From: Chthonomonadaceae bacterium
Lineage (GTDB): Bacteria > Armatimonadota > Chthonomonadetes > Chthonomonadales > Chthonomonadaceae
NCBI GenBank assembly: GCA_027450145.1
Contig: DAIDKH010000010.1
Coordinates: 1-64,000, forward strand
Direction of reading: 5' to 3'
DNA: 64,000 bases
The notes beneath the pieces were generated by a model. The model saw only the letters and a program-made list of their open reading frames with translations, was not told the DNA's origin and did no database searches. Shown here one piece after another: positions 1 to 64,000 of this stretch (the first letter of the stretch is position 1; each line of letters starts with the position of its first letter). Made by a program: the position numbers and the translations under genes.

Positions 1-103
1 TATCGCAAAAACGTAAGCAAATAGAAGCCTGGAACGAAACCTTTATTAGTACCGCAGAAGCAATAGATGCAGCTAGAAAGGCGTTTTTGGCCGCGGTAAC
101 GAC

Positions 104-2173
104 TTGTACCAAAAGGGTGCTCCTACAACGCCCTATGCTATTGCCGCTTTCAGCCGCTGGGCTGCAGCAGCGGTCAGCGCTTTTCAGGGAAAGGGCGTAC
201 TATGGGAGATGTGGAACGAACCAAACGGGGGCTTCTGGCCGCCTCAGGCAAATGTGCAACAGTACACCACGCTTGCTCTCGCGGCATCAAAGGCCATTCG
301 TAGATCCTCGCCACATGAGTGGCTAATTGGGCCAGGTATGAGTGGCATGGATCTCACATTTCTGCGAGCTTGCTGTGCGCGAGGATTGCTACGCTACTGG
401 AATGCGGTATCGTTCCATCCTTACCGTCTTTCGCCACCCGAAACCGCGGCAACCGACTTCGCCGAGGTGCGCGCGCTCATCGCTCAATATGCGCCAAAGG
501 GCAGGCATATTCCCATCTTATCCAGCGAGTGGGGCTATTCCGTTGCCTACCCAGGTCTCAATATCGAGCGGCAGGCGAGGTTTGCTGTTCGCGAATTTCT
601 GTCGAATATGGCTGCGGGTCTGCGCCTCAGTATATGGTACGACTGGCATGACGATGGAACCGACCCCAAAAATGCAGAGCACAATTTCGGAACCGTAACT
701 AACGATTACCAGCTGAAACCTGACTATACCGCCATATCGACGCTCGCGAAATACCTGAGCGGTTTTGAGTTTAACAAACGGATAGCTTTGGCCTCTAAGA
801 ACGATTACTGTCTTCTCTTCTCTCACGGTACGCAACAGAGACTGGCGTTGTGGACGAGTGACTCAACTCCTCATGATGTCACCATTCCGATGAGTGCGGA
901 TCCACTGCGGCTCATCCAGATGAACGGCGACAGTCGTCAGGCAAGCGCTGATGACCGTGGGTTCACGGTTACCATAAGCCACTCTCCTGAGTACGTGATC
1001 CCCGAGGGTCCAAATGACCTTCTAGCCGCCGTAGCGGCTTGGCATAGTCTGCCGTCAAACACTCTTTACACAGTTAATTCGAATCTCAATCGTGATCTCT
1101 CGGCTACTTTTACCGCGATACCCTTTCTCGCTGGTTCCCTGCCTCACAATGCACAGGTTACAACCAGTATTGTGCAGGGACGCACAGAGCACACGCTCTT
1201 CTCGATTAGTCATGCCCTTGTGGGCCATGCCCCCACCCTTAACGGCGGCCACTACCTACAAGCCGCAGGTACACCAAAACCAACGCTGAGGTCAGTACTA
1301 CGTATTGCAGGCGCAGAATTTGTGCAGTTATCAACCCTCACTCCACTCATGCCTATTACGGTGTCCGTATTACCACCTACAGGTCTATTACAGACGATCA
1401 AGATTGAAAACCCCTTGGACTTCAACGGCAAGGTCCTCGTTAAGTTCTTCAGTAACTCCGGAACGCAAATGCGTCTATTGGATCTGGCAACGCTGGGCAA
1501 AACGGCAGAAGTGAGTATGAGGGCGCCAACAAATGGACCCGTAGACGTGGTGGTGCGACTTGTGAATGGCTCATTTACGCCGGGTTCTCACCTAATTGGC
1601 AACTGCATTACCAGAACCGGCCCCATTGTTTTCCAGCCCATTCATTTGTTTAGTAGCTCAACACATCTCGGTCCACTGGCCCAATCCGGCTGGACTGCAG
1701 TTCCCGACGGCAACCCCAGCATTGCCAGCAGTATTATCGCTTCAGTTGTTGTTGCGCCGGCAGGTGGGCCGGCGGGCCTTCGTTTAGCCGGGCAGATACG
1801 ATACCAGTTTAGTAAAGGATGGAAGTTTCTGAGGGTCTCGCCATTGAATAAAGTGCAATTCGTTGGAAAACCGTCACAGCTGGGTCTATGGGTCTTCGGC
1901 GATGGAACGGGCAACGGCCTAAACATGCGGTTCACGGACAAAACGGGGCAGACGTTTCAGGCTGGCGCAGGCGAGATGACCTGGACAGGTTGGCGGTTTA
2001 TTCACTTCTCCCTTAATAGCAACAACGGGCATTGGGGCGGGGCCAACGATGGGCACCTACACTACCCACTGCGGTTAGACACACTCCTCATTGTGGACGG
2101 ACTAAACCGCGCGACAAATGGTGAGGTCTGGGTAGCGGATCCTTGGCTTATCTATACAGACAACGATGAATAG
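104..2173 (+). CDS. Secreted-type glycoside hydrolase (GH39/GH5-like TIM barrel), 5' end missing or broken
   Basis: Retaining glycosidase of the clan-A type. The visible reading frame has WNEP with the likely acid/base Glu at residue 39 and SSEWG with the likely nucleophile Glu at residue 142, counted from the TTG at 104. The rest of the barrel follows to about residue 215, then a long beta-rich C-terminal half ending in a carbohydrate-binding-like sandwich. Only 38 residues precede the acid/base Glu, so the first barrel strands are absent, and TTG 104 has no convincing ribosome-binding site. This frame is closed by a TAG at 74-76, while another frame is open from position 3. That frame reads ...AIDAARK just where this frame begins KGVFGRGNDLYQKG, so a frameshift near the AAAG at 77-80 is plausible. 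The substrate cannot be read from the sequence. It is followed by another secreted protein on the same strand. Confidence 0.75.
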   Translation: MYQKGAPTTPYAIAAFSRWAAAAVSAFQGKGVLWEMWNEPNGGFWPPQANVQQYTTLALAASKAIRRSSPHEWLIGPGMSGMDLTFLRACCARGLLRYWNAVSFHPYRLSPPETAATDFAEVRALIAQYAPKGRHIPILSSEWGYSVAYPGLNIERQARFAVREFLSNMAAGLRLSIWYDWHDDGTDPKNAEHNFGTVTNDYQLKPDYTAISTLAKYLSGFEFNKRIALASKNDYCLLFSHGTQQRLALWTSDSTPHDVTIPMSADPLRLIQMNGDSRQASADDRGFTVTISHSPEYVIPEGPNDLLAAVAAWHSLPSNTLYTVNSNLNRDLSATFTAIPFLAGSLPHNAQVTTSIVQGRTEHTLFSISHALVGHAPTLNGGHYLQAAGTPKPTLRSVLRIAGAEFVQLSTLTPLMPITVSVLPPTGLLQTIKIENPLDFNGKVLVKFFSNSGTQMRLLDLATLGKTAEVSMRAPTNGPVDVVVRLVNGSFTPGSHLIGNCITRTGPIVFQPIHLFSSSTHLGPLAQSGWTAVPDGNPSIASSIIASVVVAPAGGPAGLRLAGQIRYQFSKGWKFLRVSPLNKVQFVGKPSQLGLWVFGDGTGNGLNMRFTDKTGQTFQAGAGEMTWTGWRFIHFSLNSNNGHWGGANDGHLHYPLRLDTLLIVDGLNRATNGEVWVADPWLIYTDNDE

Positions 2174-2274
2174 TAAGGTGCAATTTGTGCCTTGCCTTCG
2201 TTCGCTTCAAATTCAGGCCATGCAACTGGTGCAACAGGTGGCCTTGCCTAATCACCACCCTACGAGGTAAGTTC

Positions 2275-5200
2275 ATGCTTCGATCACTCTCGCGGATGCT
2301 TCTGTTTGCCACTGCTTTTCTGGGGATTGCTGTTGGTTCACAGTGTCAAACCTTACCGTATATACCCCTGTACAAGGGCATTACAAAACTTGATAATATC
2401 GGTTTGTACTCGGTGCAGTACAGGTATTTCGACGGTAGGACTGGCACGATGCCGCCAGGCTGGTCGGGTATTTTCACGCAAGACACAGGCATCGCATGTG
2501 CGCCGCTTGGAACACAAAACGGTGAGTCCGCTTTCTTCCTAGGGCCAATTTGGCGCGGAGGAGGCTCTGGCGATACTTCTCAAATATTCTTTCTCAACAT
2601 GCCAGACGCTCCTCGTATTACACTAACCTTTGGGGTTGCAATGCGAACAGGATTTGTAGGCCCCAAACTGTCAGATGGTTCCATCTTCAGGGTATTCGCT
2701 AATCATAAACTTCTGATGGAGTATGACCAAACAACTTCGGACTGGAAGAACTACACCATCGACCTTACTCCGTATGCAGGTCAGCGACTAGAGCTGGAAT
2801 TCCAAACTGATCCTGGACCAAAGAAGGATCCATCGTTTGATTATAGTCTTTGGGGCAACCGACAGATCGAATGCTCTAGCGGTCCATTGCCGGGAGCCAT
2901 GGTGCATTGGCCAAAAGTGGAAAATGCCTTTTTGCCGCACCCTACTTACGGGGCAGCCGCTCCTGCTGCCTACGGCGAAGGCTTTCCTGCGCTTCATGCT
3001 GTGTGGCAACACGACGGCAACAACTTCCTAAGTGGCTTAAGAGTTGACTTAGGTTCTGCAGCACGCGTTCCACAACTTGCGCCAAGTACTGACGCTTCTG
3101 TTGACTTAATACTTCCAGATGGAGCTATAATCTCGTCCAATTCCCCGTCAGTCCAAAGGACTGCCCTGCAGCTCCCACCAACAGGCGGATCCAACGCTCT
3201 TACAGTGGTAAAATACGGGTTTATGGTTGCCGGAAGAAGCTATCACCTCACCACGGTTATCTACAAGCCCAAGGGAGACTGTGTTAAGGTACAGGTGACT
3301 TCGTCATCTCATTACATAGCTGCGGTTCACTTTGGTCACCTTGGCGTGAGCTACCAAGGCATACTCCTCCCACCGGACTATCGCACCGCGGTTTCGGTGC
3401 CCTATTACGGTTCTGTCTACTACCTGCCACAGTATCGACTGTTTTCAAATATATGCATCGACTATTCGCTGTCACACGCAAGTGAGTTAGACGCTGGATC
3501 TGCAGTTTACGGTTCTTTGACAAACGGCTCAAGGAATTCCGTTGACGAAACCGTATACTATGCGATATCTCCGCAGCTTGCCGATGTACTGCCAACCCCA
3601 CCAAATCCTCCCTCGCCTTACAGAGGCGTCATGTCGGCTCTTAGCGTGATGGACATATGGGGAAACACATTTGAACAGAACCGGCAGTTGCTTAACCAAC
3701 TGGCTAGTTACGGAATTACCAATCTGTTTACCATTATTCATAACTGGCAGCACGGAGGGTACGACAATGAACTACCGGATGTAATGCCGCCAGCCACTAT
3801 TCTCGGTGGGCTTCCAGCGATGAAAAAGCTTGTAGGAACTGCGGAACACTTGGGTGAACGGATTGGACTGCACGAGAATTACGTCGATTACTATCCAAAT
3901 GCTCCCTCCTACAACCCAGACTATGTGGCGTTGGATTCGGCAGGCAAACCCGTACTTGCCTGGAAAAACCTTATTCAAAGCTATGCCCTTGCAATGCAGC
4001 ACACACTACCAATTGCGGCTCACTATGACGCTGAAATTGAGTCACAATTACACACCAACGGAACGTTTGAGGACGTCTGCTCTGCCGTACCTCCGTGGTT
4101 TCATGTAGACTTTAATGCCGCTACCAAGGGAGCGGGGGAATTTCACACAGTCATACACACGTTTACCAAGTTGTGGGCAATGTACAGAAAAGATCACAAT
4201 GGGCCCGTGTTGGGTGAAGGTAATAACCATTGGTACTGGAGTGGATTGTTGGATGGCGCCGAGGCACAGTTCGGCACCGGCTGGCCACAGGCAGAGGGCG
4301 AGACCGCTCCCTTAGCCGTGAACTTCGACCTTCTAAAAGTACACCCTCTGGAGCTTAACCATGGCATGGGATACCTAGAGCGGTGGTCTCCACAAGGCTA
4401 TGCTGAGGGATGGCAAACACGAACAATGACTCCAAAAGTCATGGATGTCTACCGTGCCCAAGAGATCGCGTACGGTCACTCGTCGTTCGTGCCCAGCCAG
4501 TTGGTAGGTAAGGTTGCCTATGTGTGGCAGGAAGCTAACCTTGTTCCTCCAGTCATTCGCCGAATAGCGCTCTCGCCAGTAATAAATATTGTATACCGCC
4601 ACAAACACAACTGGCTTACCTTTGAGCAGATGACCGCATTGGGTGCAACCTGCCGGCGGGTTAGAGTCACGTACAAAAGCGGTGTGACAGTTATTGTAAA
4701 TGGCAGCGACAGAAACTGGAGAGTGACCGCAGGCAAACGGACTATCGATCTGCCCACTTCTGGGTGGGTGGCAACCGGCGACGGTATTTTCGCGTGTACT
4801 GCTTCTTTTTCCGGTATTACTGGCGACTATGTTCATACTGCCCATAGGATCTATGTTAACTCGCGATCGCACTACAACCTTGGGCCCAAAATGTACCAAA
4901 TTACGCCATCAGTTTCCTTGTGGAAAAGTACAGGGCCACGCTCCTTTCAAATTCAGTTTAAGTGGCAAGTGGGTGAGCAAGTACCCGCTGGTACGCAGGT
5001 TTTTGTGCACCTTATAGCTGCTTCAAACAACCATCTCGCGAAAACTGATCCTACTGGCATCGTAGAAGTGTTGAACAGTGGTATAAGCACATCACCTGCA
5101 CAGTGGCCGGTTGGTACGACGCTGAGCAGCCCGGTAACAATAAACCTACCGGCAAGCGTACCCGCGGGGGATTACCATTTACGCGTTGGCATCTGGTTTC

Positions 5201-5655
5201 CTGCAGGTGGTCGCAGGCTGCTCCTGTTAGGAAACAGCGACGATGGTCGCAGAGTGCTGGTTGGCAACCTACAGGTATCGCCTACCGGAAGCGTAACTTT
5301 CAACAAATTGGGCACAGATACCTCGGCTCGTGTAGACACGGTTACTGGTACAAATCCACGCGGGTCGATCGTCAACTTTGGACCAATCAAGACAAACGGA
5401 AGCCTTTCGGCTATCAATTCCACTCCCGGTCGCTGGATCATTCACACGTACCCGAGGTCGATACCGTTTACGGTTTCTATGATGACGAACCTGTTTGGTA
5501 GCGGGAAACATAGAATCCGCCTGCAGGGAATAAATGACCATGGCAAGAGGATTAGCAGCACAGCAGTTGGGAGCAAAGGAGCATGGATTAAATTTCGACT
5601 GAATATGAACGCGCAGGCGCAATACTACGTGATTTTAGCGGAGGACGGAGGATAA
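2275..5655 (+). CDS. Large secreted protein, probable glycosidase of unassigned family
   Basis: I do not recognise the family. ATG 2275 is chosen over upstream in-frame starts because GAGGTAA lies just before it and a clear signal peptide follows (MLRSLSRMLLFATAFLG...). The 1126-aa product has an N-terminal beta-sandwich (about residues 40-200, resembling carbohydrate-binding modules). A second beta-rich part precedes a central region (about 440-830) with TIM-barrel-like alternation and acidic candidates in DAEIES, FEDVCSAVPPW and GPVLGEGNNHW. C-terminal beta domains follow, one with PAGDYHLRVGIWFPAGGRR, a carbohydrate-binding or Ig-like pattern. It starts about 100 bp after the preceding glycosidase on the same strand and ends just before a strong hairpin. 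A secreted polysaccharide-degrading role is inferred from architecture and neighbours; a distant relation to the DUF5696 or GH101-type barrels is possible. Confidence 0.7.
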   Translation: MLRSLSRMLLFATAFLGIAVGSQCQTLPYIPLYKGITKLDNIGLYSVQYRYFDGRTGTMPPGWSGIFTQDTGIACAPLGTQNGESAFFLGPIWRGGGSGDTSQIFFLNMPDAPRITLTFGVAMRTGFVGPKLSDGSIFRVFANHKLLMEYDQTTSDWKNYTIDLTPYAGQRLELEFQTDPGPKKDPSFDYSLWGNRQIECSSGPLPGAMVHWPKVENAFLPHPTYGAAAPAAYGEGFPALHAVWQHDGNNFLSGLRVDLGSAARVPQLAPSTDASVDLILPDGAIISSNSPSVQRTALQLPPTGGSNALTVVKYGFMVAGRSYHLTTVIYKPKGDCVKVQVTSSSHYIAAVHFGHLGVSYQGILLPPDYRTAVSVPYYGSVYYLPQYRLFSNICIDYSLSHASELDAGSAVYGSLTNGSRNSVDETVYYAISPQLADVLPTPPNPPSPYRGVMSALSVMDIWGNTFEQNRQLLNQLASYGITNLFTIIHNWQHGGYDNELPDVMPPATILGGLPAMKKLVGTAEHLGERIGLHENYVDYYPNAPSYNPDYVALDSAGKPVLAWKNLIQSYALAMQHTLPIAAHYDAEIESQLHTNGTFEDVCSAVPPWFHVDFNAATKGAGEFHTVIHTFTKLWAMYRKDHNGPVLGEGNNHWYWSGLLDGAEAQFGTGWPQAEGETAPLAVNFDLLKVHPLELNHGMGYLERWSPQGYAEGWQTRTMTPKVMDVYRAQEIAYGHSSFVPSQLVGKVAYVWQEANLVPPVIRRIALSPVINIVYRHKHNWLTFEQMTALGATCRRVRVTYKSGVTVIVNGSDRNWRVTAGKRTIDLPTSGWVATGDGIFACTASFSGITGDYVHTAHRIYVNSRSHYNLGPKMYQITPSVSLWKSTGPRSFQIQFKWQVGEQVPAGTQVFVHLIAASNNHLAKTDPTGIVEVLNSGISTSPAQWPVGTTLSSPVTINLPASVPAGDYHLRVGIWFPAGGRRLLLLGNSDDGRRVLVGNLQVSPTGSVTFNKLGTDTSARVDTVTGTNPRGSIVNFGPIKTNGSLSAINSTPGRWIIHTYPRSIPFTVSMMTNLFGSGKHRIRLQGINDHGKRISSTAVGSKGAWIKFRLNMNAQAQYYVILAEDGG

Positions 5656-5686
5656 CGGTTGGGTCGAAATCAACAGCATCAAAAGT

Positions 5687-5727
5687 TGCAGAACAGCATC
5701 TCAATTCCATTGAGATGCTGTTCTGCA
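5687..5727. terminator. Long perfect hairpin, bidirectional terminator
   Basis: A 19-bp perfect inverted repeat (5687-5705 with 5709-5727) with a 3-base loop lies between two converging genes, the secreted protein ending at 5655 and the sigma factor ending at 5748. A-rich sequence on the left and ATTTACT on the right give short U-tracts in both directions. Confidence 0.85.
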
Positions 5728-5747
5728 TTTACTATACTCGGCACGTG

Positions 5748-6380
5748 TTACGCCGCGCGTAGGGCTACAACAGCCTCGACGGGCTTCACGCGGCGCGACC
5801 TGGTTGACGATTTCCGCACTCGGCCCGTCGTACCAGATTCCATATGCTTTCTTAACATTACTCGTGCACGGTGGATTCGAGAGCGCACAGTTCCAATAGC
5901 GCAATCCATTTTTTCAGCAATCTCCTGGTAGGATCGCTGCTCAACGTCGCACAACAGGATGGCCGTCTTGTAGTCATCTGGAAGTGCTTGGAGCGCTTTC
6001 TGCAGTTTCTCGTCCATGATTGGACCCAGTACCAGCTCTTCAGGATTACTATCTGGGGCTGCAAATTCATGCGCCAAAGGCTGACCGTCATCATCGCCAT
6101 GAACGGGAGAATCTAGGGAATACATCGGAACACGTTTCTGACGACGACGCATATCGATAACTCGGTTTGTGATAATGCGGAACAGCCAGCCCTCAAACGA
6201 TCTAGATGTATCATAGCTGTCGAAGTTGTGCCACGCCCGAACATAGGCATCCTGTGTTACATCTTCGGCGTCAGTGGCGTTGCCGGTTAGTCTGTATGCC
6301 AGATTGTACGCACGACGCTGACTTCGTAAATAAAGCTTTTCAAACTCTCTCTGATCGGGTACTGCTTCGATAGTCGTCAT
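5748..6380 (-). CDS. ECF-type RNA polymerase sigma factor
   Basis: Group 4 sigma factor of 210 aa that directs RNA polymerase to alternative promoters. Region 2 is clear (LAYRLTGNATDAEDVTQDAYVRAW, then GWLFRIITNRVIDMRRR), as is region 4 (LPDDYKTAILLCDVEQRSYQEIAEKM followed by GTVRSRIHRAR). A linker of about 35 residues separates them. The last 30 residues form a basic tail (SSTRSRRVKPVEAV) beyond the usual end of region 4. ATG 6380 is preferred over an upstream start at 6425 because GGGAGAA precedes it at good spacing. No anti-sigma gene is adjacent; the gene upstream on the same strand is a stand-alone receiver domain. The target genes are unknown. Confidence 0.93.
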   Translation of the reverse strand: MTTIEAVPDQREFEKLYLRSQRRAYNLAYRLTGNATDAEDVTQDAYVRAWHNFDSYDTSRSFEGWLFRIITNRVIDMRRRQKRVPMYSLDSPVHGDDDGQPLAHEFAAPDSNPEELVLGPIMDEKLQKALQALPDDYKTAILLCDVEQRSYQEIAEKMDCAIGTVRSRIHRARVMLRKHMESGTTGRVRKSSTRSRRVKPVEAVVALRAA

Positions 6381-6491
6381 TTGTGTTCTCCCTTTCACCA
6401 CTGCAACCCGCAGGTTGCAGCTCAACTACCAATAGTGCACAAATCGATTATATGCATTCGGCTGGCGGTCTTGCTATGTCCGCTCAACCGG

Positions 6492-6869
6492 CTATTGCTG
6501 CTTTGTCTTGTTCAAAACCTGATAAATCGTGTCTCGTATGACTTCACATCCACTGTCGATCATCACAACTGCATCGGCTCCGGCGCTCACGGCCGCATCC
6601 TTCAACTGCTCAAGCGAACTAACCACGACTACTCTGGCCGGGCAATTGCAATTCTTGAGGCATTTGGTGGCCTCTATTCCATCCATTCGTGGCATCTGCG
6701 CATCCATCAGCACAACGTGCGGTCCATGCTTGCGCACCATAAGCAGAGCCTCTAATCCGTTGGTTGCTTCCCACTTCACTGAAAGCACTGGATCTAATTC
6801 CATGGCCCTGCGCAGGCATTGCCTAACTAGCGCATCACCGTTAGCCAAAAGAATGTTGATCGTGTCCAT
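6492..6869 (-). CDS. Stand-alone response-regulator receiver domain, degenerate active site
   Basis: A single REC domain of 125 aa with no output domain. The phosphoacceptor Asp is present at residue 56 in VVLMDAQMPRMDG. The acidic pair normally found in ADDH is replaced by N10-G11 (LLANGDALVR), and the conserved Lys position near the C-terminus reads VVMIDSG, with Ile at position 104. The switch Ser/Thr is kept (S84/S85). Such changes usually weaken Mg-dependent phosphorylation, so this may be a pseudo-receiver acting by protein contact. ATG 6869 is chosen for its GGAG and the standard REC N-terminus. It lies 111 bp upstream of the sigma factor on the same strand and may be cotranscribed with it; a regulatory link is inference only. 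Confidence 0.88.
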   Translation of the reverse strand: MDTINILLANGDALVRQCLRRAMELDPVLSVKWEATNGLEALLMVRKHGPHVVLMDAQMPRMDGIEATKCLKNCNCPARVVVVSSLEQLKDAAVSAGADAVVMIDSGCEVIRDTIYQVLNKTKQQ

Positions 6870-7047
6870 GTAATTCGAAATCTCCAGGATGCCAGAACAA
6901 TTGCTAATCTCAAAGCACATCCTTATTATATGCCCCCGACCTGTTTCTGTAACCGGGTAAGTTACTCATTCTTTGCGGGGTAAACGCCCTAAAACTTTGC
7001 AAGGGTTTTCCCTAGTGAAATACCGTCAACTAACCAGTGTTTCAACC

Positions 7048-7077
7048 TTGACGCCCTGTAGGTTCGACAGGTATCCT
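7048..7077 (+). promoter_or_regulatory. Candidate promoter of the peroxiredoxin gene
   Basis: TTGACG at 7048-7053 and TATCCT at 7072-7077 are separated by 18 bp. A 5-bp inverted repeat (CCTGT at 7055-7059, ACAGG at 7067-7071) sits in the spacer and could be an operator. The start codon is 57 bp further downstream. Confidence 0.45.
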
Positions 7078-7133
7078 TCATTCAGGCGTAAGTTAATACT
7101 ACGCATGAACCTATTTCTTCAGGAGGTTATTGA

Positions 7134-7685
7134 ATGACTGCCAAGGTGGGTGCTCCTGCACCCAATTTTACTATGCCTGTAGCCAAGCCAGGTGATACGG
7201 CAAAGACTGTTGGATCTAAGGTTAGCCTTGAGGACTACCGAGGTAAGTGGTTAGTCTTCTTCTTTTATCCGTTGGACTTTACCTTTGTGTGCCCTACAGA
7301 GATTACTGCTCTCTCCGACAGGATCGAGGACTTTACGAGCATTGGTGCTGAGGTTCTAGGATGCTCTACCGATTCCGTATACTCGCACATGGCATGGATG
7401 AATACTCCGCGGGACCATCACGGTTTAGGCGGCATTGAATATCCGCTCGCATCCGACATCACCAAATCTGTGGCGGCGGATTACGGAGTGCTTATCGAGT
7501 CGGATGGGATTGCTCTGCGAGGCCTGTTCATTATCGATCCTGAAGGTGTACTGCAGTATGCCGTGGTGAACAATTTGAACATTGGCCGTAGCACCGACGA
7601 AACTTTACGCGTTCTAGAGGCACTTCAAACAGGTGGATTGTGCCCAAGCGACTGGAAACCAGGTGCAAAACTTCTCGTAGTTTAG
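7134..7685 (+). CDS. Typical 2-Cys peroxiredoxin (AhpC/Prx1 class)
   Basis: Cytosolic thiol peroxidase reducing hydrogen peroxide and organic hydroperoxides. The 183-aa product has the peroxidatic Cys53 in the FTFVCPTE motif and a C-terminal resolving Cys170 in [11 protein letters not shown], the arrangement of typical 2-Cys enzymes, which reform as dimers or decamers through intersubunit disulfides. The length fits the family. A strong AGGAGG lies 7 bases before ATG 7134. It stands alone: upstream it diverges from the receiver gene, and downstream a hairpin precedes a converging gene. No dedicated reductase such as AhpF or AhpD is nearby, so thioredoxin is the likely donor. Confidence 0.96.
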
Positions 7686-7719
7686 AATACGGTTCGCTGT
7701 AACTAATTTGCTAAAGCTC

Positions 7720-7750
7720 GGCCCGCGCTAATCAGTAATTTGCGCGGGCC
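7720..7750. terminator. GC-rich hairpin between converging genes
   Basis: The inverted repeat GGCCCGCGC (7720-7728) / GCGCGGGCC (7742-7750) has a 13-base loop, just after the peroxiredoxin stop and before the end of the converging aldehyde dehydrogenase gene. There is no clear U-tract, so it may act only as a 3'-end structure. Confidence 0.6.
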
Positions 7751-7778
7751 GTGATATTCGGTGGTATAGTCCGTCATT

Positions 7779-9269
7779 CTAAACGTCAATTTGCGCACGC
7801 ACCAAGGTGCTGCTCTCGCTATAGTTTACATAACACGCTTTCCATTCTGTACAGTAGTCGGCTGCATGCAGACCAGCTTCTCTATGACCGTTGCCAGTTT
7901 TGCGAGTGCCTCCGAATGGCAGGTGTATCTCGGCACCGCTTGTAGGAAGGTTAACGTAAATTAGCCCGGCATCCAGGTACTCAATTGCCCGGAACGTTCT
8001 AGCAGTGCTGCGGGTATACACCGATAGCGAAAGTCCGTACTCAGTGCTGTTGGCAATATCTATCGCATGCTCAAAGTTGGATGCCTCCATAATGACCGTT
8101 ATTGGTCCAAAGACCTCCATTTGAGCTATCTCCATGTCCGTTGTAACGGCGCCAAGCACGGTAGGTTCGTAGAAACATCCACTAGAATATTCTGGCCCCC
8201 GCAGTCGATTGCCGCCGTATAAGAGAGTGGCGCCAGCAGAAACCGCACGCACAACGTATTCGTGTATGCCCGCTAGCTGCCTTTCATTGATAACTGGGCC
8301 GATGTCGACCCCATCGTGGATTGGTGACCCTACAACAAGCGATTGTACTGCACGGAGAAACTGATCGGTAAACTTGCTGCAAACGTCGCGGTGAACAATC
8401 AACCGGCTAGCCGCAGTACACCTCTGCCCCGTCGTGCCGAATGCACTCCAAATGGCGCCCTTTACGGCAAGATCGAGATCCGCATCATCCAGGACAATGA
8501 TCGCGTTTTTGCCACCCATTTCGCAGGATACTCTGCGGCCAAGAGAGGCACATCGTTCCATGATAGTTTGCCCCGTCGCAGTGCTGCCAGTGAACGAAAC
8601 AACCGAAACCAATGGAGCTTCTACCAGATCTGCGCCAACTTCGGCACCCATTCCGGTAACGAGGTTCACTACACCTGCGGGTACACCAGCCTCGGCCAGC
8701 ATCTGTACGAAAGAGACGGCGACGCCGGGTGCCTCTTCCGACGGTTTGAGCACGACCGTATTCCCCGTAACCAGTGCGGGGAACATTTTCCATGCTGGTA
8801 TGGCGACTGGGAAATTCCATGGAGTTATCATTGCGACGACACCAACCGGAACCCTGCGTGCAAAACACTCTACGTCAGGACGTTCACTAGCAACTGTATA
8901 ACCATCGGGCATCCGGCCAAATGCGCCAATATACCGAGCCATGTCTATCGCCTCTTGAACGTCACCGCGCGCCTCCACCAGAACCTTCCCCATCTCGCGC
9001 GACATCTGGTGCGCGAGGTCCTCTTTGTTCGCGGCAAGGATCTCGCCCATCCGGGTTATAATTGCACCACGGGCCGGGGCCGGAGTAGTCCTCCACAAAC
9101 GATAGGCACGATGTGCCGCTTCCACTGCCAGCGTCACATCTTTGGTATCTGACCGTGCATAGTTGCCCAAAACATGTTGCCGGTCGCTTGGATCAAGCGA
9201 GGTGAACGTTTTGCCATCGACTGCTTCGCGCCACACGCCATCAATGTAGTTGGTTGCCCCGTTGTGCAT
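7779..9269 (-). CDS. NAD(P)-dependent aldehyde dehydrogenase
   Basis: Oxidises an aldehyde or semialdehyde to the acid in the cytosol. The 496-aa product has the full catalytic set: Asn152 in ITPWNFP, Glu250 in CEMGGKN and Cys284 in GQRCTAASR, plus the FTGSTATG cofactor-binding motif at 227-233. Overall it looks closest to semialdehyde dehydrogenases such as 2-oxoglutarate semialdehyde or aminoadipate semialdehyde enzymes, but the substrate cannot be fixed from sequence. A GGGAGG lies 7 bases before ATG 9269. The start lies 11 bp after the stop of the unassigned VOC-like enzyme, so the two form an operon and probably catalyse steps of one catabolic route. Confidence 0.92.
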   Translation of the reverse strand: MHNGATNYIDGVWREAVDGKTFTSLDPSDRQHVLGNYARSDTKDVTLAVEAAHRAYRLWRTTPAPARGAIITRMGEILAANKEDLAHQMSREMGKVLVEARGDVQEAIDMARYIGAFGRMPDGYTVASERPDVECFARRVPVGVVAMITPWNFPVAIPAWKMFPALVTGNTVVLKPSEEAPGVAVSFVQMLAEAGVPAGVVNLVTGMGAEVGADLVEAPLVSVVSFTGSTATGQTIMERCASLGRRVSCEMGGKNAIIVLDDADLDLAVKGAIWSAFGTTGQRCTAASRLIVHRDVCSKFTDQFLRAVQSLVVGSPIHDGVDIGPVINERQLAGIHEYVVRAVSAGATLLYGGNRLRGPEYSSGCFYEPTVLGAVTTDMEIAQMEVFGPITVIMEASNFEHAIDIANSTEYGLSLSVYTRSTARTFRAIEYLDAGLIYVNLPTSGAEIHLPFGGTRKTGNGHREAGLHAADYCTEWKACYVNYSESSTLVRAQIDV

Positions 9270-9280
9270 TAAAGACCTCC

Positions 9281-10627
9281 CTACTGGACAAAACCTACCG
9301 TGCGAGCATCAGTTGCTTTCAATATCTTGCTGACGCCGGTTTTGTTAAAACCCCTGTAGCCTTCCCACCTCTGCAGAATTTCTAGATGGCTGCCCGCTGC
9401 ACCCACTCGTGTGAAACCACGCGCCTGCTCTGGGGTAATCACACGAGCTTGCAGTAAAGCGCTCGCACGCTCTGGTGAAACTGTCCATAGTTCCGGCTGA
9501 GTAAAGGCCTGTTTTAACATGGGCAAATCAGTAAATGGAGGCATCATTGAGTAACCTGCCTGCTCCATGATACGCGATGCTTGGTCGAAATTGAATTCAG
9601 CCTCCAGATGGTGCATACCTGCCACACCAATACTGTTTCCGTGAAGTGCACACCACAAACCAATGGTCTTAAAGTCTTCGGTGGGTGATAGATCCAATTC
9701 GAGGAAATTGCCATGCAAATCATCCGGGCTCATATCGACATCGCAAAAAAGTACGACACGACTGGCAGCGTGCTCCATCACTTGAGCTCCCCACCCGGCC
9801 TCCGCACCGGCATAGAACTTTTCCCTGCAATAGAAGCCCAAAGTCTCAAAGAGCTGCAGCAGGTTACGAAAATCCGAACGAGAGGATCGGTACGTGTGAT
9901 GATCATGATTCGCCCATCCTATCCCGACGTCCTGCTGCAGTCGATATTGAAAAAGTGCCGCATTATTGCGTGACATATAGTAGTCACGCTCAGCCCTAAA
10001 GAATTCGTCCGCAGCACGGTCCCGGCCTAAAAGTTCAATCGTCCTGTTTGCTACCACCTGAGCGTTTACTGCAACCTGCCTATCAGTCCCTGTGCGATCA
10101 CGATTCGCTAGCAACTGTCGCGCATGGGCAAGACGCTCGCGGAAATCGGCCGACACCTTACCGGGGCAGCAGCAGGTTTGGGCTTGTCGTACCGCGGCGC
10201 AAACGGCATGACCATCTACAAGAACCTGTACCTCGGCATATCCGCTGTCATCGTCCCCTGCACCGCCAGTGATTGTCCAACGAGTAGTTTCAACAAATTG
10301 CGCCAAACTTTCTACCCGAATAACCGGTGTAGGCACTTTTGTGCAACCCACAAGTACATCCGGTACGCATGCAAACCTATGACGCCACTGTATACCACAA
10401 TCCGTATCGACCGGCTCCATGCCTAGTTGCCGACCTGTTTCCTGTGGGAAGCTACCCGGCGGCATCTTCCAATGATCTACAATCGCGATAATCTCTACAC
10501 CGCTGTAGTCTAGAACATGTGCAGCGTACTGATCAAAGTGGGGAGCGAGAAGACGAAAGCGAAGCATCTGTGCCTCGAACCATCGCGCTGCTTCAGGACA
10601 TCTGGGCCACCGTTCATCCACTTGCAT
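9281..10627 (-). CDS. Unassigned VOC-superfamily-like enzyme, operon partner of aldehyde dehydrogenase
   Basis: A soluble 448-aa protein with no signal peptide. The central part (about residues 215-330) contains GWANHDHHTYRSSR, then LFETLGFYCREKFYAG, VVLFCDVDM and LELDLS. This looks like a vicinal-oxygen-chelate fold with a His and Glu metal site, and a later GMHHLEAEFNF adds more potential ligands. I considered 2-oxoadipate dioxygenase HglS (DUF1338), which is also VOC-like and would fit an aminoadipate pathway with the downstream aldehyde dehydrogenase, but the N-terminal half does not look like HglS. ATG 10627 is preferred over 10684 because AAAGGGA precedes it by 7 bases. Function is undefined; a metal-dependent dioxygenase or isomerase is the best guess. 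Confidence 0.6.
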   Translation of the reverse strand: MQVDERWPRCPEAARWFEAQMLRFRLLAPHFDQYAAHVLDYSGVEIIAIVDHWKMPPGSFPQETGRQLGMEPVDTDCGIQWRHRFACVPDVLVGCTKVPTPVIRVESLAQFVETTRWTITGGAGDDDSGYAEVQVLVDGHAVCAAVRQAQTCCCPGKVSADFRERLAHARQLLANRDRTGTDRQVAVNAQVVANRTIELLGRDRAADEFFRAERDYYMSRNNAALFQYRLQQDVGIGWANHDHHTYRSSRSDFRNLLQLFETLGFYCREKFYAGAEAGWGAQVMEHAASRVVLFCDVDMSPDDLHGNFLELDLSPTEDFKTIGLWCALHGNSIGVAGMHHLEAEFNFDQASRIMEQAGYSMMPPFTDLPMLKQAFTQPELWTVSPERASALLQARVITPEQARGFTRVGAAGSHLEILQRWEGYRGFNKTGVSKILKATDARTVGFVQ

Positions 10628-10819
10628 GTTAACATCCCTTTCGCAAGCCAATGCATAAGCTTGTACAACGGTACAAACACGCAACTCGCCGAATGGTAGC
10701 CTACCGCCTAACCGATTAACTTATATTTACGCGCTGCCAACTCGCCGAATCCAACATAGACCCGTTATCTAAAAGTACGCATACCCTGCACTAAAGTAAT
10801 TGCCAATATAAACCCAGAA

Positions 10820-10849
10820 CGCCGAAGTCCTTGTTCCGTGACTTCGGCG
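10820..10849 (-). terminator. Hairpin after the small lipoprotein gene
   Basis: A 10-bp perfect stem (10820-10829 with 10840-10849) follows the lipoprotein stop at 10878 on the minus strand, with a loose run of T downstream. It separates the lipoprotein from the VOC-like/aldehyde dehydrogenase operon. Confidence 0.7.
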
Positions 10850-10877
10850 CATTGTAACCACAGATTGTAGGCGCTCT

Positions 10878-11162
10878 TTATCTTCCCTGACGGTTTGGCC
10901 CAGGGCTCGTGATAACACCAGAGTCGCCTGTGCTTAATATTTGGGTGGATGAACCGCTATGCTTGATCATCGGTCCTTCTACACTCTTACTGCCAACTCC
11001 AGTTCCTGTATCGGCAAGAGCAGTTGAGTAACCGGCATCTTGCTTGATGATTCCGCTTTCAGGGCCAGGCACCGTATGGGGTACCTGAAAAACGTCACAG
11101 CCACTCAGCGCAACCGCAGACGCCACGATAAGGAAGGCCGCTAAGCTCTTCTTTACTTGCAT
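10878..11162 (-). CDS. Small lipoprotein, unknown function
   Basis: A 94-aa protein with a lipoprotein signal: basic start MQVKK, hydrophobic stretch, and lipobox LSGC with the lipidated Cys near residue 22. The mature part is Gly/Ser/Thr-rich and without recognisable fold. A possible ribosome-binding site, AAAGGAT, precedes the ATG. It has its own downstream hairpin, so it is probably a single-gene unit. Short lipoproteins of this kind recur in the window (35500-35727, 44497-44754) but the mature sequences are not evidently similar. Confidence 0.7.
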   Translation of the reverse strand: MQVKKSLAAFLIVASAVALSGCDVFQVPHTVPGPESGIIKQDAGYSTALADTGTGVGSKSVEGPMIKHSGSSTQILSTGDSGVITSPGPNRQGR

Positions 11163-11422
11163 TACTTCAATATCCTTTCACTACACTGCAGCACAAATGG
11201 TGGCTGACAGAAACACATATTAATTATTGTAGCCTTAAAGCGACTACTTTTGCAACGCGCACCGTGAATTTGCGCGATGGTCACGGGTGGATACGGCGCA
11301 CGGGATGCGGAAGGTGCGTTGTACGACAAGGTGTTGCTTCCTACAAGATATCGTTCCAACACTGATAGCTCACGATCCTAATGAGGATACGGTTGTTACG
11401 TGAAATCACGAACCGCCGCGGG

Positions 11423-12550
11423 TTACCTCGCTTGAAGTGCTAGTACTGCATATCCACTGGAAGCATCCCGCATGAACCGGCCCTCCATAGTGTGCGGGTC
11501 ACGAAGGCCATTAATATAGTCCGCCGGCCAGGAGCCGTGCTGTTCATGTGTAACAAGCCACTGTATCCCACGTTCTATTGTAGGAGCAGTCCCAGGAAGA
11601 CGCAAGCGTTTTAATGTCCAAATCACTAAGCCGGTGGCGTACCCGTCACTCACGGAGTTGGAGGGATAGGTACCCGGATTCGACCATTGGCTTTGCTGGC
11701 TGCCCACCGTGCCCAACGAATGAAGGCTCCACCCTCCATCCGCATTTTCTGCTAGTTCCAGCCTCTTGACCAACTCGTCCCTCTCGGGCTTCGTGACTAG
11801 ACCAGGCAGATACGTTGAAGCAAGCAGACAGACTGTAGCGTCATGCAACCGAGCCTTATCAAAACCTGTATGAAGGAATCGTTTAAGCACTGATACCTTC
11901 GGTTGAACGCTAGAATTGTGGTAATAATGCGGCCCAGCCAAACCTACCGCGAGCGCCGCAAGTGACGCTCCGTAGTAGACACCGTCGTGCTCCCATGGAC
12001 TTAATCCAAACTCCAACCACTGCCATGATCCGTTTGGCTGCTGCTGTTGCCACATGTATTCTAGTGCAAGTCTGGTAGTAGCTCCAAGCATTACCCGCCC
12101 ACGGCTATGATCGTAATCTGCCAGCGCCACAGCATTCATCACGGACTCGGTACCCAAAGATGAAGGCATTTTATCTGTATAGAAACACTGTGCTGTGCCA
12201 TTTTGACCGCCCGTGGCGGACTCGATGGCAGCCCAATCCTGCACGCGCTTTCGAACATCGCCCATGAGCTGAGCATCAGCTGTTACCGCCACGTTCAAAC
12301 TGTTGCTTCGAGACAGCGCTGCGAGTGAGAGAGTTAGCGGCAGACCAGTATGACAGGAAATGCACGCCGTACCAGCACCGCGGGCAGATCCGCCCCATGT
12401 AAGCCATGCAGAGGTTCGGCGTGCCAGGTACGATGCAGCCTCAGGTTTGCTCCAGGCTGGCACTTCCGAAGCACCGCGTACCCCCGAGGTAGCTGCCACG
12501 CCAACCAGCACCGCCATACCGACGGTCATCATCGCGATTCCGCGTTTCAT
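11423..12550 (-). CDS. Exported terpenoid-cyclase-repeat protein with a CxxCH motif
   Basis: A 375-aa exported protein. The signal peptide runs MKRGIAMMTVGMAVLVG... to about residue 27. Immediately after it comes ACISCHTG with Cys63, Cys66 and His67, a single c-type haem attachment pattern. The rest carries prenyltransferase/squalene-oxidase type repeats with QW-like motifs (NGSWQWLEF, ADGGWSLHSLG), the alpha/alpha toroid seen in squalene-hopene cyclases. It lacks an obvious DxDD cyclisation motif, so it is probably not a true cyclase. ATG 12550 is chosen over the longer frame to 12709 because the signal peptide starts there. Related CxxCH-plus-repeat proteins are known as uncharacterised secreted proteins in several phyla. 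Haem binding is inference. Confidence 0.72.
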   Translation of the reverse strand: MKRGIAMMTVGMAVLVGVAATSGVRGASEVPAWSKPEAASYLARRTSAWLTWGGSARGAGTACISCHTGLPLTLSLAALSRSNSLNVAVTADAQLMGDVRKRVQDWAAIESATGGQNGTAQCFYTDKMPSSLGTESVMNAVALADYDHSRGRVMLGATTRLALEYMWQQQQPNGSWQWLEFGLSPWEHDGVYYGASLAALAVGLAGPHYYHNSSVQPKVSVLKRFLHTGFDKARLHDATVCLLASTYLPGLVTKPERDELVKRLELAENADGGWSLHSLGTVGSQQSQWSNPGTYPSNSVSDGYATGLVIWTLKRLRLPGTAPTIERGIQWLVTHEQHGSWPADYINGLRDPHTMEGRFMRDASSGYAVLALQAR

Positions 12551-12758
12551 GTGTATTAGCCCCACCGTTCGTGATATCTTTGCAAATATTACCATAACTA
12601 AATACTTAAGATCGCAAAATTCTCTGGTTTTCGATTGGTGTTGGCAAATAAATAGCACTCGTTGTAACTTTGAACTTCTGCGAAGACGCAATCTAGAACA
12701 TATCATCACAGATGCTTATAATTACAATTTTAGCGCAGCATTTTTGCGCATTTCATTG

Positions 12759-12764
12759 TATAAT
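12759..12764 (+). promoter_or_regulatory. Candidate -10 element upstream of the DeoR gene
   Basis: A perfect TATAAT lies in an AT-rich stretch 45 bp before the DeoR-family start codon. No good -35 element is visible at the expected spacing, which would fit an activated promoter. Confidence 0.4.
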
Positions 12765-12808
12765 GAGCAAAATAGTAACTAAATGATCCGATAGTTTAAG
12801 AGGATACA

Positions 12809-13591
12809 ATGGGTTCACAGACAAAAACACGCCAGGAGCGCCTGCTATACCACTTACTCCATGACGGAAATATAGAGGTAGAAGCTATGGCTGCTACGCT
12901 GGGAGTATCCCCTTCCACAGTTCGACGAGGATTACAAGAACTGGAATGCAGAGGGTTGTTAAAAAGAACCCACGGTGGCGCAGTTCCTGTAGAGGCGCCG
13001 CTCTACGAACCGTTCAGGTATGATGCGTCATTCCAACAGCAAGACGCTGTACGGACAGACGAGAAGCGACGGATAGGCCTAGCCGCTTCCGAGTTGGTGC
13101 AATCCGGGGAGATTATTGCGATTTCCGCGGGAACTACTGCCACCCACGTGGCGCGGTGCCTTAAGAACAGGACCAATATAACCATCGTTACCAATGCGGT
13201 TAATATCGCCATGGAACTGAGTCACTGTCCTGGCCTGACAGTGATATGCACAGGGGGAATACTAAGTGGCACGTGGTTTTCGCTACTGGGACCATCAGCT
13301 ATTCGGACCGTTGAAGAGTTTAACTACGATTGGGCGTTTGTTGGGGTGGATGGTCTAGATTCGTCCTCGGGTATAACATCCAATCACCTTGAAGAGGCGG
13401 CTCTTAACAGGGCAATGGTCACTCGGTCTGAAAAAGCTGTGGTCGTCACGGACTCGAGTAAGCTGACCAAAATTGCGCGAGTGCATGTCTGCCCCGTCTC
13501 TGCACTTTCGCTGATCATTACCGACACTAATGCGCAACCAGAGACTCTCGAAGGTTATAGAGCTCGAGGTGTGGATGTAAAGGCTGTCTAA
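12809..13591 (+). CDS. DeoR-family transcriptional regulator
   Basis: A 260-aa sugar-responsive regulator. The N-terminal helix-turn-helix (about residues 8-58) has QERLLYHLLHDGNIEVEAMAATLGVSPSTVRRGLQEL and the family signature ...LLKRTHGGAV. The C-terminal effector domain shows the phosphosugar-binding pattern (ISAGTTATHVARCL, TNAVNIAMEL, GVDGLDSSSGITSNHLEEAALNRAMV). The start has AAGAGGA 6 bases upstream. It is the first gene of a same-strand run with GH51, an SDR and GH127, so it most likely controls arabinose-containing glycan use, with a phosphorylated sugar as effector. The length is normal for the family. Confidence 0.92.
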   Translation: MGSQTKTRQERLLYHLLHDGNIEVEAMAATLGVSPSTVRRGLQELECRGLLKRTHGGAVPVEAPLYEPFRYDASFQQQDAVRTDEKRRIGLAASELVQSGEIIAISAGTTATHVARCLKNRTNITIVTNAVNIAMELSHCPGLTVICTGGILSGTWFSLLGPSAIRTVEEFNYDWAFVGVDGLDSSSGITSNHLEEAALNRAMVTRSEKAVVVTDSSKLTKIARVHVCPVSALSLIITDTNAQPETLEGYRARGVDVKAV

Positions 13592-13673
13592 CGCTCCCAT
13601 TTCCTCTAGACACGCTTGAATACCCTGTTCAAAATGAACGCGCTGGTCGTTTCCAGTTAAAGGCCTACCTATC

Positions 13674-16127
13674 ATGAATTTAGTGCTACTGATCTCACTT
13701 GCGTTAACCTCCGTAAGCCCCTTGGGCCATACTTCAAAGCTCAACAGTACATCCGCGATAAATATTCGAGTCAACCACGAGATATGTCACATTTCTCCCT
13801 GGATGTATGGCTCCTGTATTGAGGATGTTAATCACGAGATTTATGGCGGCCTGTACGACCAGCGTATCTTCGGTGAAAGCTTCGAGGAACCACCAGGCTC
13901 ACCTCTTACCGGTTGGACGGCCTTTGGCGGCAACTGGACGGCGATTGGACATGAACTAACGGTTGCGCCTGCTGCAGGCGCAAAGTTAGTGCGCAACCAG
14001 CCTATATTAACGGACGGTACCGTGGCATGCGATATTCGCTTTCCCAACGCCAACGGCGACAATGCTGGTCTTATTCTTCGTGTTAACAACCCTCGTGATG
14101 GCGCAGACTCATGGACAGGTTATGAGGTCAGTCTCAGCGTAAAGGACCAGGCCCTTATCCTGGGCAGCCATCGAAATAATTGGAAGCCATTGAAATCGGT
14201 GCCGATCCATCTGCGGACGAACCAGTGGTATAGGCTTAAGGTTGAGCTAATTGGCTCTAAAATCAAGGTTACCGTTGGTCGCAGTTCTGCCGCTCTGTTG
14301 GAATATGATGATGGTGCAAATGCCATTCGGGCGGGAGAAATTGGCCTTAGAACCTGGAATTCACGCGCAGATTTTAAAGACCTCCGGATCGCCACCCAGC
14401 ACCGTAACATATTCGACCAACTTACCGGTCCTTCTCCATCTCAGCGCCGGATTGAAGTTAGCGGAATGTGGGACCCTGTGGTTTCACGCTATGCACATGG
14501 ACAGTTAACCTGGAGCAGCCGTAATCCGTATAACAGCAGCCATTGTCAGCGTATACAATTCATCGGTGGTACCGGAACTATAGGCGTAAGCAATCGAGGC
14601 TTAAATCACTGGGGCATTGCCGTTTCTAAGGGCAGGACAATGATCGGGCACCTTTATGTGCGGGGATCCACAGGTGATACCGCTGTTACAGTAGCACTGC
14701 AGAGTGCGGACGGACAGCGCACCTATGCCGTTGAGAAACTCGCCCGTGCCAAGGCGATATGGGGTAGGCAGGACTTCCAACTCACGCCTGACTACACCGA
14801 TGCAGCTGCGCGATTCGCGATATGGCTGTCTCAACCTGGAACGGTCGACGTCGACCAGGTCTACCTCGGCGACTCTGGTGCTGGGCGCTTTCATGGAGGC
14901 CCATTCCGCGCAGATATTGGAAACATGTTGGTACAAGAGGGCCTTACATTCCTTAGGTATGGCGGTTCCATGGTGAATTCACCGCAATACCGTTGGAAGA
15001 ATATGATTGGTCCCCGTGATAGTAGACCGCAATACGACGGAACGTGGTACCCGTACTCAACCAATGGCTTTGCAATTCCGGAGTTTCTGCAGTTTTGCAA
15101 CGCTGCTCACATAAAACCTGCAATCGCGATAAACATTGATGAAACGGGGCACGAGGCAGCGGACATGGTGCAGTACTTAAATGGACCAGTTTCAAGCTAC
15201 TGGGGCGCCAAAAGAGCTGCTGACGGACACCCACGCCCGTATGGGGTGGAATATATTGAAATTGGCAACGAGGAGGCTATTAATGGCGATACCTCGTGGT
15301 ACAAACACTACCTGGACCGGTTTGAGCATCTTTATGCGGCTATGTACGCCGAGGATCCTAAACTCAAATTCATTGTCGCCGCTTGGTGGCGGCCCAAGGA
15401 GCCTTGGTGCGAAAAGATTGCAAAGGCGCTCAATGGCAAAGCCGCACTCTGGGATATCCATGTAGACGCAGATAGCCTGGCCGACGCTACCCGTGTAGAC
15501 CACACCTTAACCGACATGCAGGCGCAATTTGCTAAGTGGATACCGGGCACCTCTATGCGCGCTTGCATACTTGAGGAAAACGGGAACAGGCACGACCTTC
15601 AGAGAGCACTGGCTCACGCGCGAATCCTTAATGTTGCCATTCGCCATGGCAATTTTGTACGAATAGACTGCCCGGCCAATTGCTTACAACCTTTCGGCGA
15701 AAACGATAATGGATGGGATCAGGGCCAGGTCTTCTTTACGCCGTCCAAGGTTTGGGGTATGCCCCCTTACTACGCGCAGCAAATGGCCGCCTTAAATAAG
15801 GAGCCCGTCTGCGTAGCGGCCACTTCAAGCAGCCCAAACAGTGACCTTGATACCACCGTTACTCGAAGCAAGAACGGAAATACCATTGTGCTAAGTGTGG
15901 TGAATATTGGTGCGGCAGCTCACCTAACGCGTATCTCTTTGGAGGGGTTTATTCCTTCTGGTGATATGAAAACATGGACATTAACCGGCGAGTTAAACGC
16001 GGTGAATACGACGCAGGATCCTACTAAGGTTACGTGGCACGAGGCTCGGTTACGATGTGATAAGGCTCTGTTCAACTACACTTTTCTCCCGCATTCATTC
16101 ACCATATTGCGGCTTCAAAGGAAGTAA
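13674..16127 (+). CDS. GH51-type alpha-L-arabinofuranosidase with inserted LamG-like domain
   Basis: Exported retaining arabinofuranosidase, 817 aa, with signal peptide MNLVLLISLALTS. The GH51 N-terminal motif is clear (SPWMYGSCIEDVNHEIYGGLYDQRIFGESFE). It is followed by a beta-sandwich insert (about residues 80-245, concanavalin/DUF1080-like) that probably binds sugar. The barrel then shows the acid/base Glu533 in EIGNEE, and the nucleophile lies in ILEENG (Glu634 or Glu635). The C-terminal beta domain completes the fold. It releases arabinose from arabinan or arabinoxylan side chains; the inserted domain makes it longer than the usual 500 residues. It lies downstream of the DeoR regulator and upstream of the SDR and GH127 genes. 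Confidence 0.9.
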   Translation: MNLVLLISLALTSVSPLGHTSKLNSTSAINIRVNHEICHISPWMYGSCIEDVNHEIYGGLYDQRIFGESFEEPPGSPLTGWTAFGGNWTAIGHELTVAPAAGAKLVRNQPILTDGTVACDIRFPNANGDNAGLILRVNNPRDGADSWTGYEVSLSVKDQALILGSHRNNWKPLKSVPIHLRTNQWYRLKVELIGSKIKVTVGRSSAALLEYDDGANAIRAGEIGLRTWNSRADFKDLRIATQHRNIFDQLTGPSPSQRRIEVSGMWDPVVSRYAHGQLTWSSRNPYNSSHCQRIQFIGGTGTIGVSNRGLNHWGIAVSKGRTMIGHLYVRGSTGDTAVTVALQSADGQRTYAVEKLARAKAIWGRQDFQLTPDYTDAAARFAIWLSQPGTVDVDQVYLGDSGAGRFHGGPFRADIGNMLVQEGLTFLRYGGSMVNSPQYRWKNMIGPRDSRPQYDGTWYPYSTNGFAIPEFLQFCNAAHIKPAIAINIDETGHEAADMVQYLNGPVSSYWGAKRAADGHPRPYGVEYIEIGNEEAINGDTSWYKHYLDRFEHLYAAMYAEDPKLKFIVAAWWRPKEPWCEKIAKALNGKAALWDIHVDADSLADATRVDHTLTDMQAQFAKWIPGTSMRACILEENGNRHDLQRALAHARILNVAIRHGNFVRIDCPANCLQPFGENDNGWDQGQVFFTPSKVWGMPPYYAQQMAALNKEPVCVAATSSSPNSDLDTTVTRSKNGNTIVLSVVNIGAAAHLTRISLEGFIPSGDMKTWTLTGELNAVNTTQDPTKVTWHEARLRCDKALFNYTFLPHSFTILRLQRK

Positions 16128-16198
16128 CCAACTAGAATTACACGAAGGGTGTTGGCGCACCGTCGAGGCCCCACCTGGTAGCGAAGGACACTGACAAA

Positions 16199-16996
16199 AT
16201 GATATGGGCGAGTAAGGTTGCGGTTGTCACCGGCGGCGCTTCCGGTATTGGTGAGGCTACAGCATTAGAGTTTGCCGAGCATGGTGCCGCAGTTGCAATA
16301 TTAGATATTAACGAGGAGTTAGGCACCAAGATTACGCGACAGCTGTCGGAGGCAGGACATAAAGCCCTATTCATGCGTGTAGATGTTTCAGATGCTGAGG
16401 CTTGCGTTTTGGCTGTACACTCGGTTGCTGCACGATGGGGAAATATCAGCTTTCTGGTGAATTGCGCCGTCAGTTTTGTTAGTAAGGGCATTGATGTCAC
16501 AACACAAGATTGGGAACGGTGCCTGGGAGTGAATATACGGGGCACGGCAAATATGGCACAAGCGTGTTTTAGACACATGGCAGAAGGCGGCGGCGGTGCT
16601 ATCGTGAATATCTCCAGCATTTCCGCACACGCCGCACAGCCCAACCGGTGGACATATAACGCGACCAAGGGCGCAGTTATTGCGCTAACGAAGTGTCAGG
16701 CACTAGACCTTAGCCCGTACAACATTAGGGTGAATGCCGTGAGCCCTGGATGGACCTGGACGCCCGAGGTAGCCAGGGCCGCGGAGGGCGACAGAGAGCA
16801 TTGGGAGCCAATATGGGGCAAATTCTCCATTATGCGCCGTTTTGGAGAACCGCGAGAGATAGCCAGGGCGATCCTATTCCTATGCAGCGACGATGCAAGC
16901 TTCATCACCGGGACAGAACTGGCAGTAGATGGTGGCTATACCGCGCTTGGCAGCGAAGGACTTGGCAGCACGTCCAGTTTCGCGGGTACAGCGTAG
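16199..16996 (+). CDS. Short-chain dehydrogenase/reductase
   Basis: A cytosolic NAD(P)-dependent oxidoreductase of the classical SDR type, 265 aa. The cofactor loop is TGGASGIGEA (residues 11-20), the catalytic tetrad includes Asn112, Ser140, Tyr153 and Lys157 (YNATK), and the end has the SDR motif DDASFITGTELAVDGGYT. The loop is followed by VAILDINEE, with Asp36 favouring NAD. It sits between GH51 and GH127, so it could oxidise released L-arabinose or a related sugar as in the non-phosphorylating arabinose route; this is context inference, since SDR sequence alone does not fix the substrate. The reading frame starts 72 bp after the GH51 stop with GAAGGA upstream. Confidence 0.88.
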   Translation: MIWASKVAVVTGGASGIGEATALEFAEHGAAVAILDINEELGTKITRQLSEAGHKALFMRVDVSDAEACVLAVHSVAARWGNISFLVNCAVSFVSKGIDVTTQDWERCLGVNIRGTANMAQACFRHMAEGGGGAIVNISSISAHAAQPNRWTYNATKGAVIALTKCQALDLSPYNIRVNAVSPGWTWTPEVARAAEGDREHWEPIWGKFSIMRRFGEPREIARAILFLCSDDASFITGTELAVDGGYTALGSEGLGSTSSFAGTA

Positions 16997-17067
16997 ACAT
17001 CCGCAGTGCAGCGCAACCGTTCACACACTGAGCCATGCACATGGTGTGTAGCAGAAGGATGGAATTT

Positions 17068-19626
17068 ATGAGTTCGAACAATGACCAGCCAATATCGAGA
17101 AGAGAGATCTTGCGCCGCACTGCTGCCACATTAGCCACCACCGGCGTGATCGTGACCGTTACCTCAAACGTGCAAGCAAGCGCGGAAAATAACGTTGAGC
17201 ATTCCCCGCGCAATAAGTTGGAGAGGATATCATTGCTAGAAATGCCCCACCCTCTCGGGCCAATTGGCATCGACGCCGTTAAAATACACTCCGAGTTTTG
17301 GTCCCCCAAAATCCAACTGTGGAACGAAGTGACCATAAACGACTGCCTTACCAAATTTGAGAACGACCGTGGAGGCGCATTTAATAACTTTGATTTAGTA
17401 CGCGATGGCAAACGAGGCTTCCACGCCGGTCCGCCGTGGTATGACGGTTTAATCTACGAGATGATTACCGCTGCAGCACTGTTCATATCATCACACCCCA
17501 ATTCGCTCCTGGAGCAGCGGTTAGATGGCTATATCACGCGCATATCAGCGGCACAGGCTGCGTCACCAGACGGCTACTTAAATACCTATACGCAGACGAT
17601 GCTGCCAGCAACAGAACGCTGGGGCATGAACGGGGGTAATGACCTCTACCAGCATGACGTTTACAACGCAGGCATGATGATCGAGGCCGGTATCGCCTAT
17701 TATCGCGCCTCTACCAAAACGGCACTGCTCAAATGTGCTATCCGAATGGCGAATCTTATGTGCGAGACGATTGGACCATCCCCAAAGGCAAATGTCATAC
17801 CAGGTCACTCTGGCCCGGAAGCAGCCTTTGTGGAACTTTACCACCTGTACTCTAATGATCCTACTCTTTCGGTGAAAGTGGACGTAAACGCAAACCCAGC
17901 AGCCTACCTTAACCTCGCACAGTTTTTTATAGATATGCGTGGTCATCATGCTGGCCGTACCGGTTCCGTTAAGGATTTTGGCGCTTACGACCAGGACCAG
18001 GCGCCCCTAAAGGATCAGGATTCCCTTGAAGGACATGCTGTGAGAGCCACATTGTTTGCCACTGGTGTCACGGCGGCTGCGCACGTAACTGGCCGAGAGG
18101 ACTACCGAGCCGCGGCACTTCGGTTCTGGCATAGCCTGTCTTTTCACAAAATGTATGTTAGCGGTGGTGCGGGCGCGATAGCGAAAGATGAAAGTCTTGG
18201 TCCTAATTACTTTCTGCCAAACGACGGATACCTGGAGACATGCGCATCAGTGGGTGTTGGATTTTTTAATCACGCCCTTAACATGCTTTTTGGTCATGCA
18301 AGGTTCGTTGATGACTTAGAGCGTGCACTTTACAACGGTGTGCTGGGAGGAGTAGGTTTAGATGGTCACACTTACTACTATCAAGATCCGCTGAGAGGAA
18401 ATGGTCTGCGTAGGTGGGAGTGGCATGACTGCCCGTGTTGTCCGCCAATGTTTCTAAAAATCATGGGATCACTGCCCCATTACATTTACGCAACGGAACC
18501 AGGTGCATTGTATGTGAACTTGTTTATTGGCAGTTCAGTAACATTCAGGATTAACGAAACCACTGTGAAGGTTGTTCAGGAAACAAAATATCCCTGGGAC
18601 GGCAGCGCCACGTTTACGGTTAGCGGCACGAGTCGCGAAGCTTTCTCGCTCTATGTTCGCATCCCTGGGTGGAGCTTGCAAACAAGTGCGAATGATGCGC
18701 TGTACTATGCGGAGGTTGATTCTTGTCGCGTACAAACCGCGTTCACACTTAACGACAAGCCCCTAGTGAACTGGGTGAATGAACGGGGTTATGCGCGCAT
18801 AGATCGAACATGGGACTCTGGCGATAAGCTTGAGATGCACATCCCAATGCCTGTAAGGCAAGTGGCGGCCAATGTGAACGTAGCTGCAGATACTGGTAGA
18901 AATGCACTTTGCCGGGGCCCTTTAATCTACTGCATTGAGTCGGTTGATAATCCCCAGGGGGTTAATCAGCTAATGCTGCAGAAGAAAGGTAATTGGAAAG
19001 TAGTGCACAGCGCCACTACGCTAAACGGCATTACTTTTATCCACGGCGAAGCCACAGCGATAAACGAGGATAATGGTCGTATCGTCCACCAGCGGGCTCG
19101 TCTTACCGCAATTCCGTTCTACGCCAGCGCCAACCGCGCTCCAGGGGCCATGCAAGTTTGGCTTCCAACGGACTCACGCAATGTAACACCGGCGACCTTG
19201 GCGGAGCGCTGCACACCTAGTTCCTCCTACTGCTGGCCGCTAGACTCAATATTAGCTATTAACAGTGGTTCGCTGCCAACCAGGTCTGATGACACAAGCG
19301 CTCGACGCCTCTCGTGGTGGCCCCACAGGGGAACGGAGGAATGGGCGGAATTGAAACTACCGTCACCCCAATCTATTCACGTTTTGCGCGTCTACTGGTT
19401 TGCGGATCGTCCTGTAGAAGGTGGCTGTGATTTACCGCTTAAGTGGTGGATCACCTATGATGACGGAGACACGTGGAAGGATGTCCGTGCGCTTACCGCC
19501 TTCACAACTTTACCGGATATTCTAAACGAGGTTAGCTTCGAGCCAGTACATACAAGCAGAATTCGGATCAACGTTAATCTCAAACCTAACTGGTCTGGTG
19601 GTATTTTTCAAATTGAACTAGGCTAA
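17068..19626 (+). CDS. GH127 beta-L-arabinofuranosidase (DUF1680 family), Tat-exported
   Basis: An 852-aa exported enzyme cleaving beta-L-arabinofuranosyl linkages. A Tat signal (ISRREILRRTAATLATTG) opens the protein. The GH127 zinc site is complete: Glu390 and Cys392 in LETCAS, and Cys457-Cys458 in CPCCPP, matching the Glu-x-Cys and Cys-Cys arrangement in which a Cys acts as nucleophile. The (alpha/alpha)6 part occupies about residues 60-500. A beta domain follows, and a C-terminal discoidin-like module (about 735-852, WWPHRGTEEWAELKLPSPQSI) probably binds carbohydrate. ATG 17068 is chosen because AAGGATGG precedes it and the Tat motif then sits near the N-terminus. It ends the DeoR-GH51-SDR run. 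Confidence 0.9.
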   Translation: MSSNNDQPISRREILRRTAATLATTGVIVTVTSNVQASAENNVEHSPRNKLERISLLEMPHPLGPIGIDAVKIHSEFWSPKIQLWNEVTINDCLTKFENDRGGAFNNFDLVRDGKRGFHAGPPWYDGLIYEMITAAALFISSHPNSLLEQRLDGYITRISAAQAASPDGYLNTYTQTMLPATERWGMNGGNDLYQHDVYNAGMMIEAGIAYYRASTKTALLKCAIRMANLMCETIGPSPKANVIPGHSGPEAAFVELYHLYSNDPTLSVKVDVNANPAAYLNLAQFFIDMRGHHAGRTGSVKDFGAYDQDQAPLKDQDSLEGHAVRATLFATGVTAAAHVTGREDYRAAALRFWHSLSFHKMYVSGGAGAIAKDESLGPNYFLPNDGYLETCASVGVGFFNHALNMLFGHARFVDDLERALYNGVLGGVGLDGHTYYYQDPLRGNGLRRWEWHDCPCCPPMFLKIMGSLPHYIYATEPGALYVNLFIGSSVTFRINETTVKVVQETKYPWDGSATFTVSGTSREAFSLYVRIPGWSLQTSANDALYYAEVDSCRVQTAFTLNDKPLVNWVNERGYARIDRTWDSGDKLEMHIPMPVRQVAANVNVAADTGRNALCRGPLIYCIESVDNPQGVNQLMLQKKGNWKVVHSATTLNGITFIHGEATAINEDNGRIVHQRARLTAIPFYASANRAPGAMQVWLPTDSRNVTPATLAERCTPSSSYCWPLDSILAINSGSLPTRSDDTSARRLSWWPHRGTEEWAELKLPSPQSIHVLRVYWFADRPVEGGCDLPLKWWITYDDGDTWKDVRALTAFTTLPDILNEVSFEPVHTSRIRINVNLKPNWSGGIFQIELG

Positions 19627-19889
19627 CCGTGAAATGTGCAATTTGGACGAACTGGGTGCAACGTGCCGCGCACAATGTGGAGATAGTTATTATCGCGGCC
19701 CACTTCGCGCCGTAGCTCGCATCGGGAATCCAAACCTAGATGTCGAATGCTAACAGAACCTCGTATGTAGAACTAGAGTGTACCCATTGGGCGCCTAAAC
19801 CGCTCTATGCGGGTTAATAAGCCTTAAACGTAATTGCACACGCTTAAATCAGCGCATGCTACGACTAATATGAGTATGAGGAGGTTTCC

Positions 19890-20825
19890 ATGTCGCAGTC
19901 GGAGCAAACTTCCAAATCTGAAAAGGCAACTTTATCTGATCTCTTCAGGCGATGTGAGGCAGCCTATCAAAATGCTGACGATCGCGAGATGCAGAACGCG
20001 GTCACTCAGCTGTTCGATTTTATAAGCCAACAGGAGATTGACAAGCCGGCCGCGAAGTCAATAGAGTTGTCTGCAGAGGCTGAGGCCCTCCTTGAGCGTC
20101 AAGATTGGGAAGCAGCCCTACAAGCATATATGTCGGCCTGCGATCACGCCCAAAACCTTGATTCTCCGGGGATGGAATATAAGGCCTACTCGGACCTTTC
20201 CCAATTCTATACATTCGTGGGCGACCACGAGTTGGCAGTGACTGCCTCCCTCTCCTCGCTAGAGGCCGCCCGACGCTGCGGAAATGAAATTGTTGTCCTG
20301 ATGGCTTTGTACAATTACAGTGCGTGTCTGTTATCTGCGGGGTTAATATCCGAGGCTCTTCCATTTTGTGATGAGATGGTGACATCCTGCTCTTCCAAAG
20401 GATTGAAAGGCCTTTCAGTCGCGCGAGCGCTGACTATGCGAGCGAGGTGTTACGCCATGCTAGGCGCGATCACCCAGGCAGAACGTGACCTTCAGGCTGC
20501 ATGGCCCCATCTTGAACCGGCGCGAGGTATGCACGTTGCAGCAGGACTGCAGGCGTGCCTTGCCAGTTGGTGGGAGACGCGAGCCAGGTTAAAGGCTGCA
20601 AAGGAGGAGTACGACGAGGCCGTTGAAGCTTGGCAAAACGCGGTTGAGCACCGCAGATTAGTTTGTGCAGCACCACAGATAACCGGACCGTTCAAGATTG
20701 CACGCCTAGCCAATACATTGTCAGATTTGGGAACGGCACTTTCCGTAATCGATGATACAGAGGGAGCTGCCGCCGCGCTGTCCGAATGCGACACGTTACG
20801 GCGGCAGATTCACCAACCCGTATAA
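19890..20825 (+). CDS. TPR-like repeat protein, unknown function
   Basis: A cytosolic 311-aa protein made of helical pairs with TPR-like spacing. Examples are LLERQDWEAALQAYMSAC, SQFYTFVGDHELAVTASLSSL, ACLLSAGLISEALPFCDEM and AMLGAITQAERDLQAAW, covering about residues 55-300. No enzymatic or DNA-binding motif is visible, so it is probably a protein-interaction scaffold. The start is firm: GGAGG lies 6 bases before ATG 19890. It is preceded by 263 bp without genes and converges on the GH128-like gene with only 11 bp between the stops. Confidence 0.7.
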   Translation: MSQSEQTSKSEKATLSDLFRRCEAAYQNADDREMQNAVTQLFDFISQQEIDKPAAKSIELSAEAEALLERQDWEAALQAYMSACDHAQNLDSPGMEYKAYSDLSQFYTFVGDHELAVTASLSSLEAARRCGNEIVVLMALYNYSACLLSAGLISEALPFCDEMVTSCSSKGLKGLSVARALTMRARCYAMLGAITQAERDLQAAWPHLEPARGMHVAAGLQACLASWWETRARLKAAKEEYDEAVEAWQNAVEHRRLVCAAPQITGPFKIARLANTLSDLGTALSVIDDTEGAAAALSECDTLRRQIHQPV

Positions 20826-20836
20826 TCAGTCGAGCG

Positions 20837-21727
20837 CTACTCTGAGGCGTAAACCCTGCCAGCCTCGGTTAGCCTGCCGTCCTTGTGAAACAGAGAAGAT
20901 GCACGAAGCATAGGCGATCGACTAGTAAACCAAGCATAGCGCTTAACGTAGCTCATATGGTTCAGCGCCGGAAGTACAATCCTTAGGAATTGCGCTACAT
21001 CGTGAGCAGTAAACTTCTTACTTACCTGGTTCTTGGTACTCCAGTCCACATTCGCGAACTCTGTGATCCACACTGGCATGTGATACATTTCGTGAACACG
21101 CCGCACATAGCCTAGAAATGCCTTGGCATTCGGCATGCCGTACCAGTGAATAGGTACAAAGTCTACTCTATCGCCGGCAGCCTTTGCTCCCGCCATGAAT
21201 CGCTGCATCCATGGTCCATCCGCGTGCACTGCGCCCGGAGCCCCCAACGGGAGGTTCGAAGTCATAAGGATTGGCCATACCTTAAGTGCGCTGGAAACCG
21301 ACATGTTTGATTGGGTCTTGTTGTCCGGTTCGTTGAAACCCAATAGGTAGCGGGAATGGAGTGTGCTTTTGAGATTCGCGATGGTCTGGGCGGCTTTACC
21401 GGATTTATCTCCATACCAGCCCCACACCATAGGAACGAACTCCACACCCGTTGGTACTGAAGCCTGTGGTCCAATACCCCAATCGTAGTACCAGGCTAGG
21501 TGAAGCATTTGCGCAGGTCTGAATCCACGTTGCTTCTTGTAAATACCTAGGCCTTTCTTCGGGTTGACAGCGCCAACACCGTCGGCGTTCTCCTCACTAG
21601 AATTCTGATACCCTATCGTCGCAACCCTGGCAGCATGACCCACCCCACCGCTCGCACCTGCCAGACTATCTTCAACTCCGGTTAACGCCAAGCCAAGGGC
21701 TAATACCAAAAGGAAACCACGTTTCAT
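20837..21727 (-). CDS. Secreted GH128-like glycosyl hydrolase (probable beta-1,3-glucanase)
   Basis: An exported 296-aa enzyme of the asl1/glyco_hydro_cc type. A signal peptide (MKRGFLLVLALGLALTG) is followed by a compact TIM barrel starting near GLGIYKK. The likely acid/base is Glu133 in LLGFNEPDN and the nucleophile Glu223 in VWITEFANVDW, as in GH128 beta-1,3-glucanases, which attack fungal or plant beta-glucans. The substrate is inferred from the family. The start is supported by GGAGGCG just upstream, and the length matches single-domain members. Confidence 0.85.
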   Translation of the reverse strand: MKRGFLLVLALGLALTGVEDSLAGASGGVGHAARVATIGYQNSSEENADGVGAVNPKKGLGIYKKQRGFRPAQMLHLAWYYDWGIGPQASVPTGVEFVPMVWGWYGDKSGKAAQTIANLKSTLHSRYLLGFNEPDNKTQSNMSVSSALKVWPILMTSNLPLGAPGAVHADGPWMQRFMAGAKAAGDRVDFVPIHWYGMPNAKAFLGYVRRVHEMYHMPVWITEFANVDWSTKNQVSKKFTAHDVAQFLRIVLPALNHMSYVKRYAWFTSRSPMLRASSLFHKDGRLTEAGRVYASE

Positions 21728-22189
21728 TTCGCCTCCATCAAAGATTGCTACCAGTTACCTACGATTTAGTACAAACTGCGATTCAAATCGTGCACACATC
21801 CCATCCGCAGCAACAGCGACTCTGGTGGAAAGCAGGACTACTCGCTCCTCGAATGTACCAGGGTATTTGATAATACTTTACCCGTGGATAGTCGGCGCGT
21901 GCCGGAGGGGAGCGTGCTTTGCAAAATACCACCTACGCGTCTCACAGATAGGTTTGAGAAGGCGAGACGGTAAAATTGCCTCAAGAACGTAAAATTGTGC
22001 GTGCAATGTGTCAATAACCAGATACCGCAGTATTGTGAGCAGATTTACATCTGTCGCAGGAACTCTATTACTCAGACACCACCGAGTACATTATTGTTCA
22101 AAAAATTTTTTCAACATTTCGCAACTTTGGAAATTGACATATGTTGCAATTATTATTATCACTTGTTCTCTAATTGGCAGGTCAAAAGC
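21728..22189. other. Gene-free stretch upstream of the GH128-like gene
   Basis: This stretch has no supported gene. It must hold the promoter of the minus-strand GH128-like gene, whose ribosome-binding site GGAGGCG is at its left edge, but no convincing -35/-10 pair was found. A 12-bp palindrome, CGATTCAAATCG at 21779-21790, lies about 50 bp upstream of that gene's start and could be an operator. The remainder is AT-rich without recognisable elements. Confidence 0.5.
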
Positions 22190-22228
22190 CAAAATGGCGG
22201 CACAATCTACAATTGTGCCGCCATTTTG
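22190..22228 (-). terminator. Strong hairpin terminator of the phosphoesterase gene
   Basis: A 17-bp perfect stem (22190-22206 with 22212-22228) with a 5-base loop lies 22 bp past the minus-strand phosphoesterase stop. In the minus direction the stem ends in T-rich sequence (ATTTTGGCTTTTGAC). Confidence 0.85.
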
Positions 22229-22250
22229 CACTTGAAGGAACCTGCGACGG

Positions 22251-24164
22251 CTACTTGAGGTTGGGTCGTGGATTAAAGTGCTGAGGTATGTGTGTAACTA
22301 TCCCTCTTGCGATGTCTACGGGCTTAACCCCCGTCCATTTCCAGCCGAGCTGTGCCTGGAGCTCGACGTGGTTGACAAGGTTAACTGGTATCTCTGCATA
22401 GGAGGCGGAGAGCGGTTTTCTTGTTCCGTCCAAACGTGCTATGTCAAACGCACTTACAAGATTCGCAATTCCGGATGTCTGATCGTCCAATGGTCCCATG
22501 TTGGACGAACGATATTTACGTTGACCCAATTTCCGAGCGGCGTTTTCATCAGGCAAATCGGCTAGCGGTGTAAGCTGAAATATCGCATCGGCTAGTTTCA
22601 CTACGCTAGCGGTGCATCCTTGTTGGTGATCAATGTATCCAGTTTTGCAGTAGGGTGAAATCACTAATACAGGAATACGTGGTCCCAGGGATAGAGGCTT
22701 GCCATCTGGCCCCACATTTAGGAGCGGTGGGGCGACATGGTCATAGTCGCCCTCACAATCATCCCATGTGATTACAATCGCACAGTTCTTCCAGTACTTG
22801 CTGGCAGCAATTGTGTTTACGGCCCTGGCAAGCAGCGCCTCACTAATCTGCGAGTCGGAATCCCCAGGGTGGTCGTCGTCCCCAAGGAACCGCCCTGTTG
22901 CCCTCACCGAATGGTCTGCAGGTCTTAATCCCATAAGGTTGCGCTTGCCACCTTTGACATAGTAGACGCCAGGACCAGCGAGAGTGCCGCCGCGCACATC
23001 GGAGAAGAACCGATTCAAACCGTGAAGATGAGACGCCATCACCGGATTGTTGGATATATATCCAAAATACTGCGGACCATTATGATGAGTAACGTACGAG
23101 ATGTGGAGGCCATCTGCATCTACAGGATCATTGCCTGTTGCTTTAGGATGCGAGCTAAAACCTTCCTCGTACCAGCCCCAGTTGAATGATTTATGCTCAT
23201 TGTCCGCAATGTAGCCAACGTCGCGCTTCACGTCCGCCAAATCGCCCTCAGGATCACGGTCATGTTTAACCGTGGTGGGAAGCTGGCTGCCAGTTAACGT
23301 TAGCATCACAGTTGCGAACGTTAGATTTTTCTGAACGCGCCCAGGCCTATTTTCTAACTTGGTGTAATCATGAGGGTTGTACGGCATGCGTCCATTTGCA
23401 GTTTTATCCTGAGGTGACCCCCAGAATGGATTAGAATCGTTCACTACAGGCACTCCGGGTCCCGAGCCGCCGTTCCCCTTAAAAGCCTCGTCAGGATGAC
23501 GCAGCCATTGGGTAATTCCAGTTTGTGCTGCAATAATACTCAAATTACCAGGAGTGGAGTCTGCGGCCATTTCCTCAAAAATGTCATCGCACAGCACAAA
23601 CCGATGTGCATATCTCCAGAGGAACGGTATCGTGCTTCCATCCTCGTACGCCATCTCTAACTCACCGTAGCGCATTGCCTTCAAGGTCGGCTTATTACCG
23701 TTCCACGAGTGAGCACGCTCTTCAGCCATGGCGAAATGATCCATTAGCGGCCGGCCATTCGTCACATCCATTTTTGCAAGGGTAAGTGGATGAGAGTGTC
23801 CCACGCTACCCAGGTCTGCGGCAGCATTAGCGCGCCCCAGTCGAAATGGTGAAATCTGGAACGGATTTCCCCTGGTATCCAAAAGCACCTGATAAAACCC
23901 AGTTGTCTCCTTAGCAGGTCGGCTATAGAGTCCATTAGCACCTGGGAATGTACCGAAATAGCTATCGAATGAGCGATTTTCCTGATAGAGTACAAAGAGG
24001 TACTTCACATGTCGACGTAATTGTTTGATAATCGGCATGGCATCATTGGCCGTGTTCGTCTTGCCACCAGCCAGGGCGTTAGTAGGCCCAAAGATTGTCA
24101 GCATGCAAATACCTGCAGCGATGCAGACCGAAGGAAATCGTGGGTTCAACCGTCGGATCGACAT
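22251..24164 (-). CDS. Secreted phosphoesterase / phospholipase C-like protein
   Basis: An exported 637-aa hydrolase of the phosphoesterase family (PF04185, alkaline-phosphatase superfamily), which includes bacterial phospholipase C and acid phosphatases. The signal region runs MSIRRLNPRFPSVCIAAGICMLT. The hallmark LYQENRSFDSYFG is near residue 60, followed by metal-site motifs NGNKPTLKAMRYGEL, FVLCDDIFEEMAADSTPGNL and ITWDDCEGDYDHVAPP near residue 475. It probably cleaves phosphate or phosphodiester groups outside the cytoplasm. It is transcribed alone on the minus strand, with AAGGATAG before the start and a strong terminator. A second, differently built phosphoesterase-domain protein lies at 56575-59211. 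Confidence 0.88.
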   Translation of the reverse strand: MSIRRLNPRFPSVCIAAGICMLTIFGPTNALAGGKTNTANDAMPIIKQLRRHVKYLFVLYQENRSFDSYFGTFPGANGLYSRPAKETTGFYQVLLDTRGNPFQISPFRLGRANAAADLGSVGHSHPLTLAKMDVTNGRPLMDHFAMAEERAHSWNGNKPTLKAMRYGELEMAYEDGSTIPFLWRYAHRFVLCDDIFEEMAADSTPGNLSIIAAQTGITQWLRHPDEAFKGNGGSGPGVPVVNDSNPFWGSPQDKTANGRMPYNPHDYTKLENRPGRVQKNLTFATVMLTLTGSQLPTTVKHDRDPEGDLADVKRDVGYIADNEHKSFNWGWYEEGFSSHPKATGNDPVDADGLHISYVTHHNGPQYFGYISNNPVMASHLHGLNRFFSDVRGGTLAGPGVYYVKGGKRNLMGLRPADHSVRATGRFLGDDDHPGDSDSQISEALLARAVNTIAASKYWKNCAIVITWDDCEGDYDHVAPPLLNVGPDGKPLSLGPRIPVLVISPYCKTGYIDHQQGCTASVVKLADAIFQLTPLADLPDENAARKLGQRKYRSSNMGPLDDQTSGIANLVSAFDIARLDGTRKPLSASYAEIPVNLVNHVELQAQLGWKWTGVKPVDIARGIVTHIPQHFNPRPNLK

Positions 24165-24375
24165 GGTTAGCTATCCTTATAAGAACTGGCACACGAGGTT
24201 CGCGATTCAGGTTACCAGCTTACAACCATGAATTCATACTGCTTAACATAAATTTAACAATTGACCGCTAGGTAAATTCGACAAAATTCCTAAATCTTTA
24301 GCCCTGAAAATTACCAGTTTATTTACCAACAATGGAGATGGAGTTGCAGAGTTCGATGCATAGGTTTTCTAGCAA

Positions 24376-24480
24376 GGGCTCGCACGACTAGCACAAAAGA
24401 TCCCTAAAAAGGGAGCCCAATCCGGCAGGATGCCGGGTATCGGGCACGTAAGTGTCCAAGGGCATTTCACGGAGGAGACC
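24376..24480 (+). promoter_or_regulatory. Structured flagellin mRNA leader with CsrA-like hairpin
   Basis: The leader before flagellin has several hairpins. GGGCTC (24376-24381) can pair with GAGCCC (24413-24418), in competition with TCCC/GGGA at 24401-24414. A perfect stem CCGGCA/TGCCGG with loop GGA occupies 24422-24436, and GGGCAC/GTGTCC occupies 24442-24457. The GGA triloop in the context CAGGATG matches the core CsrA recognition motif, and a second GGA lies in the ribosome-binding site at 24471-24476. The two GGA sites are 43 nt apart, recalling the hag leader of Bacillus. CsrA binding is inference. Confidence 0.5.
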
Positions 24481-24487
24481 GACAGCA

Positions 24488-25981
24488 ATGGGATTGTACA
24501 TTAACACTAACGTCACTGCGATGGATGCACTTCGCAACCTGTCTAACATTTCAGGTACTGTCGCCGGTGACATTCAGAAACTATCTAGCGGCCTGGCCAT
24601 TAACTCTGCAGCGGATAACCCCTCGGGCCTTATCATCTCGGAGAATTTGAAGGCGCAGATAAACGGACTAAACCAAGCTGTTGCAAACAGCCAGGATGCT
24701 AACAACCTTATCAAAACTGCCGACGGCGCCCTTTCATCGGTCAGTGGACTGCTGGATACCATCCGGCAGCTGGCGGTGCACGCTGCCAACACCGGTGTAA
24801 ACGATCAGGTTGCCATTCAGGCCGATCAGCAGCAGATCAATTCGGCTGTTGGAAGTATTGAGCGAATCGCTGAGAACACTCAGTTTGGGTCCAAGCATCT
24901 GCTCGATGGAACCTCTGGAATCACCGCATCCATCGTTAACACCAAGGATGTCGCTGGTATTAACATTGGCGGCACGTTCAACAACCTCGCAACTCAAACG
25001 GGCACACTCAGCATGCAGGTTAACAACGTCGCCACTCGGGCTATCTCCATTGGGAACGTGACCTACGCGTCGGTTAATGCCAGTTTGGCAACTGCGAACG
25101 GCACCAACGTTAATAACAACGGCGGTACCATTGTGATCAACGGCCAAACGGTAAAAGTCGCAGCGTCCGATACGGTACAAACTGTACTTAACGACATCAA
25201 CAATCTGTCGAGCAGTACGGGCGTTTCTGCACAGTTCAGCTCGGGGAACGGCTCCGGCGTCATCGTGCTAACACAGCAGACCTACGGCGCCAACTTCAAG
25301 ATCAACGAGAATGAGAGCAGCGCTCTTATTAATGGAACTGCAGGTACGCTGGTCGCCGGCCAGAATGCAACGGTAACAGTTACTGCTTATGCACTGCTTA
25401 ACGGTGTTGTCACTACAACGGTGTCAACATTCGTCGGTGGAAGAAGCACCAGCGACAGCGGTCTACTCGCCTCGGATACGCTTGGCAACTCAATACTCCT
25501 TACTGAGGGAGCACTTACAGATGCGACTGGCTCTACCGTCGCGATTGCAAGCGTAACAGCAGGAAGCCTGCAGTTTCAGGTAGGCGCCAACGCTGGCCAG
25601 GTGGTAAATGCGAACCTGGGCAACATTCGCACCACGAACCTCGGAACCACTGCGGTCGCGGGACTGAACCTGTCGAATATCGATGTTACTACAGCAACCG
25701 GTGCATCCAATGCGATCCTGGTAACAGACAATGCCATTCAGCAAATCTCCCAACTTCGTGCAGGTTTGGGCGCATTTGAAGCTGAGACATTGAACCCAAC
25801 CATTCAGTACCTTGGCATTGGCGCTGAAAACCTTTCGGCCTCCCAAAGCCAAATCGCCGATACAAACGTTGCGGCGACAGTCGTAGACCTTACCAAGTCG
25901 CAGATCATTGAGCAGGCAGCCACTTCTGTGCTGGCCCAAGCCAACACAGAACCGCAGAATGTTCTGAAGCTAATTCCGTAA
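24488..25981 (+). CDS. fliC: Flagellin
   Basis: Filament subunit of the flagellum, 497 aa. The N-terminal D0/D1 region (residues 1-140) is canonical (INTNVTAMDALRNLSNISG, KLSSGLAINSAADNPSGLIIS, NLIKTADGALSSVSGLLDTIRQLAVHAANTG). The C-terminal D0/D1 (about 410-497) ends with SQSQIADTNVAATVVDLTKSQIIEQAATSVLAQAN. The variable middle includes a flagellin-IN-like repeat (TIVINGQTVKVAASDTVQTVLNDIN). ATG 24488 is chosen because GGAGGAG lies 11 bases upstream and flagellins begin with this motif; an in-frame start at 24452 would add 12 unrelated residues. It is followed by its own terminator and then by FliD, FliS and a FliT-position gene. Confidence 0.96.
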   Translation: MGLYINTNVTAMDALRNLSNISGTVAGDIQKLSSGLAINSAADNPSGLIISENLKAQINGLNQAVANSQDANNLIKTADGALSSVSGLLDTIRQLAVHAANTGVNDQVAIQADQQQINSAVGSIERIAENTQFGSKHLLDGTSGITASIVNTKDVAGINIGGTFNNLATQTGTLSMQVNNVATRAISIGNVTYASVNASLATANGTNVNNNGGTIVINGQTVKVAASDTVQTVLNDINNLSSSTGVSAQFSSGNGSGVIVLTQQTYGANFKINENESSALINGTAGTLVAGQNATVTVTAYALLNGVVTTTVSTFVGGRSTSDSGLLASDTLGNSILLTEGALTDATGSTVAIASVTAGSLQFQVGANAGQVVNANLGNIRTTNLGTTAVAGLNLSNIDVTTATGASNAILVTDNAIQQISQLRAGLGAFEAETLNPTIQYLGIGAENLSASQSQIADTNVAATVVDLTKSQIIEQAATSVLAQANTEPQNVLKLIP

Positions 25982-25995
25982 CCCGGTAGCACGTT

Positions 25996-26029
25996 AGCCG
26001 ACTACAGGACAAAAATTCTGTAGTCGGCT
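25996..26029 (+). terminator. Flagellin gene terminator
   Basis: A 12-bp perfect stem (25996-26007 with 26018-26029) is followed by TATATTTTT, 15 bp after the flagellin stop. It would allow flagellin to be expressed far more strongly than the downstream cap gene. Confidence 0.92.
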
Positions 26030-26164
26030 TATATTTTTGCGGGTTTTTGCCGACAATCACCATGAAGTATAAAAACTGGCAATGGTGTCAGTTACAAACA
26101 GGCAGTGGAAACGAAGGCGTAAACGTTTGCGTGAGGCACGTGCTGCCCACATCAGGGGGATATT

Positions 26165-28729
26165 ATGGTTAGTGGAACATCGGGAACTTCATCTACTGGC
26201 ACTTCAAGCAGCGCGAGTACAACAACTGTGCCAGGTATTGGCAACGGGCTTAATGGTACCTACGGAGTGTTAGGACAACAGGCCAGCAATCCAATATCGT
26301 TCTCAGGACTAGCTAGCGGTATTAACACATCACAGATTATTCAGGAGATGTTGACGATAGACCGCCTGCCAGAGCAACCACTGGTTGCTGACCAGCAACT
26401 CGCACAAAACAAGATGAATGCGTACAATGCACTCAGCGCACAGCTGCTGGGTCTTCAGGCTACAGTGTTCCCACTAAACGGATTACGGTCCTTCGACCTC
26501 GTGACGGCAACGACCGCCAATCCTGCAGTTGCCACAGTCACTGCTCAAACAGGAGCTCAGACAGGTACACACACGCTATCCGTAAGCCAGTTGGCAACTG
26601 CACAGCTTGTGAGTGCGGCGCCACAGTCTAGCCAAACAGCACCGCTTGGCATCACCGGGGCGTTTCTCATTAACGGCAAGACCGTGAACGTCACGGCGTC
26701 TGACAGCCTTCAGACACTGGCCTCCAACATAAATGCAGTGCAAGGTGGTGTCACAGCATCCATCCTATCCCCCAGCGCTAACCAGTACTACCTCACCTTG
26801 GGCAGTAACAACTCAGGTGTACAGGGGACCATGAGCCTTGCCGATTCTGGCAGCAGTACCGTCCTTTCACAGCTTGGTATCACGGGCACAACGTCCAGCA
26901 TTAGCCATGTGTTGACCGGTACCGGCGGTGGCGCAGGATCGGATCTCTTCTCGGACAGTGCCACGCCCGTAAATACGTTATTGGGCCAGCAAACTGCCGC
27001 TGCTGGCACAGTTACAATTAATCTTACCGGTGGACAATCAGCCAGCGTAAACATTAACCTTAACCAGTCTCTTACCGATATCGCCACTACGATTAACTCG
27101 GCGTTCGGTAGCTCCGTGGCGAACGTTGTAACTGTCAACAATCCAATCACCAATACAAATGAACAGCAGCTACAGATTACTGGAGCATCCGGCTTTACTG
27201 ATAGCAATAATGTTCTGGCCGATCTGGGATTGTACCAGGCAAACATTGCGACAGGACGAACGCTAACACAGGCGCAGGATGCCAAATTCACGCTAGATGG
27301 TATTGCTGCAACACGCGCAACAAACAGCTTCTCCGATGCAATATCGGGCGTTACGATAAACCTGCTTCAAGACACAACGAGTTCAACAACCGGTACCGCG
27401 CCTACAACCACTTTCACAGTTGCGCCAGATACCAAGACCATTCAGTCAAACATCGACGCGTTTGCTAAAGCATACAATTCGACGATTGACTTAATGAATA
27501 ACTATACACAATTCAATACTCAAAATAGTCAAACCGGCGCTCTATTTGGCGACTCGCTGACCGAGTCGATACAGAACCAGATGGGTAACCTGGCAAGCGG
27601 CCAAATTGCAGGCTTACCTAATAACCTATCCGCACTATCACAAGCTGGTATCACATTAGACCAGTACGGCCACCTCGTGGTTGACGACACCGCCCTAGGG
27701 AAAGCCCTAAGCAGCAATCTACAAGGCGTTGCGAACCTGTTTCAGGCAAACGGACAGGCCAGCGACTCCAACGTCCAGTTCGTAAGTAGCACAGCCCAAT
27801 CGCAGCCCAGTTCCGCTGCCGGGTACGCGGTGCAAATTACATCCCCCGCTACCCAAGCGAGTTACACCACCGCTACGGCGCAAACATCGCCCACTACAGC
27901 AGCGGAGTCGTTAACATTTCAAGGGGCTCTATTCGGCACGGCAGATATCGCCCCGGGAGGCCAGGGTCCGCTCAGCGGTCCGTCGATTAACATCCCCGTG
28001 GGCAGTACCGCAGCGGATATCGTGTCGCTTATAAACTCTAATACCGCTGTTAGCTCGCAGTTATCCGCTTCGCTAGACTCCACCGGGCACCTAAAACTTA
28101 CTTCTAAGTTATATGGCTCTGCTGCGTCATTCCAAGTCGTCTCTAGTGCGGCAGCGTCAACCAACACCAGTGGAATAGGCAATGTAGTCCTTGCAGTGAC
28201 TGGTCAGGATGTACAGGGAACCATCAACGGAGAGCCAGCAACCGGCAACGGCCAGTACCTTACGGGTTCCATGCAGGGTGCCAATGGCACGGCAAACGGG
28301 CAAGCGCTCGGTCTAGAGCTCCGTGTTACGGCCACTCAGCCTGGCTCCTATGGTAACGTGGTTTATACAAGTGGTGTCGCCAATCAGCTCAACAACATGA
28401 TCACCAACTTGACTGACCCATCCGTTGGCCTTATCACTGTTGCTACCCAGAATCTGCAGACGCAGTACAACAACGACCAGACAAACATTAATCAAATCGA
28501 GGCGAACATCACACTGGAACAGCAGACATTGCAGCTGCAGTTCACTGCAATGGAGCAGGCAATCTCTACCCTGCAGGCTAATAGCGCCGGCTTGGCGGCA
28601 CTAACAAGTGCAGGATCCGCAACGGCAAGCGCAGGAAGTGCAGCAAGCGCTGCAGGTGCAAGCAGCACCGCAAGCGGTGGCACTTCTAGCAGCACGTCCT
28701 CCAGCTCAGGTACACCACCCGGCGGCTAA
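26165..28729 (+). CDS. fliD: Flagellar filament capping protein FliD (hook-associated protein 2)
   Basis: The cap that polymerises exported flagellin at the filament tip. The 854-aa product is longer than most FliD proteins (about 450-700). The FliD N-domain begins after a Ser/Thr/Gly-rich leader of about 45 residues with SFSGLASGINTSQIIQEMLTIDRLPEQPL. Flagellin-IN-like repeats follow (INGKTVNVTASDSLQTLASNINA near 180, and another near 300). The C-terminal domain shows DLMNNYTQFNTQNSQTGALFGDSLTESI and a coiled-coil end (NNDQTNINQIEANITLEQQTLQLQFTAMEQAIS). About 55 residues of Ala/Ser/Gly repeats follow the coiled coil. GGGGGA precedes ATG 26165. Confidence 0.94.
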   Translation: MVSGTSGTSSTGTSSSASTTTVPGIGNGLNGTYGVLGQQASNPISFSGLASGINTSQIIQEMLTIDRLPEQPLVADQQLAQNKMNAYNALSAQLLGLQATVFPLNGLRSFDLVTATTANPAVATVTAQTGAQTGTHTLSVSQLATAQLVSAAPQSSQTAPLGITGAFLINGKTVNVTASDSLQTLASNINAVQGGVTASILSPSANQYYLTLGSNNSGVQGTMSLADSGSSTVLSQLGITGTTSSISHVLTGTGGGAGSDLFSDSATPVNTLLGQQTAAAGTVTINLTGGQSASVNINLNQSLTDIATTINSAFGSSVANVVTVNNPITNTNEQQLQITGASGFTDSNNVLADLGLYQANIATGRTLTQAQDAKFTLDGIAATRATNSFSDAISGVTINLLQDTTSSTTGTAPTTTFTVAPDTKTIQSNIDAFAKAYNSTIDLMNNYTQFNTQNSQTGALFGDSLTESIQNQMGNLASGQIAGLPNNLSALSQAGITLDQYGHLVVDDTALGKALSSNLQGVANLFQANGQASDSNVQFVSSTAQSQPSSAAGYAVQITSPATQASYTTATAQTSPTTAAESLTFQGALFGTADIAPGGQGPLSGPSINIPVGSTAADIVSLINSNTAVSSQLSASLDSTGHLKLTSKLYGSAASFQVVSSAAASTNTSGIGNVVLAVTGQDVQGTINGEPATGNGQYLTGSMQGANGTANGQALGLELRVTATQPGSYGNVVYTSGVANQLNNMITNLTDPSVGLITVATQNLQTQYNNDQTNINQIEANITLEQQTLQLQFTAMEQAISTLQANSAGLAALTSAGSATASAGSAASAAGASSTASGGTSSSTSSSSGTPPGG

Positions 28730-28818
28730 TGGCACCTTCTAAGGTCCAACTAGCCCAACAATTGGTTTGAAGTGCGCGAGAAAGCAGTAAGAAATACGCA
28801 GGGAGTTACGTTCACCCT

Positions 28819-29301
28819 ATGAACCGACCCGATATGCTTGCGGGACGCGAACGTTCTGGCAGAAGTGCCGGCGGGCGCAACATGAAATACTTACGAGCGA
28901 AGGTGGAAACTGCAACCCCCACTCAGCTTGTCGTGATGCTCTATGATGGTGCAGTGAGGTTCTGTTCCTTAGCAATAGAAGCCATGGAACTGCACCAATA
29001 TGAGGACCAGAATAACAATATAAAACGTGCGGAAGACATCGTTTGTGAGCTTATGGGTTCACTCAACCAGGAAGCAGGCGGTGAGGTTGCCGCAAACCTG
29101 CTTCGCATCTATACATATTTGTACCAGGAGTTGGTACAGGCCAACCTAAATGACGATCTCGACGCACTCAAGCGCGTTCTTACCCATCTTGAAGCATTGC
29201 GCGAGAGTTGGGTTGAACTTGACCGGCAGGCACGGGCAGGAACAGTCGCTGGCACTCCCACCACCGCTACAACCCAAAGACTGGGAGATTTCAATGCGTG
29301 A
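28819..29301 (+). CDS. fliS: Flagellin export chaperone FliS
   Basis: Cytosolic chaperone that binds the flagellin C-terminus and prevents early polymerisation. The 160-aa frame contains the FliS core (KVETATPTQLVVMLYDGAVRFCSLAIEAMELHQYEDQNNNIKRAEDIVCELMGSLN). The family-conserved YLYQELVQAN segment follows, then a short Thr-rich tail. An internal ATG at 28882 (MKYLRAKVET) would give a product of 139 aa, nearer the usual 125-140; ATG 28819 has AGGGAG about 13 bases upstream, so both are possible. The 3' end overlaps the next gene by 8 bp, indicating translational coupling. Confidence 0.92.
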   Translation: MNRPDMLAGRERSGRSAGGRNMKYLRAKVETATPTQLVVMLYDGAVRFCSLAIEAMELHQYEDQNNNIKRAEDIVCELMGSLNQEAGGEVAANLLRIYTYLYQELVQANLNDDLDALKRVLTHLEALRESWVELDRQARAGTVAGTPTTATTQRLGDFNA

Positions 29302-29674
29302 CTACGATTCTCGCTCAATGGCAGTCAATCCGCAGCAGTCTAAATCGCTTGCAAATCTGGAATGGCTCACTGTTCGAATTGAACGGGCTATTGAGTTGCG
29401 CGATTTTGAACAGGCGGTGCAGTGTGTGGGCCTGCTTGACGCAGTGGTAGACAGATGCCGCCTTGAATACCAAGCGCATCCGGGTGACGAATTCGCATCT
29501 GCCGCGGCTGCGATAGGAAAGCGACTGCAGCTATGCACAGTACAATTAACGGCGGAACGGAATAACATGGCGCGCAAACTGTTAAGGCTACGGCGCGGTA
29601 AACGGATGATCCGCCAGACAATTAAGGTGGTTCCTGTTTTTCGCGCTGCTGTACGCATAGATAGAACCACCTAG
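29294..29674 (+). CDS. Small FliT-position protein, possible flagellar chaperone
   Basis: A 126-aa protein, mostly helical, with two helices early (NLEWLTVRIERAIELRDFEQAVQCVGLLDAVVDRCRL) and a third (DEFASAAAAIGKRLQLCTVQLTAERNNMARKLLRLRR). The position directly after fliS and the helix-hairpin look suggest a FliT-like chaperone, but sequence similarity is too weak to name it. ATG 29294 lies inside the end of fliS with GGGAG 6 bases upstream. The basic C-terminal tail (RLRRGKRMIRQTIKVV) is unlike FliT. It ends before a strong hairpin. Confidence 0.65.
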   Translation: MRDYDSRSMAVNPQQSKSLANLEWLTVRIERAIELRDFEQAVQCVGLLDAVVDRCRLEYQAHPGDEFASAAAAIGKRLQLCTVQLTAERNNMARKLLRLRRGKRMIRQTIKVVPVFRAAVRIDRTT

Positions 29675-29718
29675 CAGCCTGACCAGAAGAATGGTCGCGA
29701 ACAACGGCGAGGAACATG

Positions 29719-29758
29719 AATGCAACGGGCCCCTGTTTAACCAGGGGCCCGTTGCATT
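29719..29758. terminator. Long bidirectional hairpin after the flagellar genes
   Basis: A 17-bp perfect stem (29719-29735 with 29742-29758) with a 6-base loop lies between the flagellar run ending at 29674 and the converging NlpC/P60 gene ending at 29773. The stem is GC-rich in its centre and AT-flanked. Confidence 0.9.
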
Positions 29759-29772
29759 AGGGTGTACGGAGA

Positions 29773-30453
29773 TTATCGGTGGCGGGTAGGACCTATAAGG
29801 ATCTTCACGTCATGCCCGCCCTCGTGTACAGTTACAGTGATAGGTTTAACATCTTCCTTCGATTCTGGCACGGGTTTTAATTTAATTCGCCGGGCCTCTA
29901 GCCAATGATGTTCATTGTACGGGGTATTCAACTGGCTTAGTGTAACACCCTGGCCATAATTCGCGGCGTTAATAAACCAGCCCTCACCCACGTATATTCC
30001 CACGTGGCTAACGCCATGGCGATAGGTGTTCTTGAAAAACACAAGGTCACCTGCCTGCAAATCCCCTTTAGGAATCCGACGGCCCATGTGAATCTGCTCA
30101 GAGGTACAGTGCGGCAGGTAAATTCCCCATTTTCGGTACACGGCCTGAACAAACCCCGAGCAATCGAATCCCGATCTTGGAGATGCCCCACCCCATCGGT
30201 AAGGCAACCCTCTGTAACTAAGCGCAGTGCGCATTAGCAGCTCTGCACGAGAATACGTGCGGGCGTCCGGTTTGGGCGATTTGTTGGAATGCTTTTCGGG
30301 TGAATGAGATTTGACCGATTTCGAGGCTTCTTTTGAAGACTGAGGGGAAGCTAGGGATACTGTGGAAGGTAGAACTAGAACGAATGCTGTGTACAACGCA
30401 AGTCTCGACTTGCCGACACAAAGGAAACGGAATGGTGCTTCTTTACCTGTCAA
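29773..30453 (-). CDS. Exported NlpC/P60 peptidoglycan hydrolase
   Basis: A cell-wall endopeptidase that cuts peptide cross-links between D-Glu and diamino acid. The 226-aa product has a hydrophobic export signal (about residues 15-36) and a Lys/Ser-rich linker. The NlpC/P60 domain spans about residues 70-190, with catalytic Cys98 in GFDCSGF, His150 in HGVSHVGIYV and a third polar residue, Asn162, in WFINAANYG. The start at 30453 is TTG, with AAAGGT upstream; no in-frame ATG gives the signal peptide. A role at the flagellar or division site is possible from position but not shown. Confidence 0.9.
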   Translation of the reverse strand: MTGKEAPFRFLCVGKSRLALYTAFVLVLPSTVSLASPQSSKEASKSVKSHSPEKHSNKSPKPDARTYSRAELLMRTALSYRGLPYRWGGASPRSGFDCSGFVQAVYRKWGIYLPHCTSEQIHMGRRIPKGDLQAGDLVFFKNTYRHGVSHVGIYVGEGWFINAANYGQGVTLSQLNTPYNEHHWLEARRIKLKPVPESKEDVKPITVTVHEGGHDVKILIGPTRHR

Positions 30454-30810
30454 TAATCATGTTACCTTTCCCCATAGCGGGCAGTGTTTAACACATAGTA
30501 ATTATTATGGCAGGAAATTGGCTGCTTTTGACCCCTCCATCCCATTTCTCGCAATATTCTTGCAAAAGTCTAAGCAAGTCCTGTTTTACATGAGCGTGAT
30601 CGACAATTTGGTACACTTACTCACACCACCACGTTTACCTTTGGTAACTTTCGGGCCCAAAAACATAGAGATGAAGTTGTTTTGGTAAGTTTCTGGTTGA
30701 TAGATAACCATTTATGGTGCGAAGTAAGGTTTAATAGAGTCCGAACATCCGTCGGACGCTCCGTCTGCGCGGCACAATGAGATATTCCCCTAACTACACA
30801 AGGAATGATT
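30454..30810. other. Divergent intergenic region between NlpC/P60 and GH92 genes
   Basis: This 357-bp region lacks a supported gene. It must carry promoters for both flanking genes. An imperfect dyad with arms TGGTT (30694-30698) and AACCA (30706-30710) lies about 100 bp before the GH92 start and might be a LacI-type operator. No strong -35/-10 pair was found for either direction. Confidence 0.4.
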
Positions 30811-33129
30811 ATGCAACGTTCAACCACTAACCTGCTGCTATGCGGTATCGCATGTACGGCACTATCCCTGGCTGGCTGGCAGCCCGCAAAAGCTAGCAAT
30901 GCAGCCTCAAGCCGTCGAGCAACCGAACAATCCTTTGCTGCTCGCGTTAATCCTTTCATTGGAACTGGCCAGGGTCCCGGAGGCAGCATAAACCTCTTTC
31001 CCGGCGCCTCGGCGCCATTCGGCATGGTTCAGATTAGTCCAGATACCGAACCTCAAGGTTACGGATACCACTACTGGGAGCACACCATTCAGGGGTTCAG
31101 CATGACCCACATGAGCGGGCCGGGCTGCAGTAACGAAGGCGACGTGTTTTTCACCGCAACCACGGGTCCAGTGCACACTCAACTTAAGAATATTGAGTCT
31201 CCATACAGCCATTCGGATGAGAGCGCGCATCCCGGGTATTACCGTGTGCAGCTTAAGAAATGGTCTGTAGGTGCAGAGCTCACGGCATCCACGCACGTGG
31301 GAATGGCGCGCTTTACGTTTCCTGCTCACGAACGGGCTAACTTCCTTGTTCCCATAAGCCATACGCTTAACTACACGACGGGCGCCAAAGTCAACATCGT
31401 GGGAAACAATACAATTGAAGGGTATGTTGACGACAGGTGTTTTTGTGGCAGTCAACATGTCTATCGCGTTCACTACATCATGAAGTTTAGCCAACCGTTC
31501 ACCAGCCACGGCACGTGGATGAATAGCGACTTCTCGCCCGACTCGTCTACAATGGTGCAGACACACGATGATCAGTGGGACGGCGGCTATGTGAGCTGGC
31601 CCGCTACTGACGCAAAACGGGTGATTACGGTCAAAATTGGGATCTCCTACGTTGACCTTAAAGGTGCAGAGAAAAATCTCAACGCGGAGGCAGGTAACCT
31701 CTCGTTCAATGCCATGCACAGCCGAGCCACCAATGCGTGGAACACGGAGCTTTCCGTTGTAGATGCAAAGGGCGGTACACCGGCCGAGCAGCAGGTGTTC
31801 TACACCGCACTCTACCATTCACTTCTAACCCCGAGCGTCTTTAGTGACGTGGATGGTCGTTACCTTGGTTTTGACGACAAAATCCATCGGATAGCGGCTG
31901 GGCATAACGTCTACTGCAACTTTTCGGGTTGGGATGTCTATCGATCACAATTGCCGCTTGTGGCACTACTTAAACCGACCGTAATGGCAGACATGTGCCA
32001 GTCGATCGTTCTAATGTACCAACAGGGCGGCTGGATTGGGCGATGGCCACAGATTAATCATTACACGAATGTTATGTGCGGAAGTCCGCTGACTACGGTT
32101 CTTTGCACAGCATGGATGGATGGCATTCACGGATTCAACATAAAGGCAGCCTATGAAGGCATGCTCAAAGATGCCACCGAAGCGGCACCGCCCGGCCATG
32201 ATTACGCGGGCGAATCCAGCATTTCCTGGATCAATAAGCTTCATTTCGTGCCCGACGACAAAGAGGGGTACGGATCTGTTTCGCAACTGCAGGAAGATTG
32301 TGTAGCCTATGCGTCGCTCGCCTACGTTGCGCACGCACTTCATCATGACCAAGATGCATCGATGCTTCTTAAGCGTGCGGAATTTGAACGGAACCTTTTT
32401 GATGCCTCCGACGGATATTTTCGGCCACGTCTATCTAATGGCAAGTGGCGAACACCGTTCGATCCCAATCAGACTCAGGGTTATGTCGAAGGATCTGGTT
32501 GGCACTACCAATGGCTTGCACCGGCAGATATGTCCTGGCTCGTGGCAACCGTGGGCAAAGATCGCTTCAACAGGCGACTCCAGTCCTTCTTTGATTACCC
32601 GAAGTCACAGTGGAATTCGAAATACTACAACCCCTACAATGAAACTGATTTGGAAGCTCCCTTTGAATTTGACTACTCGGGCAAACCATGGCGCACACAG
32701 GCTGCCGTGCGCCGGGTTCTACGAGAAGACTACAACACCAGCCCAGATGGCGTGCCCGGTAATGACGACTTGGGTGAAATGTCTTCCTGGTGTGTGTGCA
32801 GCATGATGGGCATCTACGCAATTGATCCCGCAAGCACCACGTACGCACTTTCAACGCCCGTGTTCCCGAGCGTCACCATTCACCTGTCTAGACCTTACAA
32901 TGGCCGAACATTCACCATTTTGACCACGCCGACCGGTGAAAAAGCCGTGTACACAAGGGCGGTAACGCTTAACAGCCAACCACTAAACGATGACTACATC
33001 ACCGCAGCCGATATTACATCGGGCGGTACAATCCATTTCATCGCCGGCACGGCTCCTAATCGTAAGTGGGCGGCCACACCGTCAACAGAGCCCAGCTCTA
33101 TTGGGTCCTTAACTTGGGCTAAACACTAG
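30811..33129 (+). CDS. GH92 alpha-1,2-mannosidase, secreted
   Basis: A calcium-dependent exo-alpha-mannosidase acting on mannose-rich glycans, 772 aa. The signal peptide is MQRSTTNLLLCGIACTALSLAG. GH92 motifs are intact: VNPFIGTGQGPGGSINLFPGASAPFGMVQISPD at the start of the beta-sandwich, GFSMTHMSGPGC, FSGWDVYRSQLPL in the barrel, and GNDDLGEMSSWCVCSMMGIY near residue 655 with the catalytic Glu. ATG 30811 is preferred over ATG 30805 because AAGGA then lies 6 bases upstream. A long hairpin follows the gene. It differs from the second GH92 at 41708-44479, which has a Tat signal and an added C-terminal module. Confidence 0.93.
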   Translation: MQRSTTNLLLCGIACTALSLAGWQPAKASNAASSRRATEQSFAARVNPFIGTGQGPGGSINLFPGASAPFGMVQISPDTEPQGYGYHYWEHTIQGFSMTHMSGPGCSNEGDVFFTATTGPVHTQLKNIESPYSHSDESAHPGYYRVQLKKWSVGAELTASTHVGMARFTFPAHERANFLVPISHTLNYTTGAKVNIVGNNTIEGYVDDRCFCGSQHVYRVHYIMKFSQPFTSHGTWMNSDFSPDSSTMVQTHDDQWDGGYVSWPATDAKRVITVKIGISYVDLKGAEKNLNAEAGNLSFNAMHSRATNAWNTELSVVDAKGGTPAEQQVFYTALYHSLLTPSVFSDVDGRYLGFDDKIHRIAAGHNVYCNFSGWDVYRSQLPLVALLKPTVMADMCQSIVLMYQQGGWIGRWPQINHYTNVMCGSPLTTVLCTAWMDGIHGFNIKAAYEGMLKDATEAAPPGHDYAGESSISWINKLHFVPDDKEGYGSVSQLQEDCVAYASLAYVAHALHHDQDASMLLKRAEFERNLFDASDGYFRPRLSNGKWRTPFDPNQTQGYVEGSGWHYQWLAPADMSWLVATVGKDRFNRRLQSFFDYPKSQWNSKYYNPYNETDLEAPFEFDYSGKPWRTQAAVRRVLREDYNTSPDGVPGNDDLGEMSSWCVCSMMGIYAIDPASTTYALSTPVFPSVTIHLSRPYNGRTFTILTTPTGEKAVYTRAVTLNSQPLNDDYITAADITSGGTIHFIAGTAPNRKWAATPSTEPSSIGSLTWAKH

Positions 33130-33152
33130 CACCTCTAAGCGTCCTATTCAAC

Positions 33153-33191
33153 AAAAACAGGGTCTCGGCATCCAGCCGAAACCCTGTTTTT
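33153..33191 (+). terminator. Terminator of the GH92 gene
   Basis: The stem AAAAACAGGGT / ACCCTGTTTTT (33153-33163 with 33181-33191) is extended by inner TCGGC/GCCGA across one mismatch and ends in TTTTT. It lies 23 bp after the GH92 stop. Confidence 0.92.
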
Positions 33192-33320
33192 ATGTCAGTA
33201 GGGCAGAGTCTATCAATTCGTGTTACCGTTCAAACAGAGGCTTTGCAACTCGACGAGTGACGGAAAATTGACAATTAAATAAGCCTGATTAAAAACTTTG
33301 ATTAATTTGCATCTGTACCC

Positions 33321-33349
33321 TTGACAATTGAGATTAATCGCAGTATAGT
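33321..33349 (+). promoter_or_regulatory. Strong sigma-70-type promoter of the plus-strand lacI gene
   Basis: A perfect TTGACA (33321-33326), 17-bp spacer and TATAGT (33344-33349) stand about 80 bp before the LacI-family start codon. Confidence 0.85.
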
Positions 33350-33352
33350 TAA

Positions 33353-33367
33353 CGAAACTTAGTTTCG
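33353..33367 (+). promoter_or_regulatory. Perfect palindrome next to the lacI promoter, likely auto-operator
   Basis: CGAAACTTAGTTTCG is a perfect 7+1+7 palindrome starting 3 bp after the -10 box, so it covers the expected transcription start. Its form (GAAAC...GTTTC arms) fits LacI-family operators. The regulator gene that follows is the natural candidate to bind it. Confidence 0.65.
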
Positions 33368-33431
33368 GTCGCAAAATGAGGGCAGTTTTTAGCAGTTAGC
33401 AAACTTGATCAAGAGACGAGGCTAAACAGTC

Positions 33432-34457
33432 ATGGTATTACGTAGGGCAAAGTTAAAGGATGTCGCCGCCCAGGCTGGTGTTTCAATAAGCACAGCATCC
33501 AAGGCGTTTAATAATAAACCGCAGGTGTCACAGTCAACTAAAGCGCGCGTCTTCGAAGCGGCCGCCACGTTGCACTTCGCACCTAATGCGCTCATCCGCT
33601 CCCTGCAGTGCGGCAGCGCCAACACGATAGGCATATGTACCTGGCCCTTTAGTCTTGACAGCGTGACACGTTCGCTGGCAATGCAAGTGATGCATGGTAT
33701 CTACGAGGCCAGCAACTCTTATCGAAAGGACCTTCTCCTTTTCTCCAGGCTTCTAGAACCCGATACTGCTTCCCTGTTACCTACCTTCATGGATGGAAGA
33801 GTGGATGGCCTGATACTTAGCCCCCACGTGCTTTCGCACCGTGATCTTGTACAACTTTCAGAAGGCGGGCTGCCGACAGTTGTACTTTACAACGGCGAAC
33901 TACCAGACAACATGGGATCAGTACTCATTGATAACTACTCTGGTATTCGACGGTCAATACAACACCTTCATTCGCTTGGACATACACGTATCGCATTCCA
34001 TAGACCGGGTGATACGTTCGATTTTAGACAGCGCACTGCTACCTACAGGCAGGTCGTTTCGGAGTTGGGTTTACGAAGTACAGCGCAAATGCTATTGCAG
34101 GACGACAGTTTCACGAGCGATCTGGAGCAGCATTGGCACCATTTGCAATCGCTGCCAGAGCCGCCCACGGCACTAATAGTTGGCCATGATGCCACAGCAT
34201 TGGAGTGGCTCGAAATGTTGGGTGCTAAAGGAGTGCAGGTACCTGGCGATATTTCGATAATCGGTTTCGATGACGTGCCGGCCGCAGGTTCATCTGGTTT
34301 GACCACTGTTCGTCAGGACGCCACCGAAGTTGGCCGTCAGGCGATGCACATGCTCTGGTGGATTATGGCTGGTGAGCGGCCATCAGCCTGCCGAAGGACC
34401 TTGGACGTGGAGCTTATTGTGCGCGCGACCACCGCGCCGCCGCGAGTGGCGGGATAA
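33432..34457 (+). CDS. LacI-family transcriptional regulator (first of two)
   Basis: A 341-aa repressor. The N-terminal helix-turn-helix is canonical (KLKDVAAQAGVSISTASKAFNNKPQVSQSTKARVFEAAATLHFAPNALIRSL, residues 6-56), and the rest is a periplasmic-binding-protein-like sensor domain (GSANTIGICTWPF ... DISIIGFDDVPAAGSSGLTTVRQDATEVGRQAMHML). The ligand is probably a sugar. It lies downstream of a strong promoter bearing a palindrome, suggesting self-control. The next genes on the strand are a pseudopilin and a small lipoprotein, 126 bp further on, with a hairpin between (34499-34528), so they may or may not share its transcript. Confidence 0.94.
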   Translation: MVLRRAKLKDVAAQAGVSISTASKAFNNKPQVSQSTKARVFEAAATLHFAPNALIRSLQCGSANTIGICTWPFSLDSVTRSLAMQVMHGIYEASNSYRKDLLLFSRLLEPDTASLLPTFMDGRVDGLILSPHVLSHRDLVQLSEGGLPTVVLYNGELPDNMGSVLIDNYSGIRRSIQHLHSLGHTRIAFHRPGDTFDFRQRTATYRQVVSELGLRSTAQMLLQDDSFTSDLEQHWHHLQSLPEPPTALIVGHDATALEWLEMLGAKGVQVPGDISIIGFDDVPAAGSSGLTTVRQDATEVGRQAMHMLWWIMAGERPSACRRTLDVELIVRATTAPPRVAG

Positions 34458-34498
34458 AGGAGGAGGTATAGGAGCGATTTGTAATACCGCAACTACTC

Positions 34499-34528
34499 GG
34501 AGACTGCCGAAAGTGTAGGCACGTCTCC
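34499..34528 (+). terminator. Stem-loop between lacI and the pseudopilin gene
   Basis: GGAGACTGCC (34499-34508) pairs with GGCA-c-GTCTCC (34518-34528), leaving one bulged C. No U-tract follows, so it may be a processing or attenuation structure rather than a terminator. A purine-rich AAAGGAGGAGGT at 34456-34467, between the lacI stop and this hairpin, has no usable start codon after it. Confidence 0.45.
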
Positions 34529-34583
34529 GGTGACATTAACCAATGTCGATTATATGCCCAAATGATAATCTCAGGAGAAGATC

Positions 34584-35489
34584 ATGCACCGTAATCATTC
34601 TGGTGTTCATAGCGATACACACAGTGGCGCTGGTATCCACAGCGCGTTCACGCTTATAGAACTGCTGGTAGTAATTGCAATTATTGCTATTCTTGCCGCA
34701 ATACTTTTCCCTGTTTTTGCCCAGGCCCGCGAGAAGGCACGCGCAATCACCTGCATTTCTAACATGAATCAGATCACGCTTGCCACTCTCATGTATGTTC
34801 AGGACTACGACGAGTCCTTCTGCAATGAAGGTGTCGCCGGTCCAACTAATGGATGGGGTTGGCAGGACACGTGGCTGGTAGAAACTCAACCCTATATCAA
34901 GGATTACAACGCCCTACGGTGTCCCGACGACTCGCACTACACACCTACTGGATCTGGCCCCACATTCAGCTACGCCGCCAACGGTAACTTCTGCTGGACG
35001 GGAACATGGTCACTCTGCGGCCTTATCAATCCGGCGAGAACCTGGTGCAGTGACTACGCCTTAGCGGTAAGTGATGCATCGGTAAACTTCCCGGCCGAAA
35101 CAATCCTGTTTTCGGAACGGCGTACGATGGGCCCAAACTCCTGGATGTACCAGCAGGATAACGGTGGAATACAGGGCGCGTTCAGCCCGTGGGCCACGGT
35201 AATCATTGGTGATGACGGAGTGGATGCAGGAAATCAGCTTCCTGGGCAGGCAGGCGGAATGGACAACGGCCAGTTTACCGTTGGAGTGGATGGCACATGG
35301 AAACCAGCTGATCCGAATTCTACTGGTACCGTCGGTTTGCACAACGGTTTCGGCAATTTCGCCTTTGCCGACGGCCATGTAAAAGCCATGATCCCACAGC
35401 AAACTGTAAACCCGGATCCTAAGATCGGGAACACGTGTACAACACCGTTCCTTAAAATGTGGGACCGCACCCGCCCCACGTCCAACTAG
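34584..35489 (+). CDS. DUF1559 pseudopilin with H-X9-DG motif (first of two)
   Basis: A 301-aa type II/IV pseudopilin-like protein. After a 15-20-residue His-rich leader comes the prepilin motif [24 protein letters not shown] with Ala instead of Gly at the cleavage position, then [14 protein letters not shown]. The globular part has DUF1559 features and ends with [17 protein letters not shown], a complete H-X9-DG motif. Such proteins are abundant in Armatimonadota and Planctomycetota, and their assembly and role are unknown. AGGAGAA lies before the start. It is followed 10 bp later by a small lipoprotein gene, the same order as in the mirror-image module at 44.5-45.6 kb. Confidence 0.92.
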
Positions 35490-35499
35490 GAGGATTCAA

Positions 35500-35727
35500 A
35501 TGGTAAATAATACTGCCGGTCGATTTGCAATGCTGTTCGCGCTAACGGCAGTGGTGTGCCTTACCACAGGATGTTCGCACAAGGCACAGTTTGGTAGCAA
35601 AAAGCAAGATTGGGCTAAGACACCGCCACCGTCCTGGTACCGCGGCCCCGGCCAACCGGGAGGACCAGCTACTGGCCCGAAAAGCGCACCAACTACCGCT
35701 GCTCCCGCTGCACCCGCAGGCCGATAG
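35500..35727 (+). CDS. Small Pro-rich lipoprotein
   Basis: A 75-aa lipoprotein: basic N-terminus, hydrophobic MLFALTAVVCL, then lipobox LTTGC with the lipidated Cys at residue 25. The mature peptide is Lys- then Pro/Gly/Ala-rich with the distinctive WAKTPPPSWYRGPGQPGG. GGAGG lies 7 bases before the ATG, and the gene starts 10 bp after the pseudopilin stop, so the two are cotranscribed. Function is unknown. The pairing with a DUF1559 pseudopilin is repeated at 44497-45567. Confidence 0.8.
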   Translation: MVNNTAGRFAMLFALTAVVCLTTGCSHKAQFGSKKQDWAKTPPPSWYRGPGQPGGPATGPKSAPTTAAPAAPAGR

Positions 35728-35741
35728 CTAACCGTGTCCCG

Positions 35742-35775
35742 CAGGGGCTGTCCTAAAAACTAAGGGCAGCCCCTG
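35742..35775 (+). terminator. Hairpin after the pseudopilin-lipoprotein pair
   Basis: CAGGGGCTGTCCT (35742-35754) pairs with AGGGCAGCCCCTG (35763-35775) through a 13-bp stem with one G-U pair, 15 bp after the lipoprotein stop. The tail is TTCCTC, a weak U-tract. Confidence 0.75.
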
Positions 35776-35928
35776 TTCCTCATCTCCCGTTTTGTCCACT
35801 ACCTCGACACGCCAGCCTATAGCGGCACAAATGCATTGAGCAGGTAACTCCCCAGATTTGCGACACCCCAGGACAATGTCTCCTAGGGCCGCAGGAAACT
35901 CACGAAATTGAAGGTGTTTGGAGTGGAC

Positions 35929-35958
35929 TTGACTTAAACAAGCTCAATATGACAAAAT
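35929..35958 (+). promoter_or_regulatory. Candidate promoter upstream of the GH2 operon
   Basis: TTGACT (35929-35934), an 18-bp spacer and CAAAAT (35953-35958) stand just before the LacI operator palindrome. A transcript from here would have a leader of about 370 nt before the GH2 start. The -10 is only a 4/6 match. Confidence 0.4.
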
Positions 35959-35961
35959 GCG

Positions 35962-35977
35962 ATGTTATCGATAACAT
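35962..35977 (+). promoter_or_regulatory. LacI operator, perfect 16-bp palindrome (site 1)
   Basis: ATGTTATCGATAACAT is a perfect 8+8 palindrome, identical to the site in front of the minus-strand lacI at 48673-48688. It lies in the 616-bp gap before the GH2 gene. Confidence 0.8.
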
Positions 35978-36100
35978 ATCCTTCAGCCGTGAGTGCGCTC
36001 ACCATTCCTGTTAACTAAATAGTTAGGAACAGAAGACAGAACCCTTGCATCTGTTCATAGCAAATTGCGTCTGCAACGGCAGCGTTAAAGAGGAGCTGTA

Positions 36101-36175
36101 GTGAGTGGAATTTGTAGTGGGCATTCAGCAATTTCAAGTCTAATGGGATGCACTGGCTGCATGGTCAAGGAATAG
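36101..36175 (+). CDS. Possible 24-residue leader peptide
   Basis: A GTG codon with AGGAG 5 bases upstream opens a 24-codon frame ending at TAG 36175. The peptide is Cys/Gly/Ser-rich, with Cys at positions 5, 17 and 20 and the end MGCTGCMVKE. It lies between the LacI operator at 35962 and the GH2 start, in the expected long leader. The good ribosome-binding site is the only support; it could be chance or a regulatory upstream reading frame. Confidence 0.25.
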   Translation: MSGICSGHSAISSLMGCTGCMVKE

Positions 36176-36343
36176 TGCCGCCCCGCGCACACGTTTAAGT
36201 CGGCGAGTTAGCGCTATCTTTCCGATTCTTAAACGACCTATTAGCCATTACCACCAACCTCACGCGATATAGCCGCGCAACTGGCACGTGGTGACTGTAC
36301 TAGCTTGCAATTTGCTTATCTATACCGTAAGGACAATTGAAAC
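36176..36343 (+). other. Remainder of the GH2 leader region
   Basis: Nothing certain is visible in these 168 bp. The GH2 start is preceded by TAAGGA. No second promoter with good boxes was found close to the start. Confidence 0.4.
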
Positions 36344-39300
36344 ATGCAGGTATTAAACCGACGATACGGCGCAACTTTCATCATGCTGAGCATTGTCCTT
36401 GCCACGACTTCGCCGTCGAGCGCGAACCCAGCATTTCCTAAGTCATTCAAGTTGTCCTCAGGCTGGGCGATGCTCGATGCAAATCATGTTAACGCCCAGG
36501 GCAGCGTGGTCTCTACCGTGCGGTACCGGCCAGCGGTTCCGTGGCGCCGTGCCGTGGTACCTGGTACCGTTCTTACCACCTTGGTTGCAAATGGCGTCTA
36601 TCCAGAGCCATTGTATGGCCGCAACAGTCTACCCAGCGTAATTCCAGATACTTTGTGTCGAACCTCCTACTGGTACCGCACGTCTTTCACCATTCCTCAC
36701 GGTTACCTTCACCGACAAATATTTCTCGACTTCGACGGCGTCAACTATAAAGCCAGAGTATGGCTGAATGGGAAGCCATCTGGCACTATCTCCGGCGCTT
36801 TCACTCGCGGGGTTTTCAACATTACTCAGGATGTCGTAACCAAAGGCAAGAATGTGTTGGCAGTAGAGATCCTTCCACCTTTTCAGCCAGGACAACCCAA
36901 AATTCAAACATTGGGCAACGGGTACGGTCCAAACGGAGGCGTACTTGAGGGAAATACCCCAACGTTCTTTGATACGATTGGTTGGGACTGGATGCCAGGG
37001 ATTGCCGATCGCGATATGGGAATTTGGCAAAATGTCTCGGTATATGCCACCGGCCCCGTAGTAATTACACATCCATACGTCACCTCAAAGATTACCTTTG
37101 GCGCCATTAACAACGCAGTGATGACGGTTCAAGCGACATTACGCAACGTAACCGGAAACGTTGAATCTGGCCGATTCACGGGCAAATTGGCTGGCCGTAC
37201 ATTCGCCACGAGTGAAATTTCGCTGCCACCCCATAGCACGCGTACGCTAATGTTTGATGGTAACAGGGTTCCTGCCCTCTCAATACGCTCCCCACACCTA
37301 TGGTGGCCCAACGGTTACGGGCAACACACTATTTATCACCTCCGGTTGGAATTTCTTCAGGGATCGGGAATAAGCGACTTTCGCGTGGTGCCCTTTGGAA
37401 TTCGTTCGATACGATACGGCGTTGAACATGGAACTGGCGCGCTGAAGTTTACGGTTAACAATGTTCCCATTATGATTCGTGGTGGTGACTGGGGAATGGA
37501 TGAGGCCATGAAGCGCAGTCCCCATGCACGCCTCAATGCTGAAATCAAGTTGAACGCCGAAGCCGGCTTTAATATGATTAGAAACTGGTGCGGTCAGACA
37601 ACTCAATCCGAGTTTTACAGGCTCTGCGACAAATATGGAATTCTGGTGTGGAACGACTACTGGTTGGACGATACTGTACACTACGGTATCGCTCGACAAC
37701 AGAAAGTGTTCATTGCAAACGCAAAGGATATGTTGTACCACTACCGCAATCACCCTTGCATTGCTGTATGGTGCGAAAAGAACGAATTCCCCATCGGGCC
37801 TCCGTTTGAAAGGGCATTGCGCGCGGTTACGCAGAGACTAGATCCTAGCCGGTTACTTCAAGCTTGCTCATCGAGCGGCGACGGTGTCGGCGATGGGTAC
37901 TATGGAATTGAACCGGTACGTTTCTACTTTGACAAGCGTAAGGATGTCTTCCATACTGAAATGGGAGCTCCTTCCATCCCCACGCTGCAGGACATCCATC
38001 GCATGATGCCCCAGCAGGACTGGAATACCTTCAACGATGACTGGACGGAGCACGACATGTGCCAGTACAACTACCAGGAGGCGCTCACTTCGCGCTATGG
38101 ACCGATTACTGGTACCCGTGATTTTGTTCGGAAGGCCCAACTTGCGGATTACGAAACCTTTCGTGCGATGTTTGAAGGCACCAATGCCCGGATGTTCGAC
38201 CCGTACACTGGATTAATGATTTGGATGAGTAACCCTGCCCAACCAAGCATGGTATGGCAGATTTATTCTTACTACCTGGAGCCGAATTCGGCCTACTACG
38301 CCGTTAAGCACGCATGCGAGCGAATTCACGTGCAGATGAGTCCATCAGGTGAGGTTCAGATCATAAACAACACCACCCACAATCTGCACTCGCTACAGTT
38401 GGTGGCACAGGTTTACGATCTCAATGGTAGGTTGGCCGGCACACAAACAGCGCAAGTGAACGCCGCCTCATTCACGGCCGCCGGTGTTATGCAGGTCAAT
38501 TGGAAGCCTGATATGTCTCAAGTGACCTTTGTGCGGCTTAGGTTACGAGGAAAATCAGGTGCAGTTTTGTCGCGCAACTTTTATTGGCATAACAGCACAG
38601 CGAAATCCGAAGATTACCGAAGCATGGAGACAATGCCACATGTGCTCGTGAAAGTTCACGGTTCATGCAAAATAATCGGTGAGACAGAATTGATCCAACT
38701 GCGAGTTTCGAACACCAGTAATGCTGTTGCCCTCCTAACTCACCTGCAACTACGGAGCAGTGTCACTAATGCGCGTGTACTTCCTGCTTACTACACCAGC
38801 AACTATTTTTCGCTCGTGCCAGGTGAGTCGCGACAGGTAACAATTAGTGTGGATAAACGGCTGTTAGCTGGCGCTGAACCGCTCATTGTTGTGGATGGTT
38901 GGAACGTAAGCTGTTCAGCTGCACGTTACACCTCATTACGTGTTGCCCCAAGTAGATCGACCGGCTTCGCGCATAGCAGCAATGTCAAGAACATAGATTG
39001 CGGCGTGGGCTGGCTTCCAGGATATACCGCGGACTGCTATTATGAGGGCGGCAACCAGGAGACCTGTGACGAATCAGTTTCCACTCGGAATACACCTCTC
39101 GCTGCGCCCGCGATTTTGTATCGTACCGACCGTCATGGACCATGCGATTACAGGATTCCTGCTATCTCCGGACGTGAGTACACGGTTCTATTGCACTTCG
39201 CGGAAACGTACTACACAGCACCACAGAAACGGGTATTTAATGTCCTGATAAACGGAAAGCCAGTGCTGAAAAATCTAGACATTTTCGCCGCCGCCGGTGG

Positions 39301-39439
39301 CAAAGACAGAGCATTAGTCGAAAAGTTCACCGGCGTGCAGTCGGTCAACGGGATCATAAACATCCGGCTAACCAACGGACCGGTTGATGAACCTACGATT
39401 TGTGGAATCCAGGTTTTACCTAACCAAACCAGCAGATAG
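36344..39439 (+). CDS. GH2 beta-mannosidase-like enzyme with C-terminal malectin-like domain
   Basis: An exported retaining beta-glycosidase, 1031 aa, with signal peptide to about residue 28. The GH2 sandwich (FLDFDGVNYKARVWLNGK) and Ig-like domains precede the barrel, which has RGGDWGMDEAMKR and NMIRNWCGQTTQSEFY. The acid/base Glu481 lies in VWCEKNE, a form seen in beta-mannosidase and exo-glucosaminidase branches. The nucleophile Glu539 lies in HTEMGAPSIP. Two beta domains follow, then a malectin-like module (about 885-1030, NIDCGVGWLPGY ... REYTVLLHFAETYY ... RVFNVLINGK). It starts an operon with the DUF4185-like gene 18 bp downstream. A LacI operator lies about 370 bp upstream. Confidence 0.9.
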   Translation: MQVLNRRYGATFIMLSIVLATTSPSSANPAFPKSFKLSSGWAMLDANHVNAQGSVVSTVRYRPAVPWRRAVVPGTVLTTLVANGVYPEPLYGRNSLPSVIPDTLCRTSYWYRTSFTIPHGYLHRQIFLDFDGVNYKARVWLNGKPSGTISGAFTRGVFNITQDVVTKGKNVLAVEILPPFQPGQPKIQTLGNGYGPNGGVLEGNTPTFFDTIGWDWMPGIADRDMGIWQNVSVYATGPVVITHPYVTSKITFGAINNAVMTVQATLRNVTGNVESGRFTGKLAGRTFATSEISLPPHSTRTLMFDGNRVPALSIRSPHLWWPNGYGQHTIYHLRLEFLQGSGISDFRVVPFGIRSIRYGVEHGTGALKFTVNNVPIMIRGGDWGMDEAMKRSPHARLNAEIKLNAEAGFNMIRNWCGQTTQSEFYRLCDKYGILVWNDYWLDDTVHYGIARQQKVFIANAKDMLYHYRNHPCIAVWCEKNEFPIGPPFERALRAVTQRLDPSRLLQACSSSGDGVGDGYYGIEPVRFYFDKRKDVFHTEMGAPSIPTLQDIHRMMPQQDWNTFNDDWTEHDMCQYNYQEALTSRYGPITGTRDFVRKAQLADYETFRAMFEGTNARMFDPYTGLMIWMSNPAQPSMVWQIYSYYLEPNSAYYAVKHACERIHVQMSPSGEVQIINNTTHNLHSLQLVAQVYDLNGRLAGTQTAQVNAASFTAAGVMQVNWKPDMSQVTFVRLRLRGKSGAVLSRNFYWHNSTAKSEDYRSMETMPHVLVKVHGSCKIIGETELIQLRVSNTSNAVALLTHLQLRSSVTNARVLPAYYTSNYFSLVPGESRQVTISVDKRLLAGAEPLIVVDGWNVSCSAARYTSLRVAPSRSTGFAHSSNVKNIDCGVGWLPGYTADCYYEGGNQETCDESVSTRNTPLAAPAILYRTDRHGPCDYRIPAISGREYTVLLHFAETYYTAPQKRVFNVLINGKPVLKNLDIFAAAGGKDRALVEKFTGVQSVNGIINIRLTNGPVDEPTICGIQVLPNQTSR

Positions 39440-39457
39440 ATTATCGCGAGGATATGC

Positions 39458-41479
39458 ATGTTCACCAAATTCACTACGCTCTCGCTTGGGCAGGTTAAGA
39501 TAATTGCGGCCTTAATATTCGTCAGCAGCATAGTGGTTGCGGGCGCCACTAGGTCTACAGCCTCCCCCGCCCAGTTCTTTAAAATCACGATAGTAGACTC
39601 TACCACCGGGCGCGGCGTGCCACTGGTTGAACTGCGTACGGTAAACCACATTCGATATTACAGCGACAGCAACGGCGTTGTAGCAATTAACGATCCGGAT
39701 CTTATGGGTCATTCTATCTACTTTCATGTAAGTAGTCCTGGGTACATATACCCAAAGGATAGCTTTGGATATCGCGGGCTCGCACTCAAAGTATTGCCTG
39801 GCAAGAGCGTTGCTATAAAGATTAAACGATTGAACATTGCCCAGCGCTTGTACCGTATGACAGGCGGCGGCATCTATCGCGACAGCATCCTCACCGGCCA
39901 GCCTACTCCGTTGAAACATCCCCTTCTGGACGGCAAGGTGATGGGCCAGGATACCGTAGAGGTGACGCCCTACCATGGGAAAATCTACTGGTTTTTCGGT
40001 GATACTCAGCGACCGTCGTATCCTCTAGGGCAATTTGCAACATCAGGGGCAACATCAAGCTTACCAGCGCACGGTGGGTTGGATCCCTCGTTGGGGGTTA
40101 ACCTGATGTACTGGGTAGGATCCGATGGTTTTAGCCGTCCGATGATCAAGATAAATAACCCACCTGGCCCAGTTTGGGTTGGCGGCCTGTTCACCCTGAA
40201 AGTAGACGGTCAAACGCACCTCTTTACCAACTTCGTGGAGGTTCGGCACGACCAATCGATCGCGGAGGACGGCCTAGCAGAATTTGACGATAAGGCGGCT
40301 GTTTTTGTACCAGTGTTTTGGTACCCCGCAGGTGATGGCCTACGCCCCGAGGGCCACCCGTTTGAGGCAATAGACCACGGTAAATTGTATCTCTACTTTG
40401 AACCAACTGTGATGGGCGCGTTCCCGATAGTAAGAGTGCCCGCGGACCTCGCCGACGTCGAGAATCCAAAGAGCTACGAGTCCTATACCTGCCTGCTACC
40501 TGGTACGCGTTACCAGGGCTCTAAAACCAAGTTGCAACGTTCATCGACTGGCGAGCTGATTTGGGGTTGGAAGAAGGATACCATGGCGCTTGGAGAAGAT
40601 CAAGCCAACAAACTCATAGCTGCAGGATTGATGCAAGCAGAGGAGCGCGTAATGTGTCTTCACGATGTTGCTACCAATAGTGAGGTCTTATCACATGGCG
40701 GTTCCGTATTCTGGAATTCCTACCTTCATCGATGGATAATGATTACCACACAGGCGTTTGGTTCGCCGTCGTTTCTGGGTGAGGTGTGGTTCGCGGAAGC
40801 GGATACACCTGTTGGCCCCTGGGCCTATGCCGCAAAAATCGCGACCCATGGCGGTTACACCTTCTACAATCCTACCCAGCTTCCGTTTTTTGACCAAAAG
40901 AATGGAAAGCTAATCTACTTTCAGGGTACCTATACCAACACCTATTCCAATGTCACGGATATCACTCCGCGGTACAACTATAACCAGCTCATGTACAGCC
41001 TGAACCTTGCAGACCCGCGATTGACACTTCCCGTACCCGTCTATTATGTGAGCAACTCACGCGGGCAGATGGAATACGCGCAACGGCCCGAAATGGAACA
41101 GGGTAAATTGTGGAACAGCGTCAAGTCAATTCCATTTTACGCCATGCCTCGCAACAACGTCCCACAGTCACTCATACCAATATACGCAATACGTCAGCAT
41201 ACGCCCACTGGCTTCACCGAGATACTACAAACCAGCAAGCCGACCAAAAACTCGGTGCCTTTGTTCTACGCACTGCCGGCGACATACAAAGCCGGTAGCA
41301 CGACTACTCCGCTTTATGAGTTCACCAGTGTACGAACGGGACGGCGGTGGTATGCTACTGCGGTTGCCCCTGCCAAACAGGGTGTAACCCGTTCTCCAGA
41401 GCCGATCTGTGTGGTATGGAAAAATCCAACTGACTGCTTAGCCCTAAACGGCTACGCGCACGAGGTCAAAATGCCTTAG
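39458..41479 (+). CDS. Secreted DUF4185-like beta-propeller protein, possible glycosidase
   Basis: A 673-aa exported protein with a signal segment around residues 8-30. An Ig/carboxypeptidase-regulatory-like domain follows (ITIVDSTTGRGVPLVELRTVN ... GVVAINDPDLMGHSIYFHVSSPGY). The core (about 140-520) resembles the DUF4185/GH43-type five-blade propeller, with GQDTVEVTPYHGKIYWFFGDTQRPSYPLG and later FYNPTQLPFFDQKNGKLIYFQGTYT. The C-terminal 150 residues contain repeats such as VPLFYALPATYKAGSTTTPLYEFTS, reminiscent of DUF5648-type binding modules. It is coupled to the GH2 gene, 18 bp apart with GAGGAT before the start. Substrate and catalytic residues are not assigned. Confidence 0.75.
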   Translation: MFTKFTTLSLGQVKIIAALIFVSSIVVAGATRSTASPAQFFKITIVDSTTGRGVPLVELRTVNHIRYYSDSNGVVAINDPDLMGHSIYFHVSSPGYIYPKDSFGYRGLALKVLPGKSVAIKIKRLNIAQRLYRMTGGGIYRDSILTGQPTPLKHPLLDGKVMGQDTVEVTPYHGKIYWFFGDTQRPSYPLGQFATSGATSSLPAHGGLDPSLGVNLMYWVGSDGFSRPMIKINNPPGPVWVGGLFTLKVDGQTHLFTNFVEVRHDQSIAEDGLAEFDDKAAVFVPVFWYPAGDGLRPEGHPFEAIDHGKLYLYFEPTVMGAFPIVRVPADLADVENPKSYESYTCLLPGTRYQGSKTKLQRSSTGELIWGWKKDTMALGEDQANKLIAAGLMQAEERVMCLHDVATNSEVLSHGGSVFWNSYLHRWIMITTQAFGSPSFLGEVWFAEADTPVGPWAYAAKIATHGGYTFYNPTQLPFFDQKNGKLIYFQGTYTNTYSNVTDITPRYNYNQLMYSLNLADPRLTLPVPVYYVSNSRGQMEYAQRPEMEQGKLWNSVKSIPFYAMPRNNVPQSLIPIYAIRQHTPTGFTEILQTSKPTKNSVPLFYALPATYKAGSTTTPLYEFTSVRTGRRWYATAVAPAKQGVTRSPEPICVVWKNPTDCLALNGYAHEVKMP

Positions 41480-41634
41480 CGTTTGGTAAATACCACTCTT
41501 GTGGTTGCCGTGGTATTAAGCTAATTCGCTGCTTTTGCAGAATACCTACCGCGACCGCCGCGCTCTTTGCTCAGATATTCCCGTACCTCAACGCTAATCA
41601 ATATACGCAGCATTCTGGATGAGCGGCTTTAAAA

Positions 41635-41669
41635 ACCGCCCATGCACACGAGATGAGTGCAAGGGCGGT
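41635..41669 (-). terminator. Terminator of the minus-strand GH92 operon
   Basis: ACCGCCCATGCAC (41635-41647) pairs with GTGCAAGGGCGGT (41657-41669) with one A-A mismatch. Read on the minus strand the stem is followed by TTTTT. It lies about 40 bp past the GH92 stop. Confidence 0.88.
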
Positions 41670-41707
41670 AGCTAGGAACAGACTACAGCGATCTAGGTAC
41701 CCGTTGT

Positions 41708-44479
41708 TCAAGCCGAGACGGCGCGGATTCTCCATGCAGCAAGATGAGAGGCAGCGTCAGCGCTACCGCCGGACGGTGCCACACTTAGAGTAATATAACC
41801 GTCGTGTGCAGGCAACAAGCGCTTGAACGAGCGAACCTCTCCACCACTGGGTGAAGCAGGACGGAATTCGCGCAGTACCGTTAACCCATTAATCCCAATG
41901 TTCATTGATCCGGCGACTGCAGTACTCGCGAAGTGAAGGTCAAGAGTGTACGCCTCTCCCTCAGGAGGCATGGGGAGTGGTATTCGGTAGGCAAATGTGC
42001 CCTGTCGCACGGAGTCCAAAATACCCTCTGGATTCGGTTTTAGGCTTACGGCATCGCCACCTGTTCCATAGCAGTCCGCCACGTAGGTGGAAAGCTCGGT
42101 ACCACCGCAGTTCACCGCCACTTGCAACGGTATGTCATCCGTTAATGCTGCCGTCGTGCTATACGCAGACAATGAGGGGGGGAGATCTAATTTAGACAGC
42201 CGCCGCTTTTTGGGTCGCTTGGCCATGTCAAACTCGAGGTGACCGCCGTTCACTAGGTCGGCATGGGTAATCCACAGCCTGTTTTGTAAATGGCCATTCA
42301 ACCTCACACTGCGCACATAGGGCGCCTCCTGCGTTGCGTTTGCAGCAGCTATAACGAGCTTTTTGCCGCCATGAAGAGTCAGCTCTGCCTTGGGGAATAA
42401 CGGCGAGGTAAATACATACGAAGGGCGACCCGGGCAGTGGGGAAAAATACCGAGTGCTGCTAGGACATACCATGCAGACATCTCACCGTTATCCTCGTCT
42501 CCAGGAAAACCATCCGGTGAGTAGAGTTCGTTCAACACCCGACGAGACCAGTATTGAAGCCGTGCGGGGCAGCCTGCGGCGATATAGTGTGCCATTACTT
42601 GATGCACTGGCTGATTACCCTGATCGTATTGTCCAAATGGCACGGCGGCCATCTCCGCCATCTCGTGGATTACGCCGCCATATCCTCCTACATGAAAGAC
42701 CGGACGCTGCCAAAATAGGTGATCGAGTTTTCGCACCATCGCCGCTTGTCCGCCTAACAGCGTCATCAATCCGGCAGGATCATGCGGTACCGAGAGCGAC
42801 CACTGCCATGGGCCTCCCTCCGTATAGGCATCGCCCCATGCATACTGATCAAACGGCTCGACAAACGAACCATCTGCATTCTTGGGGCGCATGAAGCCTG
42901 AAACCGGATCATACAGCAAACGGTAGTTTAGAGCGCGTTTAGAAAGAATTTGCTGTTGCTCACGATGTCCAAGCCGCTGCGCAGAAAGGGCTATACAGGC
43001 GTCGTCATACGCGTAATCTAACGTGTTGGAAACCACAGCCCCCGTTTTACCATGAGGAAGGTACCCGTTTGCGAGATAATCTTGAAGGTCCGGACGACCA
43101 TCACCGTGACCATTCTGCGGCACCGAGGCGTCTGCCCAAATCGCCTCGAAGGCGCCTTTATGATCAAATCCCGGAACGTTCTTCATAATGGCGTCGGTTA
43201 TCACTACATCGCTGTGAGTGCCGCCCATGGTTCCATGATATCCAGGATGAGGCCACTGTGGCAGCCACCCACCCTCGTGAAAGGCATTGATAAAGCCCTG
43301 TACCATCTCACCCAAGCGCTCTGGCTGCAAGATAGAGAGCAATGGGTAAAGTGTATGGTAGCCGTCCCACAAGCCGGTGTCGGTGTACATTACACCCTCG
43401 TGGACTTTGCCGTCGAATGGACTGTAGTAAATGGTTCTGCCGTTTGACCCAGGCTCATGAAACATTCTAGGGTAGAGGTTAGTACGATAAAGGCAACTGT
43501 AGAAAGTTCGCAATTGTCGCGATGTACCGCCGGAAATCTTGACTACCCCCAGCGCCTCGTTCCACAATCTACGCGCGCCGGCCCTCACCTCGTCAAAGGT
43601 ATTCGTGCCAAGCTCATGTGCAAGATTGAACTTTGCCTGTTCAGCGCTAATAAAGGAAGTCGCAACTCTGACTACTGCTGTCTGTACAGCACCGAATTCC
43701 GCAACTGCTCCGGTGCCGTCAGCGCTTAGTTCCATCTCCCCCGCAACAGGTGTTCCATCATGAAATACCTGCGCTGACTCAAATGGATGATCACTTACCG
43801 CAGCAAAATAACACGCAGCCGTGTTGGAGCCTGCGTAGCCCATCCTTGAATAGCCAGTAATGGTACGCCTGTCGTTCTCGATTTTTACCTGAGACTGAGT
43901 GTCAAGTATGAAGCGCCCATTCGATCCCTTTGGAAACGTGAAGCGGAAGATGGCGCAGTGCTCGGTCGGCGCCGCTTCTAATCGAACGCCGTCACGGTCG
44001 AAAACTACCGAGAAGTAGTCGGGACCAGCGTGAAAGTTGGTTGGTGCATACGTCGTTTCACGATCCTTGGGAGCCAGTGCCTGCTCGCCAGCCTGAGCCA
44101 TCACCGTGCAGTGCCCATAATCACCCATCCAAGGACTGGGTTGATGGGTCGCACGGACGCCCTGAATCTTGTGTGCCTTAGGGTCGAAGAACCAACCGTC
44201 ACCCGTATTATTCTGTGGCGTCCAGTTCGACATACCGAATGGTGCACTTATCAGTGGGAGCGTATTACCGTGAGAGAATGTCCATACAGAGTCGGTTCCC
44301 TGCATTACATTGACCAGGTCGACGAGATCCCCTTTGTGAGTTTGCTCACTGGCAGCGAGGGCCGGCGATCCTCCGAACTTTTCGATGCCCGACAAACTTA
44401 CGACGCCGAGCAGGCCCTGAACTACTCGACGCCGTGAAATACCATGTCTATGTCTCTCGCTCGGTTTTCGAACACGCAT
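41708..44479 (-). CDS. GH92 alpha-mannosidase, Tat-exported, with C-terminal malectin-like domain
   Basis: A 923-aa exo-alpha-mannosidase. A Tat signal (ISRRRVVQGLLGVVSLSG) heads the protein. GH92 motifs include LVNVMQGTDSVWTFSHGNTLPLISAPFGM, LWDGYHTLYPLLSILQPERLGEMVQGFINAFHEGGWLPQWP, and PGDEDNGEMSAWYVLAALGIF with the catalytic Glu near residue 660. A C-terminal module of about 140 residues (QVAVNCGG ... GEAYTLDLHFASTAVAGSMNIGINGLTVL) is malectin-like, as in the GH2 enzyme of the opposite module. CAGGAG precedes the ATG. It is the last gene of a pilin-lipoprotein-GH92 operon with a LacI-type double operator. Confidence 0.92.
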   Translation of the reverse strand: MRVRKPSERHRHGISRRRVVQGLLGVVSLSGIEKFGGSPALAASEQTHKGDLVDLVNVMQGTDSVWTFSHGNTLPLISAPFGMSNWTPQNNTGDGWFFDPKAHKIQGVRATHQPSPWMGDYGHCTVMAQAGEQALAPKDRETTYAPTNFHAGPDYFSVVFDRDGVRLEAAPTEHCAIFRFTFPKGSNGRFILDTQSQVKIENDRRTITGYSRMGYAGSNTAACYFAAVSDHPFESAQVFHDGTPVAGEMELSADGTGAVAEFGAVQTAVVRVATSFISAEQAKFNLAHELGTNTFDEVRAGARRLWNEALGVVKISGGTSRQLRTFYSCLYRTNLYPRMFHEPGSNGRTIYYSPFDGKVHEGVMYTDTGLWDGYHTLYPLLSILQPERLGEMVQGFINAFHEGGWLPQWPHPGYHGTMGGTHSDVVITDAIMKNVPGFDHKGAFEAIWADASVPQNGHGDGRPDLQDYLANGYLPHGKTGAVVSNTLDYAYDDACIALSAQRLGHREQQQILSKRALNYRLLYDPVSGFMRPKNADGSFVEPFDQYAWGDAYTEGGPWQWSLSVPHDPAGLMTLLGGQAAMVRKLDHLFWQRPVFHVGGYGGVIHEMAEMAAVPFGQYDQGNQPVHQVMAHYIAAGCPARLQYWSRRVLNELYSPDGFPGDEDNGEMSAWYVLAALGIFPHCPGRPSYVFTSPLFPKAELTLHGGKKLVIAAANATQEAPYVRSVRLNGHLQNRLWITHADLVNGGHLEFDMAKRPKKRRLSKLDLPPSLSAYSTTAALTDDIPLQVAVNCGGTELSTYVADCYGTGGDAVSLKPNPEGILDSVRQGTFAYRIPLPMPPEGEAYTLDLHFASTAVAGSMNIGINGLTVLREFRPASPSGGEVRSFKRLLPAHDGYITLSVAPSGGSADAASHLAAWRIRAVSA

Positions 44480-44496
44480 CTATTTACTCCTGCTGT

Positions 44497-44754
44497 TTAT
44501 GGCGCTGCACGTGAATGGTTGACCGGTCCAGCTTTTATTCTAAGGTGCCCTTCAAGCATGTTGATCGTGGCAGCCTTTTGTGCAGGGCTCATCTTCGGAT
44601 TGTTGTACACCGACTGGATAGCCTGCCTCGCTTGTGAGGGTGTTACTGTTGTCGGGTATGAATGGGTCGGCGCGGCGGTGTGCGAGTGACAACCTGCCAA
44701 AAGGCACGCCGCCACTGCGCTTACCGAAATGCTTACGCGGGTCTTGAGAACCAT
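44497..44754 (-). CDS. Small lipoprotein of the GH92 operon
   Basis: An 85-aa lipoprotein with lipobox LLAGC (Cys22). The mature part begins CHSHTAAPTHS and then forms a helical domain of about 45 residues (VTPSQARQAIQSVYNNPKMSPAQKAATINMLEGHLRI). The start has GAGGAG 7-8 bases upstream. The gene lies 45 bp after the pseudopilin stop and ends 17 bp before the GH92 start, so the three are one operon. It occupies the same relative position as the Pro-rich lipoprotein at 35500-35727, but the mature sequences differ. The helical part could bind a partner protein; function unknown. Confidence 0.82.
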   Translation of the reverse strand: MVLKTRVSISVSAVAACLLAGCHSHTAAPTHSYPTTVTPSQARQAIQSVYNNPKMSPAQKAATINMLEGHLRIKAGPVNHSRAAP

Positions 44755-44799
44755 CAGCCTACTCCTCGTCTACTTCGGAACCCATGCTTACCGGCTAGC

Positions 44800-45567
44800 C
44801 TAGTTGAAGTCAGGGTAAGTTTGCGCGTATTGTAAATTAGTATAGCCCTTACTCGTGGGATCTGTCGCTCCGTGACTGGTAAAACTGGAGCCATCAATTG
44901 TCCACATGTTCGTGTCTGCTCCACCTCCATCCTGCTTGTCCAGCGTCTGAAGCGGCCGCATCGACTTCACGTGCCCATCCAAAAACCAGAAATTAGATTG
45001 TCCGGTATGCCCCGCAAACATAAGGCTGTCCGGCCCTGCCCAGGTGATCCCCCAATAGGGTGCAGTTGTCACTCGGTAATCGCTGTATGGGCCCTCAAAT
45101 TCTACAATGCCAATCGTTTCCGATGGCTGAGTGAGCTGAGCCAGCGTTGCTGAATTCGGGCACGGCCCACCCCACCAGCCGTTACAGTCTATAAACGGTT
45201 GAATAAGCGGATTACCGTTACCTGAGTCGGTGTTAGCGGCGTAGTTCGCAGGAAAACTGGAACCATCGGCATCCAGACCTCTATAGGGGTCTGACGGGCA
45301 CTGCCAGACCTGATGTGATTTCACATAAGGATTGATGTAGGTCTTCCAGTTGACAGTGGGTTCGTTTTTTCGGTTTGGAAGCACTTCGTCGTTGTCCTGC
45401 ACATACATCATGATCGCCAGACCAATCTGGTTCTCATTACTAATGCACATGGCCTGCCGTGCTTTTTCTCTTGCCTTGGCAAAAACGGGAAACAGAATTG
45501 CTGCGAGAATTGCAATAATTGCGATTACAACCAGAAGCTCAATGAGCGTGAAACCTGTTCGTTTCAT
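44800..45567 (-). CDS. DUF1559 pseudopilin with H-X9-DG motif (second)
   Basis: A 255-aa pseudopilin-like protein. The N-terminus [27 protein letters not shown] has the standard Gly before the cleavage site, followed by [14 protein letters not shown]. The globular part carries a conserved [11 protein letters not shown]-type segment and ends with [17 protein letters not shown], a complete H-X9-DG motif. It is the first gene of an operon with a small lipoprotein and a GH92 enzyme, behind a strong promoter with two LacI operators. Compared with the first copy (34584-35489) the leader is short and the sequences diverge after the helix, so this is not a recent duplication. Confidence 0.93.
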
Positions 45568-45648
45568 AGGTTGGGTCCCCTTAAGTGACAGAGTGGACTG
45601 CGCACCAAGATGCCATTGTATACCTTGCCGGGAAGAAGTATTACTTCG

Positions 45649-45664
45649 ATGTTATCGATAACAG
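45649..45664 (-). promoter_or_regulatory. LacI operator, 15/16 match (site 2)
   Basis: ATGTTATCGATAACAG differs from the perfect palindrome in the last base. It lies within the 5' leader of the minus-strand pseudopilin operon, 43 bp centre-to-centre from site 3, about four helical turns, so both would face the same side of the DNA. Confidence 0.75.
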
Positions 45665-45691
45665 TTGGTGTACCAGCGCATCGTTCACGTT

Positions 45692-45707
45692 ATGTTACCG
45701 ATAACAT
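45692..45707 (-). promoter_or_regulatory. LacI operator, one base off the palindrome (site 3)
   Basis: ATGTTACCGATAACAT directly abuts the -10 box (45708-45713) of the pseudopilin operon promoter and covers the expected start of transcription, the classic position for repression. Confidence 0.8.
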
Positions 45708-45736
45708 ATTGTATCACATTCCTAGCACCGTGTCAA
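45708..45736 (-). promoter_or_regulatory. Promoter of the pseudopilin-lipoprotein-GH92 operon
   Basis: On the minus strand TTGACA (45731-45736), a 17-bp spacer and TACAAT (45708-45713) form a near-consensus sigma-70 promoter, 140-170 bp before the pseudopilin start. Confidence 0.85.
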
Positions 45737-45756
45737 TATAACAGGTTGAAAAATGA

Positions 45757-47601
45757 CTAGCTTCTGGTCGCTAATTTATTAATTCGAGGATCATGCGCTG
45801 GATCATCGCCCTCTCGTACCCAGTAAAATCGATCAGCAGTCAGGTGATCATGGTGTTGCACATGACGCGAGGGCCAGAGTACTTCCAACCGTAGAACCCG
45901 AGTGGCAGACCCCAAGCCAAATGTAAGCCTCATATCACTGTGCGAGCAGTAACTGGAACCGCTGCGCACCCACTGTGTCTGCCGGCCTGCGGCGGTAACG
46001 ACAGTCACTCTGGCGCCGATAGCATCGCGATTACTCCTCACACCTTCAAGGCGCACGGTGAGCCAGTGATTGCTGTTGCCGCCATCGTTACGAAAGAGCG
46101 TAAGGGGGCCGAGCTGCGAGACCATCGCAATATCAACGTCACCATCGTTATCGAAGTCTCCCACGGCAAGACCGCGCGTGACCCGAGGATGTACAAGGTC
46201 GCCAAGCGAGCGATCATCCTGTACGAAGGTTCCGTTTCCTTGATTGTGGAGTAGCAACTGACTTTGCGCGAAAGTTTCACCATCAACAGTCGCCTTGGCC
46301 ACCATAGGCGAAACATGCCCGTTACCAATGACGACATCCGGCCACCCATCCAGGTCGTAATCAAAACACTCTAAACCAAATCCCAAATATTGCATATTGT
46401 TTTGGGACAAACCGGACTCTTGAGAGCAATTCTTAAAGGTGCCGCCCATGTTCTGCAGAACCGTTTTCGCTTCCTCGGCGTAGTTAACTACGAAGAGGTC
46501 CGGCCTGCCGTTGTGGAGATAGTCGCTCACCCCGATACCCATGCTTGCTGTGGCGTGGCCCATCATATCGTACGCAGCGCCGGTCGGGACGGCAAGATTT
46601 GTGAAGGTGCCATCCCTGTTGTTATGAAACAGGAAGTTCGCCATCGTATCATTGGATACAAACAGGTCTGGCCAACCGTCATCATCGTAATCCAGCCAAA
46701 CAGCAGAAAGACTTTTCCCCCACTGGTCCTGAATCTTAGCTCGTGCCGTAACATCCGTAAAAGTACCGTCACCGTTGTTGTGATAAAGGCGGCAATGACT
46801 TGGCGGGAATTGCATGGGTGCGGGAAATGCCCCAAGGGTATCATACCGATCGATTTCGGGTGTCCACTGGCAGTAATGGCAGACGAACAGGTCCAAATTA
46901 CCGTCGTTATCGTAATCCGCCCACGCAGAACTTGTGGGCCAGCATACACGCTGAGGCAGGCCGGGCAAAAACCTATCCGCTACGCCGGCCGCCTCGGTAA
47001 CGTCCGTGAACGTTCCATCGCCGTTGTTCCGAAACAGGTGATTACCGCCTAGGGACGTAATGTAGAGGTCCGGCCATCCATCGTTGTTGTAATCTGCTAC
47101 GGAGACTCCCTGTCCATAACCCGTTGGGCCAACCAGGCCAGCTTCCTTGGTGACATCGGTAAATGTCCCGTTGCCGTTATTACGATACAATACGTTCTGT
47201 GTACTGTATTGGTCAGTTCCAGCTACCGATCCTGGCAAGGGGCCACCTTGCACAGCAAACACATCCAAAAAGCCGTCGTTGTTATAATCCCACAGTGCGA
47301 CGCCGCCACCCGTTTGCACGATGAAAGGCTCACGTATATTCGCGATGTTTTGCGTACCGTTATTGAATTGCCAAGAGATCCCAGCGCTCGCCGAGATATC
47401 TGTGAATACTAGTGGTACAGCTGCCACTTGCGGGCTTGAGGCGGCTCTTTGACGATTTATGATAGTGACTGGAGGCACTCCTGGTTTGCCAGATTTGCCC
47501 GCTGATAGCAGATGGCAGCCAGATACCCCTGCGCCGACTGTTGCAAGCAGGAACGATCGCCGTCCAATTTCGGTGCCATTGTATTGCGGTGAACGGTTCA
47601 A
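45757..47601 (-). CDS. FG-GAP repeat / ASPIC-UnbV (CRTAC1-like) Tat lipoprotein
   Basis: A 614-aa exported protein. The N-terminus has a Tat motif (GRRSFLLATVGAG) combined with a lipobox (VSGC), so it is probably a Tat-exported lipoprotein. At least five FG-GAP/VCBS repeats follow (DYNNDGFLDVFAVQGG, DYNNDGWPDLYITSLGG, DYDNDGNLDLFVCHY, DYDDDGWPDLFVSND, DFDNDGDVDIAMVSQ), whose Asp-rich loops bind calcium in a beta-propeller. The C-terminus is an ASPIC/UnbV domain (LTVRLEGVRSNRDAIGARVTVVTAAGRQTQWVRSGSSYCSHSD). The start is TTG at 47601, 24 bp after the lacI stop, so it is cotranscribed with that regulator. A role in binding glycans or proteins at the surface is plausible. Confidence 0.9.
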   Translation of the reverse strand: MNRSPQYNGTEIGRRSFLLATVGAGVSGCHLLSAGKSGKPGVPPVTIINRQRAASSPQVAAVPLVFTDISASAGISWQFNNGTQNIANIREPFIVQTGGGVALWDYNNDGFLDVFAVQGGPLPGSVAGTDQYSTQNVLYRNNGNGTFTDVTKEAGLVGPTGYGQGVSVADYNNDGWPDLYITSLGGNHLFRNNGDGTFTDVTEAAGVADRFLPGLPQRVCWPTSSAWADYDNDGNLDLFVCHYCQWTPEIDRYDTLGAFPAPMQFPPSHCRLYHNNGDGTFTDVTARAKIQDQWGKSLSAVWLDYDDDGWPDLFVSNDTMANFLFHNNRDGTFTNLAVPTGAAYDMMGHATASMGIGVSDYLHNGRPDLFVVNYAEEAKTVLQNMGGTFKNCSQESGLSQNNMQYLGFGLECFDYDLDGWPDVVIGNGHVSPMVAKATVDGETFAQSQLLLHNQGNGTFVQDDRSLGDLVHPRVTRGLAVGDFDNDGDVDIAMVSQLGPLTLFRNDGGNSNHWLTVRLEGVRSNRDAIGARVTVVTAAGRQTQWVRSGSSYCSHSDMRLTFGLGSATRVLRLEVLWPSRHVQHHDHLTADRFYWVREGDDPAHDPRINKLATRS

Positions 47602-47625
47602 TTACCCAGGGCCTCGCGGTTGCAA

Positions 47626-48651
47626 CTAATCCTCATTCCCAAGTGGCGAGCGCATTGACGACTCGCGGTTGAAAAACTCATAGGAGAGTAGCGTCTGCTC
47701 GGCTGGCACCTGGGCATCACCCATGCGCCTGTGAAGCAACTGCCAGGCCCGAGTGCACATCTCGGCTATGGGTATGGCAATGGTACTTAACGGTGGATCG
47801 AAATATGCGGTAAATTCGTTACCCTCGCAGCCTATAATCATCACATCCTTGGGAACGTGTAATCCGAGATCACGTATCGCACGAAATGAGGCAATAGATA
47901 TTTCGTCATAATGGCAGTAGATGCCATCTGGCGCACCATGGGCAGTGATGTAATCGCGAGTCGTTACGCGTATGCCAGGCAGGCTCCAATCCGAATAACC
48001 AATGTACTCAGGCACCAGACCTGCTTGGGTTACAGTTTCTGTGAAGTCGCTGAAGTTTCCCAGCCCCGGACGGTTGATCCAGGAGGGTGCCGCGTACGCA
48101 ATACGTCGGCAACCTGCTGAGATTAGATGCTTAACAGCAGCACGCGTACCAGATTGCAGATCCACACGGACGTAATCACCCGGCCACACGACGCCGTGAC
48201 CAGAGCCGATATTGACTCGCGGCAGTGGCGCGCCGGGCAGTAGGTTCAGGTATTCGTTCAGTTCCACCTCTACCGGGGGATCGACGGCGATAACACCATC
48301 TACCGCCCACTCCGCACGGTGGTATTTACCCGGTTCCTGAAAATGCCATCCCATTTCGCAAATGTTAACATCATAACCTGCCGATTGTATCTGGCTGCGG
48401 CACGCCTCAGCAATTTGAGCGTAAACCGATGAATGGAGGTGATCAATCCAAACCGAGACAGCATTTGTTTTTTTTGTCACCAATGCGCGAGCGTTGCGAT
48501 TGGGGGTATAGCCAAGCTCTCGTGCGGCCTGCATGACTCGGCGTCGCGTTTCAGGCGAAACGTAGCTCTTGTCGCCTTGATTGAGTGCACGCGAGACAGT
48601 CATAGCAGACAGGTTGAGCCTGCGAGCGATATCATAAATGGATGCAGCCAT
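47626..48651 (-). CDS. LacI-family transcriptional regulator (second), likely master of the glycan regulon
   Basis: A 341-aa repressor with the helix-turn-helix SIYDIARRLNLSAMTVSRALNQGDKSYVSPETRRRVMQAARELGYTPNRNARALV at residues 4-58 and a sensor domain (TNAVSVWIDHL ... GAPDGIYCHYDEISIASFRAIRDLGLHVPKDVMIIGCEGNEFTAYFDPPLSTIAIP). Its own promoter carries a perfect ATGTTATCGATAACAT over the -10 box. The same palindrome recurs before the pseudopilin-GH92 operon (two near-perfect copies) and before GH2, so this is the best candidate for the protein that binds it. The ligand is probably a mannose-type sugar, judged from the controlled enzymes. The FG-GAP gene is its operon partner. Confidence 0.93.
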   Translation of the reverse strand: MAASIYDIARRLNLSAMTVSRALNQGDKSYVSPETRRRVMQAARELGYTPNRNARALVTKKTNAVSVWIDHLHSSVYAQIAEACRSQIQSAGYDVNICEMGWHFQEPGKYHRAEWAVDGVIAVDPPVEVELNEYLNLLPGAPLPRVNIGSGHGVVWPGDYVRVDLQSGTRAAVKHLISAGCRRIAYAAPSWINRPGLGNFSDFTETVTQAGLVPEYIGYSDWSLPGIRVTTRDYITAHGAPDGIYCHYDEISIASFRAIRDLGLHVPKDVMIIGCEGNEFTAYFDPPLSTIAIPIAEMCTRAWQLLHRRMGDAQVPAEQTLLSYEFFNRESSMRSPLGNED

Positions 48652-48672
48652 GGTGGTTTAGGATTCTCTTGA

Positions 48673-48688
48673 ATGTTATCGATAACAT
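48673..48688 (-). promoter_or_regulatory. LacI operator, perfect 16-bp palindrome (site 4)
   Basis: ATGTTATCGATAACAT overlaps the last two bases of the -10 box of the minus-strand lacI promoter and lies 21 bp before its start codon, implying autorepression. Confidence 0.85.
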
Positions 48689-48715
48689 ATTAACATATTA
48701 CTGCGTCACCGTCAA
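48687..48715 (-). promoter_or_regulatory. Promoter of the minus-strand lacI / FG-GAP operon
   Basis: On the minus strand TTGACG (48710-48715), a 17-bp spacer and TAATAT (48687-48692) precede lacI. The spacing equals that of the pseudopilin operon promoter, and both abut the same operator sequence. Confidence 0.75.
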
Positions 48716-48822
48716 TACTACCCAGGTGAGAGTGCAGGGTTCAATCCTTGTTTCTATAATAAATGGTGCGTCCTTTATCAGTGACTATGCCTTTTAGAAC
48801 GAACTCATGCCTTTATTCAGTG

Positions 48823-50640
48823 TTATTCATGAATGTAACGGAAGTTAAATCTGCCGTCCGGCGCACTGTCACCTTCTGTCCAGAACCGGTCGATATCTCC
48901 GCCAACGGGAACATTATCCACCCAGTGAAAATCGAATTGAAATCGGGTCCCGGACGGTATTCCCAGCAAGCGCCTGGGAATTTCTACTACGAGGTGCGAT
49001 CCGGACGAACGGTAAGGGACGCGGAAAACGTAACCGTCGTGCAGCCGCTTAAGCGTCGTTACGTTGTCACTTATTACCGTGCTGTTTACCACAAAATTAT
49101 ACCCCTCCCATCCACGATCATCACCAGCATCGATACTCAGCAGTAACTGCATCCAGTGGCGATCAGTATGCGGGCTCATACGGTTAGCTGTTCTCACATA
49201 AAACCACACGTGAGTGCTGTTAGACGCAACCCTAGCTTCTACTATATCATTACGGCCGGTGTGGTCCTTGTAGCGGAGGTTCCCCCACCCATCCCAATCC
49301 CGGTGCTTTACGTCTCCTTCCGCATCAATATACACGGGCCTCACGCCATTCCATCGGTGCCAGGGCGCGGAAAGCCTGACATTATGGTAATCACGGGATA
49401 CTTCAAGTGACCTCGCGCCTTTGTATCTCCTTATTGCCGATACCATTTGAAGGTAATAGAGATCGCCATAGCCACCTTTCATGGGCTGCACGTCCCGGCT
49501 AAATTCCTCGTTATAATTGTCTACAAAGAACGTTTGGCCGGGGCTAAGCTGCTTGCCCATGAAATTAATGTGCTGCCCGGGAGCTACTACAAACCGTTGC
49601 GCTACCCATTCATTCCACCCCGTTAGAAAGGCAAACTGCGGGTCAATTTGCAGAAGCCGACTCAGTTGCAGGCCGAAGTAAATCCCCTTATGCCTTTCTG
49701 CCGTAAGAAAGTGGGAATCTAGTGGTGGCTCCGAGCCTGAATGCCAGCTTCGGCCGATGTCGTTATCTGGGTGTGAGGCCACCGCCGCTGGCGCCTCTTC
49801 CGGTGTGCTCGGGGACAAGTGCCAACCAAAGCGCTGAGGATAGGTATCGATCCACTCCCATTTATCTTCGCCTGGATCCCATGCCCAGGAGTATCTCCAG
49901 GTAAAAAACTGCGCAATCTCAGGAGGTAGTGGGTTACCACTATCGCTCTTTGCAGAAATATCACCTAGAATAAGAGGCTTGCCTTCCCAATGAAACCAGA
50001 GTTCGGAATACCTTCGAGGTTTGTAAACAAAGTCATACAGATCTGTCACAGTGCGAAAGGTGGCGGCATGAGTGACGAACGCGAACCGCGGAACGTTACC
50101 ACCCTTCGCAACAATGGTTCTAGCCTCGTTGCATAGGGTCTCGAGCTCCGTGTGATAAGTGAATCCGTTTGTAACGTCGATCAATAGTACATCGACGCCT
50201 GCGTTAGCCAGCATCATAAGGTTATGATGAGCCACCCATGGATCGTCTGAACGAAAATAGCCAATAGACGGTTCCCCCCACCAGTGGAAGGCACTTACAG
50301 GTCCATAAGCAGGTGCCGAGGGGTTTGCTTTGATCAATTTAGTATTGTCGTAGGGGCCGGGTGTCCCGTGCGCACCGTGCCAGAGAAAGTAGAAAATGCC
50401 AACGGTGCGATCCTGGCGCGGAGGGCCAACCTCGTTGGCTAGTGGCAAGGAGCGGTTGAGGCGATCGGTGCAGACCCACGTATCCGGCCGGGAGTCTCTC
50501 AAGTTGAGTACCTGTGCAGGCAATCCCTGAGAAGAACCTGCAGCATCGGATGGTAGTTCTGATGAACCAACAGTCGCCCCCAGCGCGACCAGCTTGGCCG
50601 CGGATTCCAACAACTCGCGCCGCGTAGACCGTACCTTCAC
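48823..50640 (-). CDS. Tat-exported GH71/GH99-like endo-mannosidase candidate
   Basis: A 605-aa exported protein with a Tat-type start (STRRELLESAAKLVALGA). The catalytic region (about residues 75-420) has TVGIFYFLWHGAHGTPGPYDNTKLIKANP, AFHWWGEPSIGYFRSDDPWVAHHNLMMLANAGVDVLLIDVTNG and FLTGWNEWVAQRF. This resembles the GH71/GH99 group of endo-acting alpha-glucanases and alpha-mannosidases. A C-terminal beta-sandwich (about 455-600, DIVEARVASNSTHVWFYVRTAN) looks like a CBM9/DOMON-type module. The start is GTG at 50640 with GGAGGG upstream, 26 bp after the recO stop, so it is probably read through from recO. The family call is from motifs, and the exact substrate is open. Confidence 0.75.
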   Translation of the reverse strand: MKVRSTRRELLESAAKLVALGATVGSSELPSDAAGSSQGLPAQVLNLRDSRPDTWVCTDRLNRSLPLANEVGPPRQDRTVGIFYFLWHGAHGTPGPYDNTKLIKANPSAPAYGPVSAFHWWGEPSIGYFRSDDPWVAHHNLMMLANAGVDVLLIDVTNGFTYHTELETLCNEARTIVAKGGNVPRFAFVTHAATFRTVTDLYDFVYKPRRYSELWFHWEGKPLILGDISAKSDSGNPLPPEIAQFFTWRYSWAWDPGEDKWEWIDTYPQRFGWHLSPSTPEEAPAAVASHPDNDIGRSWHSGSEPPLDSHFLTAERHKGIYFGLQLSRLLQIDPQFAFLTGWNEWVAQRFVVAPGQHINFMGKQLSPGQTFFVDNYNEEFSRDVQPMKGGYGDLYYLQMVSAIRRYKGARSLEVSRDYHNVRLSAPWHRWNGVRPVYIDAEGDVKHRDWDGWGNLRYKDHTGRNDIVEARVASNSTHVWFYVRTANRMSPHTDRHWMQLLLSIDAGDDRGWEGYNFVVNSTVISDNVTTLKRLHDGYVFRVPYRSSGSHLVVEIPRRLLGIPSGTRFQFDFHWVDNVPVGGDIDRFWTEGDSAPDGRFNFRYIHE

Positions 50641-50666
50641 CGTCTTGCACTCCCTCCATGAATTTA

Positions 50667-51434
50667 CTAGGATTCTCTGCCTGCCCTAACGGCATGCAGG
50701 AACTCGGCGCTTTTAATTATTCTGCCAGCATGAAATTGAACGTAGGCATGAATGGCGCTTGTTGCCAGTGCGGCCTGCTTTTCCGGTGGACAAATTGTCG
50801 TCAACGTACGCGCGCCTGCACTGGCAAGAAGGGCGATGAGGCTAACAGCTTCGGCGGAGAGTGCAATCGCGTCCTTGATACCACTGGCACAAACCCGACA
50901 CACTGCTCCGCCATTGCTGGCACTAAAGGCCGCTGGCCCGTTATCTAGTGGTTCATCACAACAGCTGCATTGATCATATCTTGGCCCATATCCCAGCTCT
51001 GTCACTAGACGAAGTAAGGTTGCATTTATAACCGCATCCGGCCACAATGCCGGCTGTTGCATTAGGTTAAACGCATGGCACATCAGGTTGAACACAGCTG
51101 CAGCAGACTGATCATCGTGCTCATGCAGCAACGCATCTACCACCTCGCAGAGGTAGCAAGCCGCGGCAAGGTCCGCCACAGAGGTCCGCAGTCCGCTGTA
51201 CACGGCAGTAATCTCACACTGCGTAACCACATCTAGAGATTTGCCAGTGGCAATCAGCACTTTTAAGCGTGTGAACGGCTCAGTAGCGCCACTGAGCTTA
51301 CTACCCGAGCGCCTTGCGCCACGCATGACAAAATTCCGCTTTCCAAACTCTGGTGTTAGGACCGTCACGCAGCGGTCATTTTCTCCTATATCGCGCCGCG
51401 AAAGAACAAGGCATTGTGTAGGGTAGGTCGGCAT
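50667..51434 (-). CDS. recO: DNA repair protein RecO
   Basis: Recombination mediator of the RecFOR pathway that helps RecA displace SSB on gapped DNA. The 255-aa product has the N-terminal OB fold (TQCLVLSRRDIGENDRCVTVLTPEFGKRNFVMRGARRSGSKLSGATEPFTRLKVLI), a helical middle (AAACYLCEVVDALL) and a four-Cys zinc site (CSCC ... CRVC, residues about 155-180). The length is typical. ATG 51434 fits the conserved N-terminus; the ribosome-binding site is weak. It lies downstream of an exported protein of unknown function on the same strand. Confidence 0.95.
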   Translation of the reverse strand: MPTYPTQCLVLSRRDIGENDRCVTVLTPEFGKRNFVMRGARRSGSKLSGATEPFTRLKVLIATGKSLDVVTQCEITAVYSGLRTSVADLAAACYLCEVVDALLHEHDDQSAAAVFNLMCHAFNLMQQPALWPDAVINATLLRLVTELGYGPRYDQCSCCDEPLDNGPAAFSASNGGAVCRVCASGIKDAIALSAEAVSLIALLASAGARTLTTICPPEKQAALATSAIHAYVQFHAGRIIKSAEFLHAVRAGRES

Positions 51435-51505
51435 TTTAACGGGATATCCCCTGTAAAAGCCGAGTTGCTACCGGATTGCACAATGGGATAATGCCACGAA
51501 GCAAT

Positions 51506-52918
51506 TTAACCATCCAGTGCATCTACGGAACCTTTTACCTTGAGCATTCTGCCTGTTACAAACTGATTTTTGTACATCTCAAATTTCCGGTTGAGTGCCG
51601 ATAACGCAAATCGCTCCGCGTCTTGAACAACAACCGTGAGACTGCTGCTTCCTCCTACCCATTTCACGCCGGAATGCATGGTCGCGGCTCCTACGCCGCT
51701 CCACAAGGTTTGACCAGTTGAGGTATTTAGAAGGTAACCCACCGAGCGAGCATAGGCGGAGTCTGCGGGTCTATCGCGCCTGTCATTTCCGGTGGAAGCC
51801 TCTAGGTCGACTATTCGGCACAAGAACACCAGTTTTACGTGCAATTGCTTGCCAAGCGAAATTGCAAGCTTAACGTTTGGTATAGTACCATCCCACAAAT
51901 CAACGAGCTTTGAGTTCCGCGACATAAGCTGCCGCATACACATGGCTGGAGACACAAGATGTTGCGCAAGGATCGGTTGCAAATCCAGGTTAAGTAGGTC
52001 GGAGACGTTGCTTTTCAGGCCGCTGATGCCTGATGGCAGTACACGCCTTCCGGTATTTGAGAACACCAGCAGGTCGGCCGCAGTTGGACCAGTGGTTGGC
52101 GCGATAGCAACCGTTGCGTCTGGGCGGGCAAAGGGCGAGACTAGCGGTTGTTCTAAAGAGCTAACTGCCATACTTGCTGCCGTCCAACATGCCCGGGCAA
52201 GAACTGCCGTTCGTGTCTTAAGGTAAGCCGTCCCTAGCAGCACGCGCGGCGCAGCGTAACTGCCACTACAATAAACTCGATGTACCTGTACTCCTCCAGT
52301 CACCGAGGTTGTATCCCTAATATAAATTGTGATACGCGCCCACACGTTGATCCGTCGTTGAGATTTTTCGTTTAGAACTACGTTCAGAATAGCTGGAGAA
52401 GCAACTGCGACAACATCACTACTTTTGAACAGTACGTTCGTTCTGCCTGCTCGTAAGCTCACACCAGACTGCTCTTGAACTGGAACAACCACTAGACGAA
52501 GACGATGAACTAACAATGATCGCAACGACGCATTTAAGAGCTGTGAGGCAGCTGCGGCTAGCTGGCTACCATCAGGCTGTGAAGGTGCCTTAGGTGCTGC
52601 CTTACCGAATAGTTTGAGATGCCCCCAATCGTCGTCGTTAGTTTTGTCCCGTTTGGTACTTCTAGGCTGCCATTCTGCAATTTGAGTTGTGACGGATTTT
52701 TGTACTAGTGGTGGGAGTGATACTTTGGGTTGAACAAGAACAATCGTGGAGCCTGGCGCAAGCGCGACGTACACAGCACTGCGCTGTGCTTGTGCAAGTG
52801 CCATGGAGGGGTCAACCAGCAGCAGAACCAGGACGAGCCATGTTGACAATGCAAGCCCTGTTTCTGTATACTCCAACAGTCCTATACGCAAATGAAAAGC
52901 CTTTGCCAGTTTTTCCAA
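51506..52918 (-). CDS. Exported protein of unknown function
   Basis: I do not recognise this 470-aa protein. A hydrophobic segment (LALSTWLVLVLLLVDPSMALAQAQ) near residues 22-46 looks like a signal peptide with cleavage after ALA. The mature part is mixed alpha/beta with stretches such as LLVHRLRLVVVPVQEQSG and NRKFEMYKNQFVTGRMLKVKG. A motif VAIAPTTGPTAADLLVFSNTGRRVLPSG might form a Rossmann-like core. The annotated start is TTG 52918, only 19 bp from the divergent HTH gene; a later TTG just before LSTWLV would leave room for a promoter and give a better signal peptide. No functional link to recO is evident. Confidence 0.6.
   Translation of the reverse strand: MEKLAKAFHLRIGLLEYTETGLALSTWLVLVLLLVDPSMALAQAQRSAVYVALAPGSTIVLVQPKVSLPPLVQKSVTTQIAEWQPRSTKRDKTNDDDWGHLKLFGKAAPKAPSQPDGSQLAAAASQLLNASLRSLLVHRLRLVVVPVQEQSGVSLRAGRTNVLFKSSDVVAVASPAILNVVLNEKSQRRINVWARITIYIRDTTSVTGGVQVHRVYCSGSYAAPRVLLGTAYLKTRTAVLARACWTAASMAVSSLEQPLVSPFARPDATVAIAPTTGPTAADLLVFSNTGRRVLPSGISGLKSNVSDLLNLDLQPILAQHLVSPAMCMRQLMSRNSKLVDLWDGTIPNVKLAISLGKQLHVKLVFLCRIVDLEASTGNDRRDRPADSAYARSVGYLLNTSTGQTLWSGVGAATMHSGVKWVGGSSSLTVVVQDAERFALSALNRKFEMYKNQFVTGRMLKVKGSVDALDG
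52843..52872 (+). promoter_or_regulatory. Promoter of the HTH-ABC exporter operon
   Basis: A perfect TTGACA (52843-52848), 18-bp spacer and TATACT (52867-52872) lie 65 bp before the HTH start, inside the 5' part of the divergent unknown gene. Confidence 0.75.
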
Positions 52919-52937
52919 TTCACCTGGAGGTAGTACT

Positions 52938-53165
52938 ATGGTTCAGGCAGGCCGTGATCTATTGACGGTTGAACAAGCGGCCGATTATCTGCAGGTGAGC
53001 GAGTCCAGTATTCGTTCATATATCCGGCAGGGCTGTCTACAGGCATTTAGGGTCGCCGGCAAGCGAAAGGTACTCATTCCGCGCGAATCAGTGTTAAATT
53101 TGCTGCAGCCCGTGAACCCGGAAATGATCGACGATCTTGCAGATGAAAATTCTACAGAAGAGTAG
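52938..53165 (+). CDS. Excisionase-type (MerR-like) small DNA-binding protein
   Basis: A 75-aa protein made almost entirely of one winged helix-turn-helix of the excisionase/MerR type (LLTVEQAADYLQVSESSIRSYIRQGCLQAFRVAGKRKVLIPRESVLNLL, residues 8-56), with a short acidic tail (EMIDDLADENSTEE). GGAGG lies 7 bases before the ATG. No integrase or phage gene is nearby. It is the first gene of a run whose next members, 9 bp on, are an ABC-2 permease and its ATPase, so it may act as a local regulator of that exporter rather than in excision. Confidence 0.88.
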   Translation: MVQAGRDLLTVEQAADYLQVSESSIRSYIRQGCLQAFRVAGKRKVLIPRESVLNLLQPVNPEMIDDLADENSTEE

Positions 53166-53174
53166 CACATTTTA

Positions 53175-54080
53175 ATGCCGTTAAGAGACAATGAGCCTCC
53201 GGTTACGATGCGGGGTGAGCTTCGCGAACTGTGGAAGTTTAGGGAACTACTGAAGATGCTCGTAACCCGCGAGCTCAAGATCCGCTACAAGAATTCAGTT
53301 CTCGGATTCGTCTGGTCGATCATTCCACCTTTAATGCAGGTGCTCGTTTTCACATTCCTGCTAAGAAATGTCTTAGGCGTACCTGCCAAAAACTTCAGCG
53401 CCTATCTCTTAAGCGGAATCATACCTTGGACATTCTTTAGTACGGGAATTCAGGACGCCTCTCAGTCCATTGTCATCAACTACACGATGATTCGCAAAAT
53501 CTACATGCCACGAGAGGCTATACCCTTGGCTAATGTAATTAGCAATGGGGTGCACTTCCTGTTGGGCTGGCTTGTCTATTTTGTGGCCTTTTATGTGGTG
53601 GCGCCTTTTTTTCATGGCGGGATACCTTTTCTGCCCACACTCATCTTTTTCCCATTTGTCGTCGTGATGGAGACGCTGTTGGTTACCGGGTGCGCACTAT
53701 TCGTGGCAGCGCTTAACGTGTTCTACGAGGATGTAAAGTTCATTCTACAAACCGTGTTTAACCTTGCGTTCTTTATCATGCCGGTCCTGTACCCGTCTGA
53801 CCAAATTTACTACACGTCGTCACTGGTTCGGAAGCATCCATGGATATTCACCTTATACATGTTGAATCCAATTGCGGCGTTTATTAATGCCTTTCGACAC
53901 TTTATTCTTCAGCCTATTGGCCCCTCGTCGTTCAACCAGAGCCCTCGGCTCATTGGCAAACCACCACTTCCTTTTGACTGGGTGACCTTTGGTGGAGCAT
54001 GCCTCATTACCGTGCTCATCGCTTGGGGTGGTTACACGTATTTCAACTATCGCAAATGGCAATTTGTGGAGCGGCCATGA
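53175..54080 (+). CDS. ABC-2 type polysaccharide export permease (Wzm/TagG-like)
   Basis: The membrane subunit of an exporter for undecaprenyl-linked O-antigen, teichoic acid or similar polymer. The 301-aa product begins with a cytosolic stretch (LRELWKFRELLKMLVTRELKIRYKNSVLGFVWSIIPPLMQVLVF), the hallmark of this subfamily. About six membrane segments follow, with GIIPWTFFSTGIQDASQSIVINYTMIRKIYMPREAIPLANV typical of the Wzm/RfbA family. It starts 9 bp after the HTH gene and overlaps the ATPase gene by 4 bp (ATGA), so the three are translationally coupled. No glycosyltransferase genes lie beside it in the window, and the cargo is unknown. Confidence 0.93.
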   Translation: MPLRDNEPPVTMRGELRELWKFRELLKMLVTRELKIRYKNSVLGFVWSIIPPLMQVLVFTFLLRNVLGVPAKNFSAYLLSGIIPWTFFSTGIQDASQSIVINYTMIRKIYMPREAIPLANVISNGVHFLLGWLVYFVAFYVVAPFFHGGIPFLPTLIFFPFVVVMETLLVTGCALFVAALNVFYEDVKFILQTVFNLAFFIMPVLYPSDQIYYTSSLVRKHPWIFTLYMLNPIAAFINAFRHFILQPIGPSSFNQSPRLIGKPPLPFDWVTFGGACLITVLIAWGGYTYFNYRKWQFVERP

Positions 54081-54859
54081 CCAGCGCAGAAAACGCAATC
54101 ATTGTTCAGAACCTGCATAAACATTTCCGCATTCGGTATCGAACGCACCTTAAAACGAGAATGCTAAACATCCTCAAACGGCAGCCACCTCTGCAGGAAT
54201 TCACCGCCCTGCACAACGTAAGTTTTTCGGTTCCTCGTGGGCAAACTGTTGCTGTTATAGGCCGAAACGGCAGTGGTAAATCTACGCTGCTCTGCCTTCT
54301 GGCAAGGGTGTACCGAAAAACAGGCGGCATCATACAGATGTCTGCGGAGGATGGATCTCCTGCGCGCATCGCTCCCCTACTTGACCTGAGCGCGGGCTTT
54401 CATCTCGACCTAACCGGCGCGGAAAATATTCTCTTTTACGGTGCAGTCCTTGGTAACACGGCCAGGGAAATGAGGGCCTGTTTTGACAGCATTGTGGAGT
54501 TTGCAGAACTGGGCAGCAAAGTAGATACGCATTTGCGCAACTGGAATGAGGGTGCGCGCCTACGATTGGGGTTTTCAATAGCGGTGCACACCAACCCGGA
54601 TATTCTTCTCGTAGACGAAGTACTGGCGGTTGGTGACGAAGCGTTTCAGGCGAAGTGTTACGCGTATATACGTAAGATGCAATCTTTAGGAAAAACGATC
54701 GTCTTCGTTACTCACGACCTTCGTACCGTGGAGCGAGTGGCGCAACGCGTAATCTGGCTCAACCAAGGTAACATACAGATGGACGGTGATGTTGGCGAGG
54801 TGCTTCAGGCGTACAGAGTTTTCTCAGCCGGCGCTGCATTCACAGACGGAATTAGCTGA
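54077..54859 (+). CDS. ABC transporter ATP-binding protein (Wzt/TagH-like)
   Basis: Nucleotide-binding subunit that powers polymer export with the preceding permease. The 260-aa protein has Walker A GRNGSGKST at residues 62-70, Walker B ILLVDEVLAVGD, and an H-loop FVTHDL. The signature loop reads LRNWNEGARLRLGF, where the family usually has SSGM or SEGM, so the signature Ser is replaced. The conserved GFHLDLTGAENILFYGAVLG segment is typical of Wzt-type proteins. There is no C-terminal carbohydrate-recognition domain, unlike the long Wzt proteins, which points to a TagH/short-Wzt mode. ATG 54077 overlaps the permease stop. Confidence 0.93.
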   Translation: MTSAENAIIVQNLHKHFRIRYRTHLKTRMLNILKRQPPLQEFTALHNVSFSVPRGQTVAVIGRNGSGKSTLLCLLARVYRKTGGIIQMSAEDGSPARIAPLLDLSAGFHLDLTGAENILFYGAVLGNTAREMRACFDSIVEFAELGSKVDTHLRNWNEGARLRLGFSIAVHTNPDILLVDEVLAVGDEAFQAKCYAYIRKMQSLGKTIVFVTHDLRTVERVAQRVIWLNQGNIQMDGDVGEVLQAYRVFSAGAAFTDGIS

Positions 54860-54865
54860 AGCCAT

Positions 54866-55639
54866 TTACGATCCTCCTGCGAGGGTATGCCGACGCATTT
54901 GCTGGTAGCCTATATGCAGCAACTCCGCCATATTCTTAACGTCCTCGGCATTGTAGTTCAACAGTATGTCAAGCGACTGCTGCCTTCCTAGCTGGTATTC
55001 CTGCCATAACCGTACGGCATCCATTCCATTTAATCCGTCGGCTTCGTGTGATCGAACTATTCCCAACTGCCGCTCAATGGACTTAAGACCGCCCTTCCTA
55101 CCAAGGCGGCGGAAAAGGTAGCAAAGATCGACGTGAAGTTGGGGAAGCTGTATGCCAGGAAATGCGCGTTTGATAAACGGCAGATCGAAGAGCGTACCGA
55201 AGAAGGTGACTAGCAGCGCAGTTTCCGCAACCGCATCTGGAAAATCCTGCAGGTTCTTTCCTGCGACAAACTGTTGCATCGTGCGCCCATCATACAGTCC
55301 AATGACGGTAATGTCATCGGGCCCCTGCCCACCATTCGTCTCGATATCGAGAAACCCCAGCTGGTATCCGAATTCCGGTACCGCACGCCAATGCTCTTGG
55401 GCAGGCAGTAACCTGGAGAACCATGAGTAATCGCCAGCCGATAATCTCACTTTGGACTCTTGCAGGGTGTCTACCAGCGCCGAATGTTGAGCCGGACTAA
55501 CTGGCCACGATCCACACCCGTCAAGATAATTATCCCATGACGTTGCACCCGCGTTCCATAGCGCCTGTTCAGTAATGCGACCAACTCCAGGCGCGTGCAA
55601 AAAGGTACGTTCAAGCATATTGGCTTCCAGTAAACTCAC
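54866..55639 (-). CDS. YprB-like RNase H-fold exonuclease domain protein
   Basis: A cytosolic protein of 257 aa with an RNase H-like 3'-5' exonuclease fold of the YprB type. Acidic motifs are visible: FLDIETNGG near residue 95, LFDLPFIKRAFPG with HVDLCYLFRRLGRKGGLKSIERQLGI, and YNAEDVKNMAELLHIGY at the end, giving the DEDD-like set. The N-terminal 90 residues contain a helix-hairpin-helix-like segment (HAPGVGRITEQALWNAGATSWDNYL) that could bind DNA. The start is GTG with TTGGAG upstream. It converges on the ABC operon with 6 bp between stops. Its role in DNA or RNA processing is inferred from the fold. Confidence 0.82.
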   Translation of the reverse strand: MSLLEANMLERTFLHAPGVGRITEQALWNAGATSWDNYLDGCGSWPVSPAQHSALVDTLQESKVRLSAGDYSWFSRLLPAQEHWRAVPEFGYQLGFLDIETNGGQGPDDITVIGLYDGRTMQQFVAGKNLQDFPDAVAETALLVTFFGTLFDLPFIKRAFPGIQLPQLHVDLCYLFRRLGRKGGLKSIERQLGIVRSHEADGLNGMDAVRLWQEYQLGRQQSLDILLNYNAEDVKNMAELLHIGYQQMRRHTLAGGS

Positions 55640-55712
55640 GAGCTACACTCCAAGATGCTACCGGTTCGTTGCATTTTCACGGGGATCCTTAAGACAACAA
55701 TGATGCCGTGGA

Positions 55713-56474
55713 TTATACCTGCATTGTAGTACGCCGTTGCGAGTAGACATGCACGCTACCAAGTACACGGTATCCAAGGCTGGTGTACAGCTGCTCACCT
55801 AGTCGGCTAGCGAGCAGAACCGAGTACGGTATTCCTAGTTTGCAGTCGTCTGAAATCATGGTATTCATCAGATCGGTTGCAATTCCCATACGGCGAAATT
55901 GCGGGAACGTTTCTACCCCAGCGACATAGCAAGCATCTGCACCTAAAGCGATGCACCGCACGAAACCTGCCACAGCACCAGCTTTCATGGCGTAGTAGGC
56001 CCGTACTGTTGGCGAGTTGGGGTCGAGATGGTGGGGAAGAATCTGGCGGGCGTGAGCAGCACTATTCAATTCGTCCGCTTGGGCAGCCGTCTGTACACGA
56101 ATTACCTCATGCTGCGGGCAACGAACTTCTCTATCGCAGGTTGCGATCGCCATTAGCGGTTCACGCCTTAGGTAGCGGTAGCCAGAATCACAAAGCTTTG
56201 CCTTCAGGCTCTGCATCTGCACCACATTCGTGCCTGCCACACACAACCTATGCGCTCTACTCTGGGAATGCTCGTCAATTACAGATTGCAGCTCTACAAG
56301 GTCGCTGTTTTCAAACAGCGTCCATTCATCGCTGCGAGACTCACCTGCCGCGGCCTCCACGTCGTGTACCAACCAGAACTCACCTATTCGTTTCGCGGTA
56401 CACGGTCGGTACATGGAACGGCCCAAGGCGAATGAACGAACAAACACCTCAATGGCGGTATCTAGATCAATCAT
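55713..56474 (-). CDS. GNAT-family N-acetyltransferase
   Basis: A cytosolic 253-aa protein. The C-terminal half carries the acetyl-CoA fold: AGAVAGFVRCIALGADACYVAGVETFPQFRRMGIATDLMNTMISD, where FRRMGIATDLM is the Q/RxxGxG/A loop, followed by YSVLLASRLGEQLYTSLGYRVLGSVHVY, a typical GNAT end. The N-terminal half is longer than in single-domain GNATs and may be a degenerate second GNAT fold. ATG 56474 is chosen over 56513 for its GGAG. The substrate is unknown. Confidence 0.85.
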   Translation of the reverse strand: MIDLDTAIEVFVRSFALGRSMYRPCTAKRIGEFWLVHDVEAAAGESRSDEWTLFENSDLVELQSVIDEHSQSRAHRLCVAGTNVVQMQSLKAKLCDSGYRYLRREPLMAIATCDREVRCPQHEVIRVQTAAQADELNSAAHARQILPHHLDPNSPTVRAYYAMKAGAVAGFVRCIALGADACYVAGVETFPQFRRMGIATDLMNTMISDDCKLGIPYSVLLASRLGEQLYTSLGYRVLGSVHVYSQRRTTMQV

Positions 56475-56529
56475 GCGGTGGCTCCAGGCGAATGGCGAGC
56501 AGTGACCCCGCATTATAGCACCAACGGCA

Positions 56530-56561
56530 CACGGGGAGATCCATAACGAATGCTCCCCGTG
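56530..56561 (-). terminator. Hairpin after the YncE-phosphoesterase gene
   Basis: CACGGGGAG (56530-56538) pairs with CTCCCCGTG (56553-56561) across a 14-base loop, 14 bp past the minus-strand stop at 56575. There is no clear U-tract. Confidence 0.6.
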
Positions 56562-56574
56562 AGGTGGCCCTTAG

Positions 56575-59211
56575 CTACTGCGCCGCGTCCGGTGGCGGAA
56601 ATGGTGCGTTGCCGTGAGTATGGAACCAGAGCATAGCGGTAACCTTGGCGGGGTCTGCCAGATCTGGCGCCGAGAAATTAAGCCTTGATGCTACCTCAGC
56701 CCAGTGTTTTGCCTCGCCGCTTAGCGCTGCGACCTGAGGATTGCGCAAGTTCAGAGCGATTCTATTCGAAACAAAGTCATAAGGCCGAAAGTCGCCTTTG
56801 CGGGTAAATGCATTGCGCATAGAAGTCGCAGCAGCGTCAAATTGGTTTTGAGGCGGCATTCCCAACATCAACTCCATGGTCCTGTCCATGGTGAGCTGGT
56901 CGTAAAAGCTGCTGTTCACCTGGTGTTCTCGGTTGAATGGGCTGATCACCAATCCTACGGTTCTGTGGCCGTCTATGTGGTCTAGTCCCCCTTGTGCATC
57001 ATCTTCCACTACGAAGATGCACGTAGGCTCGTCGTGCCAATACTTGCGGCTGTGTGAGATGAAGCTGACTAGCCTCCCTAGTGCAAGATCGTTATCGGCA
57101 ACGTCCGACTCTGGTGAATAAGCTCCGGGCCGCAAGCCCGATGTGTGATCATTTGGAAACCACAAGTAGGTTAGACGTGACAGTCCGTGTTTGTTGACGT
57201 CCGCTTCAAACTGGTGCTCGTGATTAACGTCCTCATTTTGCGATGCGGTAATTGCCGCGGGCATATTATAAACCGGATCTGCGTGTCGTGCGATTGAAGG
57301 AAGCGGACCGTATTCGCCATAGTCCCTAAACGAAATACCGCGTGCCATGGCTGCCTGCCACAGGAACGGCGTTCCGGCAAACGACAGCGGATCTGTTCCG
57401 CAGCACGGGTACGATCTTGGATACCGGTCCAACATACGCTCGTCGTAGTCATCGGCAAAGGCTTCGTCAACCCAATGGTGGCCGTCGGCACTAATCTCAC
57501 CAGAGCAGTAAAGATTATCAAACAGCCCGAACCGGGCAGCCAATGCGTGGTGGTTAGGAGTTACGGTCTCCCCAAACATTACAAGATTGGGATCTCCGCC
57601 AGGTGCATTCAACGGAGTTTTGACGTCTCCAAATACCTGATCGTAGGTTCTGTTTTCCTTAATGATCATGATAACGTGCTTAAAGCGGGACCAGAATGCC
57701 GACGGTCGATCGCTTACCACGGCAGCCATGCGAGCAAAATGGTCATACCGCGCCGTGTTCGCCGTATCCGCACGAAGACTAGAGGTATCTGGCACAGGTA
57801 CTAGCCCCAGGGTGCCAATTACGTTGTAAACTGTGTGGCCAACAAATCCTCCGGCAGGTACATTGAGGCCGCCCGGCCCCTGTGCCGGAGACGTGGCGCC
57901 GTAAGGGTCCGGATGAAAGTGGTACAAGCTGCCAAGAGAACCGTATCCCTTGCTGTTAGCAATGCACAACGTGGTGTCATGATTTGCAAGGCATACATCC
58001 ACGGGGAACCACGCCGTAGGTATTAGCCCTAGCCTAGTGGTGGTCGCAGCGCTTCCTCCGTCATTTTCGGAGAGCCGGTACTCTGCCACGGCGTTGTCGC
58101 CGCCTAGAGAAACAAACAGCCTGCTGCCGTCATGCGTGATAGCGAGGCCATTGGGGCTACTATCACCTAGGCGGAACGGTGCAGGGCTCGTGTCGACCTT
58201 GTCGACGATGCGGTAGTTTGCCGTATCGATAACGTCCAGTTCGTCGCTGTTGGAACATGCCACGTAGAGTCGAGAGCCACTTGGTGATACCACCATTGCA
58301 GTTGGCTGTAGCCCCACCGATATCTCTGCGCGCACCGCCCTCCCGGGTTGAGAGGCTGCCTTAGCGGTGTCTATAACCGTGACTTCTCCAGTGTTTGCCT
58401 TATAGGTAGCAGGATTCACGACTACAGGATCGCCAAGATCCTCCGTGTCACCAGGGCGCGGCCTTCGGCCACCTCTGTCAGCGGCATACAGCATTCGGCC
58501 ATCTGGACTAATCGCCAGTGCATCTGGTGAGCTCCCTACGGGAACCTCGGTGTACGTCGCTGAACCAGTTGTGGCATCGTAAGTCGACAAGTTTACGCAG
58601 GCGACGGCGGCGTTCTCGAACAACGATACGTAGAGTGATTTTCCGTCGGGAGACATTACCATCCCGCAAGTACCAGAGTTCTTTGCCCGAATATCGGGCT
58701 GTATACCCACCTTTAACGGAATTGGTATCGGCTTTAGGGGTACAAGTGCACCGTCGGCCTGCACCTTATCAACGCCTATTGCACCCTCCATCTTGCCGTT
58801 GGCGCCACGCGCTTCCGAAGACGAGTAGAGTAAGGAACCATCGTGTGACCATGCAACACCCGCGAAGTTATGTCGCGCCTTATTTAACTGGCCAATGAAG
58901 CTGCCATCAGCGACATTCACTAGGCGAATTCCAGTAGGTAGTAGAAGTGCCAGCGTCTTACCATTCGGCGAAAGAGCCATATCTACAGGTCGACCGTCAA
59001 ACTGCAGTTGTTTTCCAACCGGCCGCAATATCTGGCCGGTTGGCACAAGGTAGCTGCCGTTGCGCTGCAGACCTACCACCTCGTTGACCGGCAAATCCGC
59101 CAGTGCAGCATTTGCCCTGGATGACCGCATATACGCCCAACCGCCGACCAGTGCCATTCCGACCATTGGCAGTATCCAAACGGCCCTTAAATCCCGTTTC
59201 AGTCCACTCAT
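56575..59211 (-). CDS. YncE-like beta-propeller fused to phosphoesterase domain, membrane-anchored or exported
   Basis: A bifunctional-looking 878-aa protein. An N-terminal hydrophobic segment (WILPMVGMALVGGWAYM) gives export or anchoring. Residues about 60-430 form a seven-blade YncE/YVTN-type propeller (DMALSPNGKTLALLLPTG, MVMSPDGKSLYVSLFENAAVACVNLS, LAISPDGRMLYAADRGG, MVVSPSGSRLYVACSNSDELDVIDTANYRIVDKVD). Residues about 500-870 carry an alkaline-phosphatase-superfamily phosphoesterase domain (HVIMIIKENRTYDQVFGD, LFDNLYCSGEISADGHHWVDEAFADDY, FVVEDDAQGGLDHIDGHRT). The arrangement is known as an uncharacterised family. It shares the ENR(S/T)(F/Y)D core with the 22251-24164 protein but has a different build. 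Confidence 0.9.
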   Translation of the reverse strand: MSGLKRDLRAVWILPMVGMALVGGWAYMRSSRANAALADLPVNEVVGLQRNGSYLVPTGQILRPVGKQLQFDGRPVDMALSPNGKTLALLLPTGIRLVNVADGSFIGQLNKARHNFAGVAWSHDGSLLYSSSEARGANGKMEGAIGVDKVQADGALVPLKPIPIPLKVGIQPDIRAKNSGTCGMVMSPDGKSLYVSLFENAAVACVNLSTYDATTGSATYTEVPVGSSPDALAISPDGRMLYAADRGGRRPRPGDTEDLGDPVVVNPATYKANTGEVTVIDTAKAASQPGRAVRAEISVGLQPTAMVVSPSGSRLYVACSNSDELDVIDTANYRIVDKVDTSPAPFRLGDSSPNGLAITHDGSRLFVSLGGDNAVAEYRLSENDGGSAATTTRLGLIPTAWFPVDVCLANHDTTLCIANSKGYGSLGSLYHFHPDPYGATSPAQGPGGLNVPAGGFVGHTVYNVIGTLGLVPVPDTSSLRADTANTARYDHFARMAAVVSDRPSAFWSRFKHVIMIIKENRTYDQVFGDVKTPLNAPGGDPNLVMFGETVTPNHHALAARFGLFDNLYCSGEISADGHHWVDEAFADDYDERMLDRYPRSYPCCGTDPLSFAGTPFLWQAAMARGISFRDYGEYGPLPSIARHADPVYNMPAAITASQNEDVNHEHQFEADVNKHGLSRLTYLWFPNDHTSGLRPGAYSPESDVADNDLALGRLVSFISHSRKYWHDEPTCIFVVEDDAQGGLDHIDGHRTVGLVISPFNREHQVNSSFYDQLTMDRTMELMLGMPPQNQFDAAATSMRNAFTRKGDFRPYDFVSNRIALNLRNPQVAALSGEAKHWAEVASRLNFSAPDLADPAKVTAMLWFHTHGNAPFPPPDAAQ

Positions 59212-59444
59212 ACACAGCTCCTTTAAGTACGCTATGATCGCTCCCGACCTGCCTACCCCCTGAATGTCATAGTACCTGTCTTCGTATTAAGTGAGCTTTA
59301 AGAGTAGCCCTATTTGTAATATGCAGTGTCACTTACAGGGGGATGTGGAAGGATTTACAGCGCGGAATGGGGAATCTTACCGACAAAAGTAGTGAACCTG
59401 GGATAGTACATGGGCACTGCTCACCAATCGTCGGAGTCTCCTTT

Positions 59445-60941
59445 ATGCAGCAACTGAAATACCTTGCGTTCGATCTTGGAGCAGAAAGCGGCAGAGTGGT
59501 GCTCGGTCGCTTTGATGGCCACAAGCTCTCGTTGGAAGATGTTCACCGCTTCCCAACTGGCGCAAGTACGGTACTGGGTACCATGTATTGGGACGCTTTG
59601 CGGCTGTTTGCCGACTGCAAGCGCGGCCTTGCAATGGCAGCAGCAGCACACAGCGACGATATTGACGGAATGGGCATAGACACATGGGGCGTAGACTTCG
59701 GGCTTCTGGATGCCAGCGGACGTCTATTAAGTAACCCGCGCCACTATCGTGATCATGGAAATGATGGTATGGTGGAACGCGCCATCCAATTGGTAGGCAG
59801 GGATCGGCTTTTCAATGCAACCGGCATACAGATCCTGCAGATCAATTCGCTGTACCAATTGCTAGCCCTCAAACAACAGAATTCGCCCACACTCACGGCT
59901 GCTCGAAGGTTGTTGTTTATGCCAGATCTGCTTAAGTACTGGTTCTCTGGAGTAATATCCTCAGAATACACTATTAGCAGTACAAGTCAAATGTTGAACC
60001 CCACTACCCGCAACTGGGCGCTCGACCTTCTAGCAGAGTTAGAACTACCCCACTCTATACTAAGCGATATTGTGATGCCTGGTACGCAGGTGGGTTATGT
60101 GGGCAACGATATTCAAGCAGATACGGGCTGCCGGGCAATTCCTGTTCTAGCAGTTGGAGAGCATGACACAGCCTCTGCAGTTGCGGCTGTTCCGGCCGTT
60201 GGGAATGATTGGGCGTACCTAAGCTGTGGTACGTGGTCGCTAATGGGTATAGAGTCATCGAGCCCCATTCTTACTCCAGAAATGGCCCGGGCAAATCTGA
60301 CCAATGAAGGCGGAGTATGTGGAACCATCCGTGTTCTTAAAAACATCATGGGACTTTGGCTTGTGCAGGAATGCCGAAGGTCGTTTGCACGTAAGGGATA
60401 TGACTACAGTTACTCGCAATTAACAACGATGGCGGAACAGAGCAAGCCATTTGGCCCATTGGTAGATCCAGATGCCGCAGTCTTTTTATCCCCAGCCGAT
60501 ATGGCCGAGGCAATTACAGAATTCTGTACTAATACTGACCAAACACCACCCGCTTCACCAGGCGAGTTTGTACGGTGTTGCCTTGAGAGCCTCGCATTAA
60601 AGTTCAGGTGGACAATGGATAGGTTGCAGGACTTTCATGGGCAGCCATTGCGTGTACTGCATATTGTGGGTGGCGGCACCCAGAACCGGCTGTTGTGTCA
60701 GTTAGCGGCGGACGCAACACAGCGCGAAGTGATCGCTGGCCCCGTTGAGGCGACTGCCGCAGGTAATGTACTGTTGCAGGCGATTGCTCGCGGCACCATT
60801 GGGTCGCTGGCCGAGGGCCGCGAAATAGTTCGTCGTTCATTCGAAATTGATCGATATGAGCCCGGCCCAAGCAGCGACGGGTGGCAGCAGGCGTGGCAGC
60901 GGTTCGTCGCAATACGCGCATCGGCGGGCATGGAGGACTAG
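59445..60941 (+). CDS. rhaB: Rhamnulokinase
   Basis: Phosphorylates L-rhamnulose to L-rhamnulose 1-phosphate in the cytosol, second step of rhamnose catabolism. The 498-aa product is a FGGY/ASKHA kinase: YLAFDLGAESGRVVLGRFDG at the N-terminus is the rhamnulokinase phosphate-1 signature. GIDTWGVDFGLLDASGRLLSNPRHYRD and GEHDTASAVAAVP follow, and LHIVGGGTQNRLLCQLAADATQREVIAGPVEATAAGN is the second ATP motif. ATG 59445 is chosen because CGGAG precedes it and the family starts here; upstream in-frame starts to 59343 add unrelated residues. Other rhamnose genes (isomerase, aldolase) are not in the window. The downstream genes are coupled but unrelated by known function. Confidence 0.92.
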   Translation: MQQLKYLAFDLGAESGRVVLGRFDGHKLSLEDVHRFPTGASTVLGTMYWDALRLFADCKRGLAMAAAAHSDDIDGMGIDTWGVDFGLLDASGRLLSNPRHYRDHGNDGMVERAIQLVGRDRLFNATGIQILQINSLYQLLALKQQNSPTLTAARRLLFMPDLLKYWFSGVISSEYTISSTSQMLNPTTRNWALDLLAELELPHSILSDIVMPGTQVGYVGNDIQADTGCRAIPVLAVGEHDTASAVAAVPAVGNDWAYLSCGTWSLMGIESSSPILTPEMARANLTNEGGVCGTIRVLKNIMGLWLVQECRRSFARKGYDYSYSQLTTMAEQSKPFGPLVDPDAAVFLSPADMAEAITEFCTNTDQTPPASPGEFVRCCLESLALKFRWTMDRLQDFHGQPLRVLHIVGGGTQNRLLCQLAADATQREVIAGPVEATAAGNVLLQAIARGTIGSLAEGREIVRRSFEIDRYEPGPSSDGWQQAWQRFVAIRASAGMED

Positions 60942-60948
60942 CAACTCA

Positions 60949-61890
60949 TTGACAAATTCGCTTAAGTGCGCGGTGGGCGTTGGCCTCTGCGCCGCAGTGC
61001 TGTGTTCGGCAGTTTACGCCCAACCTAAACCGGTGCACGCCAGTAGTGCAGATGAACCGGCGCAAACCATAGTCAGTACTCAAAAGCACTATCGGATACC
61101 TTATCAGCTCAGCCCCATTGATCACATACTCCTGCGGGCACGCGTGAACGGTCACGGCCCATTTCTGTTTATACTTGATACCGGCGCGCCCACTGTATTT
61201 CTTTCGCCTGCCGCGGCCAAACGAAGCGGCGTCGTACCAGGCGCCTCCTCACGAGTCGTAATCCATTCATTTCACCTCGAGGGTGGTTTACGAATGCAGA
61301 ACGTGACAGGCGCAGTTCAGGAATTGGCGCAGCTGCAGGGCATGAATAACATAAATCTTACGGGCGAACATCTGGACGGCGTGATAGGCTTCACTCTTCT
61401 AGGACAGTTCCGGCTGCATATCGACCTCTCCAAGTCACATCTTGTGTTCACACCCACTGGCTGGCAACCTCAGATTCAGAGCCTCGATACCCTGCCGGCA
61501 GCGCAGCGCAATGCGTTGCAGTCTGGCGCTGACAAATCCCAGCAACAGATGCGGGACCTCGCGAAGATGGCCGGTTCATTTCTCTCCCCGGCGCAAGATG
61601 TGACTACAACACGACGTCCGTTCTTCGGAATCGTGTTTGCCTCGGGAAGTACCGCCGCGTCCATCGCTTCTGTTGTACAACAAGCACCTGCCTGGAGCGC
61701 TGGGCTGAAGGCGGGCGACCAGATCGTACGCGTCTGGTATCCTGGTAAGCCCCCGATTAACGTAGCATCTGCGAGCGACGCCATTGCGGCTCTCAATCGT
61801 GCGAGCAGCTCCAATGGTGTTGTGGTGGTTGTAATGCGCGATGGTGTGCGCAAGAAGTACACCATACTGCCCAACTTGGGAGGCTTTTAA
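60949..61890 (+). CDS. Exported retropepsin-like aspartyl protease with PDZ domain (first of a tandem pair)
   Basis: A periplasmic or secreted single-domain aspartyl protease. The frame is best started at TTG 60949, after GGAGG at 60932-60936; translation then begins with a signal peptide (LTNSLKCAVGVGLCAAVLCSAVYAQ). The protease core has FLFILDTGAPTVFLSP with the catalytic Asp and later GEHLDGVIGFTLLGQFRLHIDL. A C-terminal PDZ-like region (about 215-313, FFGIVFASGSTAASIASVVQQAPAWSAGLKAGDQIVRVW) follows. It begins 7 bp after rhaB and ends directly against the next gene, a relative with the same two-domain build. Substrates are unknown. Confidence 0.82.
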   Translation: MTNSLKCAVGVGLCAAVLCSAVYAQPKPVHASSADEPAQTIVSTQKHYRIPYQLSPIDHILLRARVNGHGPFLFILDTGAPTVFLSPAAAKRSGVVPGASSRVVIHSFHLEGGLRMQNVTGAVQELAQLQGMNNINLTGEHLDGVIGFTLLGQFRLHIDLSKSHLVFTPTGWQPQIQSLDTLPAAQRNALQSGADKSQQQMRDLAKMAGSFLSPAQDVTTTRRPFFGIVFASGSTAASIASVVQQAPAWSAGLKAGDQIVRVWYPGKPPINVASASDAIAALNRASSSNGVVVVVMRDGVRKKYTILPNLGGF

Positions 61891-62721
61891 ATGCGTCATT
61901 GCTTCCTCAACGCTGTGTTACTGTTCATGGTATTGAGAATGCCGTTTGCGCAGGCAGCTCCATCGGTACCGCCTCAATCCGCCACTGCATCGACCGTTCC
62001 TCTCACTGTGCTACAGAGCGGGCACGTTGCTTTAGAGGCCCGATTGAACGGCAAGGGTCCCTATCGCTTCATTCTAGATACGGGCTCGCCAATTACATTT
62101 GTGGACGTTGACACCGCACTTGCTACTGGACTTATAAAGGGCATTAAACCAACAACGGCGCCTTCCTTGTTGCCGGTGAGTATGACCAGCGCAGGTACCA
62201 TTAAGGTGGGGCAGGAGGTCGTCTCGAATGTTCCCGTAATGGTTCTTAACCACCCTGTCATAAGCCTCCTATCGCAGATTGAAGGCCCACTGCATGGCAT
62301 TCTGGGCTTCTCGTTCTGGGCACGGTTCAACATCGTTTTGGACTATGCAGATGGCACAATCTCTCTAACGCCAGGTCGTTTTCACCCTCCCGACGTGGTC
62401 TCCCGCCTTATGTCCCGGCTCTTCGGCGCATCCTCGCTCAATCACCTCGTTCCCGCGGGTCAGTGGGGCATGACAGTCGTGAAACAACCTGGTCAGAGGC
62501 GAGGAGTAACTGTCACGTCCGTTTACCAGGGCACCCCCGCAGCTGCAGCGGGTATTCAAGCTGGTGACATATTGCTCTCAGTGGATGGCCGCTGGACGGA
62601 TACCATGAACGATTGTTGGAATGCTCTATCTGCAGAACGACCCGGCAGGTTGGTGCCAATCACCATACTTCGCGGAGTTAAGCGACTACACTTAACCGTG
62701 ACGCCAGTCGTTGGAATCTAA
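61891..62721 (+). CDS. Exported retropepsin-like aspartyl protease with PDZ domain (second)
   Basis: A 276-aa relative of the preceding protein. The signal peptide is MRHCFLNAVLLFMVLRMPFAQA. The catalytic motif is YRFILDTGSPITFVDV near residue 62, followed by GPLHGILGFSFWARFNIVLDYADG. The PDZ domain (about 190-270) reads GVTVTSVYQGTPAAAAGIQAGDILLSVDGRW. Its ATG follows the preceding stop codon without any gap, with GGGAGG inside the previous gene, so the two are translationally coupled. The pair looks like an old tandem duplication. Regulated proteolysis of envelope proteins is a reasonable guess. Confidence 0.87.
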   Translation: MRHCFLNAVLLFMVLRMPFAQAAPSVPPQSATASTVPLTVLQSGHVALEARLNGKGPYRFILDTGSPITFVDVDTALATGLIKGIKPTTAPSLLPVSMTSAGTIKVGQEVVSNVPVMVLNHPVISLLSQIEGPLHGILGFSFWARFNIVLDYADGTISLTPGRFHPPDVVSRLMSRLFGASSLNHLVPAGQWGMTVVKQPGQRRGVTVTSVYQGTPAAAAGIQAGDILLSVDGRWTDTMNDCWNALSAERPGRLVPITILRGVKRLHLTVTPVVGI

Positions 62722-62735
62722 AAAAGAGGATAGTC

Positions 62736-63071
62736 ATGACCTTTCAATTTGACCACATCGCTCAACAGGTGGAAGATATTGAAGCCGCCGTAAAGTGGTA
62801 CGGCGACAACATACCAGGATCCACTGTTCTATATCAAGATGAAACGTGGGCGTTTGTAGAATGCGGTGGTGTACGGCTGGCCTTTGTGACACGAGACCAA
62901 CATCCAGACCATATTGCATGGCGAGTATCACTTGAAGAACTGGAAGCGATTTCTGCCAAAACAGGCAAGGAAATAAAGATTCATCGTGACAAATCGCGAA
63001 GCATCTACCTGGAAGGCCCCGGCGGGCGCGCAGTTGAGGTAATCTCTATGCAGGGATCGCGTTGGGAGTAA
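62736..63071 (+). CDS. Small VOC/glyoxalase-like protein
   Basis: A 111-aa single-domain member of the vicinal-oxygen-chelate superfamily (QFDHIAQQVEDIEAAVKWYGDNIPGSTVLYQDETWAFVECGGVRLAFV ... HIAWRVSLEEL ... IYLEGPGGRAVEVIS). The His6 and terminal Glu positions resemble metal ligands, so it could be an isomerase, dioxygenase or lyase. AGAGGA precedes the start, 14 bp after the protease gene, suggesting cotranscription. The substrate is unknown. Confidence 0.85.
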   Translation: MTFQFDHIAQQVEDIEAAVKWYGDNIPGSTVLYQDETWAFVECGGVRLAFVTRDQHPDHIAWRVSLEELEAISAKTGKEIKIHRDKSRSIYLEGPGGRAVEVISMQGSRWE

Positions 63072-63213
63072 ATTCCAGTACCGTTTACCATAATGCAGAG
63101 AAGGTATTTCGTGATTGACCGGTGAATTTATAAAAGAATTACCATTCACCGTGCACTAGGTTCGCGCGGCACCTAAAATTCACAATTTATTTCGAGGATG
63201 AGAGGGATAACCG

Positions 63214-64000
63214 ATGTCTGAAAAGCTGAAAATCGGTATCGTCGGCTGCGGCGGTATCGCCAACGGCAAACACCTGCCCAGTCTGTCCAAACTGGCTACG
63301 GCAAAGCTTGTGGCATTTTGCGACATAGTTGAAGAGCGCGCCGAAAAGGCGAAGAAAGACTATGGCGACTCTAAGAGCCTAGTAAGCAAAGATTACAGAA
63401 AGCTTTTGGAAGACAAAAGCATTGACGTTATCCACGTTTGCACCCCAAACAGTTCTCACGCGGAAATCGCGATTGCTGCCATGGAAGCCGGCAAGGATGT
63501 TCTCTCTGAGAAGCCGATGGCGAAGACTGCCAAGGACGCTCGTCGAATGGTGGAAGCTGCCAAGAAGACAGGCCGCAAGCTCACAGTGGGCTACAACAAC
63601 CGCTATCGCGCCGACAGCTGGCACCTTCATCAGCTGTGCGAGCGCGGTGATCTCGGCGATATCTACTTCGCTCGGGCTCACGCGATCCGACGACGTGCGG
63701 TTCCGACCTGGGGCGTGTTTCTTGACGAAGAGAAGCAGGGTGGCGGCCCACTAATCGATATTGGTACCCATGCACTAGACCTCACTCTCTGGATGATGAA
63801 CAACTACAAACCCAAGACTGTGCTGGGTTCGGTCTACCGTAAGCTTGCGGATACTGAGAATGCAGCCAATGCCTTTGGCCCCTGGAACCCTAAAGAGTTC
63901 ACTGTCGAGGACTCCGCTTTCGGGTTCATTACCATGGAGAACGGCGCAACAATCGTTCTGGAGAGCAGTTGGGCACTCAACACTCTGCAGGTAGACGAAG
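63214..64000 (+). CDS. Gfo/Idh/MocA-family oxidoreductase, cut by the window end
   Basis: NAD(P)-dependent sugar or inositol oxidoreductase of which 262 residues are visible, the frame still open at the last base. The Rossmann motif is IGIVGCGGIANGKHLPSL at residues 7-24, followed by LVAFCDIVEERAEKAKKDYG. The family EKP motif (DVLSEKPMAKTAKDARRMVEAAKKTGRKLTVGYNNRYR) with the catalytic Lys and GGGPLIDIGTHALDLTLWMM with the catalytic His are present. ATG 63214 has GAGAGGG upstream. Polyol or amino-sugar oxidation is typical; the substrate cannot be fixed from the part seen. Confidence 0.93.
   Translation, partial: MSEKLKIGIVGCGGIANGKHLPSLSKLATAKLVAFCDIVEERAEKAKKDYGDSKSLVSKDYRKLLEDKSIDVIHVCTPNSSHAEIAIAAMEAGKDVLSEKPMAKTAKDARRMVEAAKKTGRKLTVGYNNRYRADSWHLHQLCERGDLGDIYFARAHAIRRRAVPTWGVFLDEEKQGGGPLIDIGTHALDLTLWMMNNYKPKTVLGSVYRKLADTENAANAFGPWNPKEFTVEDSAFGFITMENGATIVLESSWALNTLQVDE

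Follow-up and report, generated by a model that had tools for sequence, protein, structure and literature searches.

A very probable CsrA operator on a flagellin mRNA in the phylum Armatimonadota

Bacillus, Clostridioides and Campylobacter are the organisms in which the control of flagellin synthesis by CsrA and FliW has received most study. According to the available parts of the sources, the hag flagellin mRNA of Bacillus subtilis possesses two CsrA sites, one of which lies over the Shine-Dalgarno sequence, and both csrA and fliW are present in this organism (PMC7652899, PMC6529632). The flaA mRNA of Campylobacter jejuni (SL1, SL2) likewise has two GGA sites, of which the first is in a hairpin loop and one covers the ribosome-binding site, and the available parts of the paper describe compensatory changes among relatives, a leader of 45 nt, a spacing of 21 nt and the location of both sites in stem-loops (PMC4894983). 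Two further systems are described in the accessible text of PMC7652899: the csrA leader of Escherichia coli, which has a site over the Shine-Dalgarno sequence and belongs to an mRNA that CsrA represses, and the CsrB-type RNAs with their CAGGA(U/A/C)G repeats.

The flagellin leader analysed here is located in a DNA stretch of 64,000 nucleotides, further called the window, from a Chthonomonadaceae genome (Armatimonadota, Chthonomonadales; code G000). Compared with the published description of B. subtilis hag, the organism belongs to another phylum, its csrA and fliW genes are not on the same contig, and a spacer hairpin and an outer helix are predicted between the sites. Whereas the sites of C. 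jejuni flaA are 21 nt apart, a distance of 43 nt that includes a spacer hairpin separates those of the window, where the site at the Shine-Dalgarno sequence has only weak structure. The loop motif CAGGAUG is the same as in the CsrB-type repeats, but it occurs here as a single mRNA site and not in a multi-repeat sponge RNA. The E. coli csrA leader has four sites, whereas in Armatimonadota csrA one hairpin, the sole site sought, was found, with an ANGGAG hexaloop on a GCC/GGC stem. Operators of this kind are thus already known from Bacillus hag and Campylobacter flaA; the phylum, the spacer architecture and the csrA hairpin look new. A literature search that mostly covered papers outside subscription yielded, among the papers listed, no report of csrA or flagellin regulation in Armatimonadota.

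The flagellin leader and the partner genes

The elements of the leader and the flagellin gene are given below in window coordinates, with the basis of each assignment in brackets.

24401..24414, plus strand: P0, a small hairpin UCCCU-AAAA-AGGGA on the 5' side of the leader core (MFE fold)
24415..24418, plus strand: P1 5' strand GCCC, outer helix of the predicted three-way junction (fold and 11 leaders)
24422..24436, extending to 24420-24438, plus strand: P2, the upstream CsrA-type site CCGGC-AGGAU-GCCGG (sequence, fold and relatives)
24442..24457, plus strand: P3, the spacer hairpin GGGCAC-GUAA-GUGUCC (fold and relatives)
24460..24463, plus strand: P1 3' strand GGGC (P1 alignment)
24467..24476, plus strand: second CsrA-type site TCACGGAGGA, as RNA UCACGGAGGA, overlapping the Shine-Dalgarno sequence (comparison of leaders)
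24488..25981, plus strand: flagellin gene of 497 aa with ATG at 24488 (Pfam Flagellin_N and Flagellin_C)

An earlier sequence-only reading had described the upstream site as a perfect hairpin with a GGA triloop. The hairpin stands, with CCGGC at 24422-24426 and GCCGG at 24432-24436 forming five pairs, or seven when the AT/GT extension is included, but the triloop had to be given up. The inner A-U can pair in the window, but in relatives any of the four bases may follow GGA, and because of this variation a 5-nt loop AGGAN, which is AGGAT at 24427-24431, is the better description of the conserved form. The second GGA, correctly placed by that reading in the ribosome-binding site at 43 nt from the first, is at 24471-24473 within TCACGGAGGA, the loop GGA being at 24428-24430. 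Folding of the 93-nt leader gave z = -2.97, with 1 of 200 shuffles equally good, and in the predicted fold GCCC and GGGC are paired around P2 and P3, which yields a three-way junction. None of 4227 Rfam families matched the leader, even with E allowed up to 5; the searched 2.5 kb contained two matches below threshold, both outside the leader. By eye, several relatives carry hairpins of other sequence at a place similar to that of P0.

Downstream of the flagellin gene, a FliD-like gene (ORF reading) is present at 26165 and fliS (Pfam FliS) at 28819. A strong terminator-like hairpin with 14 pairs and a T-rich tail (25996-26029) is situated directly 3' of the flagellin gene. Using a loose pattern, a sigma-28-like motif was detected in 11 of 110 flagellin upstream regions and not in the window. 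An GGTAATNNTAC-type element was seen upstream of 17 of the 110 flagellins, e.g. L181, L188, L195, L196 and G054b (loose pattern, no chance estimate), and some of these matches fall within the sigma-28-like motif.

As the sequence-only reading had stated, the window contains neither csrA nor fliW. Its advice to look elsewhere in the genome led to one copy of each, on separate contigs: csrA on G000:C108 (89.3 bits, cut-off 27) and fliW on G000:C112 (130.7 bits, cut-off 25), the latter behind an ORF that we read as flgL-like. The CsrA protein has 75 aa, and the best alignment of its residues 2-63 is to 5dmb_D, the CsrA chain of a FliW-CsrA complex; the best solved relative of FliW is 5dmb_A. The alignment indicates that CsrA has retained L4, R44 and N55 (numbering of the G000 protein), the last of which is presumably part of the FliW-contact region. 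L4 and R44 are RNA-binding residues of CsrA according to the accessible text of PMC7652899, and an N55D mutant was used for a CsrA dimer with one FliW site (available parts of PMC6529632). Among 61 Armatimonadota genomes, a flagellin match (E up to 0.001, some of them weak, e.g. G016) was obtained in 35, csrA in 38 and fliW in 30.

Conservation of the two sites in the phylum

A set of 136 flagellin leaders from the phylum genomes and from records was reduced to 110 by dropping 26 near-duplicates. The G005:C143 flagellin, fragments without N-terminus, weak FlgL-like hits and G003b, of which the start is masked and unreadable, were left out. Four leaders (G003c, G010c, G012a, G015b) had entered the set via a strict motif pattern, which biases the counts, and all counts concerned were repeated without them. 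Positions -150 to -20 were scanned for hairpins with GGA at the centre of a 5-nt loop or at positions 3-5 of a 6-nt loop, and with four or more stem pairs, two or more of them G-C.

Such a hairpin was present in 61 of the 110 leaders (59 of 106 without the four motif-selected ones), against a mean of 4.7 (sd 2.1, maximum 11) in 300 dinucleotide shuffles. When all 64 trinucleotides were counted, GGA ranked first in 5-nt loops, with 42 leaders and GAA next with 8, as well as in 6-nt loops, with 20 leaders and AAA next with 7; omission of the motif-selected leaders changed the GGA counts to 40 and 20. The stem was examined in 52 distinct 5-nt-loop hairpins, selected on the three inner pairs and represented by the longest stem where a leader had several. 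Pairs 4 and 5 were formed in 40 and 36 of these, compared to 22.3 and 19.3 with permuted partners (p 0.0005 each, the floor). Pairing above the permutation level and the predominance of GGA thus show a covarying stem around a constant loop. The conservation and covariation that the sequence-only reading had called for are thus found in a majority of leaders, not in all.

A 4-pair GGA hairpin is lacking in 49 of the 110 leaders, including those with a GGGGG Shine-Dalgarno sequence and all five of the MDFS-type flagellins, and G008, G041, G049, G054 and G055, in which csrA is present, also have some leaders without it. In the flagellins L147-L149, L151-L155, L157, L160 and L170, the GGGGG Shine-Dalgarno sequence closely follows a CCGATAA promoter-like motif and there is no double site; several of the GGGGG flagellins come from Fimbriimonadales records. 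The leaders with an ANGGAN hexaloop (L144, L158, L159, L161, L162, L164, L166, L169, L171, L187) appear by eye to have it enclosed in a longer outer stem, the sequence of which changes, e.g. GACGCGC/GCGCGTC and GGACAC/GTGTCC.

The second site is conserved by its context. A GGAGG Shine-Dalgarno sequence occurs in 87 of the 110 leaders, and in 83 of these 87 it is part of CANGGAGG (79 of 83 without the motif-selected leaders), a sequence that fits the CsrA motif CANGGANG named in the accessible part of PMC4894983. The four exceptions are the MDFS-type G002b and G010a, the csrA-less G052, and G040, which has UUAUGGAGG. As a control within the own genome, mechanically called and uncurated ORFs of at least 100 aa were taken from 464 kb (the window and twenty 20-kb stretches); CANGGAGG preceded 4 of the 80 ORFs with GGAGG, and an upstream GGA hairpin none of them. 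The Shine-Dalgarno site gives little sign of a hairpin of its own beyond two to three pairs. A full hairpin at this site was rejected, as pairs beyond the first two or three lack consistent support, and the MFE hairpin CGG-AGGAGA-CCG over the Shine-Dalgarno sequence, seen in the genus of the window, was not adopted.

The occurrence of the sites was also compared with that of csrA. The 30 csrA-containing genomes contribute 63 leaders, of which 42 have the hairpin, 53 have CANGGAGG and 41 have both; at least one leader with both features is present in 27 of these genomes, the exceptions being G031, G040 and G012, the hairpin of which has 3 pairs. Without the motif-selected leaders the numbers are 59 leaders with 40, 49 and 39, respectively, and 26 of 29 genomes, G003, G031 and G040 being the ones without. 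A flagellin match with neither csrA nor fliW was found in G044, G052, G053 and G057. None of the eight leaders fetched from the four csrA-less genomes has CANGGAGG; one has a weak 4-pair GGA hairpin, far upstream, and one (L260) has CAAGGAGA. The contrast is a consistent trend rather than proof, because the groups are small and related. From the sequences compared, both sites, their conservation, the accompanying genes and, apart from that weak distant hairpin, the absence of the sites from the csrA-less genomes examined can be read directly.

As to specificity, the strict pattern, GCAGGANGC followed after 8 to 38 nt by TCANGGAGGA, gave 28 matches in the 61 genomes. Flagellin leaders account for 23 of these (two by likeness at contig ends), and one further match is a probable flagellin leader in G003, where a masked stretch precedes a flagellin frame; of the remaining four, two fall within coding frames, one is undecided and one precedes a gene that we read as aroB-like, in the csrA-less G052. 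A covariance model of short leaders, for which the alignment took 16 of 21, had 17 flagellin leaders and the masked G003 stretch in its top 18 places, 13 of the 18 being in the training set; background matches score as high as 25 to 29 bits. Among the matches listed for model R1, the long leader of the window itself is absent. Because the R1 genome search is noisy, with 25.3 bits in the csrA-less G056, no further CsrA targets are claimed. The best R1 match away from flagellin, G027:C24 with 28.8 bits, is a lead only. In the window's own genome, an AGGAG-loop hairpin (G000:C44:1087-1137, L296; R1 22.9 bits) is located just 5' of a gene that we read as lytic transglycosylase-like; it is possibly a further CsrA target, or due to chance.

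The genome has four flagellin genes, and the one in the window and the two on contig C30 carry both sites. The fourth, of MDFS type on C60 (G000:C60:18255, L301), has neither, and thus one filament protein may escape CsrA control. Together with its homologues in G001, G002, G003 and G010, this type has the hairpin in 0 of 5 cases and CANGGAGG in 2 of 5.

Site spacing and the csrA leader

A site pair could be assigned in 58 leaders. The loop GGA and the Shine-Dalgarno GGA are 20 to 26 nt apart in 24 of these, which have linkers of 11 to 18 nt, and 30 to 69 nt apart in the other 34; in Chthonomonadales the distance is 22 to 64 nt. CsrA is reported to bridge 10-63 nt in the accessible text of PMC7652899. 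The 43 nt of the window fall inside this range, and only L178 (69 nt) among the 58 leaders exceeds it, as does G028a (64 nt).

A spacer hairpin is folded by all 19 long Chthonomonadales leaders (38 to 64 nt), with a mean of -11.4 kcal/mol as compared to -7.3 (sd 0.56) for shuffled spacers, none of 300 shuffles being as low. The length outside the spacer hairpin is 13 to 18 nt in 12 of these 19 (shuffles: mean 4.5, at most 11), a range that was picked after seeing the data and in leaders that are related. When the 33 leaders of the phylum with more than 30 nt are taken together, their spacers are again more stable than shuffles (-7.6 against -5.6, lowest of 100 shuffles -6.9), but the unpaired length varies widely, with a mean of 14.4 (sd 5.6) against 11.2 in shuffles. 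Some spacers outside Chthonomonadales fold poorly, such as that of L169 (0 kcal/mol). In the same-genus leaders G001a and G002a the P3 loops are GAAA and GCGA, of the same GNRA type as GUAA in the window, and P3 has a mismatch at its third pair. An alignment of 11 of 12 long leaders, which are related, has P1 as a 5-pair helix with 98.2% of the cells paired; both partners have changed in two of the pairs, and two others are invariant. The window has four of the pairs, the fifth being A-A, and G003c lacks P1. These data support, but do not prove, that the spacer is folded away in long leaders. In Chthonomonadales, sites far apart in sequence may be tolerated because P3, and here also P1, folds the extra RNA away, so that about 13 to 18 nt of linker remain outside the hairpin.

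A related element was found at csrA itself. From 39 csrA leaders fetched (L198-L255), 38 were scored; G059 could not be parsed and by eye is without CANGGAGG, and a weak second match in G055 was left out. The Shine-Dalgarno sequence of csrA lies inside an exact GCC-ANGGAG-GGC hairpin in 23 of the 38, and CANGGAGG is present in 25; in G000 the hairpin region is at L001 1450-1510 (G000:C108). In Chthonomonadales, each of the 18 genomes whose flagellin match is strong has the exact hairpin in csrA, the second csrA of G027 being without it, and it also occurs in G016, an incomplete genome with fliW. It is missing in G007, G011 (73% complete) and G014, where csrA is present but flagellin and fliW gave no match, and the csrA leader of G014 retains a G-U version. 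Outside Chthonomonadales, G033, G041, G047 and G060 have the exact hairpin, and most other genomes lack it. By eye, CCANGGANGG variants occur in the csrA leaders of G014, G027 (second copy), G032, G054 and G055. The position of the csrA Shine-Dalgarno sequence in an ANGGAG hexaloop suggests that CsrA probably also limits itself.

Alternative explanations and proposed mechanism

The leader folds well overall and P0 and P3 are hairpins without GGA, which would suit a hairpin that serves generally to stabilise the 5' end of an abundant mRNA or to attenuate it, with a loop that has no partner. The loop would then not be fixed, yet 42 leaders have GGA at its centre, the next trinucleotide reaching 8, while the stem changes; the Shine-Dalgarno context is fixed too, and CANGGAGG is missing from the eight csrA-less leaders, so that this explanation is considered highly unlikely. 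Even less probable is a role of the upstream GGA as a standby or second Shine-Dalgarno sequence instead of a CsrA site. AGGA does look like part of a Shine-Dalgarno sequence and is exposed in a loop, but ribosome pairing leaves the conserved CA directly before NGGAGG unexplained, and such a hairpin precedes none of the 80 other GGAGG ORFs in the 464 kb.

Titration deserves somewhat more weight, although we regard it as improbable that the sites bind CsrA mainly as a sponge and that control of flagellin translation is secondary. A sponge function is reported for C. jejuni flaA in the accessible part of PMC4894983, and in this genome both sites are found at three flagellin genes and one site at csrA. 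For titration alone, however, there would be no need to keep the overlap with the Shine-Dalgarno sequence, as is the case in 83 of 87 GGAGG leaders. The window leader is thus very probably a CsrA operator on the flagellin mRNA, with Bacillus-like flagellin control via CsrA and FliW. The suggestion in the sequence-only reading that flagellin translation may be CsrA-controlled gains support from the presence of csrA and fliW, the conserved hairpin and the csrA-less leaders; binding of CsrA, repression, partner switching by FliW, bridging and autoregulation are inferred.

In the proposed mechanism, a CsrA dimer would anchor with one face on the AGGAU loop of P2 and place the second on CACGGAGG over the Shine-Dalgarno sequence, which would keep the 30S ribosome from binding. 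FliW that is free of cytoplasmic flagellin would remove CsrA, so flagellin would be translated during export and repressed upon accumulation. On the csrA mRNA, CsrA would bind the hexaloop with its own Shine-Dalgarno sequence, leading to self-limitation. The chances seem about even that spacer hairpins in Chthonomonadales and, in the family of the window, the three-way junction act as a ruler that holds the anchor hairpin and the Shine-Dalgarno site some 13 to 18 nt apart irrespective of their distance in sequence, and that CsrA in addition represses itself via GCC-ANGGAG-GGC.

For further study of CsrA, the natural leaders of differing spacing form a ready series of variants for the dimer-bridging model, and autoregulation of csrA in a FliW-using lineage is predicted from its hairpin. 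In Armatimonadota both sites occur together with csrA and fliW, and the csrA-less genomes examined have no such double site, which supports the idea that CsrA has long served flagellin homeostasis.
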